Positions 1 to 64,000 of a stretch of 64,000 nucleotides of DNA are shown here, one piece after another. The DNA is taken from contig CAMHDS010000003.1 of assembly GCA_946183925.1 (NCBI GenBank), positions 1 to 64,000 of the forward strand. The letters run 5' to 3'. A program made the translations under genes and the position numbers. This stretch comes from an uncultured Fibrobacter sp. (GTDB taxonomy: Bacteria > Fibrobacterota > Fibrobacteria > Fibrobacterales > Fibrobacteraceae). Each line of letters begins with the position of its first letter. Positions within the stretch are counted from its first letter, which is position 1. Below the pieces are notes generated by a model that was not told the DNA's origin, searched no databases, and saw only the letters and a program-made list of their open reading frames with translations.

Positions 1-82
1 GGGAAGCCTCCCCCTGGTTCGCACTCCGTTGCTCTCCACCCCCACGCCTAGGGGGACACCCCCTAACACCCCCAAAAAGTGA

Positions 83-964
83 TTATTCCTTTAAAGCCCA
101 AACATCTCGAATAAAACCTGCCTCGGATTCACACAGAAGTTTATCATTAGAATTAAATCTTGAAAAATCAAACATTGCCTTTTGTTCGCCGAATTTAAAT
201 ACCAAGGAATCAACACCTTTTATCCTATGTAGGTTGTTATCAACAACACGGCATATTACAGGTTCTTTCAGATTTGACTTTACATAAACCACATTACTGT
301 CTGGCATCAACCTTAATAGAAAGTAGTCTTTTCTTGTCCATGTTTCCAAATCGACATAAATTTTTTTCAAACTGGGAGAATCCCCCAAAAAAGAATACAA
401 GCCGTCGACTTGACTAGCCATACACCGATTATCTTTTTTATAAAAAATTCCCCAAAGATTTCCATCATACATGGCATATCTTTTGACCATCGTTGTTTCT
501 GGTGCAAAACTTTCAAGGGCCGTTTCAATTCTGAAATACTCTGTCGTATCAGCAATGGAGTCCCTCAAACGCCGTTCCCACACATTTGAATCTGTCGCCC
601 ACGTTTTTTGCGATTTTGATTGCAAAGAATTCCTTTTATAACGGATTGTTCGTAAAACAAACCAGGAAGAATCACGTTTTACCTTTTCTAATCGAACAAG
701 GTATTCGGCTCTCGGGTAGTCACCTATTGAGTAAAGATAGATTTGATCATTTCCTGCACAAATAGAATCAATGGCAGATTTGATTACACTATCAGTTGAA
801 TAACTCGGTTCATCATAAAGATTTATAAAACGGCCAACAACCTGAATAGAATCACTTTTTGAAATTAAAACTTCCCGATTTTGCAAAGACTCCGGATGGC
901 TAGAGCACCCCACCAAGAGCAGGGTGCACACCGTCAAAGCAATCCATAAAAATCCGCGAAACAT
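83..964 (-). CDS. putative lipoprotein, hypothetical
   Basis: Complete ORF; N-terminus MFRGFLWIALTVCTLLLVGCSS resembles a lipoprotein signal peptide with lipobox LVGC. Confidence 0.7.
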   Translation of the reverse strand: MFRGFLWIALTVCTLLLVGCSSHPESLQNREVLISKSDSIQVVGRFINLYDEPSYSTDSVIKSAIDSICAGNDQIYLYSIGDYPRAEYLVRLEKVKRDSSWFVLRTIRYKRNSLQSKSQKTWATDSNVWERRLRDSIADTTEYFRIETALESFAPETTMVKRYAMYDGNLWGIFYKKDNRCMASQVDGLYSFLGDSPSLKKIYVDLETWTRKDYFLLRLMPDSNVVYVKSNLKEPVICRVVDNNLHRIKGVDSLVFKFGEQKAMFDFSRFNSNDKLLCESEAGFIRDVWALKE

Positions 965-1132
965 TTTCTACAAAATAGAATATCTAGGCAGAACCCGGAT
1001 TCATTCCATCAGCCTATTCGCGGACTTCATCAAAGCGGATCTTCCCTATTACCATAGAAAAAGATTACGAGTGTGTCGCCGTGCATCTCATCGTAGTGGC
1101 TATCGCCCCCGCTGGCACCAAAAAAGCACCGA

Positions 1133-1155
1133 AAAGGTGGTACAGAACCACCTTT
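1133..1155. promoter_or_regulatory. inverted repeat AAAGGTGGT-ACAGA-ACCACCTTT upstream of Fic gene
   Basis: Read directly; same half-site as the 1192-1220 palindrome. Confidence 0.6.
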
Positions 1156-1191
1156 CCACAAAAAAAGCACAAATTAAGCACAAAATTCACA

Positions 1192-1220
1192 TTAAAAGGT
1201 GGTATAATACCACCTTTTAA
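1192..1220. promoter_or_regulatory. 29-bp perfect palindrome TTAAAAGGTGGTATAATACCACCTTTTAA with embedded TATAAT, upstream of Fic gene
   Basis: Perfect palindrome 24 bp before the Fic ATG. Confidence 0.7.
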
Positions 1221-1243
1221 GCAAATTTTATTATATTTAGGGT

Positions 1244-2311
1244 ATGAAGCGCCTAAATCTCGAAAATACCCTTGCCGAATGGCGGGCAATGCAGCCCCTT
1301 AGCGAGCACGACCAGTTCCGCCTGAGCCGTCGTTTTTCGGTGGATTTCAACTACAACAGCAACCATATCGAGGGCAATACGTTAACATACGGACAAACGG
1401 AACTGCTGCTCTTTTTTGGCAAGGTGGAAGGTATCGCGAAGGTTAGGGATTGCGAAGAGATGAAGGCCAGCGAAGTTTGTCTTAAAATAGCTTCAGAAAA
1501 ATCGCAGGACACACTCTCACCATTAACCCAAAATTTCATCCGCCAATTACACAGGACCCTGATTCGAGAAGATTATCAAGTCCATTACACTCTTCCCGAC
1601 GGGAACCACTCATCATATACAATTCATGCGGGGCAATACAAAACGCGCCCAAACAGCGTCATTACACGTTATGGGGATATTTTCACCTACGCATCCCCAG
1701 AAGAAACGCCTGCCTTAATGGCTGACCTTGTAGATTGGTACAACGAAACGGAATCGTCAAAATCAATGAATCCTGTCGATCTCGCCGCTTTGTTCCATTA
1801 CCGTTATATCCGCATTCACCCCTTTGAAGATGGAAACGGACGAATTGCACGATTACTCGTCAACTACATTCTAGCCAGGCACGGCTACCCGATGATGGTG
1901 GTTCGTAGCCGCAAGAAAAACGAATACCTTGACGCTCTACACCAATCCGATTTGGAAGTTGGCGACGCCCCCTCTGATGGAGCGCAAGCGACTCTTCGAC
2001 AAATCAGGGTGTTCAAGAATTATTTCAAGAAAATTTACGCCGAAGAAATCGCATACAACATAGGCTTTGTTCAGGAGCATTCACCCGATGTTTGGTGGTA
2101 CGATGGGGAACGGATAACATTCCGCAGCGAGAACTCGACAAGAATTCTCGAAAGCTTATTGGACAACCCATCCATTACATACCGAGACCTGCAACAAAAA
2201 ATCGGGATCAACATGTCAGCCATCCAGAAACAGTTAAAAAATATGACCGACAAGGGGTATATCCTGCGGTCGGAAAACGAATGGCGAGTGATTATCGTTC
2301 CTTCTACGTAG
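1244..2311 (+). CDS. Fic family protein with C-terminal winged-helix-like region
   Basis: Fic motif HPFEDGNGRIAR; inhibitory-like SNHIEGN; C-terminal SITYRDLQQKIGINMSAIQKQLKNMTDKGYI looks like HTH. Confidence 0.9.
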   Translation: MKRLNLENTLAEWRAMQPLSEHDQFRLSRRFSVDFNYNSNHIEGNTLTYGQTELLLFFGKVEGIAKVRDCEEMKASEVCLKIASEKSQDTLSPLTQNFIRQLHRTLIREDYQVHYTLPDGNHSSYTIHAGQYKTRPNSVITRYGDIFTYASPEETPALMADLVDWYNETESSKSMNPVDLAALFHYRYIRIHPFEDGNGRIARLLVNYILARHGYPMMVVRSRKKNEYLDALHQSDLEVGDAPSDGAQATLRQIRVFKNYFKKIYAEEIAYNIGFVQEHSPDVWWYDGERITFRSENSTRILESLLDNPSITYRDLQQKIGINMSAIQKQLKNMTDKGYILRSENEWRVIIVPST

Positions 2312-2322
2312 AACAAACACCC

Positions 2323-2664
2323 CTACTTTTTCTTCTTCGCTTTCGCAGCAGGCACTTCCGGCAACATGGCATCGAGCAGGTGAACCAGCAAATCGCCGTT
2401 TTCAATCTGTTCGTTAGTCACGCGAAGCATGGGCTTTGCGCCATCGTAGGGTATCTGCTTCTTTGCGCCAGGGAGCATTATCAAAGCCGCGGGTACGGGC
2501 TTTACCAGAAGGCGGTCATCGTAAATTCCGCCGAAGATTTTCCCGTCGGCATAGAGGATGTATTCGCCCATCATCTTGCGGGTGGTCACGCGGAATCCGC
2601 CTTCAAGCAGCTTCCCATTGAACTGCTCCAAAACGTGATTGCGGAATTTTTCTGAACTCGGCAT
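2323..2664 (-). CDS. TfoX/Sxy N-terminal-domain family protein
   Basis: MPSSEKFRNHVLEQF...VTTRKMMGEYILYADGKIFGGIYDDRLLVKP is TfoX_N-like; internal Met chosen because the longer ORF runs into unrelated sequence. Confidence 0.75.
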   Translation of the reverse strand: MPSSEKFRNHVLEQFNGKLLEGGFRVTTRKMMGEYILYADGKIFGGIYDDRLLVKPVPAALIMLPGAKKQIPYDGAKPMLRVTNEQIENGDLLVHLLDAMLPEVPAAKAKKKK

Positions 2665-2718
2665 GGATTCCTCTCCACTTTTTTCACAATATAAAAAAAC
2701 AATTTGTATATTCTCCCT

Positions 2719-2874
2719 ACGTTCAACTACGTATTCCTCATCCTCGCCATTGTCGCAGAAGCCGCCGGCACCACGCTCCTCAAGATGTCGGATTTGGGAG
2801 CCATCGTGGGGATCGTCCTGATTATTTCCGGCGTAGCGGTTCTCAACCTGTTTTCGAAGATGGATATCCACTAG
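2719..2874 (+). pseudogene. SMR (EmrE-like) multidrug efflux gene remnant with internal deletion
   Basis: In-frame FNYVFLILAIVAEAAGTTLLKMS joined directly to DLGAIVGIVLIISGVAVLNLFSKMDIH*; first codon is ACG. Confidence 0.65.
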
Positions 2875-2937
2875 GTTCATAGGACAACTTCATTTTTTTG
2901 TGTATCTTTATGAAGACTAGCTTATAAGGAGGCTTCC

Positions 2938-4308
2938 ATGACACTCATGATTATCCAGCTTTTAATCGTTCTCCTCGCCCTCTACGTGGGCTCGCGTTAC
3001 GGAAGCCTTGCACTCGGAGCCATTTCGGGTATCGGCCTCGCCATTCTCGTTCTAGGCTTTGGCCTGCAGCCGGGCAAGCCGCCTACCGACGTTATCTACA
3101 TCATCATCGCGGCGGTGACCTGCGCGGGCATATTGCAGGCATCGGGCGGCATGGATTGGCTTATCCAGATTGCGGAGCGGCTGTTGCGTAAGCACCCGAA
3201 CCACATCACTATTCTCGCCCCGCTCTGCACGTTCTTCCTCACGATTCTCGTGGGCACCGGCCACGTGGTTTACACCCTCATGCCGATTATCTGCGACATT
3301 TCCCTCAAGAAGGGCATCCGTCCGGAACGTCCGTGCGGTGTCGCCTCCGTCGCATCGCAGGTCGGCATCACCTGCTCGCCCATTGCAGCAGCCGTCGCCT
3401 CGTTCGTGATTATCTCAAACGCAAACGGGTTCAACATCAACAACCTGCAGGTCATCGCGATTACGATTCCCGCGTGCCTTTGCGGGATCATGGCCGCGGC
3501 AGCCGTCTCGTACAAGCGCGGGCTCGACCTCGACAAGGACCCGGCATTCCAGGCCCGCCTCAAGGATCCGCAGATGAAGGAATACATGTACGGGAATACC
3601 GCTTCTGTGCTCGACAAGGAAGTCTCCAAGGAAGCGAAGCGCGCCGTGTTCATTTTCCTCGGTGCTCTCGCCGTCATCGTATTCTTCTCCATTATGCAGA
3701 TTGCGGGCCACGACATTCGCCCCAAGTTCCCTACAGGTAAAGTAATTGACGGCGTGGCGCAAATGAAGCCGCTCGCCATGAACATCATCATCCAAATTGT
3801 GATGATTGCTGCGGCCGCATTCATGGTTATTTTCTGCAAGGCAGCCCCCAAGAAGGCCGTGGCAGGCGCTGTGTGGCAAAGCGGCATGGTCGCCGTCGTC
3901 GCCATTTACGGAATCGCATGGCTCGCCGACACCTACTTCGCGAACTACCTCGACGTGATGCAGGGCGGTCTCAAAGACATCGTGCAACATTACCCATGGG
4001 CAATCGCGTTTGCGTTCTTCGCGGTGAGTGTGCTCATCAACTCGCAGGGCGCGGTGGTGGTTGCCATGCTCCCGCTCGCCTATAGCCTCGGCATCGAAGG
4101 CCCTGTGCTCCTGGGCGTGTTACCGAGTGTGTACGGGTATTTCTTTATCCCGAACTACCCCTCGGACATTGCGACCGTGAACTTCGACCGCTCGGGCACA
4201 ACCGTCATCGGCAAGTACCTGCTGAACCACAGCTTTATGCGGCCGGGCCTCGTGAGCGTCATCGTCTCGACAATTGTGGGCACACTGCTCGTAAAAGTAT
4301 TCTACTAG
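2938..4308 (+). CDS. anaerobic C4-dicarboxylate transporter, DcuA/DcuB family
   Basis: 456 aa polytopic protein; VGTGHVVYTLMPII and GVASVASQVGITCSPIAAAVA are typical of DcuA/B. Confidence 0.88.
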   Translation: MTLMIIQLLIVLLALYVGSRYGSLALGAISGIGLAILVLGFGLQPGKPPTDVIYIIIAAVTCAGILQASGGMDWLIQIAERLLRKHPNHITILAPLCTFFLTILVGTGHVVYTLMPIICDISLKKGIRPERPCGVASVASQVGITCSPIAAAVASFVIISNANGFNINNLQVIAITIPACLCGIMAAAAVSYKRGLDLDKDPAFQARLKDPQMKEYMYGNTASVLDKEVSKEAKRAVFIFLGALAVIVFFSIMQIAGHDIRPKFPTGKVIDGVAQMKPLAMNIIIQIVMIAAAAFMVIFCKAAPKKAVAGAVWQSGMVAVVAIYGIAWLADTYFANYLDVMQGGLKDIVQHYPWAIAFAFFAVSVLINSQGAVVVAMLPLAYSLGIEGPVLLGVLPSVYGYFFIPNYPSDIATVNFDRSGTTVIGKYLLNHSFMRPGLVSVIVSTIVGTLLVKVFY

Positions 4309-4352
4309 GTTCACAGAGCCTTTTTGTAACACGGATTATCTTCATAATCCCA

Positions 4353-5120
4353 TTAGTAAGCTGCACCCATACATTTCATGGCAAGCCCCATGATAATCAT
4401 CTGGAAAGCTTCGCTGTTTTTCACGGAAGCGGCCACAAGGGCCCTGAGGGTATATTCTTTCTCAAGAGTTTTCAAAAAGCACTGCCCAACCGACTTGGGC
4501 ACGCCATTTTCGTTCAAAAGCTTCAGAAGGTTCTTCTCCACATCGGGAGAATACCCCTCGGGCGTGCACTCGACAATGTAATCTGCGCCCCACGCATTGG
4601 AAGCTCCAGGCGCACCCTCTTCCTTGACCATCTTCGCAAAGCGATCGAAATCCCCCACCACACGGTCGTAGGCGCAGCCGCACACACTGTTGGCCATCTT
4701 TTCGCCAAAAACCGCCTTCGCTTCGGGAGCGCACCCCTTGACAAAATCCTTCTTGGGCAAGTCCTTCTTTATGGCATTAAAAAGCAACTTCATGTCGTCA
4801 TCGGAAAGTTCCCCGGAGCCCTCGGCCAAGGCATCGCCCACATCGTCGCTAGCCAAGACGCAACTCATTGCAGCGCCCATCATAAAGGAAATGAATTCCG
4901 GGTCCTCATTTCCTTCCTGCATATCGGCATTGTGGGCCAGATAGACCTTCTCGCTGTACTTTCCCTGCAACTGGTCCAGCACGCAGAGGCATTCCTTTTC
5001 GCTTGCTTCCCTGGTACAATCCTTCAAGAAAAAGCTTCGGGTGGCCTGGGAATAATCCGCGGCATGTACCAGAGCGACAAGGGCGAGAAGAACGAAAAAC
5101 AATTTCCTAGAGTAACGCAT
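4353..5120 (-). CDS. secreted hypothetical protein
   Basis: Signal peptide MRYSRKLFFVLLALVALVHAA; regularly spaced cysteines. Confidence 0.6.
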   Translation of the reverse strand: MRYSRKLFFVLLALVALVHAADYSQATRSFFLKDCTREASEKECLCVLDQLQGKYSEKVYLAHNADMQEGNEDPEFISFMMGAAMSCVLASDDVGDALAEGSGELSDDDMKLLFNAIKKDLPKKDFVKGCAPEAKAVFGEKMANSVCGCAYDRVVGDFDRFAKMVKEEGAPGASNAWGADYIVECTPEGYSPDVEKNLLKLLNENGVPKSVGQCFLKTLEKEYTLRALVAASVKNSEAFQMIIMGLAMKCMGAAY

Positions 5121-5147
5121 GACCAGATCCTTATACAACTATACGCC

Positions 5148-6041
5148 TCATAAACATTCCTCTTCGTTGATTTTCATGAGCTTCATGGCCGCCTTCCAGG
5201 TTTCCTTGTTCTCGAAACTGTCCCGCTTGCCGCCACCGTAGCGGGCGTGGGCAAACTCTTCTACAAGGGTTTCCCAGCCTTCTAGCTTGCCTTCTTTTAC
5301 CAGGTTGTCGAGATTGACCGGGTCGGCGGTCGCCATCCCGAATTTACGGGCCACATACCCCTTGCAGATACTTTCCAGCTCCAAGAGCCACTCGCGACTA
5401 TCGGCGGAATTGACGCGCTGTTTCAAGACCAGCATCTGATTACGCAAGGCCTCGTCGGCCGCATTTCTTGCAGCAACGGCCTCACGTGCAGCGGCGCGAC
5501 GCTTGACACGCCAGAGTCCGGCCAGCAGAACGCAAAGGGCAACAATCGCACCTACCGCAAACGGTAGCGGATTGAAAGGCTCGTCCACGCGCACGTCCAC
5601 GCTTTCACTCCGCAAGTCAAGAGGCTGCCCCACTTGCGTCGGGATTTCGAACTTAAGGGCGGGAATGTGCAGATTGCCCGTATCCTGTGCCACAATCTTG
5701 TATGTAAAGGTGATGGAGGCAATTTCCTTGCCGTCCCTGACGGACCTCGCCGACTCCTGCGAAACACCCAACTGGGTTAAACCCTTCGCGTTGGCAGAAC
5801 CCGTAGGCACAACCAGAAGGGCGCTCCCCTGCACGCTCCAGGAGACCGTCACTGGAAACTCAAAAGTATCACCTACAGTAATGGCGGGCAAGCCACCTTC
5901 GGGCCCCGCCTTTATAGAAATTCCCAGCTGTTCCGGCGTGGGCATTTCCGGCGCAGCGGCAGAATCCAAAACTGCAACGGAACTGTCCGTCGCAACGGCA
6001 TCTACACTGCCAGCGCCCATGTTCAAAGAATCGTTTTCCAT
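5148..6041 (-). CDS. BatD-like / membrane-anchored hypothetical protein
   Basis: Beta-rich N-terminal half, TM segment FAVGAIVALCVLLAGLW and cytoplasmic tail; start set at MENDSL because upstream ORF extension looks non-coding. Confidence 0.5.
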   Translation of the reverse strand: MENDSLNMGAGSVDAVATDSSVAVLDSAAAPEMPTPEQLGISIKAGPEGGLPAITVGDTFEFPVTVSWSVQGSALLVVPTGSANAKGLTQLGVSQESARSVRDGKEIASITFTYKIVAQDTGNLHIPALKFEIPTQVGQPLDLRSESVDVRVDEPFNPLPFAVGAIVALCVLLAGLWRVKRRAAAREAVAARNAADEALRNQMLVLKQRVNSADSREWLLELESICKGYVARKFGMATADPVNLDNLVKEGKLEGWETLVEEFAHARYGGGKRDSFENKETWKAAMKLMKINEEECL

Positions 6042-6168
6042 ACAGAAAGAATATACAAAAAGAAAAAGGCCCGCCCGTCTGGGCGAGCCTCCATGGAGGT
6101 AATGAATCGTGACCCGATTCTGGAAAAGGAGTCCAGGGGGCAAAGCCCCCTGCGTCATGGAGCGGCTA

Positions 6169-6981
6169 TTATTTGTTAATAGCCGCGAGGAACGCGTCTT
6201 TCTTCTCTTGCAGGAATTCCTTGCTGTTGTACTTGCGGATACGGCGGAGTGCCTGGTCACGCAACTGACGGACACGCTCGTGAGAAATATTCATGGATTC
6301 GCCCACTTCGCGAAGCGTCTGGGGAGCTTCCTGGTTGATACCGAAAATGCCAGTAATCACCTTGGCTTCGCGCTCCGGAAGCTGTTCCATCAGGTCGCGA
6401 GCGAGGCTTTCTACACTCTGAATTTCGGAATCAGCTTCGGGATTGGACGCTCCATTGTCGGGGAGCACTTCGGCGTATGTGGCCTTGGAGTCCGCCTTCA
6501 GGGGGCTATCGAAGGACACGCCGCGCTGACCAATCTGGATAAGCTCGCGAATTTCTTCGTTGATTTCTTTACCGCGGGACTGTTCGTGCAGGGCCTTACG
6601 CACGCGCAAGTGCTGGTTTGCCGGCAAGCGGATCAGGTTACCCTGCTCGTTGATGGCGCGGGTAATGTAGGCCTTGATCCACCACACGCCATAACTGATG
6701 AACTTGAGGCCGCGGGTGTGTTCAAAGGACTCGATGGCGCGCACCAGGCCCATTGCCCCCTCGCTCACCAGGTCCGGCAGCGGAATCGGGCAGCCACGGT
6801 ACTGGATGGCCACTTTCAAAACGAAACGCATATTGGCAGAAATCAGTCTCTTTCTAGCAATCTTGTCGCCTTCCTTCGCCTTCTGGAAAAGAATCTGTTC
6901 TTCTTCGCGAGAGAGGGGGGCTGTGCGTCTAATGTCTTCGAGGTATCTTTTTAGGGTTGTATCTGTTGAATCAATATGCAT
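6169..6981 (-). CDS. RNA polymerase sigma-70 family factor (RpoD/RpoS-like)
   Basis: DLVSEGAMGLVRAIESFEHTRGLKFISYGVWWIKAYITRAI (region 2) and LREVGESMNISHERVRQLRDQALRRIRK (region 4). Confidence 0.93.
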   Translation of the reverse strand: MHIDSTDTTLKRYLEDIRRTAPLSREEEQILFQKAKEGDKIARKRLISANMRFVLKVAIQYRGCPIPLPDLVSEGAMGLVRAIESFEHTRGLKFISYGVWWIKAYITRAINEQGNLIRLPANQHLRVRKALHEQSRGKEINEEIRELIQIGQRGVSFDSPLKADSKATYAEVLPDNGASNPEADSEIQSVESLARDLMEQLPEREAKVITGIFGINQEAPQTLREVGESMNISHERVRQLRDQALRRIRKYNSKEFLQEKKDAFLAAINK

Positions 6982-7234
6982 TTCTTTAACCTTGTCTCTC
7001 TAAATATCGCTTTTTTTTGAGCAACTTGTATGCCAAAAGAACAAAATTTTACAACTTGCCCAAAAAACGCCCCTTATGGTCCTTAAACTCGGGTCAAAGA
7101 TACAAATTTTTGTCACGAATTTCAAACATTGTCATTATTTTATTACAAAATCAAGCAAAAATGACAGAAAATACCCAGAAATCTCGTAATTCGTTGATAC
7201 TCCATAAGATACAATTTCGTATATTTTGCCGGTT

Positions 7235-8014
7235 ATGACAGTAAAAGAACCAGACCAGTCCGTATGGAACCGTTTTTGGAAACAGAAAAACGACATGGAT
7301 AAGGTGTACCCTTCGTCTCCGTCGGTGCTGAATACCATCAAGAAGAATTTCAAACTCGAAGGACTCAAGGTGCTGGAAGTTGGTGCTGGCACCGGACGTG
7401 ACAGTGCCGAGCTCGCCCGCCTGGGCGCTGACGTGTACGTGTTGGATTTTGCCGAGAACAGCTTGAAGATTGTAGATGGCCTGCGGGCAAAAGACAACCT
7501 ATACGACAACTTGAAACTCGTCCGTGGCGACGCCTTCAAGGCGCCTTTCCCCGATAACACCTTTGACCTGGTTTTCCATCAAGGGCTAGCGGAGCATTTC
7601 AAGGATTCTCTCCCGCTCATCAAGGAAAACTTCCGCATTTTAAAGCACGGCGGACATTGCCTCTGCGACGTACCGCAAACGGTACACCCCTACACCATCA
7701 TCAAGCATATCTTGATTGCCATGGACAAGTGGTTCGCCGGTTGGGAAAAGCAGTTCACCATGCCCCAGCTGAAAAAGCTCATGACCGACGCAGGTTTTGA
7801 ATGCGTCTATGAGTACGGCGACTGGATGCGCCCGAACCTCTATTACCGAATCCTCCGGGAAATCGGTTTCAAGGTAGGCGTGGAGTTGCCCAAGTATCCG
7901 CTACAGGGAACAGCATACCAGAAAGCGAAAGATAAAATTCTGGATTCTCTGGAAACAAACCCGATCATGCACTATACCCAGCTGTGCATAGGAGTCCTGG
8001 GCAAAAAGCCCTAG
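7235..8014 (+). CDS. class I SAM-dependent methyltransferase
   Basis: VLEVGAGTGRDSAELARLGADVYVLD motif I; ATG at 7235 preferred over TTG 7226. Confidence 0.85.
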   Translation: MTVKEPDQSVWNRFWKQKNDMDKVYPSSPSVLNTIKKNFKLEGLKVLEVGAGTGRDSAELARLGADVYVLDFAENSLKIVDGLRAKDNLYDNLKLVRGDAFKAPFPDNTFDLVFHQGLAEHFKDSLPLIKENFRILKHGGHCLCDVPQTVHPYTIIKHILIAMDKWFAGWEKQFTMPQLKKLMTDAGFECVYEYGDWMRPNLYYRILREIGFKVGVELPKYPLQGTAYQKAKDKILDSLETNPIMHYTQLCIGVLGKKP

Positions 8015-8017
8015 TCC

Positions 8018-9169
8018 ATGAATATCCTTGTGGTCAATTACCGCGACCGGCTGCACCCTGCCGCAGGGGGCGCCGAAAAGCACCTGCACCGCATCTTTTC
8101 GCAACTGGTAGATGCGGGCCACAAGGTCGTACTTTTTACGACGGCATTTGCAGGTTGCAAAAATCGTGAAACCGTCGATGGAATCGAAGTCGTCCGCAAA
8201 GGTGGCGACATGCTGTTCCAGCTTACCGTCGCCATGAACATCCGTAAACTGGACCGAGAATTCAATTTTGACGTGGTGGTAGAAGACCTGAACAAGCTTC
8301 CGCTATACACGCCATTCTGGATTAAAAAACCGGTGGTGGTGCAGATGCACCATCTGTGGCGCAGCTCCATTTTCCACGAGGCGTTTTTCCCGGTAGCGGC
8401 TGTGGTATGGGCCTTTGAACGAACCATACCCTGGTTCTACCGCAAACAGCCGTTTATCGTGGTAAGCCCAAGCACCAGACACGAACTCAAGGAAATCGGA
8501 ATAGACGGCAAGCGCATTTCCGTAATTTACAACGGCTCCGACAACAAAGGCGATCCCGACCCATCTACAGAAGTGCCGCCGCCAGAAGCCGAGGGCCTGC
8601 CCTACTTCTTGTGGCTTTCCCGCGTTCACCGTTACAAGGGAATCTGGACCGCGCTGGAGGCCTTTGAAAAATTTGCGTGGAAGCATCCCGACATCAAGCT
8701 CCTAGTGGCTGGAAACGGACCGCTCCTGAAAAAGATTCCTGCCTGGCTAAAGCAGCGCCGTCTTGAAAATCACGTGGTGCTTCTCGGGTATGTCAGTCCT
8801 TCCAAGAAACAACAGCTTCTTCGCCACGCCGTGGCCCTATTGCAGACCAGCTTCAAGGAGGGCTGGGGTCTTACCGTCGTAGAAGCCGCAAAACTTGGCA
8901 CCACCACCATCGCAAGCGATGTGCCTGGGCTTCGCGACAGCGTCAAGAACGGCGAAACCGGCCTTTTGTTCCCCATAGGAGATGCCCACACCTGCACTAT
9001 GGAAATGGAACGCCTCTACGGCGACGACGAATTGCGCTCCAGGCTCTCGCAAGAGGCACGCATCTACGCTGACGAATTCCGCTGGGATATCGCCGCCGAC
9101 CTGACATTCAGCCTTTTGCAAGATACGGTCATCCGTCACCGCGTGGCGGGAGGGGAATCCGATGAATAA
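8018..9169 (+). CDS. glycosyltransferase family 4 protein
   Basis: AAGGAEKHLHRI N-terminus and EGWGLTVVEAAKLGTTTIASDVPGLRDSVKNGETGLL C-terminal GT4 motif. Confidence 0.9.
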   Translation: MNILVVNYRDRLHPAAGGAEKHLHRIFSQLVDAGHKVVLFTTAFAGCKNRETVDGIEVVRKGGDMLFQLTVAMNIRKLDREFNFDVVVEDLNKLPLYTPFWIKKPVVVQMHHLWRSSIFHEAFFPVAAVVWAFERTIPWFYRKQPFIVVSPSTRHELKEIGIDGKRISVIYNGSDNKGDPDPSTEVPPPEAEGLPYFLWLSRVHRYKGIWTALEAFEKFAWKHPDIKLLVAGNGPLLKKIPAWLKQRRLENHVVLLGYVSPSKKQQLLRHAVALLQTSFKEGWGLTVVEAAKLGTTTIASDVPGLRDSVKNGETGLLFPIGDAHTCTMEMERLYGDDELRSRLSQEARIYADEFRWDIAADLTFSLLQDTVIRHRVAGGESDE

Positions 9170-10160
9170 TCGCCTGAAATCTTCCCTGATTTTTTTGCTG
9201 AAGCTGGTGGTGACCATCGTCCCTGCGTACTTTGTCTGCAGGAACATCGTGATGGACCCGGAGTGGAGCGTAGATGACCTTTATCGGCTGTTCGACGCCA
9301 AGAGCCTCTGGCCCCTGCTTGCAGCCATCCTCTGCCTTGCGGCGTCCAACTTTACGGCATGCCTCCAGTGGAAACTCCTGCTAGAAAAGCAGAACGTGAA
9401 ACTCAAGTACGGACACCTGCTGAAGCTTTACTACGTGGGCCTCTTCTTCAACAACTTTATGCCCGGAAACGTGGGCGGCGACGCCAAGAAAATTTACGAC
9501 ATCCGTATGCAGGGCGGCCAGGACACCGTCGGGGCGGGCCTTACCGCCACCTTCTTCGACAGGCTTTTTGGGCTATTCTTCATTACGCTGTTCGCCCTAG
9601 CGGTAGGACTTTTGTTCTTTATGCACGACGAAGCCCAGCGGGCATTCATGTGGCCGTCGCTGTGGATTTTCTTGGGATTTTGCGCCCTATTCGCCTCCCT
9701 GTTCAGCCGTAGACTGGGCAGACTCCTGTGCAAAATCCTGGAAAAAATTTTCCCCGCCAAAATCAATAGCCGACTAATCCACATGTTCGAGCGATTCCAG
9801 CAGTTCCGCTCGGCAAAGCTGTGGGCCCGCATCAGCGGGCTTTCGGCGGTGACCCAGGCACTCCGCATTCTGGTGCATTTCTTCTGCGGTATCGCCATCG
9901 GTGTGGAACTTTCCATTTCCTGGTATTTCTACTACATCCCGCTGGTGGCCATCGTCAGCGCCCTGCCTATTTCTATTGGCGGGTTTGGCCCCAGGGAACT
10001 GCTCGCCCAATCCCTGTTCGCCCGCGCCGGAGTGCCCGGTCTTGAATCGGTTGTAATCCAGCTGCTGGCCTATTTTGTAAGTTTGTTGTTGAGTCTGTTC
10101 GGAGGCTTCGCCTTTTTGCTGGGCGGCCGTCCGAATGTTTCGGACAAGGAAACCACCTAG
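9162..10160 (+). CDS. lysylphosphatidylglycerol synthase TM region / UPF0104 family flippase-like protein
   Basis: Polytopic; YYVGLFFNNFMPGNVGGDAKKIYDI and PISIGGFGPRELL are typical of the family; overlaps the GT4 gene. Confidence 0.85.
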   Translation: MNNRLKSSLIFLLKLVVTIVPAYFVCRNIVMDPEWSVDDLYRLFDAKSLWPLLAAILCLAASNFTACLQWKLLLEKQNVKLKYGHLLKLYYVGLFFNNFMPGNVGGDAKKIYDIRMQGGQDTVGAGLTATFFDRLFGLFFITLFALAVGLLFFMHDEAQRAFMWPSLWIFLGFCALFASLFSRRLGRLLCKILEKIFPAKINSRLIHMFERFQQFRSAKLWARISGLSAVTQALRILVHFFCGIAIGVELSISWYFYYIPLVAIVSALPISIGGFGPRELLAQSLFARAGVPGLESVVIQLLAYFVSLLLSLFGGFAFLLGGRPNVSDKETT

Positions 10161-10219
10161 TCCCTTTTCTATATCCCGCAGGCGCAAATTTCGGGGCGCC
10201 GCATTCCACATGGTAACCT

Positions 10220-12376
10220 ATGGATGCCGAAAGCATCTTAAAGGGTCTGAACGGCGACCAGCGCATGGCCGTCTTGCACGACCATAAACAAAACGGAGCC
10301 CTCCTGATTCTTGCAGGGGCGGGCTCGGGAAAAACGTCTGTACTGACCAAGCGGATCCAGTACCGTATTATGAGCGGGGTACAGCCCGAAAGGATTCTGG
10401 CCCTTACCTTCACCGCAAAGGCCGCAGCCGAAATGCGGGAACGGGTGGAGGCCCTTTTCCCGAAGGCTGGGGTGCGGCTCTGCACCTTCCATTCCCTCGC
10501 CCTGTTCATGCTCAAGCAGAAAATTGGCGAGAGCTTCGCCTACGAGATTCTCGGGTTCAACAAGATTCCCACCCCCAAGGAAACGGACCAGCGGGAATTC
10601 TTGCGGGAACTGACACGACTGAAAATTCCCGCCGCCAAGCTGAACCGGGAGGAATTTTTTTCGGATGACCTGCCAAGCTCCATCAAGAAAAAAATTTCGC
10701 CCCTACAGAAAAACGTTATTTTGTCTGGAAACGTAGTTTTCGAAGACCTGATCTACCTCGCCATTAGGCTACTGGAAACCTGCGAAAAGGCAAGAGAGTA
10801 CTTTCAGTCCCTGTGGGCAGAAATCTTGGTGGACGAATACCAGGACATCAACCCCTCCCAATACAGGCTGGTCAAGAACATTCTCGGAAACCGAAACGAC
10901 CTGTTCGTGGTTGGGGACGACGACCAGGCCATCTACGGCTTCCGCGGAGCAGACATCGGGAACATCCGGCGGTTTCAGGCGGACTTCAAGGACAGCACCC
11001 TCATCCGCCTGGAATGGAACTATCGCTCCGTACCGAACGTGCTGCACCTGGCCAACGACATCTTTACGAACAAGCCCGTAACCTTGCGGAAGGTTCTCCG
11101 GGCAGGAAACCCCAAGGGCTCCGGCGGCAACAGGATTTTTACCGAAAACCGCAGGCCCGAAGTCTGGGTGTCGGACAACCCCATCGAAGAAATCGAAAGG
11201 ATAAAGGCCGCCATTCATTCCCTGCGAGAAAACTATGGACTCCATTGGAAAAACTTCGCCATCTTGGTGCGGTACAACCGGCTGCGGCAATATTTCGAAG
11301 AGGCCCTGCGGGAATGCGAGCTGCCCATTGCCGGCGACCCCATGGCAGGCGATGAGGTGCTGGAAGACGGCATCCATATCGAGACGGTGCACGCCTCCAA
11401 GGGCCTCCAGTACGCCGTAGTCTTTTACGCAGGCCTTGCCGAAGGGTTCACGCCGGGCAAGTGCGAAGGCAACCGCAAGCAGCGCAAGGCCCAAATGGAC
11501 GAAGAAAGGCGGCTGTATTACGTAGGGGTGACCCGTGCCGAATCTTATTTGGTTTTGCTATATTGCAAGCAGAGGTATTGGAAAGGGAAACTGCTGAAAC
11601 TGAAACCTTCCAGGTTCCTGCCCCGCTACCCCAAGCAATCCCGATGGACTATGCCTGTTATCTTGTTTAGAATATACGTGGTGATTGTAGTGCTTGGCTA
11701 TATGCTTGTGCATATCCTTGCGCTGCCCTTTATCTTGGTTGCCTACGGAAAAAATTTCAACACCTGGCTCGAAGGAAAAATCCAGAAGTTCTCCCGATTC
11801 TGCATGAAGGTGCTGCGGGTGGACCTGGAAATAAAAGACCAGGCGATACTTTCCAAGGTGGACTGGAGCCGCCCCGTGTTTGTCATGGGGAACCACAATT
11901 CTTACGCCGACATTCCCGTGATGTTTTTGGCTATAGAACGAATCGTTGGGTTCATCGCCAAGGCTTCGCTCAGGTTCATTCCCTTCCTGAATTTCTGGAT
12001 GCACAAGATCGGCTGCATTTTCATCAACCGTAAAAAGGGTGGCGGCGGAGCGCTGATTCGTGACGCCATGGCATCTGGTCGTGCACCACGTCTCTGTCTG
12101 TTTCCCGAAGGCACCCGCGGAAAAAGCGAAGCCCTCTCGCCTTTCAAGAGCGGCGGCTTCAGGCTTGCGCTAGAGTCACACGCTATAGTGCTCCCTGTGG
12201 TTATCCGCGGCACTTCTGCCGTGTGGGAACGCCGCAAGAATACCGACCGCTGCAAAGTAACGGTCCAAATTCTTGAACCCATCGACGCAGGCGAAATTGA
12301 AAAACGCCAGGGCGACAACGACCCGAGAAAAGAACTGATGCCTCTGGTCCACTCCCGCATGGAGGCCGCCCTGTGA
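10220..12376 (+). CDS. fusion: UvrD/Rep-like SF1 helicase (2B region missing) + PlsC-type 1-acylglycerol-3-phosphate acyltransferase
   Basis: Helicase motifs LAGAGSGKTS, VDEYQDINPSQ, GDDDQAIYGFRGAD, VHASKGLQYAVVF, DEERRLYYVGVTRAE; then TM helix and acyltransferase motifs NHNSYAD, FPEGTRGK, in one uninterrupted 718-aa ORF. Confidence 0.9.
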   Translation: MDAESILKGLNGDQRMAVLHDHKQNGALLILAGAGSGKTSVLTKRIQYRIMSGVQPERILALTFTAKAAAEMRERVEALFPKAGVRLCTFHSLALFMLKQKIGESFAYEILGFNKIPTPKETDQREFLRELTRLKIPAAKLNREEFFSDDLPSSIKKKISPLQKNVILSGNVVFEDLIYLAIRLLETCEKAREYFQSLWAEILVDEYQDINPSQYRLVKNILGNRNDLFVVGDDDQAIYGFRGADIGNIRRFQADFKDSTLIRLEWNYRSVPNVLHLANDIFTNKPVTLRKVLRAGNPKGSGGNRIFTENRRPEVWVSDNPIEEIERIKAAIHSLRENYGLHWKNFAILVRYNRLRQYFEEALRECELPIAGDPMAGDEVLEDGIHIETVHASKGLQYAVVFYAGLAEGFTPGKCEGNRKQRKAQMDEERRLYYVGVTRAESYLVLLYCKQRYWKGKLLKLKPSRFLPRYPKQSRWTMPVILFRIYVVIVVLGYMLVHILALPFILVAYGKNFNTWLEGKIQKFSRFCMKVLRVDLEIKDQAILSKVDWSRPVFVMGNHNSYADIPVMFLAIERIVGFIAKASLRFIPFLNFWMHKIGCIFINRKKGGGGALIRDAMASGRAPRLCLFPEGTRGKSEALSPFKSGGFRLALESHAIVLPVVIRGTSAVWERRKNTDRCKVTVQILEPIDAGEIEKRQGDNDPRKELMPLVHSRMEAAL

Positions 12377-13182
12377 TAGGCGTCTTCGATTCTGGATTTG
12401 GCGGGCTCACTATCCTGCAAGACCTGCGGCGCTCACTGCCCGAGCACGATTTCTTGTACCTGGGCGACAACGCTCGCGCGCCCTACGGGAGCAGGAGTTT
12501 TGAGACCATCTTCCGCTACACCCTCCAGTGCGTGCGGGAACTTTTCAGCCGGGGCTGTCCCCTAGTGATTCTCGCCTGCAATACAGCATCGGCACGTGCA
12601 CTCCGGAGCATCCAGCAGCAGGTGTTGCCTGTAGAGTTTCCGGACAAGCGGGTGTTGGGCATCATCAGGCCCACCACCGAAGAAATCGGCAAGTTCAGCC
12701 GCACTGGGCACATCGGCATCTTCGCTACCGCAGGTACGGTATCGTCCAACAGCTACCAGATAGAAATCAGCCATTTCTTTCCGGAACTGAAGGTCACCCA
12801 GCACGCCTGCCCCATGTGGGTCCCCCTGGTAGAAAATGGCGAGATGGGCACGGAGGGCTCCCGCTTTTTTGTCAAGAAAGATGTAGAAGCGCTGCTCCAG
12901 AAAGACCCCGAAATAGACACCGTCCTTTTGGCCTGCACCCATTACCCCCTGCTGGAAAAGGAAATCCGGGAGGCGCTCCCCGCAGGAGTGAACCTGGTCA
13001 TCCAGGGCAAAATCGTGGCGGACAAGACCTTGGATTACCTGAACCGCCACCCCGAGATGGACGCCAGGCTTTCACGGTCCGGCAAGACCCGCTTTTTGAC
13101 CACGGATACCGCCAAATTCTTCGAAAAAGGGGCTAATCTGTTCGGAATGAAGGATATTTCGGCAGAGGCCCTCACTCTCTAG
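12373..13182 (+). CDS. murI: glutamate racemase
   Basis: MIGVFDSGFGGLTILQDLRRSLPEHDFLYLGDNARAPYG; ILACNTASA; LLACTHYPLL; GTG start overlapping upstream stop. Confidence 0.93.
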   Translation: MIGVFDSGFGGLTILQDLRRSLPEHDFLYLGDNARAPYGSRSFETIFRYTLQCVRELFSRGCPLVILACNTASARALRSIQQQVLPVEFPDKRVLGIIRPTTEEIGKFSRTGHIGIFATAGTVSSNSYQIEISHFFPELKVTQHACPMWVPLVENGEMGTEGSRFFVKKDVEALLQKDPEIDTVLLACTHYPLLEKEIREALPAGVNLVIQGKIVADKTLDYLNRHPEMDARLSRSGKTRFLTTDTAKFFEKGANLFGMKDISAEALTL

Positions 13183-13273
13183 CAGTGATTTTTGTATTTT
13201 GGAAACGTAAATAACGAACCTTTTTAGGTCCGCTGGTTTTTTTATTATGTATCACTTTTTTAGGGGTTGAATA

Positions 13274-13912
13274 ATGCCTAAGACACAAATCAATCTTGAA
13301 GGTTGGCAGGACTACCGTGGCAACGCCGCCGGCAGCCTGCTCTATGTGGAGACCAGTCACCAGTCCGAAATGCCCGTCCGCGACCAGCTCAACGAAAACG
13401 GCAAGGGCTTCTTTTACGAACCCAACTACGAGACCAGCACCTACGGTCTCATGAGTTGCTGCAACGTGAAAAATATCAACGCCATCGTCCGCGCCAAGAG
13501 CCGCTACATTCTGTTCGGCACCCGCTACGAAGGCCTCAGCGATTCCGAAATGCGCAACAAGTACCTGATTATGGGTTACATGCGCATCGACAAGGTGAAG
13601 GATGTTCGCACCCGCCATATCCAGCGCTACATGGCCAACCCCGAAATGCAGGAACCGGAATGCATGCAGATGGAACACAACTGGGCTGTCTATGGTCCCA
13701 TGCGTTTCGTCTCTATGGACGATTCCTTCGTGGTCACCGACGAAATCCTCAAGGAATGGGGATATAAGGGTCACGCCAGCCGCCAGCTCAAGGCCGTGTT
13801 CAACAAGGAACACCTGGAAAAGATTCTCTCCCACCTGGATTCCAAGCCCGACATGATCGACGAATACATCGCCACGGTAGATGAATTCAAGGAAGCCCTG
13901 GAAGAAGGCTAA
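13274..13912 (+). CDS. conserved hypothetical protein
   Basis: Complete ORF with codon bias of real genes and a downstream terminator. Confidence 0.7.
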   Translation: MPKTQINLEGWQDYRGNAAGSLLYVETSHQSEMPVRDQLNENGKGFFYEPNYETSTYGLMSCCNVKNINAIVRAKSRYILFGTRYEGLSDSEMRNKYLIMGYMRIDKVKDVRTRHIQRYMANPEMQEPECMQMEHNWAVYGPMRFVSMDDSFVVTDEILKEWGYKGHASRQLKAVFNKEHLEKILSHLDSKPDMIDEYIATVDEFKEALEEG

Positions 13913-13939
13913 TCCAAGCTTTTTCTTTTGGATAATCAA

Positions 13940-13966
13940 GGCCCGCTTTCGCGGGTCTTTTTTTGA
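13940..13966 (+). terminator. rho-independent terminator
   Basis: GCCCGCTTTCGCGGGTCTTTTTTT. Confidence 0.85.
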
Positions 13967-14018
13967 CCGCTCGGGCTAGATTTTGGAGAACTAGTTCAGG
14001 GCTGGCCCTCGTTTCGCT

Positions 14019-15050
14019 TTACGCCAAGGAGTATTTCTGGCTGCGGCCGCCCTTCTCGTCGGATTTCAAGATGCCCTTGGCGATGAGTTTCTGGATAGTG
14101 CGGAGAGCCGTGTCGTGGCTCTGGTCGATAATTGCCGCCAGTTCTTTGGCGGTAAAACTTGCAGGAAGCGTTCCTGCAAACAGGGCGATAAAGAGCTTCT
14201 GGTCCTTTTCGTCGAAAGCCTCGCCGGCATGGCGATTGTAAAAGGCCGTCTTGCGCTGTTCCTTGAGAATGCGCTCCCGAGTGCTCGACATGGCAGCCTG
14301 CAAGGTTTCGATAAACCAGAGAATCCATTCCGTCAAATCGCCGTTTCCGCGCTGAGATGCATTGAGAATCTTGAAATACTCTTCGCGACGCTCCAGAAAG
14401 GCCTGATTCAAGGAGAACTGGCAGCGAGTAGTCTGCTCGCTGCGGGCTAGAGCCACGATGGTAAGAATCCTTGCCAGGCGGCCGTTGGCATCGGCGAAAG
14501 GCCTGAGGGTCGCAAACCAGAAATGGGCCACTGCCGCCTTGATGACGCCATCCATGCTGGAACTTTCCATCCATTGGATGTAGCGTTCCACCTCTTGCTC
14601 CAGACGTTCTGGATTGGGCCCTTCGAAATCCAGCTGAAGCTCACCCTGGCAGTATTGGACCGCACTGGGTGCAGCGCGAAAACTGGCCACCTTGTTCTGC
14701 CCCATAGAAGCGTGCCAAGCGAATAGACGTTCCTGAGTCAACGGGTTAAACGCCTTGGTGATGGCGGCAAGATAAATGCGTACCGCAGGGTCTGCCGACT
14801 GGGCAGAGCCTCCCTGAACAAGAGCCACTTGCTGCTCCACAAATGCCTTGTCCAGATGGATTCCGTCGATGGCGGAATTGGAGCAAATATCCTGAATCAA
14901 TAGCTCCTGCTCCAAATCCTGGAACCCGCAGGTCTCCATGGCGCCAATGAGCCTACCCTCTTGCAAGCGGGTTTCGCCAAGAGCATTCAGGACCTTCCGA
15001 GAATCGAACCGAAAGTGTGTCCAATCGGGATACTGATGGATATAGAGCAT
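14019..15050 (-). CDS. Fic family protein (DUF4172 type) with degenerate catalytic motif
   Basis: MLYIHQYPDWTHFRFD N-terminal DUF4172-like; HFWFATLRPFADANGRLAR replaces canonical HPFxDGNGR. Confidence 0.85.
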   Translation of the reverse strand: MLYIHQYPDWTHFRFDSRKVLNALGETRLQEGRLIGAMETCGFQDLEQELLIQDICSNSAIDGIHLDKAFVEQQVALVQGGSAQSADPAVRIYLAAITKAFNPLTQERLFAWHASMGQNKVASFRAAPSAVQYCQGELQLDFEGPNPERLEQEVERYIQWMESSSMDGVIKAAVAHFWFATLRPFADANGRLARILTIVALARSEQTTRCQFSLNQAFLERREEYFKILNASQRGNGDLTEWILWFIETLQAAMSSTRERILKEQRKTAFYNRHAGEAFDEKDQKLFIALFAGTLPASFTAKELAAIIDQSHDTALRTIQKLIAKGILKSDEKGGRSQKYSLA

Positions 15051-15328
15051 ACCTATCCGTAATATACTTTATTTCTTGTGGTTTTTCTTTTAAAATTTCA
15101 CAATTTCCACATCGGCAGGAAGCCTGTTCTCAGAATGTAGCTTCCAATCACAAATAACTCCCGATACAACTTCAGTAGATTTCATAGACGAAAAATTAAA
15201 AATTACTGCATAACCAAGCAATGCGACCGGATTGGTCGAAGCGTTTACCTGTGAGTCCACTTATACGATTCCCACTATACCGAAACGCCTAGAAAAAAGT
15301 GTAATTTTTTCTCTAAAAAAGAGGGAAA

Positions 15329-17272
15329 ATGAAAAATCCAGTTCTCAAGTTTGCAATTCTCGGTTGTGGGCATATTGCCACCAAGATGGCGGCAGCCGTC
15401 AAGACTCTCGAAAAACGCGGCATGGGCGTGGAATGCTACGCGGTGGCGTCGCGCTCACTTGACAAGGCGAAAAAGTTTGCCGACGAATATGGCTTTGGGC
15501 GCGCCTACGGCAGCTACGAAGAATTGGCCCAGGACCCTGCGGTAGATTTGATCTACATCGCGACTCCCCATTCCGAGCATTACAACAACATCCTGCTTTG
15601 CCTGGAACATGGCAAGAACCTGCTGGTGGAAAAGGCATTTACCGCCAATGCCCTAATGGCCTCCGAAGTGGTCGCCTTAGCCGAAGAAAAGGGCGTGTTC
15701 CTGTGCGAGGCCATGTGGACACGATTCTTGCCTGCGGTGCAGATGGTCAAGGATTGGATTCTGGCCGGGAAGATTGGCAAGGTGGAAAGCGTGGAAGCAG
15801 ATTTTTCCATGCCGCTCTCGCATATCGAGCGGTTGCAAAAGCCGGAGCTTGCAGGCGGCGCGCTGCTTGACCTGGGCATTTACAGCCTCACGTTCGCAGA
15901 CATTTTCTTGACGGACGCGAAAATTTGCAAGGAGATCCCCGCCGCCGCGGGGATGACATCAGGTAGAGACTGTGTCGCAAATCATGTTGTGCAGACGAAG
16001 ACCAAGTGCGTTAAATTCCACACGTGTGTGGATGCCACGGACTGGATTGACCTGGTATATGCAGGTGGCCAGGTGGCACATCTCAAGACCTCGATGGTGG
16101 CGCCCCTCAAGAACGAAGGCGTCATCTACGGAACAGCGGGATTTATCCGGGTGCAAAACCTCAACGACATGGAAGAAATCCAGCTGTTCGATGTGGCCGG
16201 AAATCTGGTAGAGTCCGTAAGGCCGCCCCGCATCGAGAACTGCTACGAATACGAGGTGCTAGGCTGCAAGGCAGCCCTCGAGAAAGGCCTCAAGGAATGC
16301 CCCGAGATGCCCCACAGCAAGACCATGCAGATGATGACGCAGATGGACAACCTCCGCGCCGCATGGGGAGTGAGCTACCCCTTCGAACTCAGCCCGGGCG
16401 AAGTCTGGGACCGCAGCGGAGACAAGTCCTTCCTGGAAATTTTCGATATCGAGACCGGCGAATCAAAACTCCTCAAGAAATTCGACAAGGTCATCGAAGC
16501 ACCCAACTGGAGCGCCGACGGCAAGTTCCTCACCTATAACAGCGAAGGCCGCATCTATAAAATCGAAATCGAAAACGGTGCCATTACCGAAGTGCCGAGC
16601 CACTTTGTCGATAACTGCAATAACGACCACGTGCTCTCTCCCGACGGTTTAGGACTTTTCGTGAGCCACCACACCAAGGAAGACGGCCTTTCCCGCATCT
16701 ACAAGATTTTCTTTGACGGACGCACGCCGGAACTGGTGACGCCCCTTGCTCCCAGCTACCTCCACGGCGTTACCGCCGACGGCAAGATGCTCGCCTACTG
16801 CGCCGAACGTAACGGAGAATATGACATTTACACCATTCCCACTTCCGGCGGAAACGAAACGCAGCTTACGACGGCTTTCGGCCTGAACGACGGACCGGAA
16901 TACAACTGCGACGGAGAATACATCTGGTTCAATTCTGTTCGCAGCGGTCGCATGCAGGCGTGGCGCATGAGGTCCGACGGCTCCGAACAGACGCAGATGA
17001 CGCAAGACGCCCATTGGAACACATGGTTCCCGCACATTTCGCCCGACCGCACGAAAGTCGTGATGCTGGCCTACCACGAACGGGACGTGCGCCCCGGCGA
17101 ACACGTGCCCAACAAAAACGTAGAAATCCGCCTGATGACGGGCAGCGATAAGACCGGCTGGAGCGAACCCCGCACGATTCTAAAGCTGTTCGGCGGCCAG
17201 GGAACCATCAACGTGAACTCCTGGGCCCCCGACAGCAAAAAATTTGCCTACGTGCGCTACGAAAAGAAATAA
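15329..17272 (+). CDS. fusion: Gfo/Idh/MocA oxidoreductase + TolB-like (PD40) beta-propeller
   Basis: N-terminal FAILGCGHIATKMA Rossmann motif and EKAFTANA; from about residue 365 FLEIFDIETGESKLLKKFDKVIEAPNWSADGKFLTYNS propeller repeats. Confidence 0.85.
   Translation: MKNPVLKFAILGCGHIATKMAAAVKTLEKRGMGVECYAVASRSLDKAKKFADEYGFGRAYGSYEELAQDPAVDLIYIATPHSEHYNNILLCLEHGKNLLVEKAFTANALMASEVVALAEEKGVFLCEAMWTRFLPAVQMVKDWILAGKIGKVESVEADFSMPLSHIERLQKPELAGGALLDLGIYSLTFADIFLTDAKICKEIPAAAGMTSGRDCVANHVVQTKTKCVKFHTCVDATDWIDLVYAGGQVAHLKTSMVAPLKNEGVIYGTAGFIRVQNLNDMEEIQLFDVAGNLVESVRPPRIENCYEYEVLGCKAALEKGLKECPEMPHSKTMQMMTQMDNLRAAWGVSYPFELSPGEVWDRSGDKSFLEIFDIETGESKLLKKFDKVIEAPNWSADGKFLTYNSEGRIYKIEIENGAITEVPSHFVDNCNNDHVLSPDGLGLFVSHHTKEDGLSRIYKIFFDGRTPELVTPLAPSYLHGVTADGKMLAYCAERNGEYDIYTIPTSGGNETQLTTAFGLNDGPEYNCDGEYIWFNSVRSGRMQAWRMRSDGSEQTQMTQDAHWNTWFPHISPDRTKVVMLAYHERDVRPGEHVPNKNVEIRLMTGSDKTGWSEPRTILKLFGGQGTINVNSWAPDSKKFAYVRYEKK
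15933..15958. repeat. palindromic repeat GATCCCCGCCGCCGCGGGGATGACA inside a coding sequence
   Basis: Matches intergenic repeat at 57810 (GATCCCCGACCATGTCGGGGATGACA); translated EIPAAAGMT. Confidence 0.7.
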
Positions 17273-17281
17273 CATCAAAAG

Positions 17282-17312
17282 AAAAAACTACTTCCTCACG
17301 GAAGTAGTTTTT
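17282..17312. terminator. bidirectional terminator AAAAAACTACTTCC-TCAC-GGAAGTAGTTTTTT
   Basis: Hairpin between convergent genes. Confidence 0.85.
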
Positions 17313-17329
17313 TAATATCCTCTGATCAC

Positions 17330-18463
17330 TTATTTCTTTTTCACCTTGCAGGCCGTATAGCTGTCCGGGTTCTTGGCCAAGAAGCCTCTGACCATCTCTC
17401 CGGAGGCGGTGAACTCTATGGACTCCGGAGTTGAGCCCGGAGTAAATGCCGCCGTGCCCTCCTTCTTGTTGCTCGCAGACCAGTTGGCCGAAGACAACTT
17501 GTTGGCATCCATCCAGTCTTGCCACGTCTGATTCTTGGCTTCACCAATCGCTCCATCGCCACTAGACTCAGCCGTACCCCACTCGCTTACGAAAACCGAA
17601 AGCCCCGCCTTCATTGCCTTGTCCGCATTACCCATTTCTCCATTTCCATGCGTCATGGCGTAATAATGGAAAGTGTAAGCCACATTGTGCTTGGGGTCTT
17701 CCACTTCTTTTCCAATAGCGGAATTAGGCGTTTGGTCCCAATAGGGATTACCAACTAAAATCAGGTTATCAGAGTGCTGGCGAATGACAGGAATAACCTC
17801 ATTAGCATATGTCCTAACCGCATCCCAGGACAAAAAACCGCCGCCAAAGTTGGGTAAAGAGCAATTCCCAGACCCATTCTTTAGGCAAGCCGGCTCATTG
17901 AATATTTCAAAAATGACATTGTCGTACCCACCATAGGTTTCCGCCATCTCGCCAAAGAACTGCTTGGCCGCTTCCAATTGGTCAACCGCCGTATGGGAAT
18001 GCCAGTCGATAATCACGTAGATGTCATTCTTGACAGCCGCCATTACCGATTCCTTAATCATTTTACGCTGGGCATCGGGATCCTTCATGAAACCACCAAC
18101 GCCCCAGTTTTCTTCAGTTCCAATGGCAAGGCGGATGATTTCAATCTTCATATCCCTGACCATGGCATCAATTGCCGCTTCGTTGTAAAAATCGGCACCC
18201 ACACCAGCAACGCTCCAGAACATGCTCATGCCACGAACTTGAACTTCCTTGCCAGCAGCTATACCATTGCAAGAGCCATAGATACGCCCAACCCCATCTA
18301 CCTGACCCGCCAAAAGCTCGCCATACTGGCTTACCGGCCCGACCCTTTCAGCAAGCGAGATATCGGTCTCTTTCTGACTAACTTCTGTAATATTTTCGCC
18401 ATCGCATCCCAAAAGCAGGAATGCACCAAGGGATATTGCGCCAATTAGCTGAGAAATCCTCAT
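17330..18463 (-). CDS. GH5 family endoglucanase, lipoprotein
   Basis: IIDWHSH, VIFEIFNEP (acid/base), FVSEWGT (nucleophile); lipobox LLGC. Confidence 0.92.
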   Translation of the reverse strand: MRISQLIGAISLGAFLLLGCDGENITEVSQKETDISLAERVGPVSQYGELLAGQVDGVGRIYGSCNGIAAGKEVQVRGMSMFWSVAGVGADFYNEAAIDAMVRDMKIEIIRLAIGTEENWGVGGFMKDPDAQRKMIKESVMAAVKNDIYVIIDWHSHTAVDQLEAAKQFFGEMAETYGGYDNVIFEIFNEPACLKNGSGNCSLPNFGGGFLSWDAVRTYANEVIPVIRQHSDNLILVGNPYWDQTPNSAIGKEVEDPKHNVAYTFHYYAMTHGNGEMGNADKAMKAGLSVFVSEWGTAESSGDGAIGEAKNQTWQDWMDANKLSSANWSASNKKEGTAAFTPGSTPESIEFTASGEMVRGFLAKNPDSYTACKVKKK

Positions 18464-18616
18464 ATTTTACTCCATTTGTGAGCTGCTTTATGTAAAGTTA
18501 AACTTTTTCGAAAACGAAGACAAATCTGTCCAATCCTTTTCTGTTTACGGGCGTCTACAAAAAAAATGCATTTTTCTGAACCGCTTTTCGTTCCATTTAT
18601 CTATGTTTATGGTACT

Positions 18617-20176
18617 ATGAAGAAGAAACACCTTTTGCTTATCGCTCTCGGCCTGGCAGCCAGTGTCCAGGCTCAAAATGCACCAGCCAGCGCTGCAGCC
18701 GCACCGGCGCCGCAACCTGCTCCCGTAGCAGTTCCCGTAGCCGAACCTGCTCCAGCACCGATACCCGTAGCTGAACCCGCACCTGCGGCGGCTCCTACCG
18801 ACTCTGTCGCCGTAGCCGAACCTGCTCCCGCAGCGGATTCCACCGCAGCGCCTGCTACCGAACAAGTTGCCTCCGATAGCACTGCGGCACCAGTACCTGC
18901 TGATTCTGCAATCGCCGTTGCCGAACCTGCACCTGCGGCCGACTCTACGGCAGCCGAACCGACAGCGACCGCTCCCGCTGATTCTGCCGCTGCGGCTCCT
19001 GAACAGGTGGCTGTGGTCGATAGCGCAAAGGCCGTTACGGACTCCGTCGCTACGGATACCTCCAAGGTCGCCAAGGCGCCCGTGAATAAGCTGGGCGATA
19101 TCCTTCATGGCAATGCTTATAACACTGTCGGCAACGAAGCCGCCGCCTCTACCATCGGCGGAAATGTCGCCTTCCCCCATTTCATGTTCGGTTCCAAGCT
19201 GGCCTATTTCGACCCCGTTGAGCAACAGGGCGTAGTCGCCTTCGGCGACAAATGGACCTATTTCCTTTCCTTCGACAATAATGCCGATGCCAACTTAGGT
19301 CTCCTGACTGCAGGTATCGCCTTCCAGAAGTTCGGTGCTTCTTTGGATTATTCTCTGGGTAAAGCTTGGCGTTGGAGCGACCACGCCGACGGTACCGACG
19401 AGACCGAAAAATCCTCCGCTGCAGGTTCTGTTGTGGGTGCTAACTTCTCCTTGAACGTCGGCTCTTTCGACATCTTGTTGAGCGGACATTATGCAACCCC
19501 CTACGGAAACCACTTCCTCGAACAGCCCAACTCCGAAATCGAAGATGAGGCATGGGCCGCACAAGGCTACTTGGGAGTTTCCTACAGTGGTGATGTCTTC
19601 TACTGGACCATCGGCGTTGAAGGCCTCCGTAACGAATACAAGCACAAGACCAGCGTCTCTGAACTCCAGGTAAAAGACGGCAAGAACTACATGGTCACCA
19701 CCAAGACCACCCTATCCGACACTCTGGCCAATGTCTCAATCGTCCCGATGTTCACCCTGGGTGCCGCGGTTCTCAGCTCTGAAAATGCCAACGTGTATCT
19801 GGGCTTAAACACCTTCTTGCCCATGTACAACTACGACAATATTGAAGGCGTTAGTGACAGGCATCAAGATGCCCAGCTGGTCTTTGAGCCCAATATCCTG
19901 GGCGAAGTCCAACTCAGCAAGTACTTTATGGCATTCGGCGGAGCCAAATACACATGGACTGCCGCAGAATATTCAGACCGTGAACTTGGCGATGAAAAGA
20001 CAAAGAGCGTTTCCACCATCACCAATGGCACAACAGTAAACCTGGGCGCCCGCTTTGATTACGGTCCTGCCGCCCTAGAACTTGCTTTCACCAAGCAGTT
20101 CCTGGAGAATCCGTTCTCCGGCTTTGCTGAAAAAGACGCCATTGTGACAAGCCTGGGCGCCTTCATCTTCTTCTAG
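18617..20176 (+). CDS. secreted/outer-membrane protein with Ala-Pro-rich low-complexity N-terminal half
   Basis: Signal peptide MKKKHLLLIALGLAASVQAQ, repeated AVAEPAPAADSTA units, then putative beta-barrel ending in F. Confidence 0.7.
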   Translation: MKKKHLLLIALGLAASVQAQNAPASAAAAPAPQPAPVAVPVAEPAPAPIPVAEPAPAAAPTDSVAVAEPAPAADSTAAPATEQVASDSTAAPVPADSAIAVAEPAPAADSTAAEPTATAPADSAAAAPEQVAVVDSAKAVTDSVATDTSKVAKAPVNKLGDILHGNAYNTVGNEAAASTIGGNVAFPHFMFGSKLAYFDPVEQQGVVAFGDKWTYFLSFDNNADANLGLLTAGIAFQKFGASLDYSLGKAWRWSDHADGTDETEKSSAAGSVVGANFSLNVGSFDILLSGHYATPYGNHFLEQPNSEIEDEAWAAQGYLGVSYSGDVFYWTIGVEGLRNEYKHKTSVSELQVKDGKNYMVTTKTTLSDTLANVSIVPMFTLGAAVLSSENANVYLGLNTFLPMYNYDNIEGVSDRHQDAQLVFEPNILGEVQLSKYFMAFGGAKYTWTAAEYSDRELGDEKTKSVSTITNGTTVNLGARFDYGPAALELAFTKQFLENPFSGFAEKDAIVTSLGAFIFF

Positions 20177-20195
20177 TTTTAACATCTTCTCCTTG

Positions 20196-20233
20196 AAAAA
20201 TCCCGCAGGCGAAAACCTGCGGGATTTTCTTTT
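20196..20233 (+). terminator. rho-independent terminator
   Basis: AAAAATCCCGCAGG-CGAAAA-CCTGCGGGATTTTCTTTT. Confidence 0.85.
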
Positions 20234-20330
20234 CCTAAAATGGCTCACGTAATCAGCTCGTGCTAGTACTAAATGCCATCACGGGTTTATCCCGTGATCA
20301 ATTTCTCGAAATCCGATTTTATAAATAAAA

Positions 20331-21335
20331 CTAGTAGTTAATCGCTACATAGAAACTGCCGGCACCAAAGCGGCGGTCAAAGCTTTCGAAGCCGTCCCAC
20401 AAAGCATCCCAGGCAAGGCCAATTTCTAGCTGAGTGGCAGAATTTCTGAACATAATAACGCCGAGTTCTGCACCAGTAGCAAGACCAATGGCAAAGCTTT
20501 CATCACTGTCGTTATAATGGCCGTCTGTCTGGATACCAAGACCACCACCAAGCCCGATATAGGGCGTAATATTCCCAGTGCTTACAAAGTAGCGACCACC
20601 TATCAAGAAGGTCTCGTGCCATTCCCATTCGGAACCAAAGGAAATGTTCATATTGTTGATGATGGTGATGGCAGCATGGGGAATCACCTCAAAAATGCGG
20701 GCGTAATGGAACACAAAAGCCTGCTCCCAAGTCATGTCCACATCTTCACTCTCGTGGCATTCATTGCTATTGGAATACTTTTCGCAATCCTCCTCCTCAA
20801 AGTCATAATTGTGCCACATGGCCATACCGAGACCGTAACTCACGTAGTTACGGGTAGGACGCTTGTGAGCGAAGTTATCGTTAGGATCGTCGCCGCTGCC
20901 GCGCTCCACGGGAACCACGTAAACCACATCGGGGCCATCCTGATAGCCAGCTTCCGGAGCGTATGCTGCCGAAGCCGGAGCGTTACCTGCATCGAGATTT
21001 GCAAGAGCCGCTTTTACGGCATCGTCAATAGCCACGTCCAGGTCATCGACAGTGGGAGTTTTCTGACGACCGGACCCAACAACTGTACCGTCCTTGACCT
21101 GTTCCACCACCACCACGATGGAAGAACCCATGGTGCTGAGAGTCGTGCGGAGCTGTATGTCTGCCGACGATTCTACGGGAGTGTTACCCGTCTGGGCTAC
21201 AGCAGAACGCAGAATGGACATGACTACCTGAGGGGCGTCGGTAGAGAACTCCGCGCCGGAGGGCTCAAGAACCTGAACATTCTCAGCAAGAGCCATGGCG
21301 GCAACGGAAAAGAGCACTGTAAATATTTTTTTCAT
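20331..21335 (-). CDS. hypothetical outer-membrane protein
   Basis: Signal peptide MKKIFTVLFSVAAMALA; C-terminal barrel-like region; N-terminal part duplicated as pseudogene at 48.2-48.5 kb. Confidence 0.7.
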   Translation of the reverse strand: MKKIFTVLFSVAAMALAENVQVLEPSGAEFSTDAPQVVMSILRSAVAQTGNTPVESSADIQLRTTLSTMGSSIVVVVEQVKDGTVVGSGRQKTPTVDDLDVAIDDAVKAALANLDAGNAPASAAYAPEAGYQDGPDVVYVVPVERGSGDDPNDNFAHKRPTRNYVSYGLGMAMWHNYDFEEEDCEKYSNSNECHESEDVDMTWEQAFVFHYARIFEVIPHAAITIINNMNISFGSEWEWHETFLIGGRYFVSTGNITPYIGLGGGLGIQTDGHYNDSDESFAIGLATGAELGVIMFRNSATQLEIGLAWDALWDGFESFDRRFGAGSFYVAINY

Positions 21336-21459
21336 AATTGAACCCTTTCTTTCACTTTCGGGTAAAAATTAAAAAAAAGAAAAGTTCATGGGACCAATGT
21401 GCCCTTTTCTGTAACAGCATAGACTTGAATTATGCCACTTTTTATGTATTTTATAACAA

Positions 21460-23625
21460 ATGAATTCAACCTGGTACCTCAAAACGGCATTTTTTGCCCT
21501 TTTCTGCTTTTTCATGAGCTGCTCCTCTAGCGACGGGAGCGGTGCCGAAGAAAATGACGAAAATGAGGTCAACCCGGCTTTAGTGGAAGACCCTCAAATA
21601 CCCGGCCTGGACGAAAAAAAGCCTTCCATTTTTGATACCCTAACCGTAGAAGATGCTAGCGAACTTCCAGACTGTAACGAGGAACACAGAGGGACATTCT
21701 TTTTTGTAAGCGATGAGCCGCTCCCTTATTTTTGCATAAACGGCGAATGGCATAATGCTGCAGATAGTGCCAGTTTCAGTATCACCTGCAATGACGGACT
21801 TTTACAGGCCGTCGATAAAATTTTCCCCGTTGAAAACCCCTCATCGGAAAATAATGACCCCAACTCCGCATCATCGCAGAATTATGGAAACCCCTGGGAC
21901 CAGAACTACAACAACCAAGTGCCCACAACGCCTTCCGGTTTCGATTCTCCCATAACGGGAATTGCGCAGAAAGGCCCCTTTGTTCCGGGCGCAAATGTTA
22001 CGGTTCAAGAAGTGGATTCCTTCTTCGGTCACGAAATGCGACAGATTGCAGAAGGCTGCGTTGTTTCTAACAATGGGCAGTTTAGCCTTGGCAATGTACA
22101 TGCCGATTCCAACTGTGTAAAAATCAAGGTGACCGGATATTACAAAAACGAACTGAACGGTGGCACCTCTGCAAGTCCTGTAACCCTTGCTGCAAGAACC
22201 TGCAACCCTTCAAAGGCAAACGTGAACATCCTCACGCACCTGGAAATCCCCCGAGTGGACCAACTGCTAATGAACCATATCGATATCAATATGGCGAAAG
22301 CCCAGGCAGAACGTGAAGTTCTCGAGGCTTTCGGAATCAACGATGTCCAGCTTGAAAACACGTCCGCCGAAGAAATAAGCATATTCGAAGACAGCGATTA
22401 CAGTGCCGCCCTACTGGCTATTTCAGCCATGCTGCAGGGCGGCCGGGACGAGGGCGAGATGATGAATCTCGCCAACAATCTCGCCGAAGATTTAAAAGGC
22501 GACGGCGTATGGAACGACCCCAACTGGAAAATAAAAATAGCCGACTGGATTGTCGGAGTTGACTCTACCAACAAATACAGTCATATCCGAAGCAACGTGG
22601 AATCCTGGAATCTTGGACCCGTACCAAATTTTGAAAAATACATCCAGAACTTTTTCCCTATGGCCTACGGATTTGGCCCCTGCAACAGTTCAAACGCAGG
22701 CGCTGTCACCTTCGTGAACCAAGGTCAAAGCATGCATTTCGCCAACGATTACGAACATGCAGACCATTCGAGAGTACGCTTCATTTGCGATGCGGCACAA
22801 AACCGCTGGCGCACAGCCAACGCCCTGGAAAAAGACACCGCAGGTTTTGGTCCCGGTACCTACGACAAGGAAATCCGGGAAGGCCGGGTGAACCACGAAA
22901 CCTCTTACATCTACGATAGCGGCAAGTGGCGCGTCGCTACCAAGGACGAAGCCGACGGATTTACCGACATCGTGGAAGTCTTCAAAAGCCTAAAACCCAC
23001 AGACAAGGCTGTATTCATCATCCGCCATAGCGAACGCACCAACAGCACGGGCAAGAGCGGTCACCTCACCGAAAATGGTGTAAAGTACGCCCAGGAACTC
23101 GGCGGGCGGTTCAAGGAGGCGAATGGCACCGAAGATTTCTACTTTGCCTACTCAGGCTACACCCGCACCCAAGAAACCTGCGACAACATCGCAGCAGGCA
23201 AGGGCCAGACCAACTATAACCTGGTGGAGCTTGCCACACTAGATGGCGGCTGGTACGTGAAGGACTCCAAGAAATTGGAGGAATACTCCAAGTCTGCCGA
23301 CGGTGGCGGGTGGGCGGTATATTCCAAATATGCGTTCACAGGCTCATACTCCGACGCCTTCTACGACCTTAAGACCCGTAGCGAACAGCTCATCAGCGAA
23401 ATCAAGGGCAACTTGGGGAACATGAAGCGCATAAACATCATGTGTACCCACGACTACCTGTTGGTGCCCCTGCTGGCCTACGTGACAGACGGCCATGCCA
23501 ACGTGCGCTACCACGAAAAAAGAAGGTGGCTCAACTACATGTCCGGCGTGGCTATGATTATCTCCAGCGATGGAAGCGTCAACTACATCCCCGTCCGCAG
23601 CCTTGAAAAAGGCACCATGCAGTAA
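21460..23625 (+). CDS. multidomain lipoprotein with C-terminal histidine phosphatase domain
   Basis: Lipobox FMSCSSS; C-terminal AVFIIRHSERTNSTGKSGHLTENGVKYAQELGGRF (RHxE phosphatase motif) and MCTHDYLL. Confidence 0.75.
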   Translation: MNSTWYLKTAFFALFCFFMSCSSSDGSGAEENDENEVNPALVEDPQIPGLDEKKPSIFDTLTVEDASELPDCNEEHRGTFFFVSDEPLPYFCINGEWHNAADSASFSITCNDGLLQAVDKIFPVENPSSENNDPNSASSQNYGNPWDQNYNNQVPTTPSGFDSPITGIAQKGPFVPGANVTVQEVDSFFGHEMRQIAEGCVVSNNGQFSLGNVHADSNCVKIKVTGYYKNELNGGTSASPVTLAARTCNPSKANVNILTHLEIPRVDQLLMNHIDINMAKAQAEREVLEAFGINDVQLENTSAEEISIFEDSDYSAALLAISAMLQGGRDEGEMMNLANNLAEDLKGDGVWNDPNWKIKIADWIVGVDSTNKYSHIRSNVESWNLGPVPNFEKYIQNFFPMAYGFGPCNSSNAGAVTFVNQGQSMHFANDYEHADHSRVRFICDAAQNRWRTANALEKDTAGFGPGTYDKEIREGRVNHETSYIYDSGKWRVATKDEADGFTDIVEVFKSLKPTDKAVFIIRHSERTNSTGKSGHLTENGVKYAQELGGRFKEANGTEDFYFAYSGYTRTQETCDNIAAGKGQTNYNLVELATLDGGWYVKDSKKLEEYSKSADGGGWAVYSKYAFTGSYSDAFYDLKTRSEQLISEIKGNLGNMKRINIMCTHDYLLVPLLAYVTDGHANVRYHEKRRWLNYMSGVAMIISSDGSVNYIPVRSLEKGTMQ

Positions 23626-26438
23626 TCGGTACGGCCATTGAGCCTGACGCGAACCGTATAAATCCCTTCAGGGAGGCGGCCAACCATATTCTTCAAGTCA
23701 ATAGTACCTGCGGGAACATACCTGGAAACGCTTGCCACCAGATGACCGTTCATATCGAACACCTTCACTTGGGCAAGCCCCGCCTCATGGGCAACAAGCG
23801 AGCTTGCAGTCTTGATTCCGCCACGGGCAATCATCTGCGTTTCGCCGGAATTGGTTGTCCCATTGTCCAAAGTGTCAATGGACGAAAGTTGCGTTGAATC
23901 TTCAAAAAGTACTATCCCTTCCACGTCAAAAGCCAACTGGTCCAAATTCGGGGCGCCGTTTTCTTCCAGAGACTTCAAGTAAAGTATATTGAGTCCTTTT
24001 TTCAGTTCCACGGAAACCATCACGGAATCCCAGGTATCCCAATTTGCAGTTGGTTTGAAGGTGAGTGAACCTATCAAGTCATCGTTCATCTTGATCATAA
24101 TGCGCCTGGTGTCGGTTTTTCCGTGGGCATAGCGCAGCACCAACGTGGCATTGCTGTAATCCTTTGGCGAAACCAGGTGGTAAATGCCGTAACTGTCCAG
24201 GCTGTTTTCAAAGTCATAGAAGCCTTCGCCGCGGTAGTTCTCGTGATTGGTGAATGCGCCGCCCTTGGCATCCGTAGGCACCGCGGCCTCGATATCGCTT
24301 TCCACGGCAAGGGGCGCCGGGCCCGATTCCACCACGCTCAACACAGTAATGGTACCGCTGCGAGTGGCCTCCCCAAAGTCCGCATTCCCACCTTTGGTGG
24401 TAATGGTGTAGGTGAATTCACCTTCTACAAGGGGCATTCCACTAAAGTAGAACGAAGAAGTTGAAGCATTCCATGCCGCAGTCACGCCTGCCGGGAGTCC
24501 GGTAACGGTGGCGCCGTCGGCGTGTTCAATAGCAAAGGTAAAGGGGACAATTTCATCGCCCATCACAATCACCTGGCTGGAACTCCCTGCGCCCTGCTTG
24601 ATGATTGCGGCAGCCTTCGGAGAGTTGTCTCCAATCAGGGCAATATCCGGCTTGGGGAACTTGCCCTTATTGCCGTACAGCCAGAATCCCAAATGGGGCG
24701 GCTGATTGTAGGCAGTATTCTGCCAGCTCATGCCATTGCGGTAAATCGGATCGTGGGCGAGTGTGTACATGCGATGTACTGTCGGAATCGTGGTGGTGTA
24801 AATGTAAAGCTTGGATGCGCCATCATGCAGAATGACTTCTTCACGCCAGTCGCCCAGAATATCTCCGCTAAAATTCGGGGTTGCCTTGGTGCTGTTGCAG
24901 CTATTGCCCTGCATCTGGAAAAGCGTTTCGCCCTTGAGCTTGGAATGGTTCCACTTGCTGATGGTCGTGTTGTCCAGAAGTTCATCCAGCAAGTCGCCGT
25001 CCCAGTAAATGCGGAAGTTGTATGCGGGACGGCTGGAGCTCAAGATTTGTCCCTTCACCGAATAGGTGTTCCAGTTGGCAGCAGACCAGAGTTCATGCCC
25101 GCGGTTGGTGGAATCCACATCACCCGCGACACCGCGACCGTTGTCGCCATCGCTCGTCTCGCTGAAAAGCAGCTTGCCCGTGCGGGCGTCGTGCAAGTCG
25201 TAACCGTAGGGTTTTTCCTCGTGCACCTGCCACACCTCGAGACCATCGTTGTCGGGGTCCAAATCGCTCAGGTGGATTGCATCGCCGTGGCCCTTGCCTG
25301 TGCGGTACATGAATTTCCCGTCATGGTCGACGGCACAACTGCCCTCGATGATTTCGTCGAAACCGTCACCATCCACATCGCCTGCAGAAAGGTTGTGGTT
25401 GCCCTGTCCGTAACATTCCTTGCCGCTGGTAGCTGCATTGTAGTACCAGCGCTGGGTCAGGCTCTTTCCGTCCCAATCGTAGGCGGTAATGGCCATGCGG
25501 GTGTAATAACCGCGCTGAAAGACCATGCTTGGCTTTTTGCCATCAAGATACGCATTCGTCGCGAGGAAACGGTCTACGCGGTTGCCGTAGCTGTCTCCCC
25601 AACTCTTGACCGTGCCACGACCAGGATTGTAATCCACCGTGGCCATTTCCATGCCTGTCTCGCCGTTAAAAATCGTGAGGAATTCCTCTCCCGAAAGGAC
25701 ATAGCCGCTGGAATTGCGGTAGTCCTTGCTGTGATCTACATTTGCGGCACTGCCCTTGCTCAAATACTTGCCGCTGGCATCCTTTGTGCCCGGCGCCGTC
25801 TTTACCGCAAGTTCCGCCTTGCCGTCGCTATCGTAGTCGCCTACCAGCATCTGGGTGTAATGGGCCCCTGCGCGAATGTTGACGCCCAAGTTTATGCGCC
25901 AGAGTTTCTTGCCACTCATCTTGTAGCAATCGATAATGACATTGCCCGTCTTGCCCTTCTGGGAATTATCCTTGGAATTGCTGGGATCCCACTTGAGAAT
26001 AAGTTCGAATTCGCCGTCTCCATCCACATCGCCCACGGCGATATCGTTCGGGCTGTATGTGTAGTCGCTTCCGCCTGCAGGGCGGTCCAGATTCACCGTC
26101 AAGATTTGGCCACTCCATACCGAGGCGGCATCGTCGCCGGCAACTTCCTTGCCGCTCACCACCGCCTTCACGGAATAGCGGTTCGAAGTAGTTCCCTTTG
26201 CATCGGTAAAGTTCGTGGCGTCAGTCCCGGAAAGAGTCGCAATCTTTTCGCCATCGCGGTAAAGGTTAAAACTGGTCTCGGAACCCTCGGTTCCCAGCAG
26301 GCGCCAACTGAGGAATACGCCGCTGCCCGTCTTTACCGCCACAAGCCCGCGGTTCAGCCATTCCATCTGGCGGGCTGCCTGCACACTGGAAATCCCCAAG
26401 AAAAGCGAAAAACCGGCAAATATCCAGAACTTTTTCAT
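23583..26438 (-). CDS. rhamnogalacturonan lyase, PL11 family, with C-terminal CBM35-like and sorting-type tail
   Basis: MEWLNRGLVAVKTGSGVFLSWRLLGTE...FNLYRDG; YSPNDIAVGDVDGDGEFELILKWDPSNSKDNSQ; GDYDSDGKAELAVKTAPGTKD. Confidence 0.92.
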   Translation of the reverse strand: MKKFWIFAGFSLFLGISSVQAARQMEWLNRGLVAVKTGSGVFLSWRLLGTEGSETSFNLYRDGEKIATLSGTDATNFTDAKGTTSNRYSVKAVVSGKEVAGDDAASVWSGQILTVNLDRPAGGSDYTYSPNDIAVGDVDGDGEFELILKWDPSNSKDNSQKGKTGNVIIDCYKMSGKKLWRINLGVNIRAGAHYTQMLVGDYDSDGKAELAVKTAPGTKDASGKYLSKGSAANVDHSKDYRNSSGYVLSGEEFLTIFNGETGMEMATVDYNPGRGTVKSWGDSYGNRVDRFLATNAYLDGKKPSMVFQRGYYTRMAITAYDWDGKSLTQRWYYNAATSGKECYGQGNHNLSAGDVDGDGFDEIIEGSCAVDHDGKFMYRTGKGHGDAIHLSDLDPDNDGLEVWQVHEEKPYGYDLHDARTGKLLFSETSDGDNGRGVAGDVDSTNRGHELWSAANWNTYSVKGQILSSSRPAYNFRIYWDGDLLDELLDNTTISKWNHSKLKGETLFQMQGNSCNSTKATPNFSGDILGDWREEVILHDGASKLYIYTTTIPTVHRMYTLAHDPIYRNGMSWQNTAYNQPPHLGFWLYGNKGKFPKPDIALIGDNSPKAAAIIKQGAGSSSQVIVMGDEIVPFTFAIEHADGATVTGLPAGVTAAWNASTSSFYFSGMPLVEGEFTYTITTKGGNADFGEATRSGTITVLSVVESGPAPLAVESDIEAAVPTDAKGGAFTNHENYRGEGFYDFENSLDSYGIYHLVSPKDYSNATLVLRYAHGKTDTRRIMIKMNDDLIGSLTFKPTANWDTWDSVMVSVELKKGLNILYLKSLEENGAPNLDQLAFDVEGIVLFEDSTQLSSIDTLDNGTTNSGETQMIARGGIKTASSLVAHEAGLAQVKVFDMNGHLVASVSRYVPAGTIDLKNMVGRLPEGIYTVRVRLNGRTDYCMVPFSRLRTGM

Positions 26439-26538
26439 TTTCCAATCCCTTTTTTATATTCGAACCCCACACCTCCGGGACCCGCATCATAAATATACGC
26501 CCTGCCATTCCAAAATGGAATAGCAAGGACATTTTCCG

Positions 26539-26554
26539 GTTGTCCATGGACAAC
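26539..26554. promoter_or_regulatory. candidate pectin-regulon operator GTTGTCCATGGACAAC (perfect 16-bp palindrome)
   Basis: Between divergent PL11 (-) and BNR (+) genes; same motif at 31424, 41098, 43921. Confidence 0.65.
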
Positions 26555-26623
26555 AGCAAACTCATGCTCCCCATTCATTTTCCGCATTTTCGGTCTTAAC
26601 TTTAGAGTATCGAGGTAAACCAT

Positions 26624-27994
26624 ATGGCTATTCGTTTTTTAACCTTCACAGGCACTACCATGCTTGCATTTTTTACGGCCCAGGCAGCCCCTTTTTCTGT
26701 AGAAAACGGACTTTTTGACCAAAATCAGGCAAATCTCGGGCTTTCTCCAGCACCAAAGGCCCTAACCGTCACCGTATTTACCCCCACGCCCCAAAGCGAC
26801 CACTACGGAAACGGTGTGGTAATGGTCGGTTTCAAGGGGAAACTCTATTGCCAGTGGCAATCTTCGGCAGTTGACGAAGACGCAGCGGACACCTGGGTCG
26901 CCTATAGCATCGGCACCATCGAAAAATCGACGGACGGCACGCAAACCGAAACATGGAGCACTCCCAAAGAACTCGCTCCTACCATGCAAAATGGCATCCG
27001 CACGAGCGGCGGGTGGCGCGTTTACAATGACACCCTCATCGCATTTATCAACGTGTGGCCCAGCGATATGGACCCGAAGGGAGGCTTTGCCTACTACCGC
27101 GAAAGCGCCGACGGCATCAAATGGGGAGAACTCAAGCCCGTCCTTATGAAAGACGGCAAGCCCATGGCCGGTATTATTGAACAAGATTCCCATGAATACG
27201 ACAACAGGCTCTACAACGCAGCCCATTTTCAGCCAGGGCTTCTTGCAAGCCCCATCTACACCGATGATCTAAGCGGACGCACCGGATGGGTAAAACCCAA
27301 TTACACCAACATGGAGCATAGCGGAACAAGCAGTCGCGAAATGGAACCAAGCCTATTCAAAAATAGCGATGGACACATTGTCATGACCTTCCGCGACCAG
27401 AACAGCACTTACTATCGCCTCGCAAGCGTAAGCAAGGACCGGGGCGTTACTTGGAGCGCTACCGAACTGACCAACATGCCCGACTCCCGGGCAAAGCAAA
27501 GTGCCGGAAACCTCCCCGATGGCAGCGTCTACCTTGTAGGAAACCCCGTTACTAACAAGACGCGAATTCCACTTTCAATTACCTTGAGTGACGACGGAAA
27601 AACCTTCAATCGAGCCTACAACCTGCGTACACAAGACGAGCTTCCCGAACGCATTTACGACGGACAATATAAATCCATCGGCTACCATTACCCCAAAACA
27701 ATGTACTATGGCGACTATTTGTACGTATCGTATTCCACAAATAAGGAACTTATCGAATACACGCGAATTCCTTTGGCCGAAATCTGCGATTACACTCCCG
27801 CTGTTAATGAGAATCCAGCCAGCAGTTCTACAGAAGCAGGAGACCATAGTAGTGCCATGGCAATCAAGTCCAGGACTCGTCCTGCAACAGTTCAATTGAA
27901 AGGACAAGCTGTTTTTGATGCCATGGGCCGCACAATTTTCAACAAAGAAAATTCTAATATCCGCCAAAGCAAAATTCGCCGATACAGCAAGTAA
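26624..27994 (+). CDS. BNR/sialidase-like beta-propeller glycoside-active protein, secreted
   Basis: Signal peptide; SKDRGVTWSATELTN (Asp-box-like), HIVMTFRDQNSTYYRLASVSKD. Confidence 0.7.
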   Translation: MAIRFLTFTGTTMLAFFTAQAAPFSVENGLFDQNQANLGLSPAPKALTVTVFTPTPQSDHYGNGVVMVGFKGKLYCQWQSSAVDEDAADTWVAYSIGTIEKSTDGTQTETWSTPKELAPTMQNGIRTSGGWRVYNDTLIAFINVWPSDMDPKGGFAYYRESADGIKWGELKPVLMKDGKPMAGIIEQDSHEYDNRLYNAAHFQPGLLASPIYTDDLSGRTGWVKPNYTNMEHSGTSSREMEPSLFKNSDGHIVMTFRDQNSTYYRLASVSKDRGVTWSATELTNMPDSRAKQSAGNLPDGSVYLVGNPVTNKTRIPLSITLSDDGKTFNRAYNLRTQDELPERIYDGQYKSIGYHYPKTMYYGDYLYVSYSTNKELIEYTRIPLAEICDYTPAVNENPASSSTEAGDHSSAMAIKSRTRPATVQLKGQAVFDAMGRTIFNKENSNIRQSKIRRYSK

Positions 27995-28028
27995 ATAAAA
28001 ACATCATAGATTGTGGCTTATATAAAAA

Positions 28029-28060
28029 CTCCCCTCGGCATTCGCTGAGGGGAGCTTTTT
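28029..28060. terminator. hairpin terminator between convergent genes
   Basis: CTCCCCTCGGCATTCGCTGAGGGGAGCTTTTT. Confidence 0.8.
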
Positions 28061-28077
28061 GTTGGGGGGTGAAATCT

Positions 28078-31000
28078 TTACCGGCGCATTATCCTGACAG
28101 TCTTGTTCATTTTTTGCCCGTTTGCGACACCACGGATGTTCACGAGGTAAACACCACAGCCAAAGGGTTCAAGGTCCACTGTCGCCATGCCCCGGGTCTG
28201 CGTGACCGTCTTTTGCACCATAATGCTTTTGCCGCTAATGTCCATCACGGTAATGTGGGCTTCATTGGGAATTCCCGCAAGAAGCACGATGTTGCCATCG
28301 GCGCTCATGTGGAACGCCCTTCCGCCATTATTTGCCACAGTCACTCTGGCAGGTGTTTCAAGCCTTAGGGCAACCTGGTCCAGGTTCGGGCCATCTCCAC
28401 TCACCGTAGAAACCTTAATGACATTTTCTCCTGCGGCAAGTTCCAATTTCACATCCATAGTTTCCCAGGTTGTCCAGTCTCCCGTAGTGCCAAATGAAAG
28501 GACTTGAGCCTCCGTATTTTCGCTGGAAAAGGACAGTTGGCGAGTTTCGTCCTTACCCAAGGCATAACGCAGCGTGACGATGTAGGTTCCGGCAACGGTC
28601 ACATTTACAGGAATTTCCACGATGCTTTCGCCGTCGGTGGCAAAGTTCACATAGCCCGTACCATTAAAGCCCCCATTCTTGTCCTCGAATGCGGAATTGG
28701 TCATGGAACCGTTTTCTGCCTGATACACACCGGCTTCATCTGCGGTACTGCCACTAGAACCAGACGAGACGCTAGAAGAACTGCTGGATTCCTGCGTGGT
28801 CGAGGAACTACTCGCTACAGTCGCCGCACTTTCAGCAAGTCCCTGCGTCACGCCGATCATGCGGCTAAAGGAATCGCCGTCCTTGTCCTTGAGGGTAAAC
28901 TGGATGTAGCCTGCGCCAGCGAAATTATCGGCGAGTTTCACGGTCATCTTGGAGCCCGAAACGGTGGCAGTCACGCCCGTGGGAGCCTTGACAGTATAAG
29001 TGCCGCCGTTATAGCCCTTGGTAAACTGCGCAAGGTCAATCACCTGAGTTTCTCCCTTGGCAAAGGTGTAGTGGGCACGGGCCATCCATTCCAAATAACG
29101 CTCCAGTTCCGTCCAGCCGTCGCCCAGACGGTCCTTATTGGCATCACTAAAATCGCCGCTCTTGGATTTCGAATTGTAGCCGTACATGTTTTCCCACCAG
29201 TCCGGAAGGCCGTCCATATCGGAATCGTAATTGTCTGCCCAACTAGTGCTCGGGTATGGTTCCCAGCCCTTGATGTTTGCCGTATCCTTCACGTCGGTTT
29301 CACGGTCGGGAATGCCAGGAAGTCCGCTAACAGAACCTGTGGCACTGTAAGTTCCCGCAAGGGTCTCCTTGATTATGCGCTGGTCATGATTGTCCAAAAC
29401 CGGCATACGCTGCCCCACATCGCTAAGCACGTCCTTGTAGGCAGCCTTTGCCGACTGTACCGTGGCATAAGAGGGGAAATAAGGTTCGCTGTGCCACACG
29501 TTCCAAGTCAGTTGCTGCCCGTTACTGAGAGTGTAGCGACGGCCGCAATCATCCTTTGTGCCATCGCACTTGAAACTGCCATTGCTCAGCTGCAACACGT
29601 TATTGTGGAAGTAGTATTCCTGCGTGCCCTTGCCCGTACCCTCCAGATCTGCACTCAGAACATAATCCAAGACTCTGGACGCTGCGCCAGCCTTGTAATA
29701 GTTGCCAACAAAATTCACATTATGTGCACCACCATCGGTTACACGGCCTTCCCAGTTATAAACCACATTGTTGAAAATATCCAGACGACCGGCATAGTAG
29801 CCGTTGCCGTCAAGGCCACCGCCCATGCTCCAGTTGCGGCCCTCGTTATGGGCAAGCAAATTGTGGTGGAAACTTCCAATGTCGCCTCCGATGGTCGCCG
29901 CATATCCATGTCCCGTTCCGCTGGGATAATTCTGGTGGTCGGCGATGTTGAGCGCTTCCGAAATCAGGGTACGCTGCAATGTGATGTTCTTGCCACCGCG
30001 GCTACTGAAGGCCTCGTCAATAGTCCAGCTGATACTCGCATGGTCCAAAATGCTGTTGTTGCCACCTGTTAAGCCCATACCGTCAAACGTAGGACCATAA
30101 CCCAAACGCACCCGCATAAAACGCACAATCATGTCGCTGCCGGTAAAGCCGATGGGTGCGCTCTTGATGGTAATGCCCTTGCCCGGCGCGCTCTGCCCCG
30201 CAATAGTGGTATAGTCGTGATTGCAGACCAGGCGGGACTTCAGTTGAATCATGCCCGCCACCTTGAACATGATAGTACGGGGGCCAATGTCTGCGGTGCA
30301 TGCCTCACGCAAACTGCCTGCACCGTCATCATTTAAGTTGGTCACATAAACCACCTTGCCGCCGCGACCACCTACAGCATTGCGGCCGTAGCCCTCGGCA
30401 CCTTCAAAGGCCAGGCGACCGGGCTGGAATTTCCACACATTGCCCTTGGTCACGTTGCCGCTGCCGTCCACTTCGTCAATACGCCAGTAATAACTCGTCA
30501 AAACATTCGTGCCCGTCACCTTGTAGGTGGTGGCCGTCTGTTCCCCTTTGTAAAAAGCCGTCGTCGCTGTGGTCGCGGTGCTTACCACAGAAGAATCCGT
30601 ACCGAGATAAACCTGGTGCTTTTTTGCGCTGCTTGCCGCCGTCCAAGAAAGCGTCAGCGTTCCGTTATTGTGGCTTGCATGCATATCCAAATCAGAAGGA
30701 GAAGGGTCCTTGGCCTGTGCCGCCGCATTAGGAACATCCAATTCAAAGCCGTTCAAGGTCACATTCTTGAAGGTGGCGCTTGTTCCGGGCTTGAACGCAA
30801 CAACTGTCGATGCGCTAGTACCACTTACGCTGAATGTCACGTATGCCGTCGCCGCAGCGGTGGATGAAAGGGCACGCACCGTGGGCTTCACCGTCGTCTG
30901 CTTCACATTGTTCACATAAACATCGATGTTGCTGTAAGTAGTGCTGCTCAGGTCATCCACATTGTTCAAGTAGGTGAGCAGCGAATGCGTTCCCGCCGAA

Positions 31001-31353
31001 AGGTTGGAAAAGGTGAGGCTGATTTCACCACCGGAATTGCCATCTTCTACAGTGAGGCCATCACCCACCAACCTGGCATAACTGGGCGACTGCACCGAGG
31101 CCTTGTACCAGTTTGCCTTGAGATTCTTGCCGGCACTTCCCTTGGCAACCTTGATTTTCACGCCGCTAAGGGTAGTATCCTTGCTAGAAACCCCCGAAAC
31201 CACCCACGGAACATAATTCGGTTCCGTCACTTCGCTCGAATTTCGACCGCTCATGTCGAAATCCACCTTCACGACATTAGCCGCTTCGGCCTCCGTCGCC
31301 AGGGAGCACACGCAAAGCGCCCCCGCAAAAGCAAACCATCCCATACTTTTCAT
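28078..31353 (-). CDS. pectate lyase-like parallel beta-helix protein with CBM35-like domain
   Basis: FEGAEGYGRNAVGGRGGKVVYVTNLNDDGAGSLREAC...TIAGQSAPGKGITI; C-terminal carbohydrate-binding module and sorting-like tail. Confidence 0.85.
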   Translation of the reverse strand: MKSMGWFAFAGALCVCSLATEAEAANVVKVDFDMSGRNSSEVTEPNYVPWVVSGVSSKDTTLSGVKIKVAKGSAGKNLKANWYKASVQSPSYARLVGDGLTVEDGNSGGEISLTFSNLSAGTHSLLTYLNNVDDLSSTTYSNIDVYVNNVKQTTVKPTVRALSSTAAATAYVTFSVSGTSASTVVAFKPGTSATFKNVTLNGFELDVPNAAAQAKDPSPSDLDMHASHNNGTLTLSWTAASSAKKHQVYLGTDSSVVSTATTATTAFYKGEQTATTYKVTGTNVLTSYYWRIDEVDGSGNVTKGNVWKFQPGRLAFEGAEGYGRNAVGGRGGKVVYVTNLNDDGAGSLREACTADIGPRTIMFKVAGMIQLKSRLVCNHDYTTIAGQSAPGKGITIKSAPIGFTGSDMIVRFMRVRLGYGPTFDGMGLTGGNNSILDHASISWTIDEAFSSRGGKNITLQRTLISEALNIADHQNYPSGTGHGYAATIGGDIGSFHHNLLAHNEGRNWSMGGGLDGNGYYAGRLDIFNNVVYNWEGRVTDGGAHNVNFVGNYYKAGAASRVLDYVLSADLEGTGKGTQEYYFHNNVLQLSNGSFKCDGTKDDCGRRYTLSNGQQLTWNVWHSEPYFPSYATVQSAKAAYKDVLSDVGQRMPVLDNHDQRIIKETLAGTYSATGSVSGLPGIPDRETDVKDTANIKGWEPYPSTSWADNYDSDMDGLPDWWENMYGYNSKSKSGDFSDANKDRLGDGWTELERYLEWMARAHYTFAKGETQVIDLAQFTKGYNGGTYTVKAPTGVTATVSGSKMTVKLADNFAGAGYIQFTLKDKDGDSFSRMIGVTQGLAESAATVASSSSTTQESSSSSSVSSGSSGSTADEAGVYQAENGSMTNSAFEDKNGGFNGTGYVNFATDGESIVEIPVNVTVAGTYIVTLRYALGKDETRQLSFSSENTEAQVLSFGTTGDWTTWETMDVKLELAAGENVIKVSTVSGDGPNLDQVALRLETPARVTVANNGGRAFHMSADGNIVLLAGIPNEAHITVMDISGKSIMVQKTVTQTRGMATVDLEPFGCGVYLVNIRGVANGQKMNKTVRIMRR

Positions 31354-31423
31354 ACCTTACTCCTTTGCTACAAACAAAAATACCCTCCGTTTTGTACGAA
31401 GGGTAGGGTTTTAGGAATTATCC

Positions 31424-31439
31424 ATTGTCTATGGACAAC
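31424..31439. promoter_or_regulatory. candidate pectin-regulon operator ATTGTCTATGGACAAC
   Basis: Between divergent pectate lyase genes. Confidence 0.6.
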
Positions 31440-31536
31440 ACCTTATTTGGGGCAACTAAGATATTCAAGCAATTTCACAATATATTCAAGACAAAGCCAT
31501 CAAGCATTCAAAAGGAGGCAATCAAAAGGAGTGTTT

Positions 31537-33933
31537 ATGGGATTTAGATTCAATTTAGCAACCATCGGCATGGTCGCCGTTTCAGCTTTTGCCGCGGTAG
31601 ATTACCCCGTGCAGGAATTCCGTTTCGGCATCGGGAACACCGACAGGAACATCACCATTTCAGGCAAAAACGCGGGAGATTACCTTTCTTCTGCAACCCT
31701 CAAGGGAACCGACGACGAAAAATGGAGCCTGAACTACATCAGTGCAGGTGTCTATGAAATCGTGAATTCGGCAACCGGCATGGTTGTCACCAACGAAAAC
31801 GGCCTCGCCACACTCGCCAAGGATACCGACGGTGCAAACCAGCGCTGGAAAATTGAAGCCATAGAGAAAGACTTTGACGGCTACGATCTATATTACAAAG
31901 TTGTAAGCAATGCAGACCCCACCCAGGCGCTCACTTTCGATGTCAACAGCAATTCGATTTCCGTCGATGGCTACGCAAAGGGCGATTACCAGAAATTCAA
32001 GCTGAACCTGGACGGCCTCGAAGGTTTCGCCGCGAACGCCATGACCCCGAAAGGCGAAAAGGCGGGAACGATTGGCGGTTTACTGGGCGAAGTGGTTTAT
32101 GTATCGGACGCAGACAATCTTGAAAAGCAGTTAAACAGCAAGGGCGCACAGACCATCGTCATTACTGCCGACATTGATATGCAGAAAAAGAGCAACACCC
32201 GCGTTCGCGACAACAAGACCATCGTGGGACAATACGGCAAGCACACTATTTACGATTGTCAGTTTAGAACAAACGATGCTTGGGGCACCACAGGAGAAGT
32301 TCCTTCGGACAACATCATTTTCAGGAATCTGAAGATGGTCGCCAAGAATGTTCCGAACCGCATTCTCATCAACATCTGGTCTTCGCGTCAAATCTGGATA
32401 GACCACATTTACTTTGAATCGCAGCTGAGCTACGACCGCACCGGCAACGGCCAAGACGAAGTCGGCAAATTCATTTGGATCAACACGCCCTACGCTAGCT
32501 ATAGAGATTCCGCCGACAGATACAGGTCTCCCGACTATGTGACGATTTCTTACAGTCACTTGAAAAACCGATACTGGACCGTTGCATACGGCACGCAAAA
32601 TGACGAAATTACACGCGACCGCACCACGCTTCTTTATAACTGGTGGGAGAAAAACGTACGCCGCTGTCCGCAGCTTGGCAACGGCGCAGCTCACGTGTAC
32701 AACAACTACTATTCCGCTTACGGCAAATCGAGCAATGGCTCCGCCACATCGGGAATCATTGGTGGCGACGGCTCCGAAATGCTTTCGACCAACAACCGAT
32801 TCAACGGCTACACCAAATCGCAAGCGCTCATGATGGGCGGCGGAACCGACCCCGCCCGCGACGACAACTCTTACCTATCCGAGGCATTGGACGCTACCCC
32901 CGCCAAGGTGAGTTTCAGCCCAAAGAAAACTTCCAGCTGGAAGCCCGAACAAAGCAACTACGGATATTCGCTCCTCGACGCCTACAATACCAAGGGCACC
33001 GATGTAAAGGATTTCTGCTCCAAGTACGCGGGTGACCAAACTTCGGCTTCGGGCATGAAGTACATCACCGACAGCGAATTTGACAGTTGGACAAATGTAC
33101 GCTACCCCTCGCCGTTCCTCAAGAGTATCACCGTCGGCGACGAACCTGTAGGCGGCATCAAAGAAGGCGTAATGCTGGATACAACGAAAAAGTTCACCAT
33201 CAAGAACGTGAATAGCGGTTTGTACCTGGGACTCGCCACCGGCGAAATAGCTAGCGGCCTCGATGCCGTGCAGGGCAGCACCGAAATCAGTTGGAGTTTT
33301 GTCGCCGTCGAAGCCCATAATGACGCCGACAGCGGATACTACTATATGCATCTCGCCAAGGATTCCGCACTCGTACTGAACCTCGCCAACGGCAGCAAGG
33401 ACAACGGCGCAAATATCGAACTTTGGAAAAATGTGGCAAATGCGTCGCAGCAATTCAAGTTTGTACAAAACGAAGACAATACCTACAGCATCACCACAAA
33501 GAATACCAAGGACAAGAGTTGCCTCGGCATTGGCGCGGGTTCCAAAGAAGAAAATGCATCAGTCATCCAATGGGCCTGCGACGGCACCGATAATCAGAAG
33601 TGGACTCTTGAAGAATATGCGGAACCTGAAATAAGCGAAACCGAGACAAGCGACGGCGACTCCAGCAAGACGGAGCCCCCGCAAACTATCGCGGCAAAAC
33701 CTGCAGCAACATTCAACGCGCAGTTCAATGGCACAACCCTAACACTGCACAACGCGACAAGTTCACCCGTACAAGTTTCACTCTACAACCTTAGCGGAAA
33801 GCGCCTGATGCAAGCGCAAGTGCAAAGCGGCTCACACTCTTTGGAAGTCGGCAAGTTCGTCCCCAAAGGTCTCTACATCTTGAAAATCAAAGGCCCCGGC
33901 CAGCAAAAGGTAATGCGCGTGAACGTGCAGTAA
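31537..33933 (+). CDS. PL1 pectate lyase with ricin-type (CBM13-like) lectin domains
   Basis: IWIDHIYFES, VTISYSHLKNRYWT, LLYNWWEKNVRRCPQLGNGAAHVYNNYY; NQRWKIE / NQKWTLEEY trefoil repeats; start set at the signal peptide Met. Confidence 0.9.
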   Translation: MGFRFNLATIGMVAVSAFAAVDYPVQEFRFGIGNTDRNITISGKNAGDYLSSATLKGTDDEKWSLNYISAGVYEIVNSATGMVVTNENGLATLAKDTDGANQRWKIEAIEKDFDGYDLYYKVVSNADPTQALTFDVNSNSISVDGYAKGDYQKFKLNLDGLEGFAANAMTPKGEKAGTIGGLLGEVVYVSDADNLEKQLNSKGAQTIVITADIDMQKKSNTRVRDNKTIVGQYGKHTIYDCQFRTNDAWGTTGEVPSDNIIFRNLKMVAKNVPNRILINIWSSRQIWIDHIYFESQLSYDRTGNGQDEVGKFIWINTPYASYRDSADRYRSPDYVTISYSHLKNRYWTVAYGTQNDEITRDRTTLLYNWWEKNVRRCPQLGNGAAHVYNNYYSAYGKSSNGSATSGIIGGDGSEMLSTNNRFNGYTKSQALMMGGGTDPARDDNSYLSEALDATPAKVSFSPKKTSSWKPEQSNYGYSLLDAYNTKGTDVKDFCSKYAGDQTSASGMKYITDSEFDSWTNVRYPSPFLKSITVGDEPVGGIKEGVMLDTTKKFTIKNVNSGLYLGLATGEIASGLDAVQGSTEISWSFVAVEAHNDADSGYYYMHLAKDSALVLNLANGSKDNGANIELWKNVANASQQFKFVQNEDNTYSITTKNTKDKSCLGIGAGSKEENASVIQWACDGTDNQKWTLEEYAEPEISETETSDGDSSKTEPPQTIAAKPAATFNAQFNGTTLTLHNATSSPVQVSLYNLSGKRLMQAQVQSGSHSLEVGKFVPKGLYILKIKGPGQQKVMRVNVQ

Positions 33934-33942
33934 CATTGCCCC

Positions 33943-33970
33943 GCCCCCGAGAAATCGGGGGCATTTTTTA
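33943..33970 (+). terminator. rho-independent terminator
   Basis: GCCCCCGAGAAATCGGGGGCATTTTTT. Confidence 0.85.
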
Positions 33971-34012
33971 TAAAATTGACTATCTTTTCACATAGTTGTT
34001 TAGGGTATTGAT

Positions 34013-34506
34013 TATGGAAAACAGAAAGTCATGTTCGCGTCACTTCGCTCGCCACTCCCTTCTGCGAAAACAATGACCAGGTCAGTGCCGTCATAAACAC
34101 GCGCCACTTTATCAACCGCGACTGCGGCTGGCACGGGCGAAACGAATGGGACGTTGAGCCGAAATGGATGAGCCTCCAGGCCAAGATTTGGACACGTTCC
34201 GGAGCAACAGTAAATGAACTATTGTCGTCGCTCGACACCGCCGCATTCATCGGGAATTTCGAGGGCGCAAACCCGTGGGATGTTTCCGTGAAAGGAGGCT
34301 CCTGGCTGGTCGTGCTGAACCACGGCGTGACAGACGACACCGGCGATGATTACTCCATCAATCCCGCCGACATCAAGAAACTCTTCCAGCACGCCCTCGA
34401 AAACGACCTGTAGGTAGCCCCCTTCGGCACTATCGGGGCTTACCACCGTGCACATTTCATTGTGGACAAGGCCGGAAAAACACTGCGGTTCAAAATCGCA
34501 AAATAA
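34013..34506 (+). pseudogene. polysaccharide deacetylase/esterase-like 3' fragment with in-frame stop
   Basis: Frame reads ...ATPFCENNDQVSAVINTRHFINRDCGWHGRNEWDVEPKWMSLQAKIWTRSGATVNELLSSLDTAAFIGNFEG...LVVLNHGVTDDTGDDYSI...LENDL*VAPFGTIGAYHRAHFIVDKAGKTLRFKIAK*; 5' part absent. Confidence 0.65.
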
Positions 34507-34627
34507 TTACCGGAGGCGTATTGCTCAGATTCAGTAGTCACACCGAAAAATACTCCAAGTGCAACGCCACAAGCTACACGGCAAGCACCGCCTATGTCAC
34601 AAACAACGCCGCATCCAAAGCGAACAT

Positions 34628-37564
34628 TTACTTTTTGATGAACATTTTATTCACCATACGGCCCTGCACCTTTTGGCGCACGATGTAACGGCCTTGTGGA
34701 AGGTTCTGCATTGAGCGACCCACGTAATGACCATTCATATCGAAAACGCCCACGGTGACGACTTCCCCTTGCAAGCGAACGTTATTCGCAATGCGGGTTG
34801 TACTCGTGTCATGCTCCGCAGAACCAGCGGCACTTCCGACAACGGAATTCACCGACACAGAGAGTAAATCCACCGCACTCTTTTCACAGGTAAAGCCAAG
34901 CGCCACATCTTCGGTAGAAGCCCCTGAATTCACCGCCTTGTAGTGATACTCCTTGCCATCTTGCGCTGTAATGGTCGCCACATAAGTCACAACATCTTTT
35001 TCACGCGAGACATTCAGCAGCACTTCGGCGTTGCGCATAATGTTCGTAAAGTCGTCCCAAGCCCAGTCGAATTCGTAGGCGAACGTTCCCGCATTGTCCA
35101 TGGCATAGGCATCGGCACGCAGAAGTGTCGTTGCACCCTCCGCTGTGGCACGCACGATATAGTTGTCCCAGTTGTTCGCCTTGTTCGCATCGGCGGAACC
35201 ATATACCGGCTTGTTGCCGTAATTCATAAAGTGGAAAGTCGCATTAAAGTCGCCCGACACCTTGTAATCCGCGGACTTTTTATCGTTGAAGATTGCATTA
35301 TAAACGCCACCGTCATCGATCGTTCCTACGATGGTGCGATTTTCAAGCACACCATAAGCGACTCGCGTCAATTCCAGGTAGGCGGCATCTACGCCAAGCA
35401 GCACCTCGTAATCACCAATCGGCGTACCGTTTGCCGTCACTGCATAAATGAGCGAATCGGAGCCGTCTGCAGCAGCGCCCTGCAAGAACGCAAACACATT
35501 GATAAAGTAGCCGTCCTTTTCGACACGGAGTTTTAGATTTGCATCAGCAACAGTATTCTTGAACTGAGCCCAATCCGTACCCCAGCTACCCCAGTAACCG
35601 ACGGATTCTTCACCACCGAGCGTCTCGTTGGAATACGCATCGGAACGCAGGTACCACATTTTGTCACCATTCTTGAAAACAATCACCCAGTTGTTCCAAT
35701 TTTCGGCACCCGATTTTACATTGTTCTTAAACTCATATTCCAGCGCAAAATTTCCGGACACCTTGACCGATTCAAATTTATCATACGCATTCCACGCCGT
35801 GCTAAAATCTTTTTTGCCAATCACTTTCACGCAGTCACCTAGATAGCGCTTTTCTTCCATGACCCGCATCTTCGGAACCTTATAGCCCCAGAAGGCTCGC
35901 GTCCCCGCCGCATTCATCGCAGAGAATGTGTAGGTACGTTTGCTCATGTCGTTTTGCAACTGGTCAAGCATCACGCCTTCGTAAGTCACGCCGCCGAGCA
36001 CGAGCATCACATAATGGCGTCCCTTGGCATAATCATATTCCCACGTTCCCGTATAGGCACCCGTCACCGAGCCATCAGCATTCAGCTGCACATTCTGTTC
36101 CAGATTCACCGCCACGGAATCTTCCCATGTAGCCGGATTATTCTTGGGCGGGTTATGCATAATCACCTTGTACGGGCCCGCGATATCACTACGGTCAAGC
36201 GCCCTTTTCGGGAGGCCATAACCTTCGTGATATTCAAATGGCGCCGCCACAATCCAACCTTTCTTATTGAAGAACAGCTGATGCGTCTCTACATTATGCC
36301 AACCCGTGTGGTTATTGAACTTGCGGTGATACACCAAATACATTCCGCCGTCATCATCGCGCAGCAATGAATTGTGCCCATTCGCAATTTCAGCATAGTC
36401 TTCGGCCCAGAAATTCCAGCGGTAATTCTGCATAATCGGGAAACCGCGATCAGTATTGCCCCAATAATTCAAGATGAATTTTTCAAAAATTGCAGAAGAA
36501 CCATCGACATCGACGTACGGGCCTTTCACATCCTTGCTACGGAACACGCGCATGGTGTAGCCGCCTTCGGGCGAATAGAAACCGTAACTGATAAACAGAT
36601 AATAGTAACCGTTTCCGTCAGCATCCTTGAAGTATTGAATGTAGGAACCTTCGCCGCTCACATAGTAGCCGCCCCCCACATGGATTCCCATATAAGGGTC
36701 TTCAAGCATCGAAGTCCCGCTCCATTTTGCGGCACCGTTGTTTCCATACTTGTAGGAATAATCGCGAAGCCCGGTCGATTCATCGAGTTTCACCAGGAAA
36801 AGTCCGCCGCTCCAGCTGCCGTATAAAAGCCACAGATTACCGTCCTCGTCATAGAACACGTTCGGGTCAATGCAACTGGAACCATAGCCGCCATCCCACT
36901 TGCCCAAATTCGTCTTTCCGTTGTTCGCAATGTAGTAGCGTTCGTCAATCGTCGTACTGCCGGTTACTTTCGCATAGTCCACATTCGCCACCGAACCCGC
37001 CGTCTGCTTGTCCATGCCGCCATAAATAACGGCGCCCTTGTATTCGTAAGGGCCTTCGATTTTATCGGCGGAGAGCATCACGATGGAACTTTTCCAGTCC
37101 GCGCCCGCCATCGAAAAATACAAGCACCACTTTTTAAGTTTCTTGTTCCATACAATGTCGGGTGCCCACAGGTTTCCCTTGGCATCGGCAGAATTCGGAT
37201 GTTCAGCGTAGTCCGCTTCCGCCTTAAATACACTGTAGTAATCGTCCTTGGAATCGTTCCCGGTCACGTAAGTGTTGCCGCCACGGGAAAGCTGCGGCGT
37301 AAACGGAGTCCAGTCGAGCATATCGCGCGAATAGGCGGCCCCGTTCATGGTACCGAAAATATAATAGTACTTGGCGCGCGATTTTGCCGCATCGTTTTCA
37401 GGGTAAGAATTTCCCGAAGCGTCCTTATAGACTACAATGATTGACGGATCGTGAACCGGAACAGAGCCCGCTTCGGCCAATCCTGCAAAAGAACAAAAGG
37501 CAAGGAACGCCACCCCGGCGCACCTTGCAAATTTGGCAATCAAGTTTTTTCCAAACATTCCCAT
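34628..37564 (-). CDS. GH43 family arabinanase-like protein, secreted
   Basis: VHDPSIIV, YYYIFGT, DAKGNLWAPDIVWNKKLKKWCLYFSMAG, GGYGSSCIDPNVFYDEDGNLWLLYGSWSGG; C-terminal sorting-like tail. Confidence 0.9.
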   Translation of the reverse strand: MGMFGKNLIAKFARCAGVAFLAFCSFAGLAEAGSVPVHDPSIIVVYKDASGNSYPENDAAKSRAKYYYIFGTMNGAAYSRDMLDWTPFTPQLSRGGNTYVTGNDSKDDYYSVFKAEADYAEHPNSADAKGNLWAPDIVWNKKLKKWCLYFSMAGADWKSSIVMLSADKIEGPYEYKGAVIYGGMDKQTAGSVANVDYAKVTGSTTIDERYYIANNGKTNLGKWDGGYGSSCIDPNVFYDEDGNLWLLYGSWSGGLFLVKLDESTGLRDYSYKYGNNGAAKWSGTSMLEDPYMGIHVGGGYYVSGEGSYIQYFKDADGNGYYYLFISYGFYSPEGGYTMRVFRSKDVKGPYVDVDGSSAIFEKFILNYWGNTDRGFPIMQNYRWNFWAEDYAEIANGHNSLLRDDDGGMYLVYHRKFNNHTGWHNVETHQLFFNKKGWIVAAPFEYHEGYGLPKRALDRSDIAGPYKVIMHNPPKNNPATWEDSVAVNLEQNVQLNADGSVTGAYTGTWEYDYAKGRHYVMLVLGGVTYEGVMLDQLQNDMSKRTYTFSAMNAAGTRAFWGYKVPKMRVMEEKRYLGDCVKVIGKKDFSTAWNAYDKFESVKVSGNFALEYEFKNNVKSGAENWNNWVIVFKNGDKMWYLRSDAYSNETLGGEESVGYWGSWGTDWAQFKNTVADANLKLRVEKDGYFINVFAFLQGAAADGSDSLIYAVTANGTPIGDYEVLLGVDAAYLELTRVAYGVLENRTIVGTIDDGGVYNAIFNDKKSADYKVSGDFNATFHFMNYGNKPVYGSADANKANNWDNYIVRATAEGATTLLRADAYAMDNAGTFAYEFDWAWDDFTNIMRNAEVLLNVSREKDVVTYVATITAQDGKEYHYKAVNSGASTEDVALGFTCEKSAVDLLSVSVNSVVGSAAGSAEHDTSTTRIANNVRLQGEVVTVGVFDMNGHYVGRSMQNLPQGRYIVRQKVQGRMVNKMFIKK

Positions 37565-37570
37565 AGTAAG

Positions 37571-40156
37571 TTACCTGAAATTCACCTTGCTTTCGTAGCG
37601 CCCCATGGGGAGGCTAGATTTCTTGAAATCGAGGCGGGTCGTGCCCGCTTTCACGTTGCCGCTGAACTTGGCGACCAGGCGACCGCTCAAGTCGTAGACC
37701 GATACGGTTACAAAGCCTGCCCGGGAAGCGTAAATCGTGCCACGATTCAGGTCAAACTTTGCCACGGCCGCATGGGTCAGCGGAATGGTCGTCGCATTCA
37801 CAATCGCAGTGGTGGAATCACATTCGTCTTCCTTGCCTTCTTCGCAGTCATCGTCCTGGTTGCCCACAAAGTCATCAGGGTTCACATCACCCTTGTAGAG
37901 AGTGATCCCGGCCGCTCCGAACTCAAATTCATCCACATTCGGCCCGCCGTTATCATCCAGCGAAATCATCTTGAGCATGTTGATGCCCTTAGCAAGGGAG
38001 ATTTGCACCGTAACGCTGTCCCAGGTAGTCCAGTTCGCCGTGGGCCCAAATTCAATAATTCCTTGGCTCACGTTGTTGACGAACAGTTCCATGTAACGCT
38101 TGTGTTGGTCGGCAGAACCACTCGCATAGCGAATCGTTAAAGCCGTATTCTTTTGGCTGTTTTCGGAATTCAGATTCCAAATGCCGTAACTATCGGCACT
38201 ATTGTTGAAGTTGTAGTAGCCGCTATCGATCCAGTTTACGTTCTTGTCTTCGTAGGTTCCGATACCATCGGCCGGGTAAGCCGCATTCACAATAGAGCCG
38301 AACGAAGCCGGAACAGCAACCACCTTCGCCGCGGCACGTACAGAAATATCGCCCGAAACCTCGAAGGTCTTGCCGCCATCATCAGTGGTAAAAATCGTCA
38401 CCTTGAATGCGCCAGATACCGTAGGCTTTCCGCTAATCGTAATCGTAGATTCCTTGGCATTCACCGCAAAATCCACACCATCGGGGAGACCTCTGACCGA
38501 AGCACCGCCGCATTCGGAATATTTATAGACAATCTTTTGCACATTTTCGCCAAGCATAATCGACTGGTTCAGCGAACCCTCAACCTGCGAAAGCGAAGGC
38601 CCTATCACAATGTCGCTCTTTTCCACCAGTACCTCGACGCGGCCCGTATATTCAGTACCGTCGTTGCCCTTGACGGTATACTTGAACGAGGCGAGTCCCT
38701 TGTAAAGGGCATTCGGCGTAAAGCGCACCGTGTGCCCGTCGCTCAAAATGGAGGCGGTCCCCTTCTCGGCACTCACAATGCTGTAGGTCGGCGACACCGG
38801 CAAAAATCCGCGGGTAATCGTGTGCAGGTCAAAGTCGCCACTTCCATTCTGCGGAACCATGGTGTGCATGGCGCCGAGCCAGTTGATATACTTCTCGATG
38901 CGTACATAACCGTCGCTTTCCTTGGTCATGGCGTCATCCTTGCCCACATCGTAGCCCATCGCCTCTTCAAAGTAATCGGGCATGCCGTCTTTATCGGAGT
39001 CCTTTGCGGCGGTTCCCGCCTGTACTTCGCCCCAGCCGTTGTTGGTCTTCACGCCCACGGCAGCAACGCTTTTCACAAGCGCGCCTGCGGTTCCCAGCGT
39101 ACTCGCCTGGTACCAGATAAGCGAATCCATATCGTCGTAAGGGAGCACGCCGCTCTGGGAATTCACATAACGCCACGCCGACGCTGCACTTAAAATAGGC
39201 CCGTTCTTGGTGAGTTCGCTCCAAGGTTCGGTCAATACCGTTCCCTCGCCCTGATACCAGTAAACATTGGAGGCGCCACCGTCAAGTTTACCGTTGCGGT
39301 TATTGTCAATCATGTTGCCGCTGGCATAAATACTCTGGTTCTTGTCCACCTGAAACCACGGGTTGCTCCCCTTGGGGCCATACACAAAGTAGTTGTTCAC
39401 GATATCGTGCTTGAACTTGGTGCTGGTATGGGTCGTGTAGCCGGCCTCGAAATTGTAATGCACATTGTTCACGAATACGTCATTAATCTTGTCCAGCGGG
39501 TTGCGATTGTGCGTATTCATAAAGGCATTATAATACCACGCCCAGGTGCCATCCACCGATTCGATATGTGCCCCGAACTGCTGGTAAATGGGGTTTGCAA
39601 TCAGCGTATTCTGCACGGTCACGCCGGTAATGCGGTAGTTCGCGTTATCGGAACTCCCGCCAAAGTTGTTCCACGGGGCAAGTTCCACCGAACAATGATC
39701 CACGATAATGTTCTTGGAATCGTAAAGGTTTAACGCATCGTCCTTTTGCGAGGCCGTATTTTCGCCTGGGCGAATACGCAAGTAGCGGATGATGATATTG
39801 CTCTGTTTTCCGGTGCTGAGTTTGCCGCCATGGATGGCGATACCCTCGCCCGGAGCGGTCTGCCCCGCAATGGTGATATTGCTCTTGATGGATACCGCCG
39901 TCTTGATGTTGATGATACCGCCCACATCAAAAACCACAATGCGGTTCCCCTGGCTCACCGCATCGCGGAAAGAACCTGCGCCATCGTCGTTCAGGTTGGT
40001 CACGTGGTAAACCGTGCCGCCACGACCTCCCGTAACACTTGCCCCAAAACCAAGAGCCTCCGGAAAGGCTAGCGGCTCGGCACCCGCCAAAGAGAACCCA
40101 AACACAGTTAGACAAAGTGCCGAAACCGCAATATTCTTGCGCAACCCAAATCCCAT
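37571..40156 (-). CDS. pectate lyase-like protein (PL1-type beta helix) with CBM35-like domain
   Basis: FPEALGFGASVTGGRGGTVYHVTNLNDDGAGSFRDAVSQGNRIVVFDVGGIINI...SNITIAGQTAPGEGIAI. Confidence 0.88.
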   Translation of the reverse strand: MGFGLRKNIAVSALCLTVFGFSLAGAEPLAFPEALGFGASVTGGRGGTVYHVTNLNDDGAGSFRDAVSQGNRIVVFDVGGIINIKTAVSIKSNITIAGQTAPGEGIAIHGGKLSTGKQSNIIIRYLRIRPGENTASQKDDALNLYDSKNIIVDHCSVELAPWNNFGGSSDNANYRITGVTVQNTLIANPIYQQFGAHIESVDGTWAWYYNAFMNTHNRNPLDKINDVFVNNVHYNFEAGYTTHTSTKFKHDIVNNYFVYGPKGSNPWFQVDKNQSIYASGNMIDNNRNGKLDGGASNVYWYQGEGTVLTEPWSELTKNGPILSAASAWRYVNSQSGVLPYDDMDSLIWYQASTLGTAGALVKSVAAVGVKTNNGWGEVQAGTAAKDSDKDGMPDYFEEAMGYDVGKDDAMTKESDGYVRIEKYINWLGAMHTMVPQNGSGDFDLHTITRGFLPVSPTYSIVSAEKGTASILSDGHTVRFTPNALYKGLASFKYTVKGNDGTEYTGRVEVLVEKSDIVIGPSLSQVEGSLNQSIMLGENVQKIVYKYSECGGASVRGLPDGVDFAVNAKESTITISGKPTVSGAFKVTIFTTDDGGKTFEVSGDISVRAAAKVVAVPASFGSIVNAAYPADGIGTYEDKNVNWIDSGYYNFNNSADSYGIWNLNSENSQKNTALTIRYASGSADQHKRYMELFVNNVSQGIIEFGPTANWTTWDSVTVQISLAKGINMLKMISLDDNGGPNVDEFEFGAAGITLYKGDVNPDDFVGNQDDDCEEGKEDECDSTTAIVNATTIPLTHAAVAKFDLNRGTIYASRAGFVTVSVYDLSGRLVAKFSGNVKAGTTRLDFKKSSLPMGRYESKVNFR

Positions 40157-40180
40157 ATTTCTCTCCCTTTAAAAAATTTA

Positions 40181-41044
40181 TCACTGCTTCCCACCGGACT
40201 TACCGCCCACGGGGAACAGCGCGAACTCCATCTGGAAAACCCTGTCGCTACCCTGGTCCTCTTCGGCAATCAGCGCGATTTCCTTGCGGAGCGCGTTAAT
40301 CCGCTCCACGATACGCTCGTAGCCCTCCTGGCTAATGCCCAGCGTAAGCCCCGAAATATGGCGATTCCCCGGCGGGTCCCTGTCAATGGATTCCGACGCG
40401 AGTTTCAGGCAATGCTGGTGGTAGCCCCGCAGCGCCAATTTCGACGTGCGGTCGCCCGTGGTAATGGCGCTTTCCGTCAGCACATACTTCCCGTTTTCGT
40501 CCTTCTTGATCAGCAGGCACTCTTCCAGCAACTGCACCGACTTTTTTGCCTCCTCGGCCGTAATCCTTGGGTGCACCTGCCTTGAGAGCGCCTCGTAATC
40601 CCCGTCAAAACCGAACATCCCGATAAGGCTGCGGATAGTCAGGTGCCGCCAGTGGCTATACACCATGTACTGCACGTGCCCCAACACATGCTGCTTCTCG
40701 GCAAAGCGCACCACCTTGAGCACCGCCTGCATCGCCTCGAAGGCGGCGTTCCTCTCCTCGGTAGTTTCCGCCTGGTTGAACTCCACCAGCGCCACAAAAA
40801 ATTCCGTCTCGTGCTTGCCCAGCCTAAGGCCAGACGCCACCTTGGGAATGCTCTGGCCCGAAAGGTTCTTCTCGCCGTTCATCACCCGGCTAATAAAGTC
40901 CTTGGCCTTGAAACCGATACGGTCCGAAAACACGCGGAGCGAAAAGGCGGGATTCGCCTCCTTTTTCTGGCTATAGTAATCCTTCAAAAACTCACGATAG
41001 TCCAGATATTCAAAAACCTTCTTTGCCGTATTCTTTTCGCTCAT
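40181..41044 (-). CDS. TIGR02147 family protein (Fibrobacter-expanded putative regulator)
   Basis: VFEYLDYREFLKDYYSQKKEANPAFSLRVFSDRIGFKAKDFISRVMNGEKNLS and YHQHCLKLASESIDRDPPGNRHISGLTLGIS are family hallmarks. Confidence 0.88.
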   Translation of the reverse strand: MSEKNTAKKVFEYLDYREFLKDYYSQKKEANPAFSLRVFSDRIGFKAKDFISRVMNGEKNLSGQSIPKVASGLRLGKHETEFFVALVEFNQAETTEERNAAFEAMQAVLKVVRFAEKQHVLGHVQYMVYSHWRHLTIRSLIGMFGFDGDYEALSRQVHPRITAEEAKKSVQLLEECLLIKKDENGKYVLTESAITTGDRTSKLALRGYHQHCLKLASESIDRDPPGNRHISGLTLGISQEGYERIVERINALRKEIALIAEEDQGSDRVFQMEFALFPVGGKSGGKQ

Positions 41045-41097
41045 GCCCCTAATGTAAGAATTTTTGCCCGCAAGGGGATTCCCCCAAAACTTTTAGC

Positions 41098-41113
41098 GTT
41101 GTCCAGAAACAAC
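41098..41113. promoter_or_regulatory. candidate pectin-regulon operator GTTGTCCAGAAACAAC
   Basis: 54 bp upstream of the TIGR02147 gene; divergent to pectate lyase gene. Confidence 0.65.
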
Positions 41114-41324
41114 GGTAAATTCGTAAAAATTAAAAAGTGCCTTTGAAAATCGGGCTTTTTAACCTAATTTGGCCAAAGGGGGAATAATCCCCCTGATTGC
41201 AGCCCGCTTCGCGGTCTTCCATCACCCCCAATGCGGGGGGAACCCCCCGCAACGCCCCCAAACTCGGTCCGGGACAGCGCCATCGGTGCAAGGGAATTCC
41301 GCCTGCAGGCAACAAGAGGAATGT

Positions 41325-43883
41325 ATGGGATTCAAAGGTTTTTTAACAACAGCAGCCGTTGTCTGGAATTTCGGGATTTCTGCGGTTTTTGCCGCCGTCC
41401 CCGCCACCGAAGTAGTGAACCTGCCCACAGAGGCTGCCTACGGTGGCGGCGACAAGGTGGGTTCCCAACTGGTGGCCGCCACCTACAACGCCGGGGGCGG
41501 CCCGGGAATCTGGATTGTGTCCGATGGTGGCTACAGGCTCTACCACAACGGCGCCCTGCTTGCCGAAGACAACCAGGCGGGACGCGTGCGGTTCATCCCC
41601 ATGACGTTCCTGCCGGGCGAAAATGCCATCTCGGTTGTCGGCGTGAACGGCAGTGGCGCCCCCGGCGTGATGGTGCAGATTGACGATCTGGACAAGTCTT
41701 ACTATTCTGGCAGCGAGTGGAAATCAAAACCCACAGTCAGCAACAACGCCTGGAAAAACAAGGGCAGGGACCTGAGCCAGTGGGGAGGTGCCACCACACT
41801 TTCTTACGCCAACAGCAAGATGCCCAGCGGCGGCGCCCTGAACGGCTTTGCCACGAATACGCAGGCCAAGTGGATTTGGAGCGGTGCCGAAACCGACCCG
41901 ACGGCGGTGCTGCTGTTCACCTTCTACGTGAAGGCCGAAGGTTTCGGCGCGGCAACTACCGGCGGCGATGCAGGCAAAATCGTGTTCGCCAGCGATTCCG
42001 CCAGCATCCGCAAGTACCTGCAGAGCAACGACGCGGTGACGATTCTTGTGCCAGAAGGAACCTACGACTTCAGGCAGTTCCGCGATGCCGCCACCGAGGC
42101 CAATGCGGCGGGACGCACCTGGTGCACCCGGCAATGCTCCAGTGGCGATGTCAACAAGAACAACACCTTCTACCGCATCAACTTTGCCGCCAATACCTGC
42201 TCCGGCATGAACGATGGCGACCTGAGCATTGTTCCCGTAGGTGCAGTAAAAGCATGGAGCAATTGGATTACCATCCGGGGCAATAAGAGCCTGGTGGGCA
42301 TGGGCCGCGGGGCCAACCTGCGCGGGGCATCGCTCAACAACCGCAAAAACGAAAACGCGGGCAACAACATCTTCCGCAACCTGGGGATATACGACATCAA
42401 CCCGCACCTGATAGAGGCAGGCGACGGTCTCGAAGTCTCGGGCAACATTGGCGACGAGGTAGAAAAAATCTGGTTCGACCACATCAGTTACAAGTGGATA
42501 AGTGACGGCATGGACTTGGAACACGTAAAGGGCCTGACCGTTTCCTACGTGGATTATGACGGAGCCAATGACCAGAACTGCTACTACTACGACCCCTACA
42601 TGCACCTGGTGGAAAATGCCCAGGCCACTATGCACCACATGTACTGGCACAATTCCTTCGGGCGCGTGCCCAAGGTTTACAGCAAGGACGGGGGCAAGGT
42701 GGCCCCGACCGTTCATGTGTACAATTCCTACGTGGAATACAACCACTGGCACATCATCGACGTGACGGGAACGAGTTCCTTGCCGGCGCAACTCCTGTAC
42801 GAAAACAACTATATAGGCACGGCCAACATCCAGATTGCGGGCAAGAACGCCTACGGCAAGGTGAACATGAAAAACATTACCGTCAAGACCGCCAAGAATT
42901 CCAAGCCCTACGACAACAACGGAACTTCGCAGGCCACGCCCTTCACGGACAACGTCTTTACGCCCGGCTACAGTTACAGCCTGATGAACATAAACGACAT
43001 TCCCACCGAAGTCCCGAAACTCTCAGGCGTGGGCGGCCGCTACGGAAAAATGCCCGAATACAACCAGGCCTTCGGGCAGAGCAACAAGGCGGCAACCGTT
43101 TCCCTGACCGCTCCTGCTGCAAATGCAAAATTTGACTCCGGCGACAACATCACTTTGTCCGCCACGGCAAAGGACAACGACGGAACGGTCAAGAACGTCG
43201 CCTTCTATGTGGGCAACACGCTGGTAGGCAGCGCCACGGCGGCGCCCTACCAGGTGACCGTAAGCGGCGTAGAGCCGGGCCTGCATTCCGCCGTCGCCGT
43301 GGTAACGGACAATTCGGGACTTACGCAGATGAGCGAGTTCATTGCCTTCACCGTAGAGGGCGCCACCTCCCCCGAAGTCGTGAAGTGCGGCGCAGGCCCC
43401 TCCAAGCAAGACGACCTGACCCTGGGCGATGCCATCGTGGACTTCTGCTACACCTGGAGCGGGGCCGAAACGGTTGTCGCAACGGGATTCCCCAAAGGAA
43501 TCGTAACGGATATCGACAACGCCAACCGCAAAATTTCCATTAGCGGGACCCCCAGCGAAGCAGGTGTATTTGAATTCACCGTGTCGGCAAGCGCAAACGG
43601 CGAGACGTTTACCAAGACGGGCCGCATGACCATTACCGACCCCAACGCTCCCAGTTCTGGCGAAAGCAGCGGCGCATCGTTCACCACCGGCGAAAGCACG
43701 CAATCCGTAACATTCTCCGCAAGGAACGCCACCGCCGGCAAAACTGCCTACTACCGCATTTTCGACATGCAGGGGCGCCCGCTCTTTGCGGGCCACCAGA
43801 AGCCCGCAAAGATGCCCGCTGCGCGGGTCATCGTGGTGGAATACACCACGGCGGGCACCCTCAAGCGCCGCTACGTGCAGTAA
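41325..43883 (+). CDS. PL1 pectate lyase with Ig-like domains, secreted
   Basis: GDEVEKIWFDHISYKWISDGMDLEHVKGLTVSYVDYDGAN, HHMYWHNSFGRVPKV; Ig-like VSLTAPAANAKFDSGDNITLSATAKDNDGTVKNVAFYVGNTLVGS. Confidence 0.9.
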   Translation: MGFKGFLTTAAVVWNFGISAVFAAVPATEVVNLPTEAAYGGGDKVGSQLVAATYNAGGGPGIWIVSDGGYRLYHNGALLAEDNQAGRVRFIPMTFLPGENAISVVGVNGSGAPGVMVQIDDLDKSYYSGSEWKSKPTVSNNAWKNKGRDLSQWGGATTLSYANSKMPSGGALNGFATNTQAKWIWSGAETDPTAVLLFTFYVKAEGFGAATTGGDAGKIVFASDSASIRKYLQSNDAVTILVPEGTYDFRQFRDAATEANAAGRTWCTRQCSSGDVNKNNTFYRINFAANTCSGMNDGDLSIVPVGAVKAWSNWITIRGNKSLVGMGRGANLRGASLNNRKNENAGNNIFRNLGIYDINPHLIEAGDGLEVSGNIGDEVEKIWFDHISYKWISDGMDLEHVKGLTVSYVDYDGANDQNCYYYDPYMHLVENAQATMHHMYWHNSFGRVPKVYSKDGGKVAPTVHVYNSYVEYNHWHIIDVTGTSSLPAQLLYENNYIGTANIQIAGKNAYGKVNMKNITVKTAKNSKPYDNNGTSQATPFTDNVFTPGYSYSLMNINDIPTEVPKLSGVGGRYGKMPEYNQAFGQSNKAATVSLTAPAANAKFDSGDNITLSATAKDNDGTVKNVAFYVGNTLVGSATAAPYQVTVSGVEPGLHSAVAVVTDNSGLTQMSEFIAFTVEGATSPEVVKCGAGPSKQDDLTLGDAIVDFCYTWSGAETVVATGFPKGIVTDIDNANRKISISGTPSEAGVFEFTVSASANGETFTKTGRMTITDPNAPSSGESSGASFTTGESTQSVTFSARNATAGKTAYYRIFDMQGRPLFAGHQKPAKMPAARVIVVEYTTAGTLKRRYVQ

Positions 43884-43916
43884 AAACAGGCAAAATTGCC
43901 GTTTTTAAGTGAATTT

Positions 43917-43940
43917 AGCCGTTGTCCAGAAACAACGGCT
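43917..43940. promoter_or_regulatory. candidate pectin-regulon operator AGCCGTTGT-CCAGAA-ACAACGGCT
   Basis: 9-bp perfect arms upstream of the LamG lipoprotein gene. Confidence 0.65.
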
Positions 43941-43990
43941 ATTTATTTGTACTATTACCTTTCCTTTTTCGCGAATCTATATTTATATTG

Positions 43991-45670
43991 ATGCTGATGA
44001 AACTTGGCAAATACCTGACAGCCATGGCCGTCGCGTCGGTCGTCGCCCTTTTGGGGTGCTCCAACGGCAATTCCGTAGCCGGCAACAGCGCCGAGACGGG
44101 TTCCCCGGAACTCGCCGGTCTCTTTGTGCTGGAAGACGGCAAAACACCTGCCGCCTTTGCCCGCGTCAGGTGCGTCCCGCAAAAGTTTGATGCCACCAGG
44201 GACTCCCTCCCCAAGAACTTCATAACCGAAACGGACTCCAAGGGCCATTACAAATTGGATTCCATACCGGAAGGAATCTACTCCCTGGAAGCCTACCACA
44301 AAGACAGCGGCGAACTGCTGCTGGTGCAGGGCCTGCCCGTCTACGAAGACGACTCGTTGACGGTAAACGACACGCTACATGCCCCCGGCACCGTAAAACT
44401 TATGGCCGACTCCCTCAAGGAAGGGACGAAGGGCGTTGCCACCGTGTTCGGCACCACCATATTGCGCAACGTGACAGTCATCGATGGTGAACTGACCATC
44501 GACAGCCTGCCCGAAGGCGCGCTCACCCTCAGGATCTACCTGGGCGCCGACACGCTGCTTCTCGGGGTAACCCTCCCTGCAGGCGAAACATTGGAAATCG
44601 GCTCCAAAAAGGAAACTCCTCCGCCGGTCACTACCTTCGTGGCGCCGCTTGCCCTCCCCGAGGGCCAGGACACGCTGAACTCCTTCGTCAGCGACATCCC
44701 CCTGGCGCTCCGCCTCACGCCGGACAACAGCGACTTTGACGCCCTGGCAAAAATGACCGCCCAAAATTCCGGCCGCTGGGAAGTGGTGCGCATCTCCCCC
44801 GACGGGAACCGCAGCAAAAAAATCCCCATCGCAAACGCCTATTTCGACACCCTCGCCAAGGAAGCCGCCTTCTGGGTAAGCGTCGACTCGCTGAACGTGC
44901 TGGACTCCCTGGAACTCTCCTTCGACAGCACCATCACTCCCGCCTATGCAAGCGACGTGTTCCCCACCAACCGCTCCTACGCCGTGGTGTGGCATTACGA
45001 CAGCGGCATCTCCCCCGTCGCCGACGCCGCCGAAAAATCCTACTTCGAAGGCGCCGCCAAAAACGCAAGCCTCGTAGACGGCGTCGTGGGCAGCGGCATC
45101 TCGCTAAAATCCGACGGTTACGTCCTGGCAGAAAATTCCGCCGAAAAAGATGCGGACCGAAAACTCAACCTCGTCTTTGATACCGAAGACTACTTCTGCT
45201 TCTCGCTGTGGGTGCAGCTGGAATCCCTGGGCAAGGAACAGACCATCTTCGAAAAGGCCAAGGAATACGCCCTGCGCTACGTTCCCGAAAAAGGATTCGT
45301 GGTGGAAAGTTACCATGTCGCCACGGAAACCCCGGACACCGAAAGCGCCATCGATACCGCAAGTTTTGTCACATCTTGGGCTTCGGGCACAGACGGAATC
45401 GCCGCAGGGAAATGGATTTATGTGGCCTTCAGCCGCCGCGCCGTATCCAACGTCACCTTCTTCGTGAACGCAAACAAGGTAAAGCATTCCACCGAAAATT
45501 CCAACTGGGACGGCGCCCGCGAATCCCTGCAAGACTTCAAGGTCGGCGGCTTTACCGGTAAAATCGACGAACTCATGCTGGGCGGCTGCTTCCGCGACGA
45601 CTCCTGGAGCCGCCTCACCTACCTGAACCAAAAGCCCAGCGGCTACTGGCCTATCCTCACCGGAAGATAA
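43991..45670 (+). CDS. lipoprotein with LamG/concanavalin-like C-terminal domain
   Basis: Lipobox ALLGCSNG; carboxypeptidase-regulatory-like DSKGHYKLDSIPEGIYSLEAY; C-terminal FCFSLWVQLESLGKEQTIFEK...KWIYVAFSRR. Confidence 0.8.
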   Translation: MLMKLGKYLTAMAVASVVALLGCSNGNSVAGNSAETGSPELAGLFVLEDGKTPAAFARVRCVPQKFDATRDSLPKNFITETDSKGHYKLDSIPEGIYSLEAYHKDSGELLLVQGLPVYEDDSLTVNDTLHAPGTVKLMADSLKEGTKGVATVFGTTILRNVTVIDGELTIDSLPEGALTLRIYLGADTLLLGVTLPAGETLEIGSKKETPPPVTTFVAPLALPEGQDTLNSFVSDIPLALRLTPDNSDFDALAKMTAQNSGRWEVVRISPDGNRSKKIPIANAYFDTLAKEAAFWVSVDSLNVLDSLELSFDSTITPAYASDVFPTNRSYAVVWHYDSGISPVADAAEKSYFEGAAKNASLVDGVVGSGISLKSDGYVLAENSAEKDADRKLNLVFDTEDYFCFSLWVQLESLGKEQTIFEKAKEYALRYVPEKGFVVESYHVATETPDTESAIDTASFVTSWASGTDGIAAGKWIYVAFSRRAVSNVTFFVNANKVKHSTENSNWDGARESLQDFKVGGFTGKIDELMLGGCFRDDSWSRLTYLNQKPSGYWPILTGR

Positions 45671-45685
45671 CGCCTCCCAATCGCA

Positions 45686-45800
45686 TTAAAACGCATTAAG
45701 CCTCGATAGCGGCTGGCGGGCCTCGAACGAAATCCCGATACTGAACTGGTTGATAAAGGCTGCCCCTCACTCCAACTGCGGCCCTATCCCGCTGTCACCC
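45686..45800 (-). pseudogene. possible outer-membrane protein C-terminal remnant
   Basis: Minus-strand frame: GPQLE*GAAFINQFSIGISFEARQPLSRLNAF*; weak. Confidence 0.25.
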
Positions 45801-45874
45801 CGGCCTTAGTGCCGGGGCCACCATTCCATACCCGCAACATGCCAAATCCCCCAACACCCCCTATAAATTCTTTA

Positions 45875-46624
45875 TCAATCCACAGAAATCTTTAGCCATT
45901 CTGTAACTTGAGTGGATATAGAGCGAACTTCTTCAATAGAAAGTGTTTCCTTAACATTTGAAAAAAATTTCAGGAAACTATTCTCGTTTAAAATCCAATA
46001 CTTCGAAAAGTCACCTGATGGATTTTCTATATACGCACCAATGATAATGGCGACTTTTTGTATCGGATAAATACGACCGCACAAAGACTCTATTTTCTCT
46101 GAAATAAAACTTGCTTCACCGTCCATCTGATTAATGAGAGTATTGCATTGTCTCCCATTGAACATAAGCCGACCATCTTGGTAAAGGAACTTATATCCCC
46201 TCGTTCTATCGTAATGTTTCGTCTCTATGGTAAATATTCCCCGGGTACTAATAATTAAATGATCCACATTAAAGCAATCACCGCAAATGTCGTGGAAAAT
46301 GCGAACTGAATCGCTGTTCAACTTATTTAGCATTTCACCGACAAGGCGTTCACCTTCCATTCCCTTATAGCAATTACGAATATGCTTAATAAGCCTAAGC
46401 GATTTACGAATGCTATAGATAAGGATAACACATGTAAATACAGAAAAAATGACAGCAAGAATTAGTGAAACTTCAATAACACCAAAATAAAAAAGCCATA
46501 TAAATACTGTTAATACAACAAAAGGAACTAGAAAACCCCAAATAGAAAAATAGTTCTCATAATCGGCATCTATTTTCTTTTGAAGCGATTCGCCCTGTAC
46601 ATGTGTCCGAAACTTCTTTCCCAT
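45875..46624 (-). CDS. NERD domain-containing membrane protein
   Basis: GMEGERLVGEMLNKL...IFHDICGDCFNVDHLIISTRGIFTIETKHY is a NERD nuclease-like core; two TM helices. Confidence 0.88.
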   Translation of the reverse strand: MGKKFRTHVQGESLQKKIDADYENYFSIWGFLVPFVVLTVFIWLFYFGVIEVSLILAVIFSVFTCVILIYSIRKSLRLIKHIRNCYKGMEGERLVGEMLNKLNSDSVRIFHDICGDCFNVDHLIISTRGIFTIETKHYDRTRGYKFLYQDGRLMFNGRQCNTLINQMDGEASFISEKIESLCGRIYPIQKVAIIIGAYIENPSGDFSKYWILNENSFLKFFSNVKETLSIEEVRSISTQVTEWLKISVD

Positions 46625-46630
46625 ATGAAC

Positions 46631-47002
46631 CTACTGTCTATGCGTCAACGCAATAATGTTCATTATCAATGCAAACGCAATAAAAGTCATTGATAAGTAT
46701 ATTCCTGAACTTGGAGTAACGGACATCATACCCATTGCATCTGTTGATAAATCCCTGCAAGTAAAATATCCAACCAAAAAGGTAATCCATATATACAGAA
46801 TAGTTATTCCCGCCGACACAATTGCAAACACGGCTTTATTCATAAAACTGAAAACTGCAGCGATAATAGCAAATACAAATATTCCCGCCACCCATGGGGA
46901 GCCATCATAATGAGTTGATTTTGTTTTATATGAAGAATCAACCTCTCTTGCTATTTGGTCTAACGCTCCTACAGAAGAAGATCTTATATCCCCACCCACC
47001 AT
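46631..47002 (-). CDS. small integral membrane protein, hypothetical
   Basis: Complete ORF with three TM stretches, 6 bp upstream of the NERD gene. Confidence 0.6.
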   Translation of the reverse strand: MVGGDIRSSSVGALDQIAREVDSSYKTKSTHYDGSPWVAGIFVFAIIAAVFSFMNKAVFAIVSAGITILYIWITFLVGYFTCRDLSTDAMGMMSVTPSSGIYLSMTFIAFALIMNIIALTHRQ

Positions 47003-47076
47003 AATTTCATAGGCATTGAATTCTGCAATGCGTTAATCGGTTATGAATGGCGATTTGACCACCGAAGGGGAACTGT

Positions 47077-47162
47077 GTTTAAAATTTTAAACAAAGGGCG
47101 TCCTTTCAACACGAAAGTTCTACATCGCCCTTAAAAGCCGCCTTTTTATGCTTGTAGGCGGC
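47077..47162. promoter_or_regulatory. palindrome GTTTAAAATTTTAAAC followed by two stem-loops (AAGGGCG/CGCCCTT and GCCGCCT/AGGCGGC)
   Basis: Read directly; lies immediately upstream of the GNAT-like reading frame. Confidence 0.55.
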
Positions 47163-47174
47163 AAGGAGTAAAAG

Positions 47175-47733
47175 ATGAATAATGTGCTGAATAGCGGCTG
47201 TGTTGACATTTGGCTGGATGAAATCGTCCCCTGCCTCAAGGACACTGAAACCGGAGAAATCAAAGAGACCGTAGTGTTCAAAATTGAGAGCCGTTCATTT
47301 TTAAAAAAATTCACTGAAAACAATGGTTGGGGAATCAACTGGATTGATGTCCCTAACGATGTTGAAGTGTATGCTCTCGCCCTAAAAGAAAACAATGAAA
47401 TCCAGGGACTTGTGGGCGTGAAAAAAAAACACAAGCGTAAAAGCTGCATATTTGCATTGGGGGTGTACCGCCCCCCAAAATAATAAGCATACATTCGGAA
47501 GCCAAAAATATAGTGGCGTGGGCGGTCATCTTTTTGCAATCGCTGTGGATAGATCCATGCAATGGGGATATGACGGCGTTATTTTCGGTTTTGCACTTAA
47601 CAAAGAACTGTTAAATCACTATATTGAAGTGTTAGGATGCTCCCATATTGGAGCTCTTCATCCTTACCATTTTATGTTAGGGATAGCCGCAGCAAAAAGG
47701 TTATTGGAGACGTACACCTATGAATGGAACTAA
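47175..47733 (+). pseudogene. GNAT-like acetyltransferase split by a frameshift at an A9 tract
   Basis: ORF 47175-47483 continues, after removing one A from 47421-47429, as GLVGVKKNTSVKAAYLHWGCTAPQNNKHTFGSQKYSGVGGHLFAIAVDRSMQWGYDGVIFGFALNKELLNHYIEVLG...YEWN*. Confidence 0.7.
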
Positions 47734-47908
47734 CGTAACAGAAGATGTTCTGGCTGATATACGAATTCCATTTTCGACTGTACCCAACCCGTACAAGGAT
47801 GCTCCTCCTTGCAAATTAAACCTGTTGGAATTGGCCAGATATGCTCAACGCGTCGGTAAAAAGATCGACGAGTTGACCGCCGAAGAAATCCTGCAGTTCA
47901 AGCTGTAG
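47720..47908 (+). CDS. small hypothetical protein translationally overlapping the GNAT-like gene
   Basis: 62 aa ORF; overlaps upstream frame by 14 nt; LNLLELARYAQRVGKKIDELTAEEILQFKL. Confidence 0.6.
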   Translation: MNGTNVTEDVLADIRIPFSTVPNPYKDAPPCKLNLLELARYAQRVGKKIDELTAEEILQFKL

Positions 47909-47916
47909 TCAGCGCC

Positions 47917-48197
47917 CTACTCGAACTTGACTTCGGTATCTTTTTTCTTGGGGCGGACCACGACGGTTTCGGCAAGCTTGTCGTGCCACGCCTGCTTCTT
48001 GGGGTCAAATGCCACCCAGATGTATCCGAGGCATAGCGGGATTGCCGATAAGATGTAAGCGAAGTATCGCCCGATGCACTGCCCCACAGACGGAACCCCG
48101 CCCGTTTTGGCATCCACGACCTTGGCACGTATTGCCATTTTCCCCGGAGTCGCCTGCTTATAACGCCAAAACAGGATAACTGCGACTAGAGGGAATA
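47917..48197 (-). pseudogene. RDD family membrane protein, 5'-truncated
   Basis: Frame reads IIFPLVAVILFWRYKQATPGKMAIRAKVVDAKTGGVPSVGQCIGRYFAYILSAIPLCLGYIWVAFDPKKQAWHDKLAETVVV; first TM/RDD part missing. Confidence 0.65.
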
Positions 48198-48257
48198 TTA
48201 TTTACCTTGTTCCGAATATCCTGTCGCCGGCATCGCCGAGGCCCGGGCAAATGTAGG
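48198..48257 (-). pseudogene. 3' tail of uracil phosphoribosyltransferase (upp)
   Basis: Minus-strand frame DAYICPGLGDAGDRIFGTR* matches the conserved Upp C-terminus. Confidence 0.6.
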
Positions 48258-48536
48258 CGTCTTCTGGCGCCCGGAACCGACAACCGTTCCGTCCTTGAGC
48301 TGTTCCACCACAACAACGATAGAAGAGCCCATGGTGCTGAGGGTGGTACGAATCTGGATATCTGCCGAAGATTCCACCGGGGTGTTGCCCGTCTGGGCCA
48401 CGGCAGAACGCAAGATAGACATGACCACCTAGGGGGCGTCGGTAGAAAATTCCGCACCGGAGGGCTCAAGAACCTGAACATTCTCGGCAAGGGCCATGGC
48501 GGCTACCGACAGGAGCAGTGCGAAAAATTTTTTCAT
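48257..48536 (-). pseudogene. 5' fragment of paralog of the 20331-21335 outer-membrane protein
   Basis: Near-identical ALAENVQVLEPSGAEFSTDAP*VVMSILRSAVAQTGNTPVESSADIQIRTTLSTMGSSIVVVVEQLKDGTVVGSGRQKTPT, with CAG to TAG and an abrupt junction. Confidence 0.85.
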
Positions 48537-48635
48537 AGCTATACCTCTATTCGGAGAAATATAAAAAAGCCCCGACGCGATGGCCGGGACACTAAAAAAT
48601 AGATAAGGCTAAAATGGACTTCAGGTAAACGAACG

Positions 48636-51473
48636 CTATTTCGCGATAATTACGCGATTGGCGAAAAGTACTTTCTTGCCGTCATCAACCTGCACAAAGT
48701 AAATGCCCTTGGAGCGAACCAGTTCCCGCAATGGCACCGAGACAGAATGGCTGTAATGGCGGCCAAGGAGTTTCCTACCCGTCATGTCAAATACGTTAAC
48801 GCGAGCGGATTTTCCGTCAAGCCGAAGTTCAAGATTTCCGTGTGCATAAATCACCGAGGACATGGCTCCCGCCTTGGCTGACGAAGCAATCCCAGTCTTA
48901 CCTTCGGAACTGGAGGTTCCCATTTTCCAGTCACTGGGGACACGCACCGCTATGCCGCGGCCCGCCGTACTCATATATACCACGCCGTATGTATTCATGT
49001 CGCCCATCACGAATTCCCCGTTTGCGAGTCCTCCATATTCATGACCGTCATCGTTCACACGATTCCATGTTTTACCCTTGTCATCTGAGCCGAAAACCCC
49101 GAGCACGCCGTCAACTATGCCGAAAGCATAAATCGCAGGATACTCCTTTCCCGTTTTCGAGACGCCATAACCGACAGCCTCGCAATAGCCCATGCCAGAT
49201 ACATCGCTCCAAGTATTGCCCCCATCTGTCGAATGCTTGAGTGCCCCGCTTTTCGGATTTCCCTTGTCATCTCGGACTGCGACGGGAAGCCATAATTCAC
49301 CTTCATAGCCGGGAATTGCACGGAACTTCTTGTCGTAGCTTGGCCCCGGTTCGCTCACCTTTGCAAAAGTGGCTCCCTGGTCCATACTCTTGTAGAAAAC
49401 TCCCGTGACGTGGTTGTAGGCGTAGAACACATTCGGATTTTTTGCATCGCCAACCACAAAGGAGGAATTATCAATACCCGACACCTTCGTCCATGCGGAG
49501 TTCGCCTTACGGTATACCGCCGCACCGTCATTTCCCGGGACCCAGAGTGTCACCGCCCCATCGGCGGAAATTGCTGCCGTGCCACCTTTCAGCGACTCGT
49601 CCAAACTACCGTAGGTATCCACCGTCCATGTCTTTCCGCTATCCGTCGAGAACTGTACCGGATCGATAGGCACCGTATTGTAGGTATCCTCGTAACTGCG
49701 CGTATCCGTCACCTTTACAAGCTTGCCAGACATGGGAGCGTAGGCCAGACCCCAGGTGGAGCCCAGGGAAACGTTCTTGCCGCTCACATTCGTCTGGTGC
49801 CTGTGGGAGGGATACTTTGTAATGTCTTCGTGGACAAAACCGTCATAATCGGCAATTACCGTCACCAGGGGTCCCCCCGGAATACTCACCACCTCGTAGG
49901 GAACTGTTTCCTCTATGCCCTGTGCCGAGAATTTCCAGACCTGTCCCTGCACCGCCTCATCGCTTGAATAGTAATAGTCGGTCTCCTCGTCGTAGGTCCC
50001 TGCCGGAATCACCTCGTAGTCGCTCATATTCTCCGTACGGAAAATGCCGTTACCCGAACTCACGAAAACACGGTCATGGTTAAACGGATCCATCGCCACA
50101 CTTCCAGACCAATGGATCGATCCGTTGTGCATCCAGCCTACACCGTTTTCATCCATCATCTTGACCGTCGGGTAATACCCGCCCTCCATCCAGTAATACT
50201 TGAAACTCGCCACCCAAGTTGCGCCACCATCGGTCGTATGGTAGATATTGCTCCCCCACTGGTCGCTCCAGGTGCCCTTGCCGTCATCGGTTTCCGAATA
50301 CCAGAACTGGGGGCCGCGATAGCCTTCGGTAGTCACAATCATTTCATTAGGATCACTGGGGTTGATGGCGATGCCACCATAGGGCGCCAGGTACTCGTAA
50401 TTTTCATAATCGGAATAGTCGGTCATATCGTACTTGGATGTACCTGTCGCCCCTTCGTCGATGTAATCTTCTGGAGAAATGTCGCTCCAGGTACCCGATT
50501 TTACATCGTACTTGAGGACCGCACCGCGACCGAAGCCATCCCAAATGGGACCCCAGCCTTCATCCCATCCCATAGAATGCGGGCCTGCACCATCAGCAAA
50601 GGTGACCGCTATAAACGAACCGTCCTTGGCTACAACTGCACGCTGCGGCATCAGGCGGACAATTCCCTTTCCCGCCGTCGAGCGAAGTGAATCGGGAATC
50701 GGCAGCGGTTTCCAGGAGGCACCCCCGTCAATTGAAGTGAACACGTTTTCGAAGGTCCCCCTGGCAGTAGTCCCTTCGCGAAGGAATCCGGCATATAGCA
50801 CTTTGGAATTTCCAGGGGCGTATTGAACGAAGCTGAACCCGGAGCCGTTCCATGTCGTATCACTCCCCGCCGCATTGGTCCAGGCATCTACATGGCTCCA
50901 GCTTGTACCATTGTCCGTAGATTTCCACAGGCCCTTATTTCTGGAACCGTAAAACATAACCTTGGAATCATTCGGGTCAACTGCCAGGGCTTCGCCATTG
51001 CCGCGTCCCATTCCATTGCCATGCATGCCAAAACGCGTCACCTTGCCACCCTTGGTGCCATCCTCGTCCCAAGTGTAAAGGACTTCCCAGCTCTCGCCGT
51101 AATCCGAGGAACGTAAAAAAGCACTACGGCCACTGCTGAAATAGCTGGTCCCCGCCATCAAGTAAACAGTCCCCTTGGTCTTTGGGTCAACCGCCAAGGC
51201 CTCGACACCGAGCAGTCCCAGTTCCGAAAAGTCAACCCAGTCCATCATGGAGACCCAGCGGGATTCCGTATCGTCCCAGCGGTATGCCCCGCCTACATCG
51301 GTACGAGCATAAAAAACGCCCTTTTCAACATTTGAAGCGATGACAGCAGAAACAAAGCCGCCTCCGCCCATGCTCACGTTGCTCCAGTTGAATTCCGCTG
51401 ATTTTTCAGCGGCGAGCGAACCCATAACCATGCAGAGACACAGCCCTGCCACACAAGATAATCTCTTTTCCAT
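48636..51473 (-). CDS. GH74 family xyloglucanase-like protein, secreted
   Basis: FNWSNVSMGGGGFVSAVIASNVEKGVFYARTDVGGAYRWDDTESRWVSMMDWV...LGVEALAVDP; sorting-like C-terminus. Confidence 0.92.
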   Translation of the reverse strand: MEKRLSCVAGLCLCMVMGSLAAEKSAEFNWSNVSMGGGGFVSAVIASNVEKGVFYARTDVGGAYRWDDTESRWVSMMDWVDFSELGLLGVEALAVDPKTKGTVYLMAGTSYFSSGRSAFLRSSDYGESWEVLYTWDEDGTKGGKVTRFGMHGNGMGRGNGEALAVDPNDSKVMFYGSRNKGLWKSTDNGTSWSHVDAWTNAAGSDTTWNGSGFSFVQYAPGNSKVLYAGFLREGTTARGTFENVFTSIDGGASWKPLPIPDSLRSTAGKGIVRLMPQRAVVAKDGSFIAVTFADGAGPHSMGWDEGWGPIWDGFGRGAVLKYDVKSGTWSDISPEDYIDEGATGTSKYDMTDYSDYENYEYLAPYGGIAINPSDPNEMIVTTEGYRGPQFWYSETDDGKGTWSDQWGSNIYHTTDGGATWVASFKYYWMEGGYYPTVKMMDENGVGWMHNGSIHWSGSVAMDPFNHDRVFVSSGNGIFRTENMSDYEVIPAGTYDEETDYYYSSDEAVQGQVWKFSAQGIEETVPYEVVSIPGGPLVTVIADYDGFVHEDITKYPSHRHQTNVSGKNVSLGSTWGLAYAPMSGKLVKVTDTRSYEDTYNTVPIDPVQFSTDSGKTWTVDTYGSLDESLKGGTAAISADGAVTLWVPGNDGAAVYRKANSAWTKVSGIDNSSFVVGDAKNPNVFYAYNHVTGVFYKSMDQGATFAKVSEPGPSYDKKFRAIPGYEGELWLPVAVRDDKGNPKSGALKHSTDGGNTWSDVSGMGYCEAVGYGVSKTGKEYPAIYAFGIVDGVLGVFGSDDKGKTWNRVNDDGHEYGGLANGEFVMGDMNTYGVVYMSTAGRGIAVRVPSDWKMGTSSSEGKTGIASSAKAGAMSSVIYAHGNLELRLDGKSARVNVFDMTGRKLLGRHYSHSVSVPLRELVRSKGIYFVQVDDGKKVLFANRVIIAK

Positions 51474-51766
51474 GCAACTCCCTTTTCCCCACCAACAAGA
51501 TAATATTTTTTTGGGGACCGCCAACCCCCGTTTCTCCAGATATGCCACTTTTGCTATCACAAAGCCCCCCTTTCTGGCCAGCATAAAGCTCTTGTCATCT
51601 CGTTAGCAATACTTTCCCGATTGATACTACTAAATGAATAATTTCTTTGCTTTTAATCAATTATTCTTATATATAAACTAAAATTGCGGTAAAACACGCA
51701 CATTCATGAAAAACGGCGCACCTGACCGGAACACTAAAAAAGCAGGGGTATGGTTGGACAGGCCCG

Positions 51767-52192
51767 TTAGCGACGTAAGCCGGCTGCCTTAAACACCGCC
51801 TCGTTCTGCGGGTTGGGGAGCGCAACCTTGGTAATCCAGTTGAATTCGGCGATGCCGGCAAGACCTACGCGGGCGCAAAGCTGGTCGCGGGCCACGTTGT
51901 AGGCATTCAGAATCTGGACCTTCTCGGAATCTTCGGCCTTGTCGATCTTTTCGGACCAGGTAACGCCCAGTTCCACCAGGGCGGCGCTGGCCTTGACATA
52001 CTGCTTGGCCTTGGTTTCGTCGATGACAGGGCTGCTAGGAGACTGGAATTCATCCACCTTGACGATGGGAGCCGACTTTTCGGCGGCCACCTTGGCCTGA
52101 ATGACTTCGGGAGTCACCTTTTCTTCTTGGTTACAGGCAACAAAAAAAGAGGCGGTAGCCAGAATTAAAATCGCTAGAATTTTTTTCGACAT
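51767..52192 (-). CDS. small lipoprotein, hypothetical
   Basis: Lipobox FFVACNQ; complete ORF. Confidence 0.65.
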   Translation of the reverse strand: MSKKILAILILATASFFVACNQEEKVTPEVIQAKVAAEKSAPIVKVDEFQSPSSPVIDETKAKQYVKASAALVELGVTWSEKIDKAEDSEKVQILNAYNVARDQLCARVGLAGIAEFNWITKVALPNPQNEAVFKAAGLRR

Positions 52193-52213
52193 ACGCGCCT
52201 CTTTTTTTTGTAA

Positions 52214-52285
52214 TAGCGGTTCAGGGATTTGAACCCCGGACCAATGGATTATGATTCCAGTGCTCTACCGCTGAGCTAAACCGCC
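52214..52285 (-). tRNA. tRNA-Met (CAT anticodon; Ile2 cannot be excluded)
   Basis: Reverse complement GGCGGTTTAGCTCAGCGGTAGAGCACTGGAATCATAATCCATTGGTCCGGGGTTCAAATCCCTGAACCGCTA folds as a cloverleaf. Confidence 0.88.
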
Positions 52286-52328
52286 ATTTTGAACCAAATT
52301 TAGAAAGAAATAATAAAAATTCAAGGCA

Positions 52329-53072
52329 TTAGCGCAAATAAACTGCCGTTTCTACGAAATTTTCGCCAATTTCTATGGCCATCCACTCGGGGGCAGAGCT
52401 CTTGAGGATAAAGTTTGGGGCATAAGAGTCTATCTGCATCTGGGTGGAGGGGGCCACATGGACCTTCTGGCGGCCCATGTCCAACTCGAAATGGGAATGG
52501 TAGTGCCCGCAGAAAATGTGGGTCAGGTTCGGGATTTCGGCGAAAACTGCCTGGACCTCTTCCTTGTTTTTGAGGGAATACTTGGAATCCATGAACCGGT
52601 GACCGCAGAGGCAGGGCGGATGGTGCATAAACAGGAAAATTTCGCCCTGGATCTTGGCGGCTTCCGCTTTTAACCAGTCCAGCTGGTCCTTGGAAACAGT
52701 CCCGCAGGCGCTATCCAGGAAAAACAGCGTCTGGCCTGCAATTTCGTACTTGAAATAGCACTTTTCACCATGAATTTTGCCCTGCAGGTCAAAAAACTGG
52801 GCCATGGTGTCAAGACGGTCGTGGTTGCCGGGAATGACCAGCACGGGAACCTTAAGGTCTTTCACCTGCTCAAAGACAAAACGGTAAGCGCCGGGCTCCC
52901 CATCTTCGTTGGCCAGGTCACCGGACAATACCAACAGGTCCATATCCTCTATGGACTTGGAACGGAGGGCCTTCTGAAAATTGGCACGCACATCAATCCC
53001 CTGCACGAGGTTTTCGTCCTCGCCTATGTGGAGATCAGATATCTGCCCTATCTTCAACAACTTACAACCCAT
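52329..53072 (-). CDS. calcineurin-like metallophosphoesterase
   Basis: ISDLHIGE, LVLSGDLANEDG, VIPGNHDRLDT, FMHHPP, CGHYHSHFE motifs. Confidence 0.92.
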   Translation of the reverse strand: MGCKLLKIGQISDLHIGEDENLVQGIDVRANFQKALRSKSIEDMDLLVLSGDLANEDGEPGAYRFVFEQVKDLKVPVLVIPGNHDRLDTMAQFFDLQGKIHGEKCYFKYEIAGQTLFFLDSACGTVSKDQLDWLKAEAAKIQGEIFLFMHHPPCLCGHRFMDSKYSLKNKEEVQAVFAEIPNLTHIFCGHYHSHFELDMGRQKVHVAPSTQMQIDSYAPNFILKSSAPEWMAIEIGENFVETAVYLR

Positions 53073-53352
53073 CTGGTGAAAAATATAGTCTTTACCTTGT
53101 CCCGCTGGCACCTATTTTCCACTTATTCTTTTTCAAATGTGATTAAAATCATTTTTGGCAACTGTTTTTAATGCCCATTCGTGATTTTTCTGTCAACAGA
53201 AGTTGAAAATTTTCTTTCAACAGTAATCAACATTGAAAAAAGTGGACTCGTTTTCAATCTTCAACATATTCAATATTCCATGTGAATATCGTATCTTGTT
53301 GAGGATTAAAAAATAGTACCTACCCTTCAACATTTCTTTCCACAATTCACAG

Positions 53353-53399
53353 TATCAGTATAATTATCTCTATATATAAATAAAAAGATAATACTGATA
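53353..53399. repeat. long imperfect inverted repeat TATCAGTATAATTATCT...AGATAATACTGATA
   Basis: Read directly, just downstream of the bactofilin gene. Confidence 0.6.
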
Positions 53400-53410
53400 T
53401 AGGTGTGGAA

Positions 53411-53776
53411 TTATGCCTTTTCCTTAGGTTGGGCTGCAGGTGTAGAAGGAATGCCCATCTGGCAGTTACCCTGGAACATGGCACCTTCCTGGATAATGAG
53501 CTGCTTGGTTTTGATGTTCCCTACGAACTGGGAAGAACTTTCGAGAATCATCTTTTCGGAGCAGTCGATATTGCCCTTGATGGAGCCTGCAATCACGGCA
53601 GACTTGGTCTTGATTTCGCCTTCGATGTGGCCGCTCTTTTCGATAATGAGTTCGCCATCGATGCTGATGCTTCCGTTAACTACACCTGCCACGCGGACAT
53701 CGCTCTTGCCGATGATGTCGCCCTTGATGGTAATGGTGTTGCTGATCTGGGTAATTTCCTGTTCTTTACCTGGCAT
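53411..53776 (-). CDS. bactofilin family protein
   Basis: NTITIKGDIIGKSDVRVAGVVNGSISIDGELIIEKSGHIEGEIKTKSAVIAGSIKGNIDCSEKMIL. Confidence 0.93.
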   Translation of the reverse strand: MPGKEQEITQISNTITIKGDIIGKSDVRVAGVVNGSISIDGELIIEKSGHIEGEIKTKSAVIAGSIKGNIDCSEKMILESSSQFVGNIKTKQLIIQEGAMFQGNCQMGIPSTPAAQPKEKA

Positions 53777-53805
53777 GTTGTTTCTCCAATGAATTAAAAA
53801 TTTTA

Positions 53806-54603
53806 TTAGTCTATGAAATCTGACGGATTCAAATTGATTCCGTCCTTTGTAATTTCAAAATGCAAGTGGGCGCCGCTGGTATTGCCGGTGCTCCCGACTG
53901 TACCGATAATGTCGCCCTTGCTTACGGTATAACCCTTTCTCACGTTGATTGTCTTCAGGTGAGAATAGCTCGACCTGTAGCCGTTCTGGTGGTCAATGAC
54001 AATGGTGTTTCCCAGTTCATCTTTTTGGCCTGCAAAGACCACGTTGCCAGCTCCCGATGCGAATACCGGGTTTCCGGCCTGTGCCGAAATATCTATGCCG
54101 AGATGGTTTTCTTCTTCGGAAAACTTCTTGCTTTCGATTCCAACCACGGGTAGAACACTGGGGATGTGTTCCAGCTTGATTTTTTCGGAAAGGGGCTGCC
54201 AGCCGTGGATACCTTCGTAGTCCACCTGGATTTTTTCGACGGGCGTATGGGCGAACTTGTTCTTGTCGATAATGCTGTTGATTTTTGCAGAATCGTTTTC
54301 CAAAAAAGTCTCGAAGATGTTCTGGATACGTTCTTCCAAAATCCACAGGGAATCTAAGCGGGAGAACATCTCTTCGTAGTTGTTGTCCTTCTTGACCAGC
54401 TGGGCGTTGGTCACCCGCATCTTTTCGTAGCTTGCCACGATGCGGTTGATTTTACCGAGGTGGTAGATGAACAATCCCAATACGAGAATGAACACGACCA
54501 GGGAAATCTTGATAAAGGCGAACCACCAGGTGCGAACCTTGAATTTTCTCACCTTCTCGGAATCTTCCGGGATTATCTGTATGGTGTAGTACTTGCCTTT
54601 CAT
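53806..54603 (-). CDS. M23 family metallopeptidase
   Basis: HLGIDISAQAGNPVFASGAGNVVFAGQKDELGNTIVIDHQNGYRSSYSHL...GNTSGAHLHFEI. Confidence 0.93.
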   Translation of the reverse strand: MKGKYYTIQIIPEDSEKVRKFKVRTWWFAFIKISLVVFILVLGLFIYHLGKINRIVASYEKMRVTNAQLVKKDNNYEEMFSRLDSLWILEERIQNIFETFLENDSAKINSIIDKNKFAHTPVEKIQVDYEGIHGWQPLSEKIKLEHIPSVLPVVGIESKKFSEEENHLGIDISAQAGNPVFASGAGNVVFAGQKDELGNTIVIDHQNGYRSSYSHLKTINVRKGYTVSKGDIIGTVGSTGNTSGAHLHFEITKDGINLNPSDFID

Positions 54604-54610
54604 AAGTTTC

Positions 54611-55573
54611 CTAGGCGTTTTCCATGAGTTGCTGGATACGGTTCAGGTCGTCCATGGAATAATAGTTAATTACGATGGTTCCCTTGGCTTCGGAACCTGC
54701 GCTGGGGTTGATTGCCACCTTGGTGCCGAAATAGGTTTCCAGCTTGGACTCGAACTGTTTCATGTCGGCACTGAGTTCCGGCTTCGGCTTGGGCGGATTT
54801 GCAGATGCCGCAGGACTTGCTGCAGACTTTTCTTTTTCTCCGGTTTCCTGTTTTTCGTCTTTAGTCGGGTCAATTTCTTCGCCTCTGGAAATTGCCTCGA
54901 TCTGGCGGACGTTCAGGCCTTCGTCGATGATTCTCTTTGCAAGGGCTTCTACGTTGGCAATCTTGTCGCTGCAGAGGGCGCGGGCCGCTCCGGAAGAGAG
55001 CTTGCCTTCTTGGATCCAGTACTGCACCTGATCCGGGAGTTTCAGCAGTCGGAGCGCGTTGGTGATGGCGGAACGGGACTTGCCTACCGCCTTTGCCAGG
55101 TCTTCGTGAGTGTAGTTGTGGTTGTCGATGAGCTGCTGGTAGGACTGCGCCGTCTCGATGGGGTTCAGGTCCACGCGCTGGATATTTTCGATAAGCGCCC
55201 ATTCGGCCATGGCCTTGTCGCCCACGTCGCTGAACACCTGGGCCTTGATGGTCTTGAGGCCTGCAAGCCGGCTTGCGCGGGTACGGCGTTCACCGCTGAT
55301 AATCTGGTAGCGGCCGTTTACGCTCCGCACGTTGATGGGAGTCAGAAGCCCGTGGGTCTTGATAGTCTCGGCCAGTTCCGAAAGTTCGTCGTCGCTGAAA
55401 AACTTGCGGGGCTGGAACGGGTTCGGGTCGATAAGGTCCAGCTGGATTTCTACGACCTGCTGGCCATTGGAAGGTGCGCCCTGGGGGGCGTTGGCAGAAA
55501 AATTCTTATTAGCGTCATGGTCCTTGAGGATATCAGAAAGACCGCGTCCAAGTGCAAAAGATTTCTTTCCCAT
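54611..55573 (-). CDS. parB: chromosome partitioning protein ParB
   Basis: LIDPNPFQPRKFF, YQIISGERRTRASRLAGL, NIQRVDLNPIETAQSYQQLID..THEDLAKAVGKSRSAITNALRLLKLP. Confidence 0.95.
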   Translation of the reverse strand: MGKKSFALGRGLSDILKDHDANKNFSANAPQGAPSNGQQVVEIQLDLIDPNPFQPRKFFSDDELSELAETIKTHGLLTPINVRSVNGRYQIISGERRTRASRLAGLKTIKAQVFSDVGDKAMAEWALIENIQRVDLNPIETAQSYQQLIDNHNYTHEDLAKAVGKSRSAITNALRLLKLPDQVQYWIQEGKLSSGAARALCSDKIANVEALAKRIIDEGLNVRQIEAISRGEEIDPTKDEKQETGEKEKSAASPAASANPPKPKPELSADMKQFESKLETYFGTKVAINPSAGSEAKGTIVINYYSMDDLNRIQQLMENA

Positions 55574-55730
55574 TGTTAGGTATTAGGTGGTAGAGGTTGG
55601 GGGTTAGGATTTAGGGGCTAGGATCTAGGGGTTAGGATCTTGGGAAGTGTGGGGTGTGGAATGTGAGGTGTGTATTCATAACTCAATACTCACAACTCAA
55701 TACTCATCACTCACAACTCATAACTCAGAA

Positions 55731-56513
55731 CTACTTCCCCTTATTCAGGATTTCCTCGGCGAGTTTCATGTAGGACTGGGAACCGGGACTCCGTACGTCG
55801 TACAGAATGACCGGCTTTCCGTGGGAGGGTGCCTCGCTGAGGCGCACATTACGCGGGATGACCGTCTGGAAAACGGTGTCGGCCAGGTTCTCGCGAACTT
55901 CGTCGGCCACCTGCTTCGAGAGGTTGTTGTTGGCGAACATGGTGAGGAGCGCCCCTTCGATTTTCAGGTTTCCGTTCAGGTTTTTCTGGACTTCGCGGAT
56001 GGTGTTGAACAGCTCCGTCACGCCGTGGAGGGCGTAGTATTCGCACTGGATAGGAATCAGCACGCTCTTTGCGGCGGTGAGCACGTTGATGGTGAGCAGG
56101 TTCAGGCTCGGGGGCGCATCGATGATGATGAATTCGAAGGCCTGGTCCAGAACTTTCATGACACGTTCCAGACGGTGTTCGCGGCTCATGGCGTTCACCA
56201 GTTCGATTTCCATGACGGCAAGGTCCGGCCCCGAAGTGATGATCTTCAAGAAGTCGAGCCTCGTGTTCATGATGGCGGGCTTGATGTTATCGTAGGTGAC
56301 ATTGTCCGGATTTTCGGCCAGTTCCAGCACCTCGTGGATGTCCATCTCCTGGGATTCGTTGTAGCCGAAACCCTGGGACGCGTTCCCCTGGGGGTCCATG
56401 TCGATAAGGAGAGTCTTTTTCTCCAGGGCGGCAAAACTGGCAGCCAGGTTCACGGCGGTAGTGGTCTTGCCCACGCCGCCTTTCTGGTTGCATATCGCTA
56501 TCACTTTACTCAT
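55731..56513 (-). CDS. parA: chromosome partitioning ATPase ParA
   Basis: MSKVIAICNQKGGVGKTTTAVNLAASFA deviant Walker A; IIIDAPPSLNLLTINVL. Confidence 0.95.
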   Translation of the reverse strand: MSKVIAICNQKGGVGKTTTAVNLAASFAALEKKTLLIDMDPQGNASQGFGYNESQEMDIHEVLELAENPDNVTYDNIKPAIMNTRLDFLKIITSGPDLAVMEIELVNAMSREHRLERVMKVLDQAFEFIIIDAPPSLNLLTINVLTAAKSVLIPIQCEYYALHGVTELFNTIREVQKNLNGNLKIEGALLTMFANNNLSKQVADEVRENLADTVFQTVIPRNVRLSEAPSHGKPVILYDVRSPGSQSYMKLAEEILNKGK

Positions 56514-57232
56514 TCGTTACCTCGAGTGACTAAGGCGTAAACTTGTTCTTCGTTAGGTAGTGTATATTTGTGCAGTATAATCGCAGGGTCGCTTTCCAGC
56601 TGGGCTACGTTGTTGTAGCTCTTGAGGGTGAGGAACTTTCCACCCTTCTTGAGGGCGGGCCTCGCGCGTTCCCAGTCGTTTTCGAAAGTGGAAAGGGCCC
56701 GGCAGCTGATAAAGTCCAGGTCGGTTAGGCCGGAGGTCTCGAAACGCTTGCCCACTACGGTCAGGTTCTTGAGACCTAGTTTTTCTTTGGCCATCTGCAT
56801 GAACTGCACACGCATGTTCCGGGGTTCTACGGCATAGAACTGGACTTGGGGCATTACGATGGCAAGGGGGAAAACCGGACAGCCAGCTCCGGCTCCCATG
56901 TCGGCCCATTTGAGTTTTGAGTTCTGAGTTTTGAGTAATGGGTTTTTATATTCATTTTTACCCACAACTGACAACTCATGACTCATTACTAAGTATGGAA
57001 CCAGCGAATCTGCAATGTGCCTGCTCAAAAATTTTTCGGAATCCTTTGCCGAAATCAGGTTGCCGAACTGCTTGGTTTCTACCACCAGGTCGGCATAGTC
57101 GTACAGCTTGCCGAGAGTTTCTCCGGGCAATTCAACACCATTTTCTCTTAGGAATTGGTTCAAAAGGTTCTGCTGTTCGATGTTGTTTCTATAACTCAAA
57201 AGACCCTGATTCGTTATCCCCGCTGGTCCCAT
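56510..57232 (-). CDS. rsmG: 16S rRNA (guanine(527)-N7)-methyltransferase RsmG carrying an in-frame repeat insertion; true start probably downstream of 57232
   Basis: ADMGAGAGCPVFPLAIVMPQVQFYAVEPRNMRVQFMQ and FISCRALSTF; overlaps parA by 4 nt. Confidence 0.85.
   Translation of the reverse strand: MGPAGITNQGLLSYRNNIEQQNLLNQFLRENGVELPGETLGKLYDYADLVVETKQFGNLISAKDSEKFLSRHIADSLVPYLVMSHELSVVGKNEYKNPLLKTQNSKLKWADMGAGAGCPVFPLAIVMPQVQFYAVEPRNMRVQFMQMAKEKLGLKNLTVVGKRFETSGLTDLDFISCRALSTFENDWERARPALKKGGKFLTLKSYNNVAQLESDPAIILHKYTLPNEEQVYALVTRGNE
56909..56993. repeat. AACTCA-type hairpin repeat within rsmG
   Basis: TTTGAGTTTTGAGTTCTGAGTTTTGAGTAATGGG...CCCACAACTGACAACTCATGACTCATTACTAAG; same word family at 55673, 59188, 59761. 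Confidence 0.7.
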
Positions 57233-57269
57233 CGGCCTTTGGCCTCCAGGATGACAGGGAATATCCTAT

Positions 57270-57285
57270 TGCTCCACGTGAAACA
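57270..57285. promoter_or_regulatory. parS-like site TGCTCCACGTGAAACA
   Basis: One mismatch to TGTTCCACGTGAAACA. Confidence 0.7.
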
Positions 57286-57447
57286 TTATATTAGTCAACA
57301 ATTTAGCATTACTAAATCACAATCACAACGAAAAATGGGCCTTGAACCCTTATTTTTTAAAAATATCCGTGAATAAATTTTTGATAAATGTGAATTTTTT
57401 GTGGATAGAGGTAAGGGTCTAGGGTTTAGGATCTAGGGGCTAGCATA

Positions 57448-57463
57448 TGTTTCACGTGAAACG
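57448..57463. promoter_or_regulatory. parS-like site TGTTTCACGTGAAACG
   Basis: One mismatch to the palindrome TGTTTCACGTGAAACA; start of 121-bp repeat copy 1. Confidence 0.8.
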
Positions 57464-57568
57464 TTTGCAAACCGAGGAAACGGCGATAAACTTGTTTATC
57501 GACATTTCCGAGGTGCAGCAAGTTGCGATTGCTTTCTTATTGCCCTACATTCTGGTGCAATCGCCAAC
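57448..57568. repeat. 121-bp parS-bearing palindromic element, copy 1
   Basis: 117/121 identical by eye to 58973-59093. Confidence 0.85.
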
Positions 57569-57596
57569 ACGTTCAAATATTTCTGAGCTTCCGGAT

Positions 57597-57620
57597 GTCA
57601 TCCCGGCGGATGCCGGGATA
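57597..57620. repeat. GTCATCCCGGCGGATGCCGGGATA palindromic repeat
   Basis: Same sequence at 59104-59127; relatives at 57810, 45793 and 15933. Confidence 0.75.
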
Positions 57621-57809
57621 GGCTCAAGGCTGGGGTGACATGCCTTGCATACCTTATAACTAATCTCGCATCTCCGTCCCTGGATCCTTCGCTGTCGCTC
57701 AGGATGACGATGAGACTTCTTGTCCCCATCAAACCCCACGCCCCGAACCTCGCATTCCACATTTCCCCAGATCCTAGCCCCTAGATCCTAGTCTCTAAAA
57801 CTTCAAGCG

Positions 57810-57835
57810 GATCCCCGACCATGTCGGGGATGACA
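57810..57835. repeat. GATCCCCGACCATGTCGGGGATGACA palindromic repeat
   Basis: Read directly. Confidence 0.7.
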
Positions 57836-57876
57836 ACATTTAAGACCCACCCCCGAACCTCGCATTCCACACTTCT

Positions 57877-57926
57877 CTAGATCCTACCCCCTAGATCCTA
57901 GATCCTAACCCCTAACACCTAACACC
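57877..57926. repeat. telomere-like heptad array (CCCCTAGATCCTAGATCCTAACCCCTAACACCTAAC)
   Basis: Read directly; related arrays at 55574-55645, 57411-57443, 57768-57797, 59873-59914. Confidence 0.75.
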
Positions 57927-58141
57927 CGCGTTAGGGACAGTGACCCGTAGGGCCGAGACCCGGCAAAAGTCATGCCGGTGGTTGAACATTTTTTTTGCTG
58001 GGGCTCGGGGAGCGAAGCGAGTATGGCCCGACCCCTCTCCTTCGGGGTGGTCCGTGGTTCGAGGGGGAACGCCCAACACTATATTATGATAGGTGGCGAT
58101 TTTTTTTGCGGACATTTTTATAAGAAATAAAGAAGAGAAGC

Positions 58142-58972
58142 GTGCGAGGGGATAATTCTAAATTGAGATTGTCGTACTTTTGGAGGTTTGAGGTGCAGAA
58201 GTTTTCCCAGAGTTATTATGTGACTGGCCACGATATGGATTTGAGCTACCGGATGGTTCCCATGTCGGCCTTGGCCTATTTCGAGGATTGTTTTGCCCGT
58301 TATGCGGCGAGCAAGTTTCTTGCCGCTTTCGATATCGTGGACAGAGGCTTGTACTGGATTATTTCTGAAATAGATATCCGTTTCGAGGGCGACCTTCCCT
58401 TCTGGTCCGAAAGTTTCCAGGTGGACCTGTGGATTTCGGAAAAGTCCAGAATCAAGATTTTTTGCGACTTTACCATGAGCTATCGCGGAAAGGTTTTTGC
58501 CAGGGGAAACAGTTGCTGGGTGGTGATGGACAAGAACCGTCATCGTCCATATTCCACGGCCCTGCTTGACGGCAAGATGGATGTGATTGAAGAATTGGCT
58601 GTGGGCCCCCATGAAAAGTTCGGATGGAACGATTCTGGAAATGTACTGCATACGCTGACCCATCAGGTGAATATGGGCGACATCGATTTCAACCGTCATG
58701 TGAACAATAGGACTTATTTAAACTTGGCGGTGGCATGTCATTCGGAAACCTTTGGGTTTGACAATACCATCAAGTCCATTAAGGTCCGGTTCATGCAGGA
58801 GTGTTTTATGGGCGATACCCTGGTCTGTACGGAATATGGTCTTGGGGATAACGTTTGCAGTTACAAGTTGGAGAAAGGGGACGCTACGGTCTGTAATATC
58901 ATCCTGGAGTGGGAGGCTTTGGGAGAAAAACAGACCGCTATCGAGGAGTATCCCCTGGCCGTCCGTGAGTAA
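58142..58972 (+). CDS. acyl-ACP thioesterase-like hotdog protein
   Basis: Double-hotdog length; MGDIDFNRHVNNRTYLNLAV is the typical DxNxHVNN motif. Confidence 0.85.
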   Translation: MRGDNSKLRLSYFWRFEVQKFSQSYYVTGHDMDLSYRMVPMSALAYFEDCFARYAASKFLAAFDIVDRGLYWIISEIDIRFEGDLPFWSESFQVDLWISEKSRIKIFCDFTMSYRGKVFARGNSCWVVMDKNRHRPYSTALLDGKMDVIEELAVGPHEKFGWNDSGNVLHTLTHQVNMGDIDFNRHVNNRTYLNLAVACHSETFGFDNTIKSIKVRFMQECFMGDTLVCTEYGLGDNVCSYKLEKGDATVCNIILEWEALGEKQTAIEEYPLAVRE

Positions 58973-58988
58973 TGTTTCACGTGAAACG
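58973..58988. promoter_or_regulatory. parS-like site TGTTTCACGTGAAACG
   Basis: Abuts the thioesterase stop codon; start of 121-bp repeat copy 2. Confidence 0.8.
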
Positions 58989-59093
58989 TTTGCAAACCGA
59001 GGAAACGGCGATAAATTTATTTATCGACATTTCCGAGGTGCAGCAAGTTGCGATTGTTTCCTTATTGCCCTACATTCTGGTGCAATCGCCAAC
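58973..59093. repeat. 121-bp parS-bearing palindromic element, copy 2
   Basis: See copy 1. Confidence 0.85.
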
Positions 59094-59103
59094 GTCCGCA
59101 GAA

Positions 59104-59127
59104 TGTCATCCCGGCGGATGCCGGGAT
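59104..59127. repeat. GTCATCCCGGCGGATGCCGGGATA palindromic repeat
   Basis: Same as 57597-57620. Confidence 0.75.
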
Positions 59128-59257
59128 AGCACGAGGGGGCAAGAAGTTGACCCCGGCACCAGGTCGAGGATGACAACATTTAAGACCCGCAACTCACAAC
59201 TCACCACTCATAACTCACTACTCAAAACTTTTATATATTTTCTTTCAGAGGTCCAAC

Positions 59258-59761
59258 ATGATCGAGATTGAAATTATCCGGGGCGACATCACGAAGCTGC
59301 AAGTCGATGCCATCGTGAATGCGGCGAACTGTTCGCTGCTGGGTGGCGGTGGTGTGGACGGTGCCATCCACCGGGCGGCTGGCCCGGAACTTTTGGGGGC
59401 GTGCATCCCCCTGAACGGCTGCGAGACGGGCAAGGCGAAAATCACTCCGGGGTTCAAGCTTCCGGCCAAGTTCGTCATCCATACTCCGGGGCCCATCTAT
59501 CGGGACGGCCTGCACGGCGAACCCGAACTTCTGGAATCCTGCTACAGGAGCTGCCTCGACCTGGCCGAGGAGAACGGTTGCCAGACGGTCGCCTTCCCTG
59601 CTATTTCCACCGGTGTTTACGATTACCCCTGGGAGGCGGCCACCAAGATTGCCGTGAAAACGGTTCGAAATTACCCGGCTAAAAATGTCAAGAAAGTCAT
59701 CTTCTGCTGCTTCAGCGAGGAGATGGAACGAATATATAAGGAGGAGTTCATCGGGAATTAG
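59258..59761 (+). CDS. macrodomain protein (O-acetyl-ADP-ribose deacetylase-like)
   Basis: VDAIVNAANCSLLGGGGVDGAIHRAAGPEL; VAFPAISTGVYDYPWEAATKIAV. Confidence 0.93.
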   Translation: MIEIEIIRGDITKLQVDAIVNAANCSLLGGGGVDGAIHRAAGPELLGACIPLNGCETGKAKITPGFKLPAKFVIHTPGPIYRDGLHGEPELLESCYRSCLDLAEENGCQTVAFPAISTGVYDYPWEAATKIAVKTVRNYPAKNVKKVIFCCFSEEMERIYKEEFIGN

Positions 59762-59872
59762 TTGTGAGTTATCAGTAGTCAGTTATCAGTATATAATTTG
59801 GCGCCAAAGGCGCGAATATAAGAACTCACAACTCATAACTGAAAACTCATTACTAATCTTTCGCCCCACACA

Positions 59873-59914
59873 CCCTACCCCCTAAATCCTAACCCCTAAC
59901 CCCTAACCCCTAAA
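59873..59914. repeat. telomere-like heptads CCCCTAAATCCTAACCCCTAACCCCTAACCCCTAA
   Basis: Read directly. Confidence 0.8.
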
Positions 59915-59921
59915 CAAAACT

Positions 59922-60320
59922 ATGGAAGAAGTCGTAAAATTTCTCAAGGATGCCGGCGCCTACTTTTTGGCGACGGTAGATAATGATCAGCCCCGCGTTC
60001 GCCCGTTCGGAACCGCCAACATTTTCGAGGGCAAACTCTATATCCAGACGGGCAAGTCCAAGGACTGCTCCAAGCAGATCCAGAAAAACGGCAAGGTGGA
60101 AATCTGTGCCATGGACAAGACCGGTTCTAAGTGGGTCCGCGTTGCCGGTACCCTGGTCCGCGACGACCGTCGTGAACCGAAGGTGGACATGCTGGAACAC
60201 TACCCGGAACTCAAGTCCATGTATTCCCCCGACGACGACAATACCGAGACCCTCTACTTCAAGGATGCGACTGCCACGTTTTACAGTTTTACGGAAGCAC
60301 CTCGCACCGTGAAATTTTAA
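59922..60320 (+). CDS. pyridoxamine 5'-phosphate oxidase family protein
   Basis: YFLATVDNDQPRVRPFGTANIFEGKLYIQTGKSKDCSKQI. Confidence 0.85.
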   Translation: MEEVVKFLKDAGAYFLATVDNDQPRVRPFGTANIFEGKLYIQTGKSKDCSKQIQKNGKVEICAMDKTGSKWVRVAGTLVRDDRREPKVDMLEHYPELKSMYSPDDDNTETLYFKDATATFYSFTEAPRTVKF

Positions 60321-60422
60321 GTTTGGATTTTTCTAGATTCCGCGTTCCAATTTTTTTGCGGATAATTGCCTGGAAAATGACTCGGAATGTTGATAAAATT
60401 TCTAAACAAAATATAAACAATA

Positions 60423-60446
60423 ATGTCTAGCCAATTGGTTAGACAT
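60423..60446. repeat. near-perfect 24-bp palindrome ATGTCTAGCCAATTGGTTAGACAT
   Basis: One mismatch; within AT-rich intergenic region. Confidence 0.6.
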
Positions 60447-60522
60447 TTATTTTTGTGGATAGAATATGAATAATATCCCACAGGTTTTCCACAAATGGGG
60501 ATAATTTGACTGCCAAAACAAA

Positions 60523-60538
60523 TGTTTCACGTGAAACA
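60523..60538. promoter_or_regulatory. parS site TGTTTCACGTGAAACA
   Basis: Perfect palindrome and match to the widely conserved parS consensus. Confidence 0.88.
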
Positions 60539-60722
60539 AATATGGATTTTGTGAATAATCTGTTTGAATTGGAAATTAACCCGTAAAATGCCGTCACAAT
60601 TAAATAACACATAATTAACAATATATAAACACACGACAAGGCGGGCAAAGACCAAGAAAAATGACTCGATGATGCCTTGTTGATAGATTTTATCCTTCTA
60701 TATTTGTGCCCGTAGGCCTCCG

Positions 60723-61658
60723 ATGAAGCTTTTTTTGACAAGAATTTTGCCGCTCCTGATCCTGGCGTGCTCTGTTTTTTCGGCTCCTGCCAGTGCCGAA
60801 CCGCAGGACACCGACGAGCCGGCCGTCTCGAAATTCCGGGAGCGGATTTCGCTCCGCTTCTTGTGCGACTACAACTTCATGATGATCAAGAACACCGCCT
60901 ACGGTGACGAGCCCCTCTCGTCTAACCGGCCCGTGGACGTAGGTATCGGGTTTGGTTACGACAGCCTGTTTACCCTGTTCGGTTCACCTTGGGACGTTTC
61001 TTTTGACTTCAAGTACGGTCTCCCCTTTACCACCGGTAGTGGCCATTCCGACTCCAAGTCCTTCGAGACAGGCCTGGACCTTTTTCCGGGGGACTGGTGG
61101 CTTAATGCAAATCTCCGTTATTACAGCGGTTTTACACAGAATCTTGAAGACAGCGACGACGACACCTTTATAGACCTGACTGTAGTGGACATGTATTTCT
61201 CCATGCTCTGGATGGCGACGGCCAGGGGAAAGTTCACCCCCAGGAGCGCCTACTTTTTGGACCGTCGGCAGAAAAGTTCGGCGGGGAGCCTGATTGTCGG
61301 AGGGCGCCTGCAGCGGAACGGGGCCGAGGACAACGACGGGGTCCTGCAGTACGAGAACGACGAGTATTATCTGATTACCCTTTGGGGCGATGTGGGCTAT
61401 ACCTACAGCTGGATATTCAGGGGCGGTTATTTCTGCAACCTCTGGGGGGTGGTCGGGATAGCTTATGGTCGTGAATACGCAGAAGACAACAATGTTCTGC
61501 TCCCGGAATTCGACGGGAAGTTTGCGTTCGGATACATCGGCGAGAAATGGTCCTGGAATATCGTGCTCAAGGCGGATTATTCGATGATGTTCTACGACAA
61601 GTACAGGGAGGAGAAATTCGTGTCCGCTTTTGATATTCTCGTAGTGCGCAGGTTCTAA
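60723..61658 (+). CDS. secreted/outer-membrane hypothetical protein
   Basis: Signal peptide MKLFLTRILPLLILACSVFSAPASA; barrel-like C-terminus ending RRF. Confidence 0.65.
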   Translation: MKLFLTRILPLLILACSVFSAPASAEPQDTDEPAVSKFRERISLRFLCDYNFMMIKNTAYGDEPLSSNRPVDVGIGFGYDSLFTLFGSPWDVSFDFKYGLPFTTGSGHSDSKSFETGLDLFPGDWWLNANLRYYSGFTQNLEDSDDDTFIDLTVVDMYFSMLWMATARGKFTPRSAYFLDRRQKSSAGSLIVGGRLQRNGAEDNDGVLQYENDEYYLITLWGDVGYTYSWIFRGGYFCNLWGVVGIAYGREYAEDNNVLLPEFDGKFAFGYIGEKWSWNIVLKADYSMMFYDKYREEKFVSAFDILVVRRF

Positions 61659-61711
61659 AAATTTTATATTTCTAGCACCCAATACATCAACTTTAACATC
61701 AAGGCGTAATT

Positions 61712-62881
61712 ATGTCTGATCGTTTTATCGTGACCGGTAACTTCACCGACGACCCGTTCGCCATCGACATGGCCCAATACATCGGTCTTCGTGAAGATAT
61801 TTCCGACGTGGTCTCCCTGAAGACCTTCGCAAACTCCGAATTCTGCCCCCGCTACGGCCTGGACGTGGACGATATGGAACATATCGGTCGCCGCCTGGAA
61901 GGCAAGATTGTCTTGATTTGCTCGGTCTCGAACCACGAACGCAGCCGTAACGATTACGCCATGCGTAACTGCATTCTGGCCCGTGCCGCCAAGGACAACG
62001 GAGCCGAACAGGTTGTCTTGGTCGAACCGGACCTGTTCTACAGCGCCCAGGATCGCGGCCCCCACCGCGTAGGCGAACTGGAAAAGGACCGCCCGGATAT
62101 TGACCTCAAGAAATTTGACGGACAGGCTTTCACCAGCCTCCTGTATGCCCAGCTCCTCAAGACTTCTGGCGTAGATGCCGTGGTGACGGTGCACAACCAC
62201 AGCGTGAAGGTGCAGAACCTTTTTGCCGACATTTTCGGCAAGGATAATTTCCACAATTTGATTCCCACGGACGCTTACGCCCACTACATCAAGAACAGCA
62301 ACTTTGTGCAGACCGGCAAGGACGGCAACAACCTGGTGATTGTCTCTCCGGACAAGGGCGCACGCCCCTTCATGAACGCTGTCTACGAGGCCCTGGACCT
62401 GCCCGAATGCAAGCGCGTGGTGATGGACAAGGTCCGTACCGGCGAACGTGAAATCAGCATGACTTTCAACCCGGAACTTTCCGACATCAGCATCGAAGAA
62501 ATCGAAGGCAAGGACGTGATCGTGTTCGACGACATGGTCCGCACCGGTACAACGATCGTGCAGTGCTGCGAACACATCAAGAAGGGAAATCCCAATCGCG
62601 TGTGCTTCGGCGTGACCCACTTCCACACGAGCCCCGAGGCCCGCGAAAAGCTGAACAGTCCGGCCATCGACGAAATCCTTACCACGTCTACGCTGCCCGA
62701 CATCATGAACCGCGACTGCCAGGGCCGCCTCCGCAAGAAGCTCACCGTGATGAAGCTCGGCAAGTGGATTGCCCGCCACGTGATGCAGATGTACGGTCTG
62801 GACGACGGACGTTTCGAGAAGGACTTCTACAAGATCGACATGTCCTCCAAGAACCCCCGTTGGCCGCCCCAGTTCTTTTAA
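61712..62881 (+). CDS. prs: ribose-phosphate pyrophosphokinase
   Basis: LKTFANSEFCPR, DKGARPFMNAVYEALDLP, VIVFDDMVRTGTTIVQC (PRPP loop). Confidence 0.88.
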   Translation: MSDRFIVTGNFTDDPFAIDMAQYIGLREDISDVVSLKTFANSEFCPRYGLDVDDMEHIGRRLEGKIVLICSVSNHERSRNDYAMRNCILARAAKDNGAEQVVLVEPDLFYSAQDRGPHRVGELEKDRPDIDLKKFDGQAFTSLLYAQLLKTSGVDAVVTVHNHSVKVQNLFADIFGKDNFHNLIPTDAYAHYIKNSNFVQTGKDGNNLVIVSPDKGARPFMNAVYEALDLPECKRVVMDKVRTGEREISMTFNPELSDISIEEIEGKDVIVFDDMVRTGTTIVQCCEHIKKGNPNRVCFGVTHFHTSPEAREKLNSPAIDEILTTSTLPDIMNRDCQGRLRKKLTVMKLGKWIARHVMQMYGLDDGRFEKDFYKIDMSSKNPRWPPQFF

Positions 62882-62906
62882 TCCATTCAACGGCTCATAG
62901 GTATTT

Positions 62907-64000
62907 ATGTCCGCAAAAGTAACCAGCAGCGATAAAGTCGAGGATCTGTTCCCGGATACCCCTATCCGGAAAATCATCACGCCCATGGAACGCCTGATGA
63001 AGGTGGAAACCACGGGCGGTATCGTCCTTATCATCATGACGGTTGCGGCACTTTTGTGGGCGAACCTGAGTCCGGAGAGTTACCATCACGTTTGGCACTT
63101 GCCCTTTGCCCTGACTATCGGCAGTTGGGTAGGCGCTGCGGACTTGCACTGGTTCATCAACGATGCGCTGATGACCATCTTCTTCTTCAACATCGGTCTC
63201 GAGGTGAAGGGGGAGATTGCCTACGGTGAACTCCACGACCCGAAGGCGGCGAGCCTGCCCATCATTGCTGCGGCGGGCGGTATGTTGTTCCCCGCGTTGA
63301 TTTACCTGGCTCTTTGCCCTGCAGGTGCCGGACACGGATGGGGAATCCCGACGGCTACCGATATCGCCTTCGTGGTAGGCTGTATGGCCATTCTCGGCAA
63401 GAAGGTGCCCCATGCTTTGCGCGTGATGATTTTGACTCTCGCTATTGCCGACGATATCGGCGCTATCCTTGTGATTGCTATCGGTTACCCCAGCGGTGAC
63501 GGTATCAATTTTGCGGCCCTGGGCATGGGCTTTGCCCTGTTGGCCCTAATCAACGTGTTCTTCCGCATTGGGGTCCGCAACATGCTACTGTTTGTCGTAA
63601 TCGGCGTTGCGGTCTGGGCATTCTTTGTCAAGAGCGGCGTGCACCCGACCATCGCGGGTGTGCTGCTAGGGCTTTCTGTGCCGGCGAAGGCGGTGCTTGC
63701 CAAGGGCAAGCTGGCCCAGTTTGCCGGGAGCATTGGCGGCAAGCTTTCTGGCGAAACGAAGGACCGTAATGAGCAATACGAAGTATTTACCATGCTCAGG
63801 CGTGGCGCCCGCGAAAGCATTCCCATGCAGGAGCGCTTGTTCAAGCCCCTGGTGCCCTGGGTGAACTTCTTTATCATGCCGTTGTTCGCCTTGAGCAACG
63901 CCGGCGTAGAAATCAAGCTGGGTGGTGTAGAAGTCCCCGTGATGGGTGCGGTGGCCTTGGCCCTCGTGTTCGGCAAGCCCATCGGTATTTTCCTGTTCAG
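62907..64000 (+). CDS. nhaA: Na+/H+ antiporter NhaA, partial (runs off window)
   Basis: Reading frame gives FFFNIGLEVKGEI, GWGIPTATDIAFVVG, RVMILTLAIADDIGAILVIA, hallmark NhaA motifs; not in supplied track because it lacks a stop. Confidence 0.93.
   Translation, partial: MSAKVTSSDKVEDLFPDTPIRKIITPMERLMKVETTGGIVLIIMTVAALLWANLSPESYHHVWHLPFALTIGSWVGAADLHWFINDALMTIFFFNIGLEVKGEIAYGELHDPKAASLPIIAAAGGMLFPALIYLALCPAGAGHGWGIPTATDIAFVVGCMAILGKKVPHALRVMILTLAIADDIGAILVIAIGYPSGDGINFAALGMGFALLALINVFFRIGVRNMLLFVVIGVAVWAFFVKSGVHPTIAGVLLGLSVPAKAVLAKGKLAQFAGSIGGKLSGETKDRNEQYEVFTMLRRGARESIPMQERLFKPLVPWVNFFIMPLFALSNAGVEIKLGGVEVPVMGAVALALVFGKPIGIFLF

Follow-up and report, generated by a model that had tools for sequence, protein, structure and literature searches.

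A family-wide fusion of a 2B-less UvrD-like helicase and a PlsC-type acyltransferase in Fibrobacter and its relatives, with a candidate translation start at the junction

The fusion gene and its surroundings

The window analysed in this study is a 64,000-nucleotide stretch of DNA from an uncultured Fibrobacter sp. Positions 10220–12376 of its forward strand form a single uninterrupted open reading frame of 718 codons followed by a TGA stop codon. The initial annotation, made from the letters alone, had described this frame as the fusion of a helicase and an acyltransferase. The single frame, its coordinates and the motifs of both enzymes are borne out by the sequence and by Pfam, which places the UvrD-helicase and UvrD_C domains in front and the Acyltransferase domain PF01553 behind. 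The features of the locus are the following:

9162–10160, + strand: preceding gene, TIGR00374 flippase-like membrane protein (profile match)
10220–12376, + strand: fusion gene, 718 codons plus TGA (single open frame, with an orthologous single frame in each of the 80 genus genomes)
10220–11629, + strand: 2B-less UvrD/PcrA-like SF1A helicase half, residues 1–470 (PF00580 and UvrD_C; phmmer to PcrA, Rep and UvrD; AF2 and Foldseek)
10313–10336, + strand: motif I, Walker A AGAGSGKT, residues 32–39 (conserved in genus and family)
11330–11362, + strand: place of the missing 2B subdomain, residues 371–381 (11 residues versus 177 in PcrA)
11627–11650, + strand: unconserved, flexible junction linker, residues 470–477 (alignment; AF2 pLDDT below 50 at 471–479)
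11651–11653, + strand: internal ATG (M478), putative second translation start, without a Shine-Dalgarno site in the window (junction-codon conservation)
11651–12373, + strand: PlsC-type acyltransferase half, residues 478–718 (PF01553; 5KYM match; own clade in the tree)
11654–11749, + strand: N-terminal membrane helix region of the acyltransferase, residues 479–510 (Kyte-Doolittle maximum; AF2 helix 480–532)
11894–11911, + strand: acyltransferase motif H-X4-D, H559 and D564 (H and D invariant in 62 genes)
12101–12118, + strand: acyltransferase motif FPEGTR, residues 628–633 (F, P, E, G and R invariant in 62 genes)
12373–13182, + strand: next gene, murI, glutamate racemase (TIGR00067 above cut-off)

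The first half of the product matches PF00580 over residues 10–257 (2.8e-61; 208 bits versus a cut-off of 23) and UvrD_C with its best stretch at residues 383–451 (2.8e-27). The SF1A motifs I, II, III, IV, V and VI, including the arginine finger, are present, and the catalytic positions are invariant in 62 genes of the family. The Walker A motif is invariant in all 37 genomes of the genus that were read; across the 62 family genes residue 33 alone varies, being G or A. In the phmmer alignment with PcrA (1PJR), residues 4–370 correspond to 6–378 and residues 382–472 to 556–643. The 177 PcrA residues 379–555 are thus replaced by 11 residues, and the 2B subdomain is gone, as the initial annotation had claimed. 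UvrD relatives from other phyla served as the control for this gap: wherever both flanks aligned with the same profile, the relatives listed carry an insert of about 130–240 residues at the 2B place. The matches listed from other phyla comprise full-length UvrD only, and they are no guide to the spread of the 2B-less type or of the gene pair outside the phylum. 2B is likewise absent from those orthologues in other families of the phylum that were compared. The AF2 model of the helicase half has pLDDT values mostly above 90, and its top Foldseek match is PcrA 1pjr (E 3.5e-37). The half therefore shares motifs I–VI and the fold with the SF1A helicases PcrA, UvrD and Rep, but differs from them in the missing 2B subdomain and in being joined to an acyltransferase. 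Its score with the PcrA equivalog model (304 versus a cut-off of 911 bits) falls far short, as do those with the UvrD and Rep models. Longer UvrD-family proteins are also encoded in the genome of the window. Some members of the genus (G001, G006, G019, G020 and G035; loci L057–L061) have several tens of additional residues inserted after about residue 102, in the expected 1B subdomain.

A natural helicase of this kind has been described in Mycoplasma pneumoniae, whose PcrA-s (MPN340) is possibly the first natural SF1 helicase without 2B and unwinds DNA in vitro (PMC3720892). PcrA-s and the helicase half of the fusion are both natural 2B-less PcrA-like proteins; however, PcrA-s was reported as an unfused protein of one species, whereas the 2B-less type described here occurs in several families of the phylum.

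The second half matches PF01553 over residues 550–662 (1.5e-21; 77 bits versus a cut-off of 23). Residues 498–691 align with residues 27–218 of the 247-residue structure of a 1-acylglycerol-3-phosphate acyltransferase, 5KYM (E 9e-14), which implies that the N-terminal membrane part of the enzyme is present, and the fused acyltransferase begins at its normal N-terminus. Together with the motifs, this agrees with the earlier description of a complete acyltransferase. The most hydrophobic stretch of the whole protein starts at residue 487 (Kyte-Doolittle 2.6 over 19 residues). The AlphaFold model of the junction shows a flexible segment at residues 471–479, followed by a long helix from residue 480. 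The modelled acyltransferase core is unreliable because the alignment contained just two usable acyltransferase relatives, and the fold is thus argued from sequence. H-X4-D, FPEGTR, the N-terminal membrane helix region and the full length are all common to the fused half and to PlsC enzymes (TIGR00530, 5KYM), but the fused half sits covalently behind a helicase. It scores 87.1 with TIGR00530 versus a cut-off of 102.95, and the unfused orthologue of genus g5 scores 107.8. A standalone PlsC paralogue on contig C45 of the same genome reaches 104 bits, above the cut-off; at least one other PlsC is therefore encoded, and the fused copy need not be the sole lysophosphatidate acyltransferase. Lysophosphatidate is the predicted acceptor of the fused enzyme; other lysolipids are possible. 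A PlsC, FSU_0064, is listed in the envelope proteome of Fibrobacter succinogenes (PMC6851124) and may or may not be the fusion; a second membrane-proteome paper gave no match.

The GTG start codon of murI overlaps the TGA of the fusion as GTGA in the window. In the genus and in several other genera the order of genes is methyltransferase, usually glycosyltransferase, flippase-like protein, fusion, murI. In genera g15–g17 and g21 the fusion is present without these neighbours, so it is either older than the cluster or independent of it. The neighbours give no clear hint of its function. Beside murI lies a conserved gene for a 212-residue protein (13274–13912, + strand), which is about 87–98% identical within the genus and has no Pfam match. 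A Fic/DOC family protein with DUF4172 is encoded at 14019–15050 (- strand).

Distribution and origin of the fusion

Relatives were compared within the genus of the window (g1) and within its family (f1, presumably Fibrobacteraceae), counting related genomes as separate. In every one of the 80 genus genomes a single open frame runs through both halves, and the same holds for 28 of the 31 other family genomes. Two of the remaining three (G156 and G163) reach a contig edge before the junction. The third, G158 of genus g19, is 98% complete and is the sole family genome with neither half, which suggests that the gene may not be indispensable. Among the 65 relatives whose junction was read in sequence (37 from the genus and 28 from the rest of the family), none has a stop codon or frameshift there. 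The helicase halves are on average 65% identical in pairwise comparison and the acyltransferase halves 50%, and in both enzymes the catalytic residues do not vary, changes being confined to tolerated neighbours. There is one copy of the fusion per genome. The family forms a single clade in both trees, with a support of 98 for the helicase half and of 77 for the acyltransferase half, where G051 lies close by. Viral contigs held ordinary UvrD relatives only and no relative of the acyltransferase, and no plasmid record covered 80% of the fusion.

The initial annotation had allowed that the junction might be a recent read-through between two adjacent genes, or an artefact of an indel or of the assembly. 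Nothing speaks for these readings beyond the unusual pair of domains. Against them, the same junction recurs in independent assemblies of 108 species, about 59–97% identical within the genus, with motifs kept on either side. Recent read-through and artefact are thus ruled out by conservation, and we give them practically no weight. The arrangement of a stop codon plus a separate plsC start is found in neither the genus nor the family and occurs only in more distant members of the class.

Beyond this family, several families of the phylum encode the 2B-less helicase in a gene of its own, about 500 codons long (L038, L039, L041–L046, L049 and L051). In genus g5, of the same class, this gene is followed directly by the orthologous acyltransferase gene in all six genomes, and the TGA of the helicase overlaps the start of the acyltransferase, as RTGA in five and ATGCTGA in one. 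The overlap implies that the fusion most likely arose via the loss of the helicase stop codon. In f2, of the same order, and in f5 the acyltransferase does not adjoin the 2B-less helicase; the pair may be ancestral, with two later separations, or it may have formed more than once. A rimO-like gene lies close to the standalone helicase genes of f2, g5 and f5, and those of g5 and f5 also have a small lipoprotein-like gene nearby. From its distribution and the trees the fusion is read as old and of single origin, dating to the common ancestor of the family; the simplest account has just one such event, at the family's base.

The start codon at the junction

The plsC start had been placed near 11649, which requires a small correction: the start codon is at 11651. 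The codon of M478 is ATG, GTG or TTG in 62 of the 65 genes (57, 3 and 2, respectively); in the other three, ATG or GTG stands at the following codon. Eight genes thus depart from ATG at this place, five of them with GTG or TTG and three with a start codon next door. All five in-place start-type replacements at the junction are GTG or TTG; these codons make up 14 of the 149 replacing codons (9%) at eight other methionine columns. Unlike the start codon at its end, the short linker that joins the halves is not conserved.

In each of the ten other genera of the family a Shine-Dalgarno-like site precedes the junction start. The mean anti-Shine-Dalgarno pairing there is between -5.0 and -8.3 kcal/mol per genus, versus about -2.3 at the remaining codons of these genes, as scored without the genomes' own 16S 3′ ends, which could not be read. 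A pattern search for these ends matched nothing in any genome, probably owing to masked rRNA. The difference holds over genera (Wilcoxon p 0.001) and likewise against synonymous shuffles. The motif is encoded by different amino acids and in different codon phases: as a GAG codon after a codon with third base G (Leu, Gln, Pro or Ser), and as AAG-GAT, AGG-AGA and GGA-GGA. This variety looks like selection on the RNA; in genus g17 the site largely follows from the amino acids.

Within the genus of the window the pairing lies at background over 37 genomes (mean -3.4 versus -3.1), and the window itself has no Shine-Dalgarno site at the junction (+0.3). The two members of the genus without ATG at the junction have TTG and GTG, preceded by the stronger Shine-Dalgarno-like sites GAGGA and AAAGGA, respectively. 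When the frame is scanned in 20-codon windows, the synonymous A/T excess in this genus is greatest over residues 460–499 (0.24, about 4 standard deviations), and the RNA there is more open than that of synonymous shuffles. The start of the whole frame shows no comparable A/T excess. The signal at the junction may therefore have another cause, such as slowed or open translation during the insertion of the membrane helix.

At the junction, selection appears still to act on the former plsC start codon and, in genera other than that of the window, on its ribosome-binding site, so the single polypeptide of the initial annotation may be only half of the output of the gene. Judging from the codon and the site before it, the second start is probably used in the other genera. 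For the genus of the window, where it would be used via the open A/T-rich region and not via a Shine-Dalgarno site, the arguments for and against its use are about evenly balanced. Single genes in which an in-frame internal start gives two polypeptides are known from phage endolysins (PMC9430671) and from Cas11b (PMC11899642). The fusion has in common with them a start codon inside the frame at a domain boundary, preceded in the ten other genera by a Shine-Dalgarno-like site, and a common stop codon. It differs in that its second product is predicted only and in that its long product joins two unrelated enzymes.

Proposed products and function

We propose, with moderate confidence, that the fusion works as an old two-product gene of single origin, which would yield a membrane-tethered helicase-acyltransferase and a free acyltransferase. 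Ribosomes initiating at 10220 would make the full 718-residue protein, and some ribosomes initiating at 11651 would make a free acyltransferase of 241 residues. Since the catalytic residues are kept in both halves, both enzymes are presumably active. In PlsC enzymes the N-terminal helices are seated at the cytoplasmic leaflet, with the active site turned towards the cytosol. The corresponding helices of the long product would hold the helicase to the inner membrane on its cytoplasmic side. Both active sites would then lie in the cytosol, separated by the short flexible linker. The acyltransferase would convert lysophosphatidic acid into phosphatidic acid, and the motor would translocate 3′-5′ on single-stranded DNA. 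Without 2B this motor would be good at unwinding but poor at pushing proteins off DNA. The helicase RepDelta2B shows hyperactive unwinding, is deficient in protein displacement and has no accessory helicase function (PMC6158625). Its behaviour and that of PcrA-s (PMC3720892) make membrane-linked repair or fork processing a likelier task for the fusion than the removal of roadblocks. The free acyltransferase would supply extra enzyme and might pair with the long form.

The membrane-tethered helicase suggested earlier is supported as a real possibility, and a membrane helix does lie between the two enzymes; that the tethering is functional and not incidental is conceivable, with the balance falling just short of even. 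Functional coupling of the DNA motor to phospholipid synthesis is put forward as a hypothesis. In its most specific form, which we hold to be rather unlikely, the long product is a 2B-less helicase anchored in the membrane, and its acyltransferase domain forms an assembly with the free acyltransferase. The helicase would then act where phosphatidic acid is made (at membrane-linked replication forks, in segregation or in DNA repair), or the engagement of DNA would tune lipid synthesis.

The overlap of the unfused genes, the short, variable and flexible linker and the mixed functions of the neighbours would also fit an incidental fusion, in which the loss of a stop codon from an overlapping operon pair joined two enzymes with unrelated tasks, and these were kept together because their fusion does no harm and preserves co-expression. 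The retained internal start agrees with this as well, if free acyltransferase is needed. However, the gene has not been split again in any of the 108 fused genomes, though one substitution in the linker would suffice, and a DNA motor tied to the membrane is expected to carry some cost; we therefore regard an incidental fusion as doubtful, though it deserves serious attention. Somewhat less is to be said for a gene that makes the fusion only, its internal start being dead in the genus of the window and M478 being retained as the residue that opens the membrane helix of one bifunctional membrane protein. The background-level pairing over 37 genomes of the genus and the joint retention of M and P point that way; but the members without ATG have TTG and GTG together with stronger Shine-Dalgarno-like sites, and the synonymous A/T excess peaks exactly at the junction, which makes this reading unlikely.

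A membrane-anchored anti-phage defence protein, composed of a GajB-like helicase and a lipid-modifying effector, is suggested by the PADLOC models DRT RTasHel and GajB, which match the helicase half with 225 and 223 bits, and GajB chains match too. PcrA nevertheless scores higher, at 304 bits, and the gene is inherited vertically in the family-wide tree with its one copy per genome. Neither GajA nor a reverse transcriptase is found among the adjoining genes; the flippase-like protein gene and murI stand in the place where Gabija would have GajA. A role in defence is accordingly very improbable. The two-product gene remains the reading that we prefer.

No paper describing a UvrD-like helicase fused to an acyltransferase was found in our literature search. 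The parts themselves are of known kinds; what is new is that they are joined, that the fusion is fixed in a family and that the gene is likely built to give two products. The genes of the family and its relatives form a before-and-after series, from the overlapping gene pair through the fusion with an internal ribosome-binding site to the fusion in which this site has worn away. They also add many natural 2B-less SF1A helicases to the case described in Mycoplasma. In Bacillus subtilis the depletion of plsC lowers replication initiation at oriC (PMC4207641), and the fusion fixed throughout the family of Fibrobacter offers a natural test of a physical link between DNA transactions and membrane lipid synthesis.

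Follow-up and report, generated by a model that had tools for sequence, protein, structure and literature searches.

Fibrobacter is a main cellulose degrader of the rumen. Near the partition genes of an uncultured Fibrobacter sp., two long repeats each begin with a parS site, which raises the question of what such repeats are and whether they carry parS with them. The window analysed here is the whole 64,000-nucleotide stretch containing them, and the host genome is a 2.76-Mb draft that is 81% complete. The repeats adjoin parB-parA-rsmG, and the named relatives of the ParB gene in the window are Fibrobacter MAGs. The locus is like the chromosomal parABS systems of the parAB-rsmG type in that ParB, ParA and RsmG are accompanied by a cluster of predicted chromosomal parS sites of the standard TGTTTCACGTGAAACA motif near parAB; the window contains ten matches to TGTTTCACGTGAAACG at three mismatches or fewer, against 0.93 expected. 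We know of no parABS system of this type in which hairpin repeats are docked on parS. The features of the region are as follows.

54611–55573, minus strand: ParB (ParB_N, HTH_ParB and ParB_C; Pfam), found in 73 of 80 genomes of the genus
55731–56513, minus strand: ParA (Pfam AAA_31/CbiA)
56510–57232, minus strand: RsmG (GidB; Pfam GidB), a marker of the origin region
57270–57285, no strand: degenerate parS with two mismatches, without a unit
57448–57463, no strand: parS of copy 1, exact TGTTTCACGTGAAACG
57459–57529, plus strand: hairpin unit (A-unit) of copy 1 (covariance model 74 bits, E 9e-17; DNA fold)
57522–57568, plus strand: second palindrome (P4) of copy 1, GTTGCGATTG...CAATCGCCAAC (a separate module in relatives; DNA fold)
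57569–57576, plus strand: possible truncated start of a further unit after copy 1, ACGTTCAA, which reads ACGCACAA in relatives (sequence comparison)
58142–58972, plus strand: acyl-ACP thioesterase ORF, between the two copies (Pfam)
58973–58988, no strand: parS of copy 2, exact TGTTTCACGTGAAACG
58984–59054, plus strand: hairpin unit of copy 2, stem variant AAATTTATTT (covariance model 70 bits, E 1e-15)
59047–59093, plus strand: second palindrome of copy 2 (sequence comparison, DNA fold)
59094–59103, plus strand: truncated start of a further unit, GTCCGCAGAA (10-nt unit-start prefix)
60523–60538, no strand: perfect parS without a unit, unoccupied in close relatives too

The original prediction described colinear 121-bp repeats at 57448–57568 and 58973–59093, each opening with parS, and both statements are confirmed. 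The copies match at 117 of 121 positions, and identity reaches just 1 bp further on the left side. The four differences between copy 1 and copy 2 are 57491 C/59016 T, 57494 G/59019 A, 57532 C/59057 T and 57535 T/59060 C; the first two together turn a C-G pair into a T-A pair, as had been proposed for the stem. Copy 2 does abut a stop codon, that of the thioesterase ORF, which ends at 58972, immediately before parS. The 121 bp is a real repeat but not a single unit. It is a composite of parS, the hairpin unit and the second palindrome, modules that are found separately in relatives, and the first AAAC of the A-unit in copy 1 is the right arm of parS. GTCATCCCGGCGGATGCCGGGAT, which was said to follow both copies, is present at 57597 and 59105 but lies outside the 121-bp identity; at 57597–57619 and 59105–59127 it looks like a separate intergenic repeat. 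Further intergenic short repeats, resembling CTAGGATCTAGG and CCCTAACCCCTAA, occur at 57410–57440, 57765–57930 and 59860–59915.

A BLASTN comparison of the repeat with its own genome returned only these two copies, while a structure-aware model found about 20 more diverged ones. Across 80 genomes of the genus, blastn detected the repeat or relatives of it in 28, the host genome included, with matches that split into query 8–86 (parS and hairpin) and query 67–132 (second palindrome), each found separately. Iterative nhmmer over 78 stretches fetched from genus genomes, mostly from upstream of ParB, yielded a large family of diverged copies, and a covariance model was built from 40 different units. 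This model gives 17 matches in the host genome at E<1e-3 and 22 at E<=10, all but two of the copies lying away from parS. It has matches in 80 of 80 genus genomes, with 5 to at least 62 per genome, and in 13 genomes from five other genera of the same family, Fibrobacteraceae; none is further away among the matches listed. Unit density is 0.30/kb in ParB loci against about 0.006/kb over this genome, a rough comparison in which some loci were chosen for their units and genome copy numbers differ. The two repeats thus belong to a large Fibrobacter family of DNA repeats that form hairpins. The family is apparently undescribed, and searches of the open-access literature for Fibrobacter repeats found nothing. 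A simple local duplication, for which only two copies and no stem covariation had been named as the signs, is rejected: copies are many and their stems covary, the relatives carry different units at both sites, and the family is genus-wide.

The family unit is an imperfect hairpin of ~71 bp followed by a second, sequence-variable palindrome that ends in AAC. It comprises an AAC foot, an outer stem, a CGAG/CGAG motif, a conserved G-T/C-A mismatch step, an inner stem with a short loop, and a GTWG foot; the consensus can be written AAAC - outer stem - (A)GGCGAG - G.. - GC - inner stem - short loop (often CTTG) - AT - .. - CCGAGCC - outer stem - GTWG.

How these units sit on parS was surveyed in 75 ParB loci (1.0 Mb) holding 298 units by covariance model. 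The parS core ends exactly at unit position 4 in 172 of the 272 units examined and never at another offset, a count over non-independent units (descent is shared among relatives and among the copies within a locus) and over genomes that are mostly MAGs, whose arrays are possibly misassembled. At most one mismatch in the 14 positions of the parS core is seen for 167 of the docked units; the other 100 units mostly come after a previous unit's palindrome ending in AAC. Because a unit starts either at the end of parS or after an AAC-ended palindrome, arrays start with an AAC-ended palindrome (parS or P4) and continue as unit, P4, unit, P4, and such tandem arrays build outward from parS on either side. 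Units flank 108 of 358 parS-like sites on one side and 32 on both, and the occupied fraction drops with parS quality (89/188 perfect sites, 46/122 with one mismatch, 5/48 with two). No orientation bias relative to ParB is seen (135 units on plus, 133 on minus). The right ends of arrays are ragged, and truncated unit starts are frequent: 20 of 110 array ends carry at least 10 nt of unit start, compared with 1.2% at random AAC positions. Neither hairpin repeats docked on parS nor parS as an insertion target was found in the open-access literature; to our knowledge, there is no case of dispersed palindromes docked base-exactly on chromosomal parS across a genus.

The suggestion that the element spreads parS sites is contradicted by two observations, orthologous parS sites without units and dispersed copies away from the origin without parS, which rule out parS as cargo and make it a docking site. 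Six sets of orthologous loci have the same flank and parS with and without units (L076 versus L097, L088 and L069; L098 versus L082; L105 versus L117; L072 versus L074; L074 versus L080; L121 versus L122). Dispersed copies in this and other genomes are not preceded by parS, with the few exceptions of L247, L248 and L254, which look like origin-region contigs. The empty sites have no clear target-site duplication beyond AAC, and they could be losses.

The two parS sites of the window were further compared between the host genome and five genomes whose ParB is 95–97% identical to its own. Across these six, the sites bear different units or different orders of units, with GTTTGC-type, CCGCAGGG-type and ACGCACAAGG-type units permuted between parS sites and species; in one relative (G007) the second site has only about 25 bp from parS to the common right flank. 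Copy 2 shares its TTTA stem variant with the second site of two relatives (G015 and G048), and copy 1 its CTTG variant with site-1 copies of relatives. The compensatory pair is thus inherited and distinguishes two lineages of a single unit type. Of 79 unit clusters, 21 include units that directly follow parS as well as units that follow P4.

Away from the origin, the copies overlap stop codons (e.g. ...KDW*, ...MIND*), lie between genes, or are inserted in frame in RHS-type proteins. In three genomes (L185, L234, L237) the in-frame units sit at a single point, with ENFTGK before the unit and DDETxLNYFGAR after it. Dispersed copies, occupied and empty orthologous sites, swapped units and these in-frame insertions uphold the mobile part of the original prediction. 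The earlier reading thus stands as to a structured and mobile element and falls as to the spreading of parS.

The family is dispersed, docked exactly at the parS end near oriC, polymorphic at fixed parS between related species, and its unit types are shuffled between sites. Our favoured explanation, which we consider probable, is that the repeats are mobile palindromic DNA cassettes of the Fibrobacteraceae, REP/RPE-like, that accumulate on parS and are exchanged between parS sites. Cassettes would join where a palindrome ends in AAC, and spread in the origin region may proceed by exchange or template switching between parS sites, which share 14–16 bp, and between AAC-ended palindromes. Such exchange would produce an exact left junction at parS, ragged and truncated right ends, and no orientation bias, with no resident transposase. 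Against this explanation, none of Y1_Tnp, IS110 and integron integrase tracks the family, the empty sites show no clear target-site duplication beyond AAC and could be losses, and outer stems differ by location, which is not what a simple cut-and-paste element would produce. The cassettes may mainly be selfish, accumulating in a segregation region that is permissive and prone to recombination, and they might have side effects on ParB spreading. More tentatively, parS might be a preferred landing site of this mobile palindromic DNA, perhaps guided by ParB or a parS cruciform, with the centromere as a recombination hub for cassette gain, loss and swap.

Site-specific transposition, in which an as yet unnamed transposase inserts the cassette directly at parS and P4 palindromes, is a possible but not a favoured alternative. 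It would fit the exact left junction at an AAC-ended palindrome in 172 cases and the existence of dispersed and in-gene insertions, and there are known IS families whose insertions lie beside repeated palindromes. The ragged right ends speak against it, as do the dispersed copies, which no parS-like palindrome precedes. In a survey of 61 genomes, all with units, Y1_Tnp is present in 21, IS110 in 8, and an integron integrase above the TIGR02249 cut-off in none. Presence of these genes does not track the units, which leaves RAYT, IS110 and integron integrase unsupported as mobilisers. No units lie beside the two Y1_Tnp genes of this genome, no autonomous partner transposon was found for the family, and the balanced orientation of the units offers none of the lagging-strand bias of ssDNA transposition. 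A plasmid or phage origin gave no match. The host genome has a second, unrelated palindrome family: in L134 (G000:C159), at about 1090–1200 and 2640–2818, a Y1/RAYT-like gene lies amid its own tandem palindromes GAAGGTCCAGAGTGTGGACCTTC.

Selection could alternatively have placed the hairpins beside parS as a functional accessory of the centromere that bounds or shapes ParB spreading as a roadblock, loading or condensin site. Docking is exact and occurs on either side of parS, a unit is attached to 89 of the 188 perfect parS cores in ParB loci, and the association is genus-wide and extends to at least one other genus of the same family (L254). Even so, units are missing from about half of the perfect parS sites, an orthologous site may be empty, the majority of copies in this genome are away from parS, and the number, type and side of the units vary freely, which makes this explanation unlikely.

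Dispersed bacterial palindromes are common; here, small repetitive DNA seems to use the bacterial centromere itself as a docking site. This raises the questions of whether the ParB–parS complex attracts recombination and whether hairpins beside the ParB loading site alter ParB sliding. The unit types could serve as fast markers of origin recombination in Fibrobacter.

The structural part of the original prediction is borne out by strong covariation across hundreds of copies. Double substitutions occur in 15 of 16 modelled pairs, and paired cells amount to 95.8%, a share that falls to 64.5% when columns are shuffled and to no more than 52% when partners are slid; a MAFFT alignment, which had no fitting to the model, gives a similar picture. 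Of 114 distinct units, 101 retain the conserved GC/AT step with its G-T and its C-A mismatch. Both copies fold more stably than shuffled sequences, with z of -2.4 and -3.3 as RNA, and -3.6 and -3.3 as DNA. Covariation and a stable fold would also be expected of a structured RNA, a small RNA or UTR element, encoded beside parS. RNA helices tolerate G-U. Outside the conserved step, G-T pairs make up 12 of 1625 standard pairs (0.7%) in the units. In nine tRNAs from these loci, which form a small control, they make up 12 of 198 (6.1%; Fisher p 2e-6). The near absence of G-T pairs suggests selection or copying as DNA palindromes, so that the units probably act as DNA, as hairpin or cruciform, and not as RNA. 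The lack of orientation preference and the units inside coding frames likewise disfavour an RNA, and the repeats have no Rfam match at gathering scores, matches elsewhere being at chance level (E 0.66 and 0.86); an RNA is accordingly very improbable. A last reading, in which the repeat would be a short gene, duplicated and encoding a small protein that starts in parS (MFHVKRLQTEE...), hardly merits belief. In its favour, both copies have an ORF from an ATG overlapping parS, and two of the four differences are synonymous in it. The other two are not, and a coding repeat is rejected by frames that differ between unit types: other types vary in length or run early into a stop (AAA CGT TAG), with base pairing kept.

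Two variations on the hairpin were also seen. Units of different types contain a nested sequence of ~50 bp (about CCTCATAGAGGATAACTCAACTACGAAACTAAAGTTTCAAGTTTCATATAT), inserted each time at one position in the 3' side of the inner stem (L076:11200-11321, L078:8535-8656, L106:11544-11665, L069:3587-3708, L080:11336-11457, L082:6967-7088, L098:7447-7568, L072:4056-4177, L124:3359-3480 and L247:1664-1785). In the origin region of L057, L058, L059 and L060, a small hairpin AACATGTATAACATGTTGGTTTCACGATCACATAG stands in place of the first half of some array units.

Mobile palindromic cassettes of this kind invite comparison with several known systems. Like REP, BIME and REPIN elements of the GTAG class, they are short, dispersed, imperfect palindromes, often clustered, in multiple copies (about 20 here, 5 to at least 62 per genus genome). 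Many Fibrobacter units also end in GTAG or GTTG, a foot that resembles a tag. They differ from REP/REPIN in the ~71-bp unit with its second palindrome, the lack of a linked RAYT gene, and docking on parS. The foot varies (GTAG, GTTG or GTCG, and others away from the origin) where REP elements have GTAG or CGTC at one end; origin-region units mostly end in GTWG, and dispersed copies often end otherwise. Fibrobacter is unmentioned in a survey of such palindromes (PMC3733652). Rickettsia palindromic elements (RPE) are similar in lying in and between genes, in frame inside proteins, with no known transposase (PMC10969869, PMC3733652), and their insertions in genes are read through in frame (PMC10969869), the same behaviour as that of the Fibrobacter units whose insertion keeps the frame of RHS-type proteins. 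The likeness is one of behaviour; the Fibrobacter family has another host, a shorter hairpin unit, tandem arrays on parS, and a peptide that is not conserved between unit types. MITEs are likewise non-autonomous, dispersed, about 100 bp long and equipped with internal inverted repeats; in the Fibrobacter family, no terminal inverted repeats in common with a found transposon and no clear target-site duplication beyond AAC were seen. Integron attC arrays share the AAC...GTT feet, imperfect hairpin units and cassette-like shuffling. In contrast to the strict GTT R' and AAC R'' of attC, the Fibrobacter foot GTWG is seen as GTA, GTT or GTC, and the 61 genomes hold no integron integrase above cut-off.

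A further context of units recurs as GGTTGATGTTAGAGGCG ... unit ... ATTAATGTACCTAATAT, with the unit just upstream of different accessory genes (L216, L217, L222, L225, L226, L228, L229, L231, L232, L250 and L251). By eye, these genes are AlbA_2/Schlafen-like and ORF6N-like, as if they were cassettes with a common 5' region.
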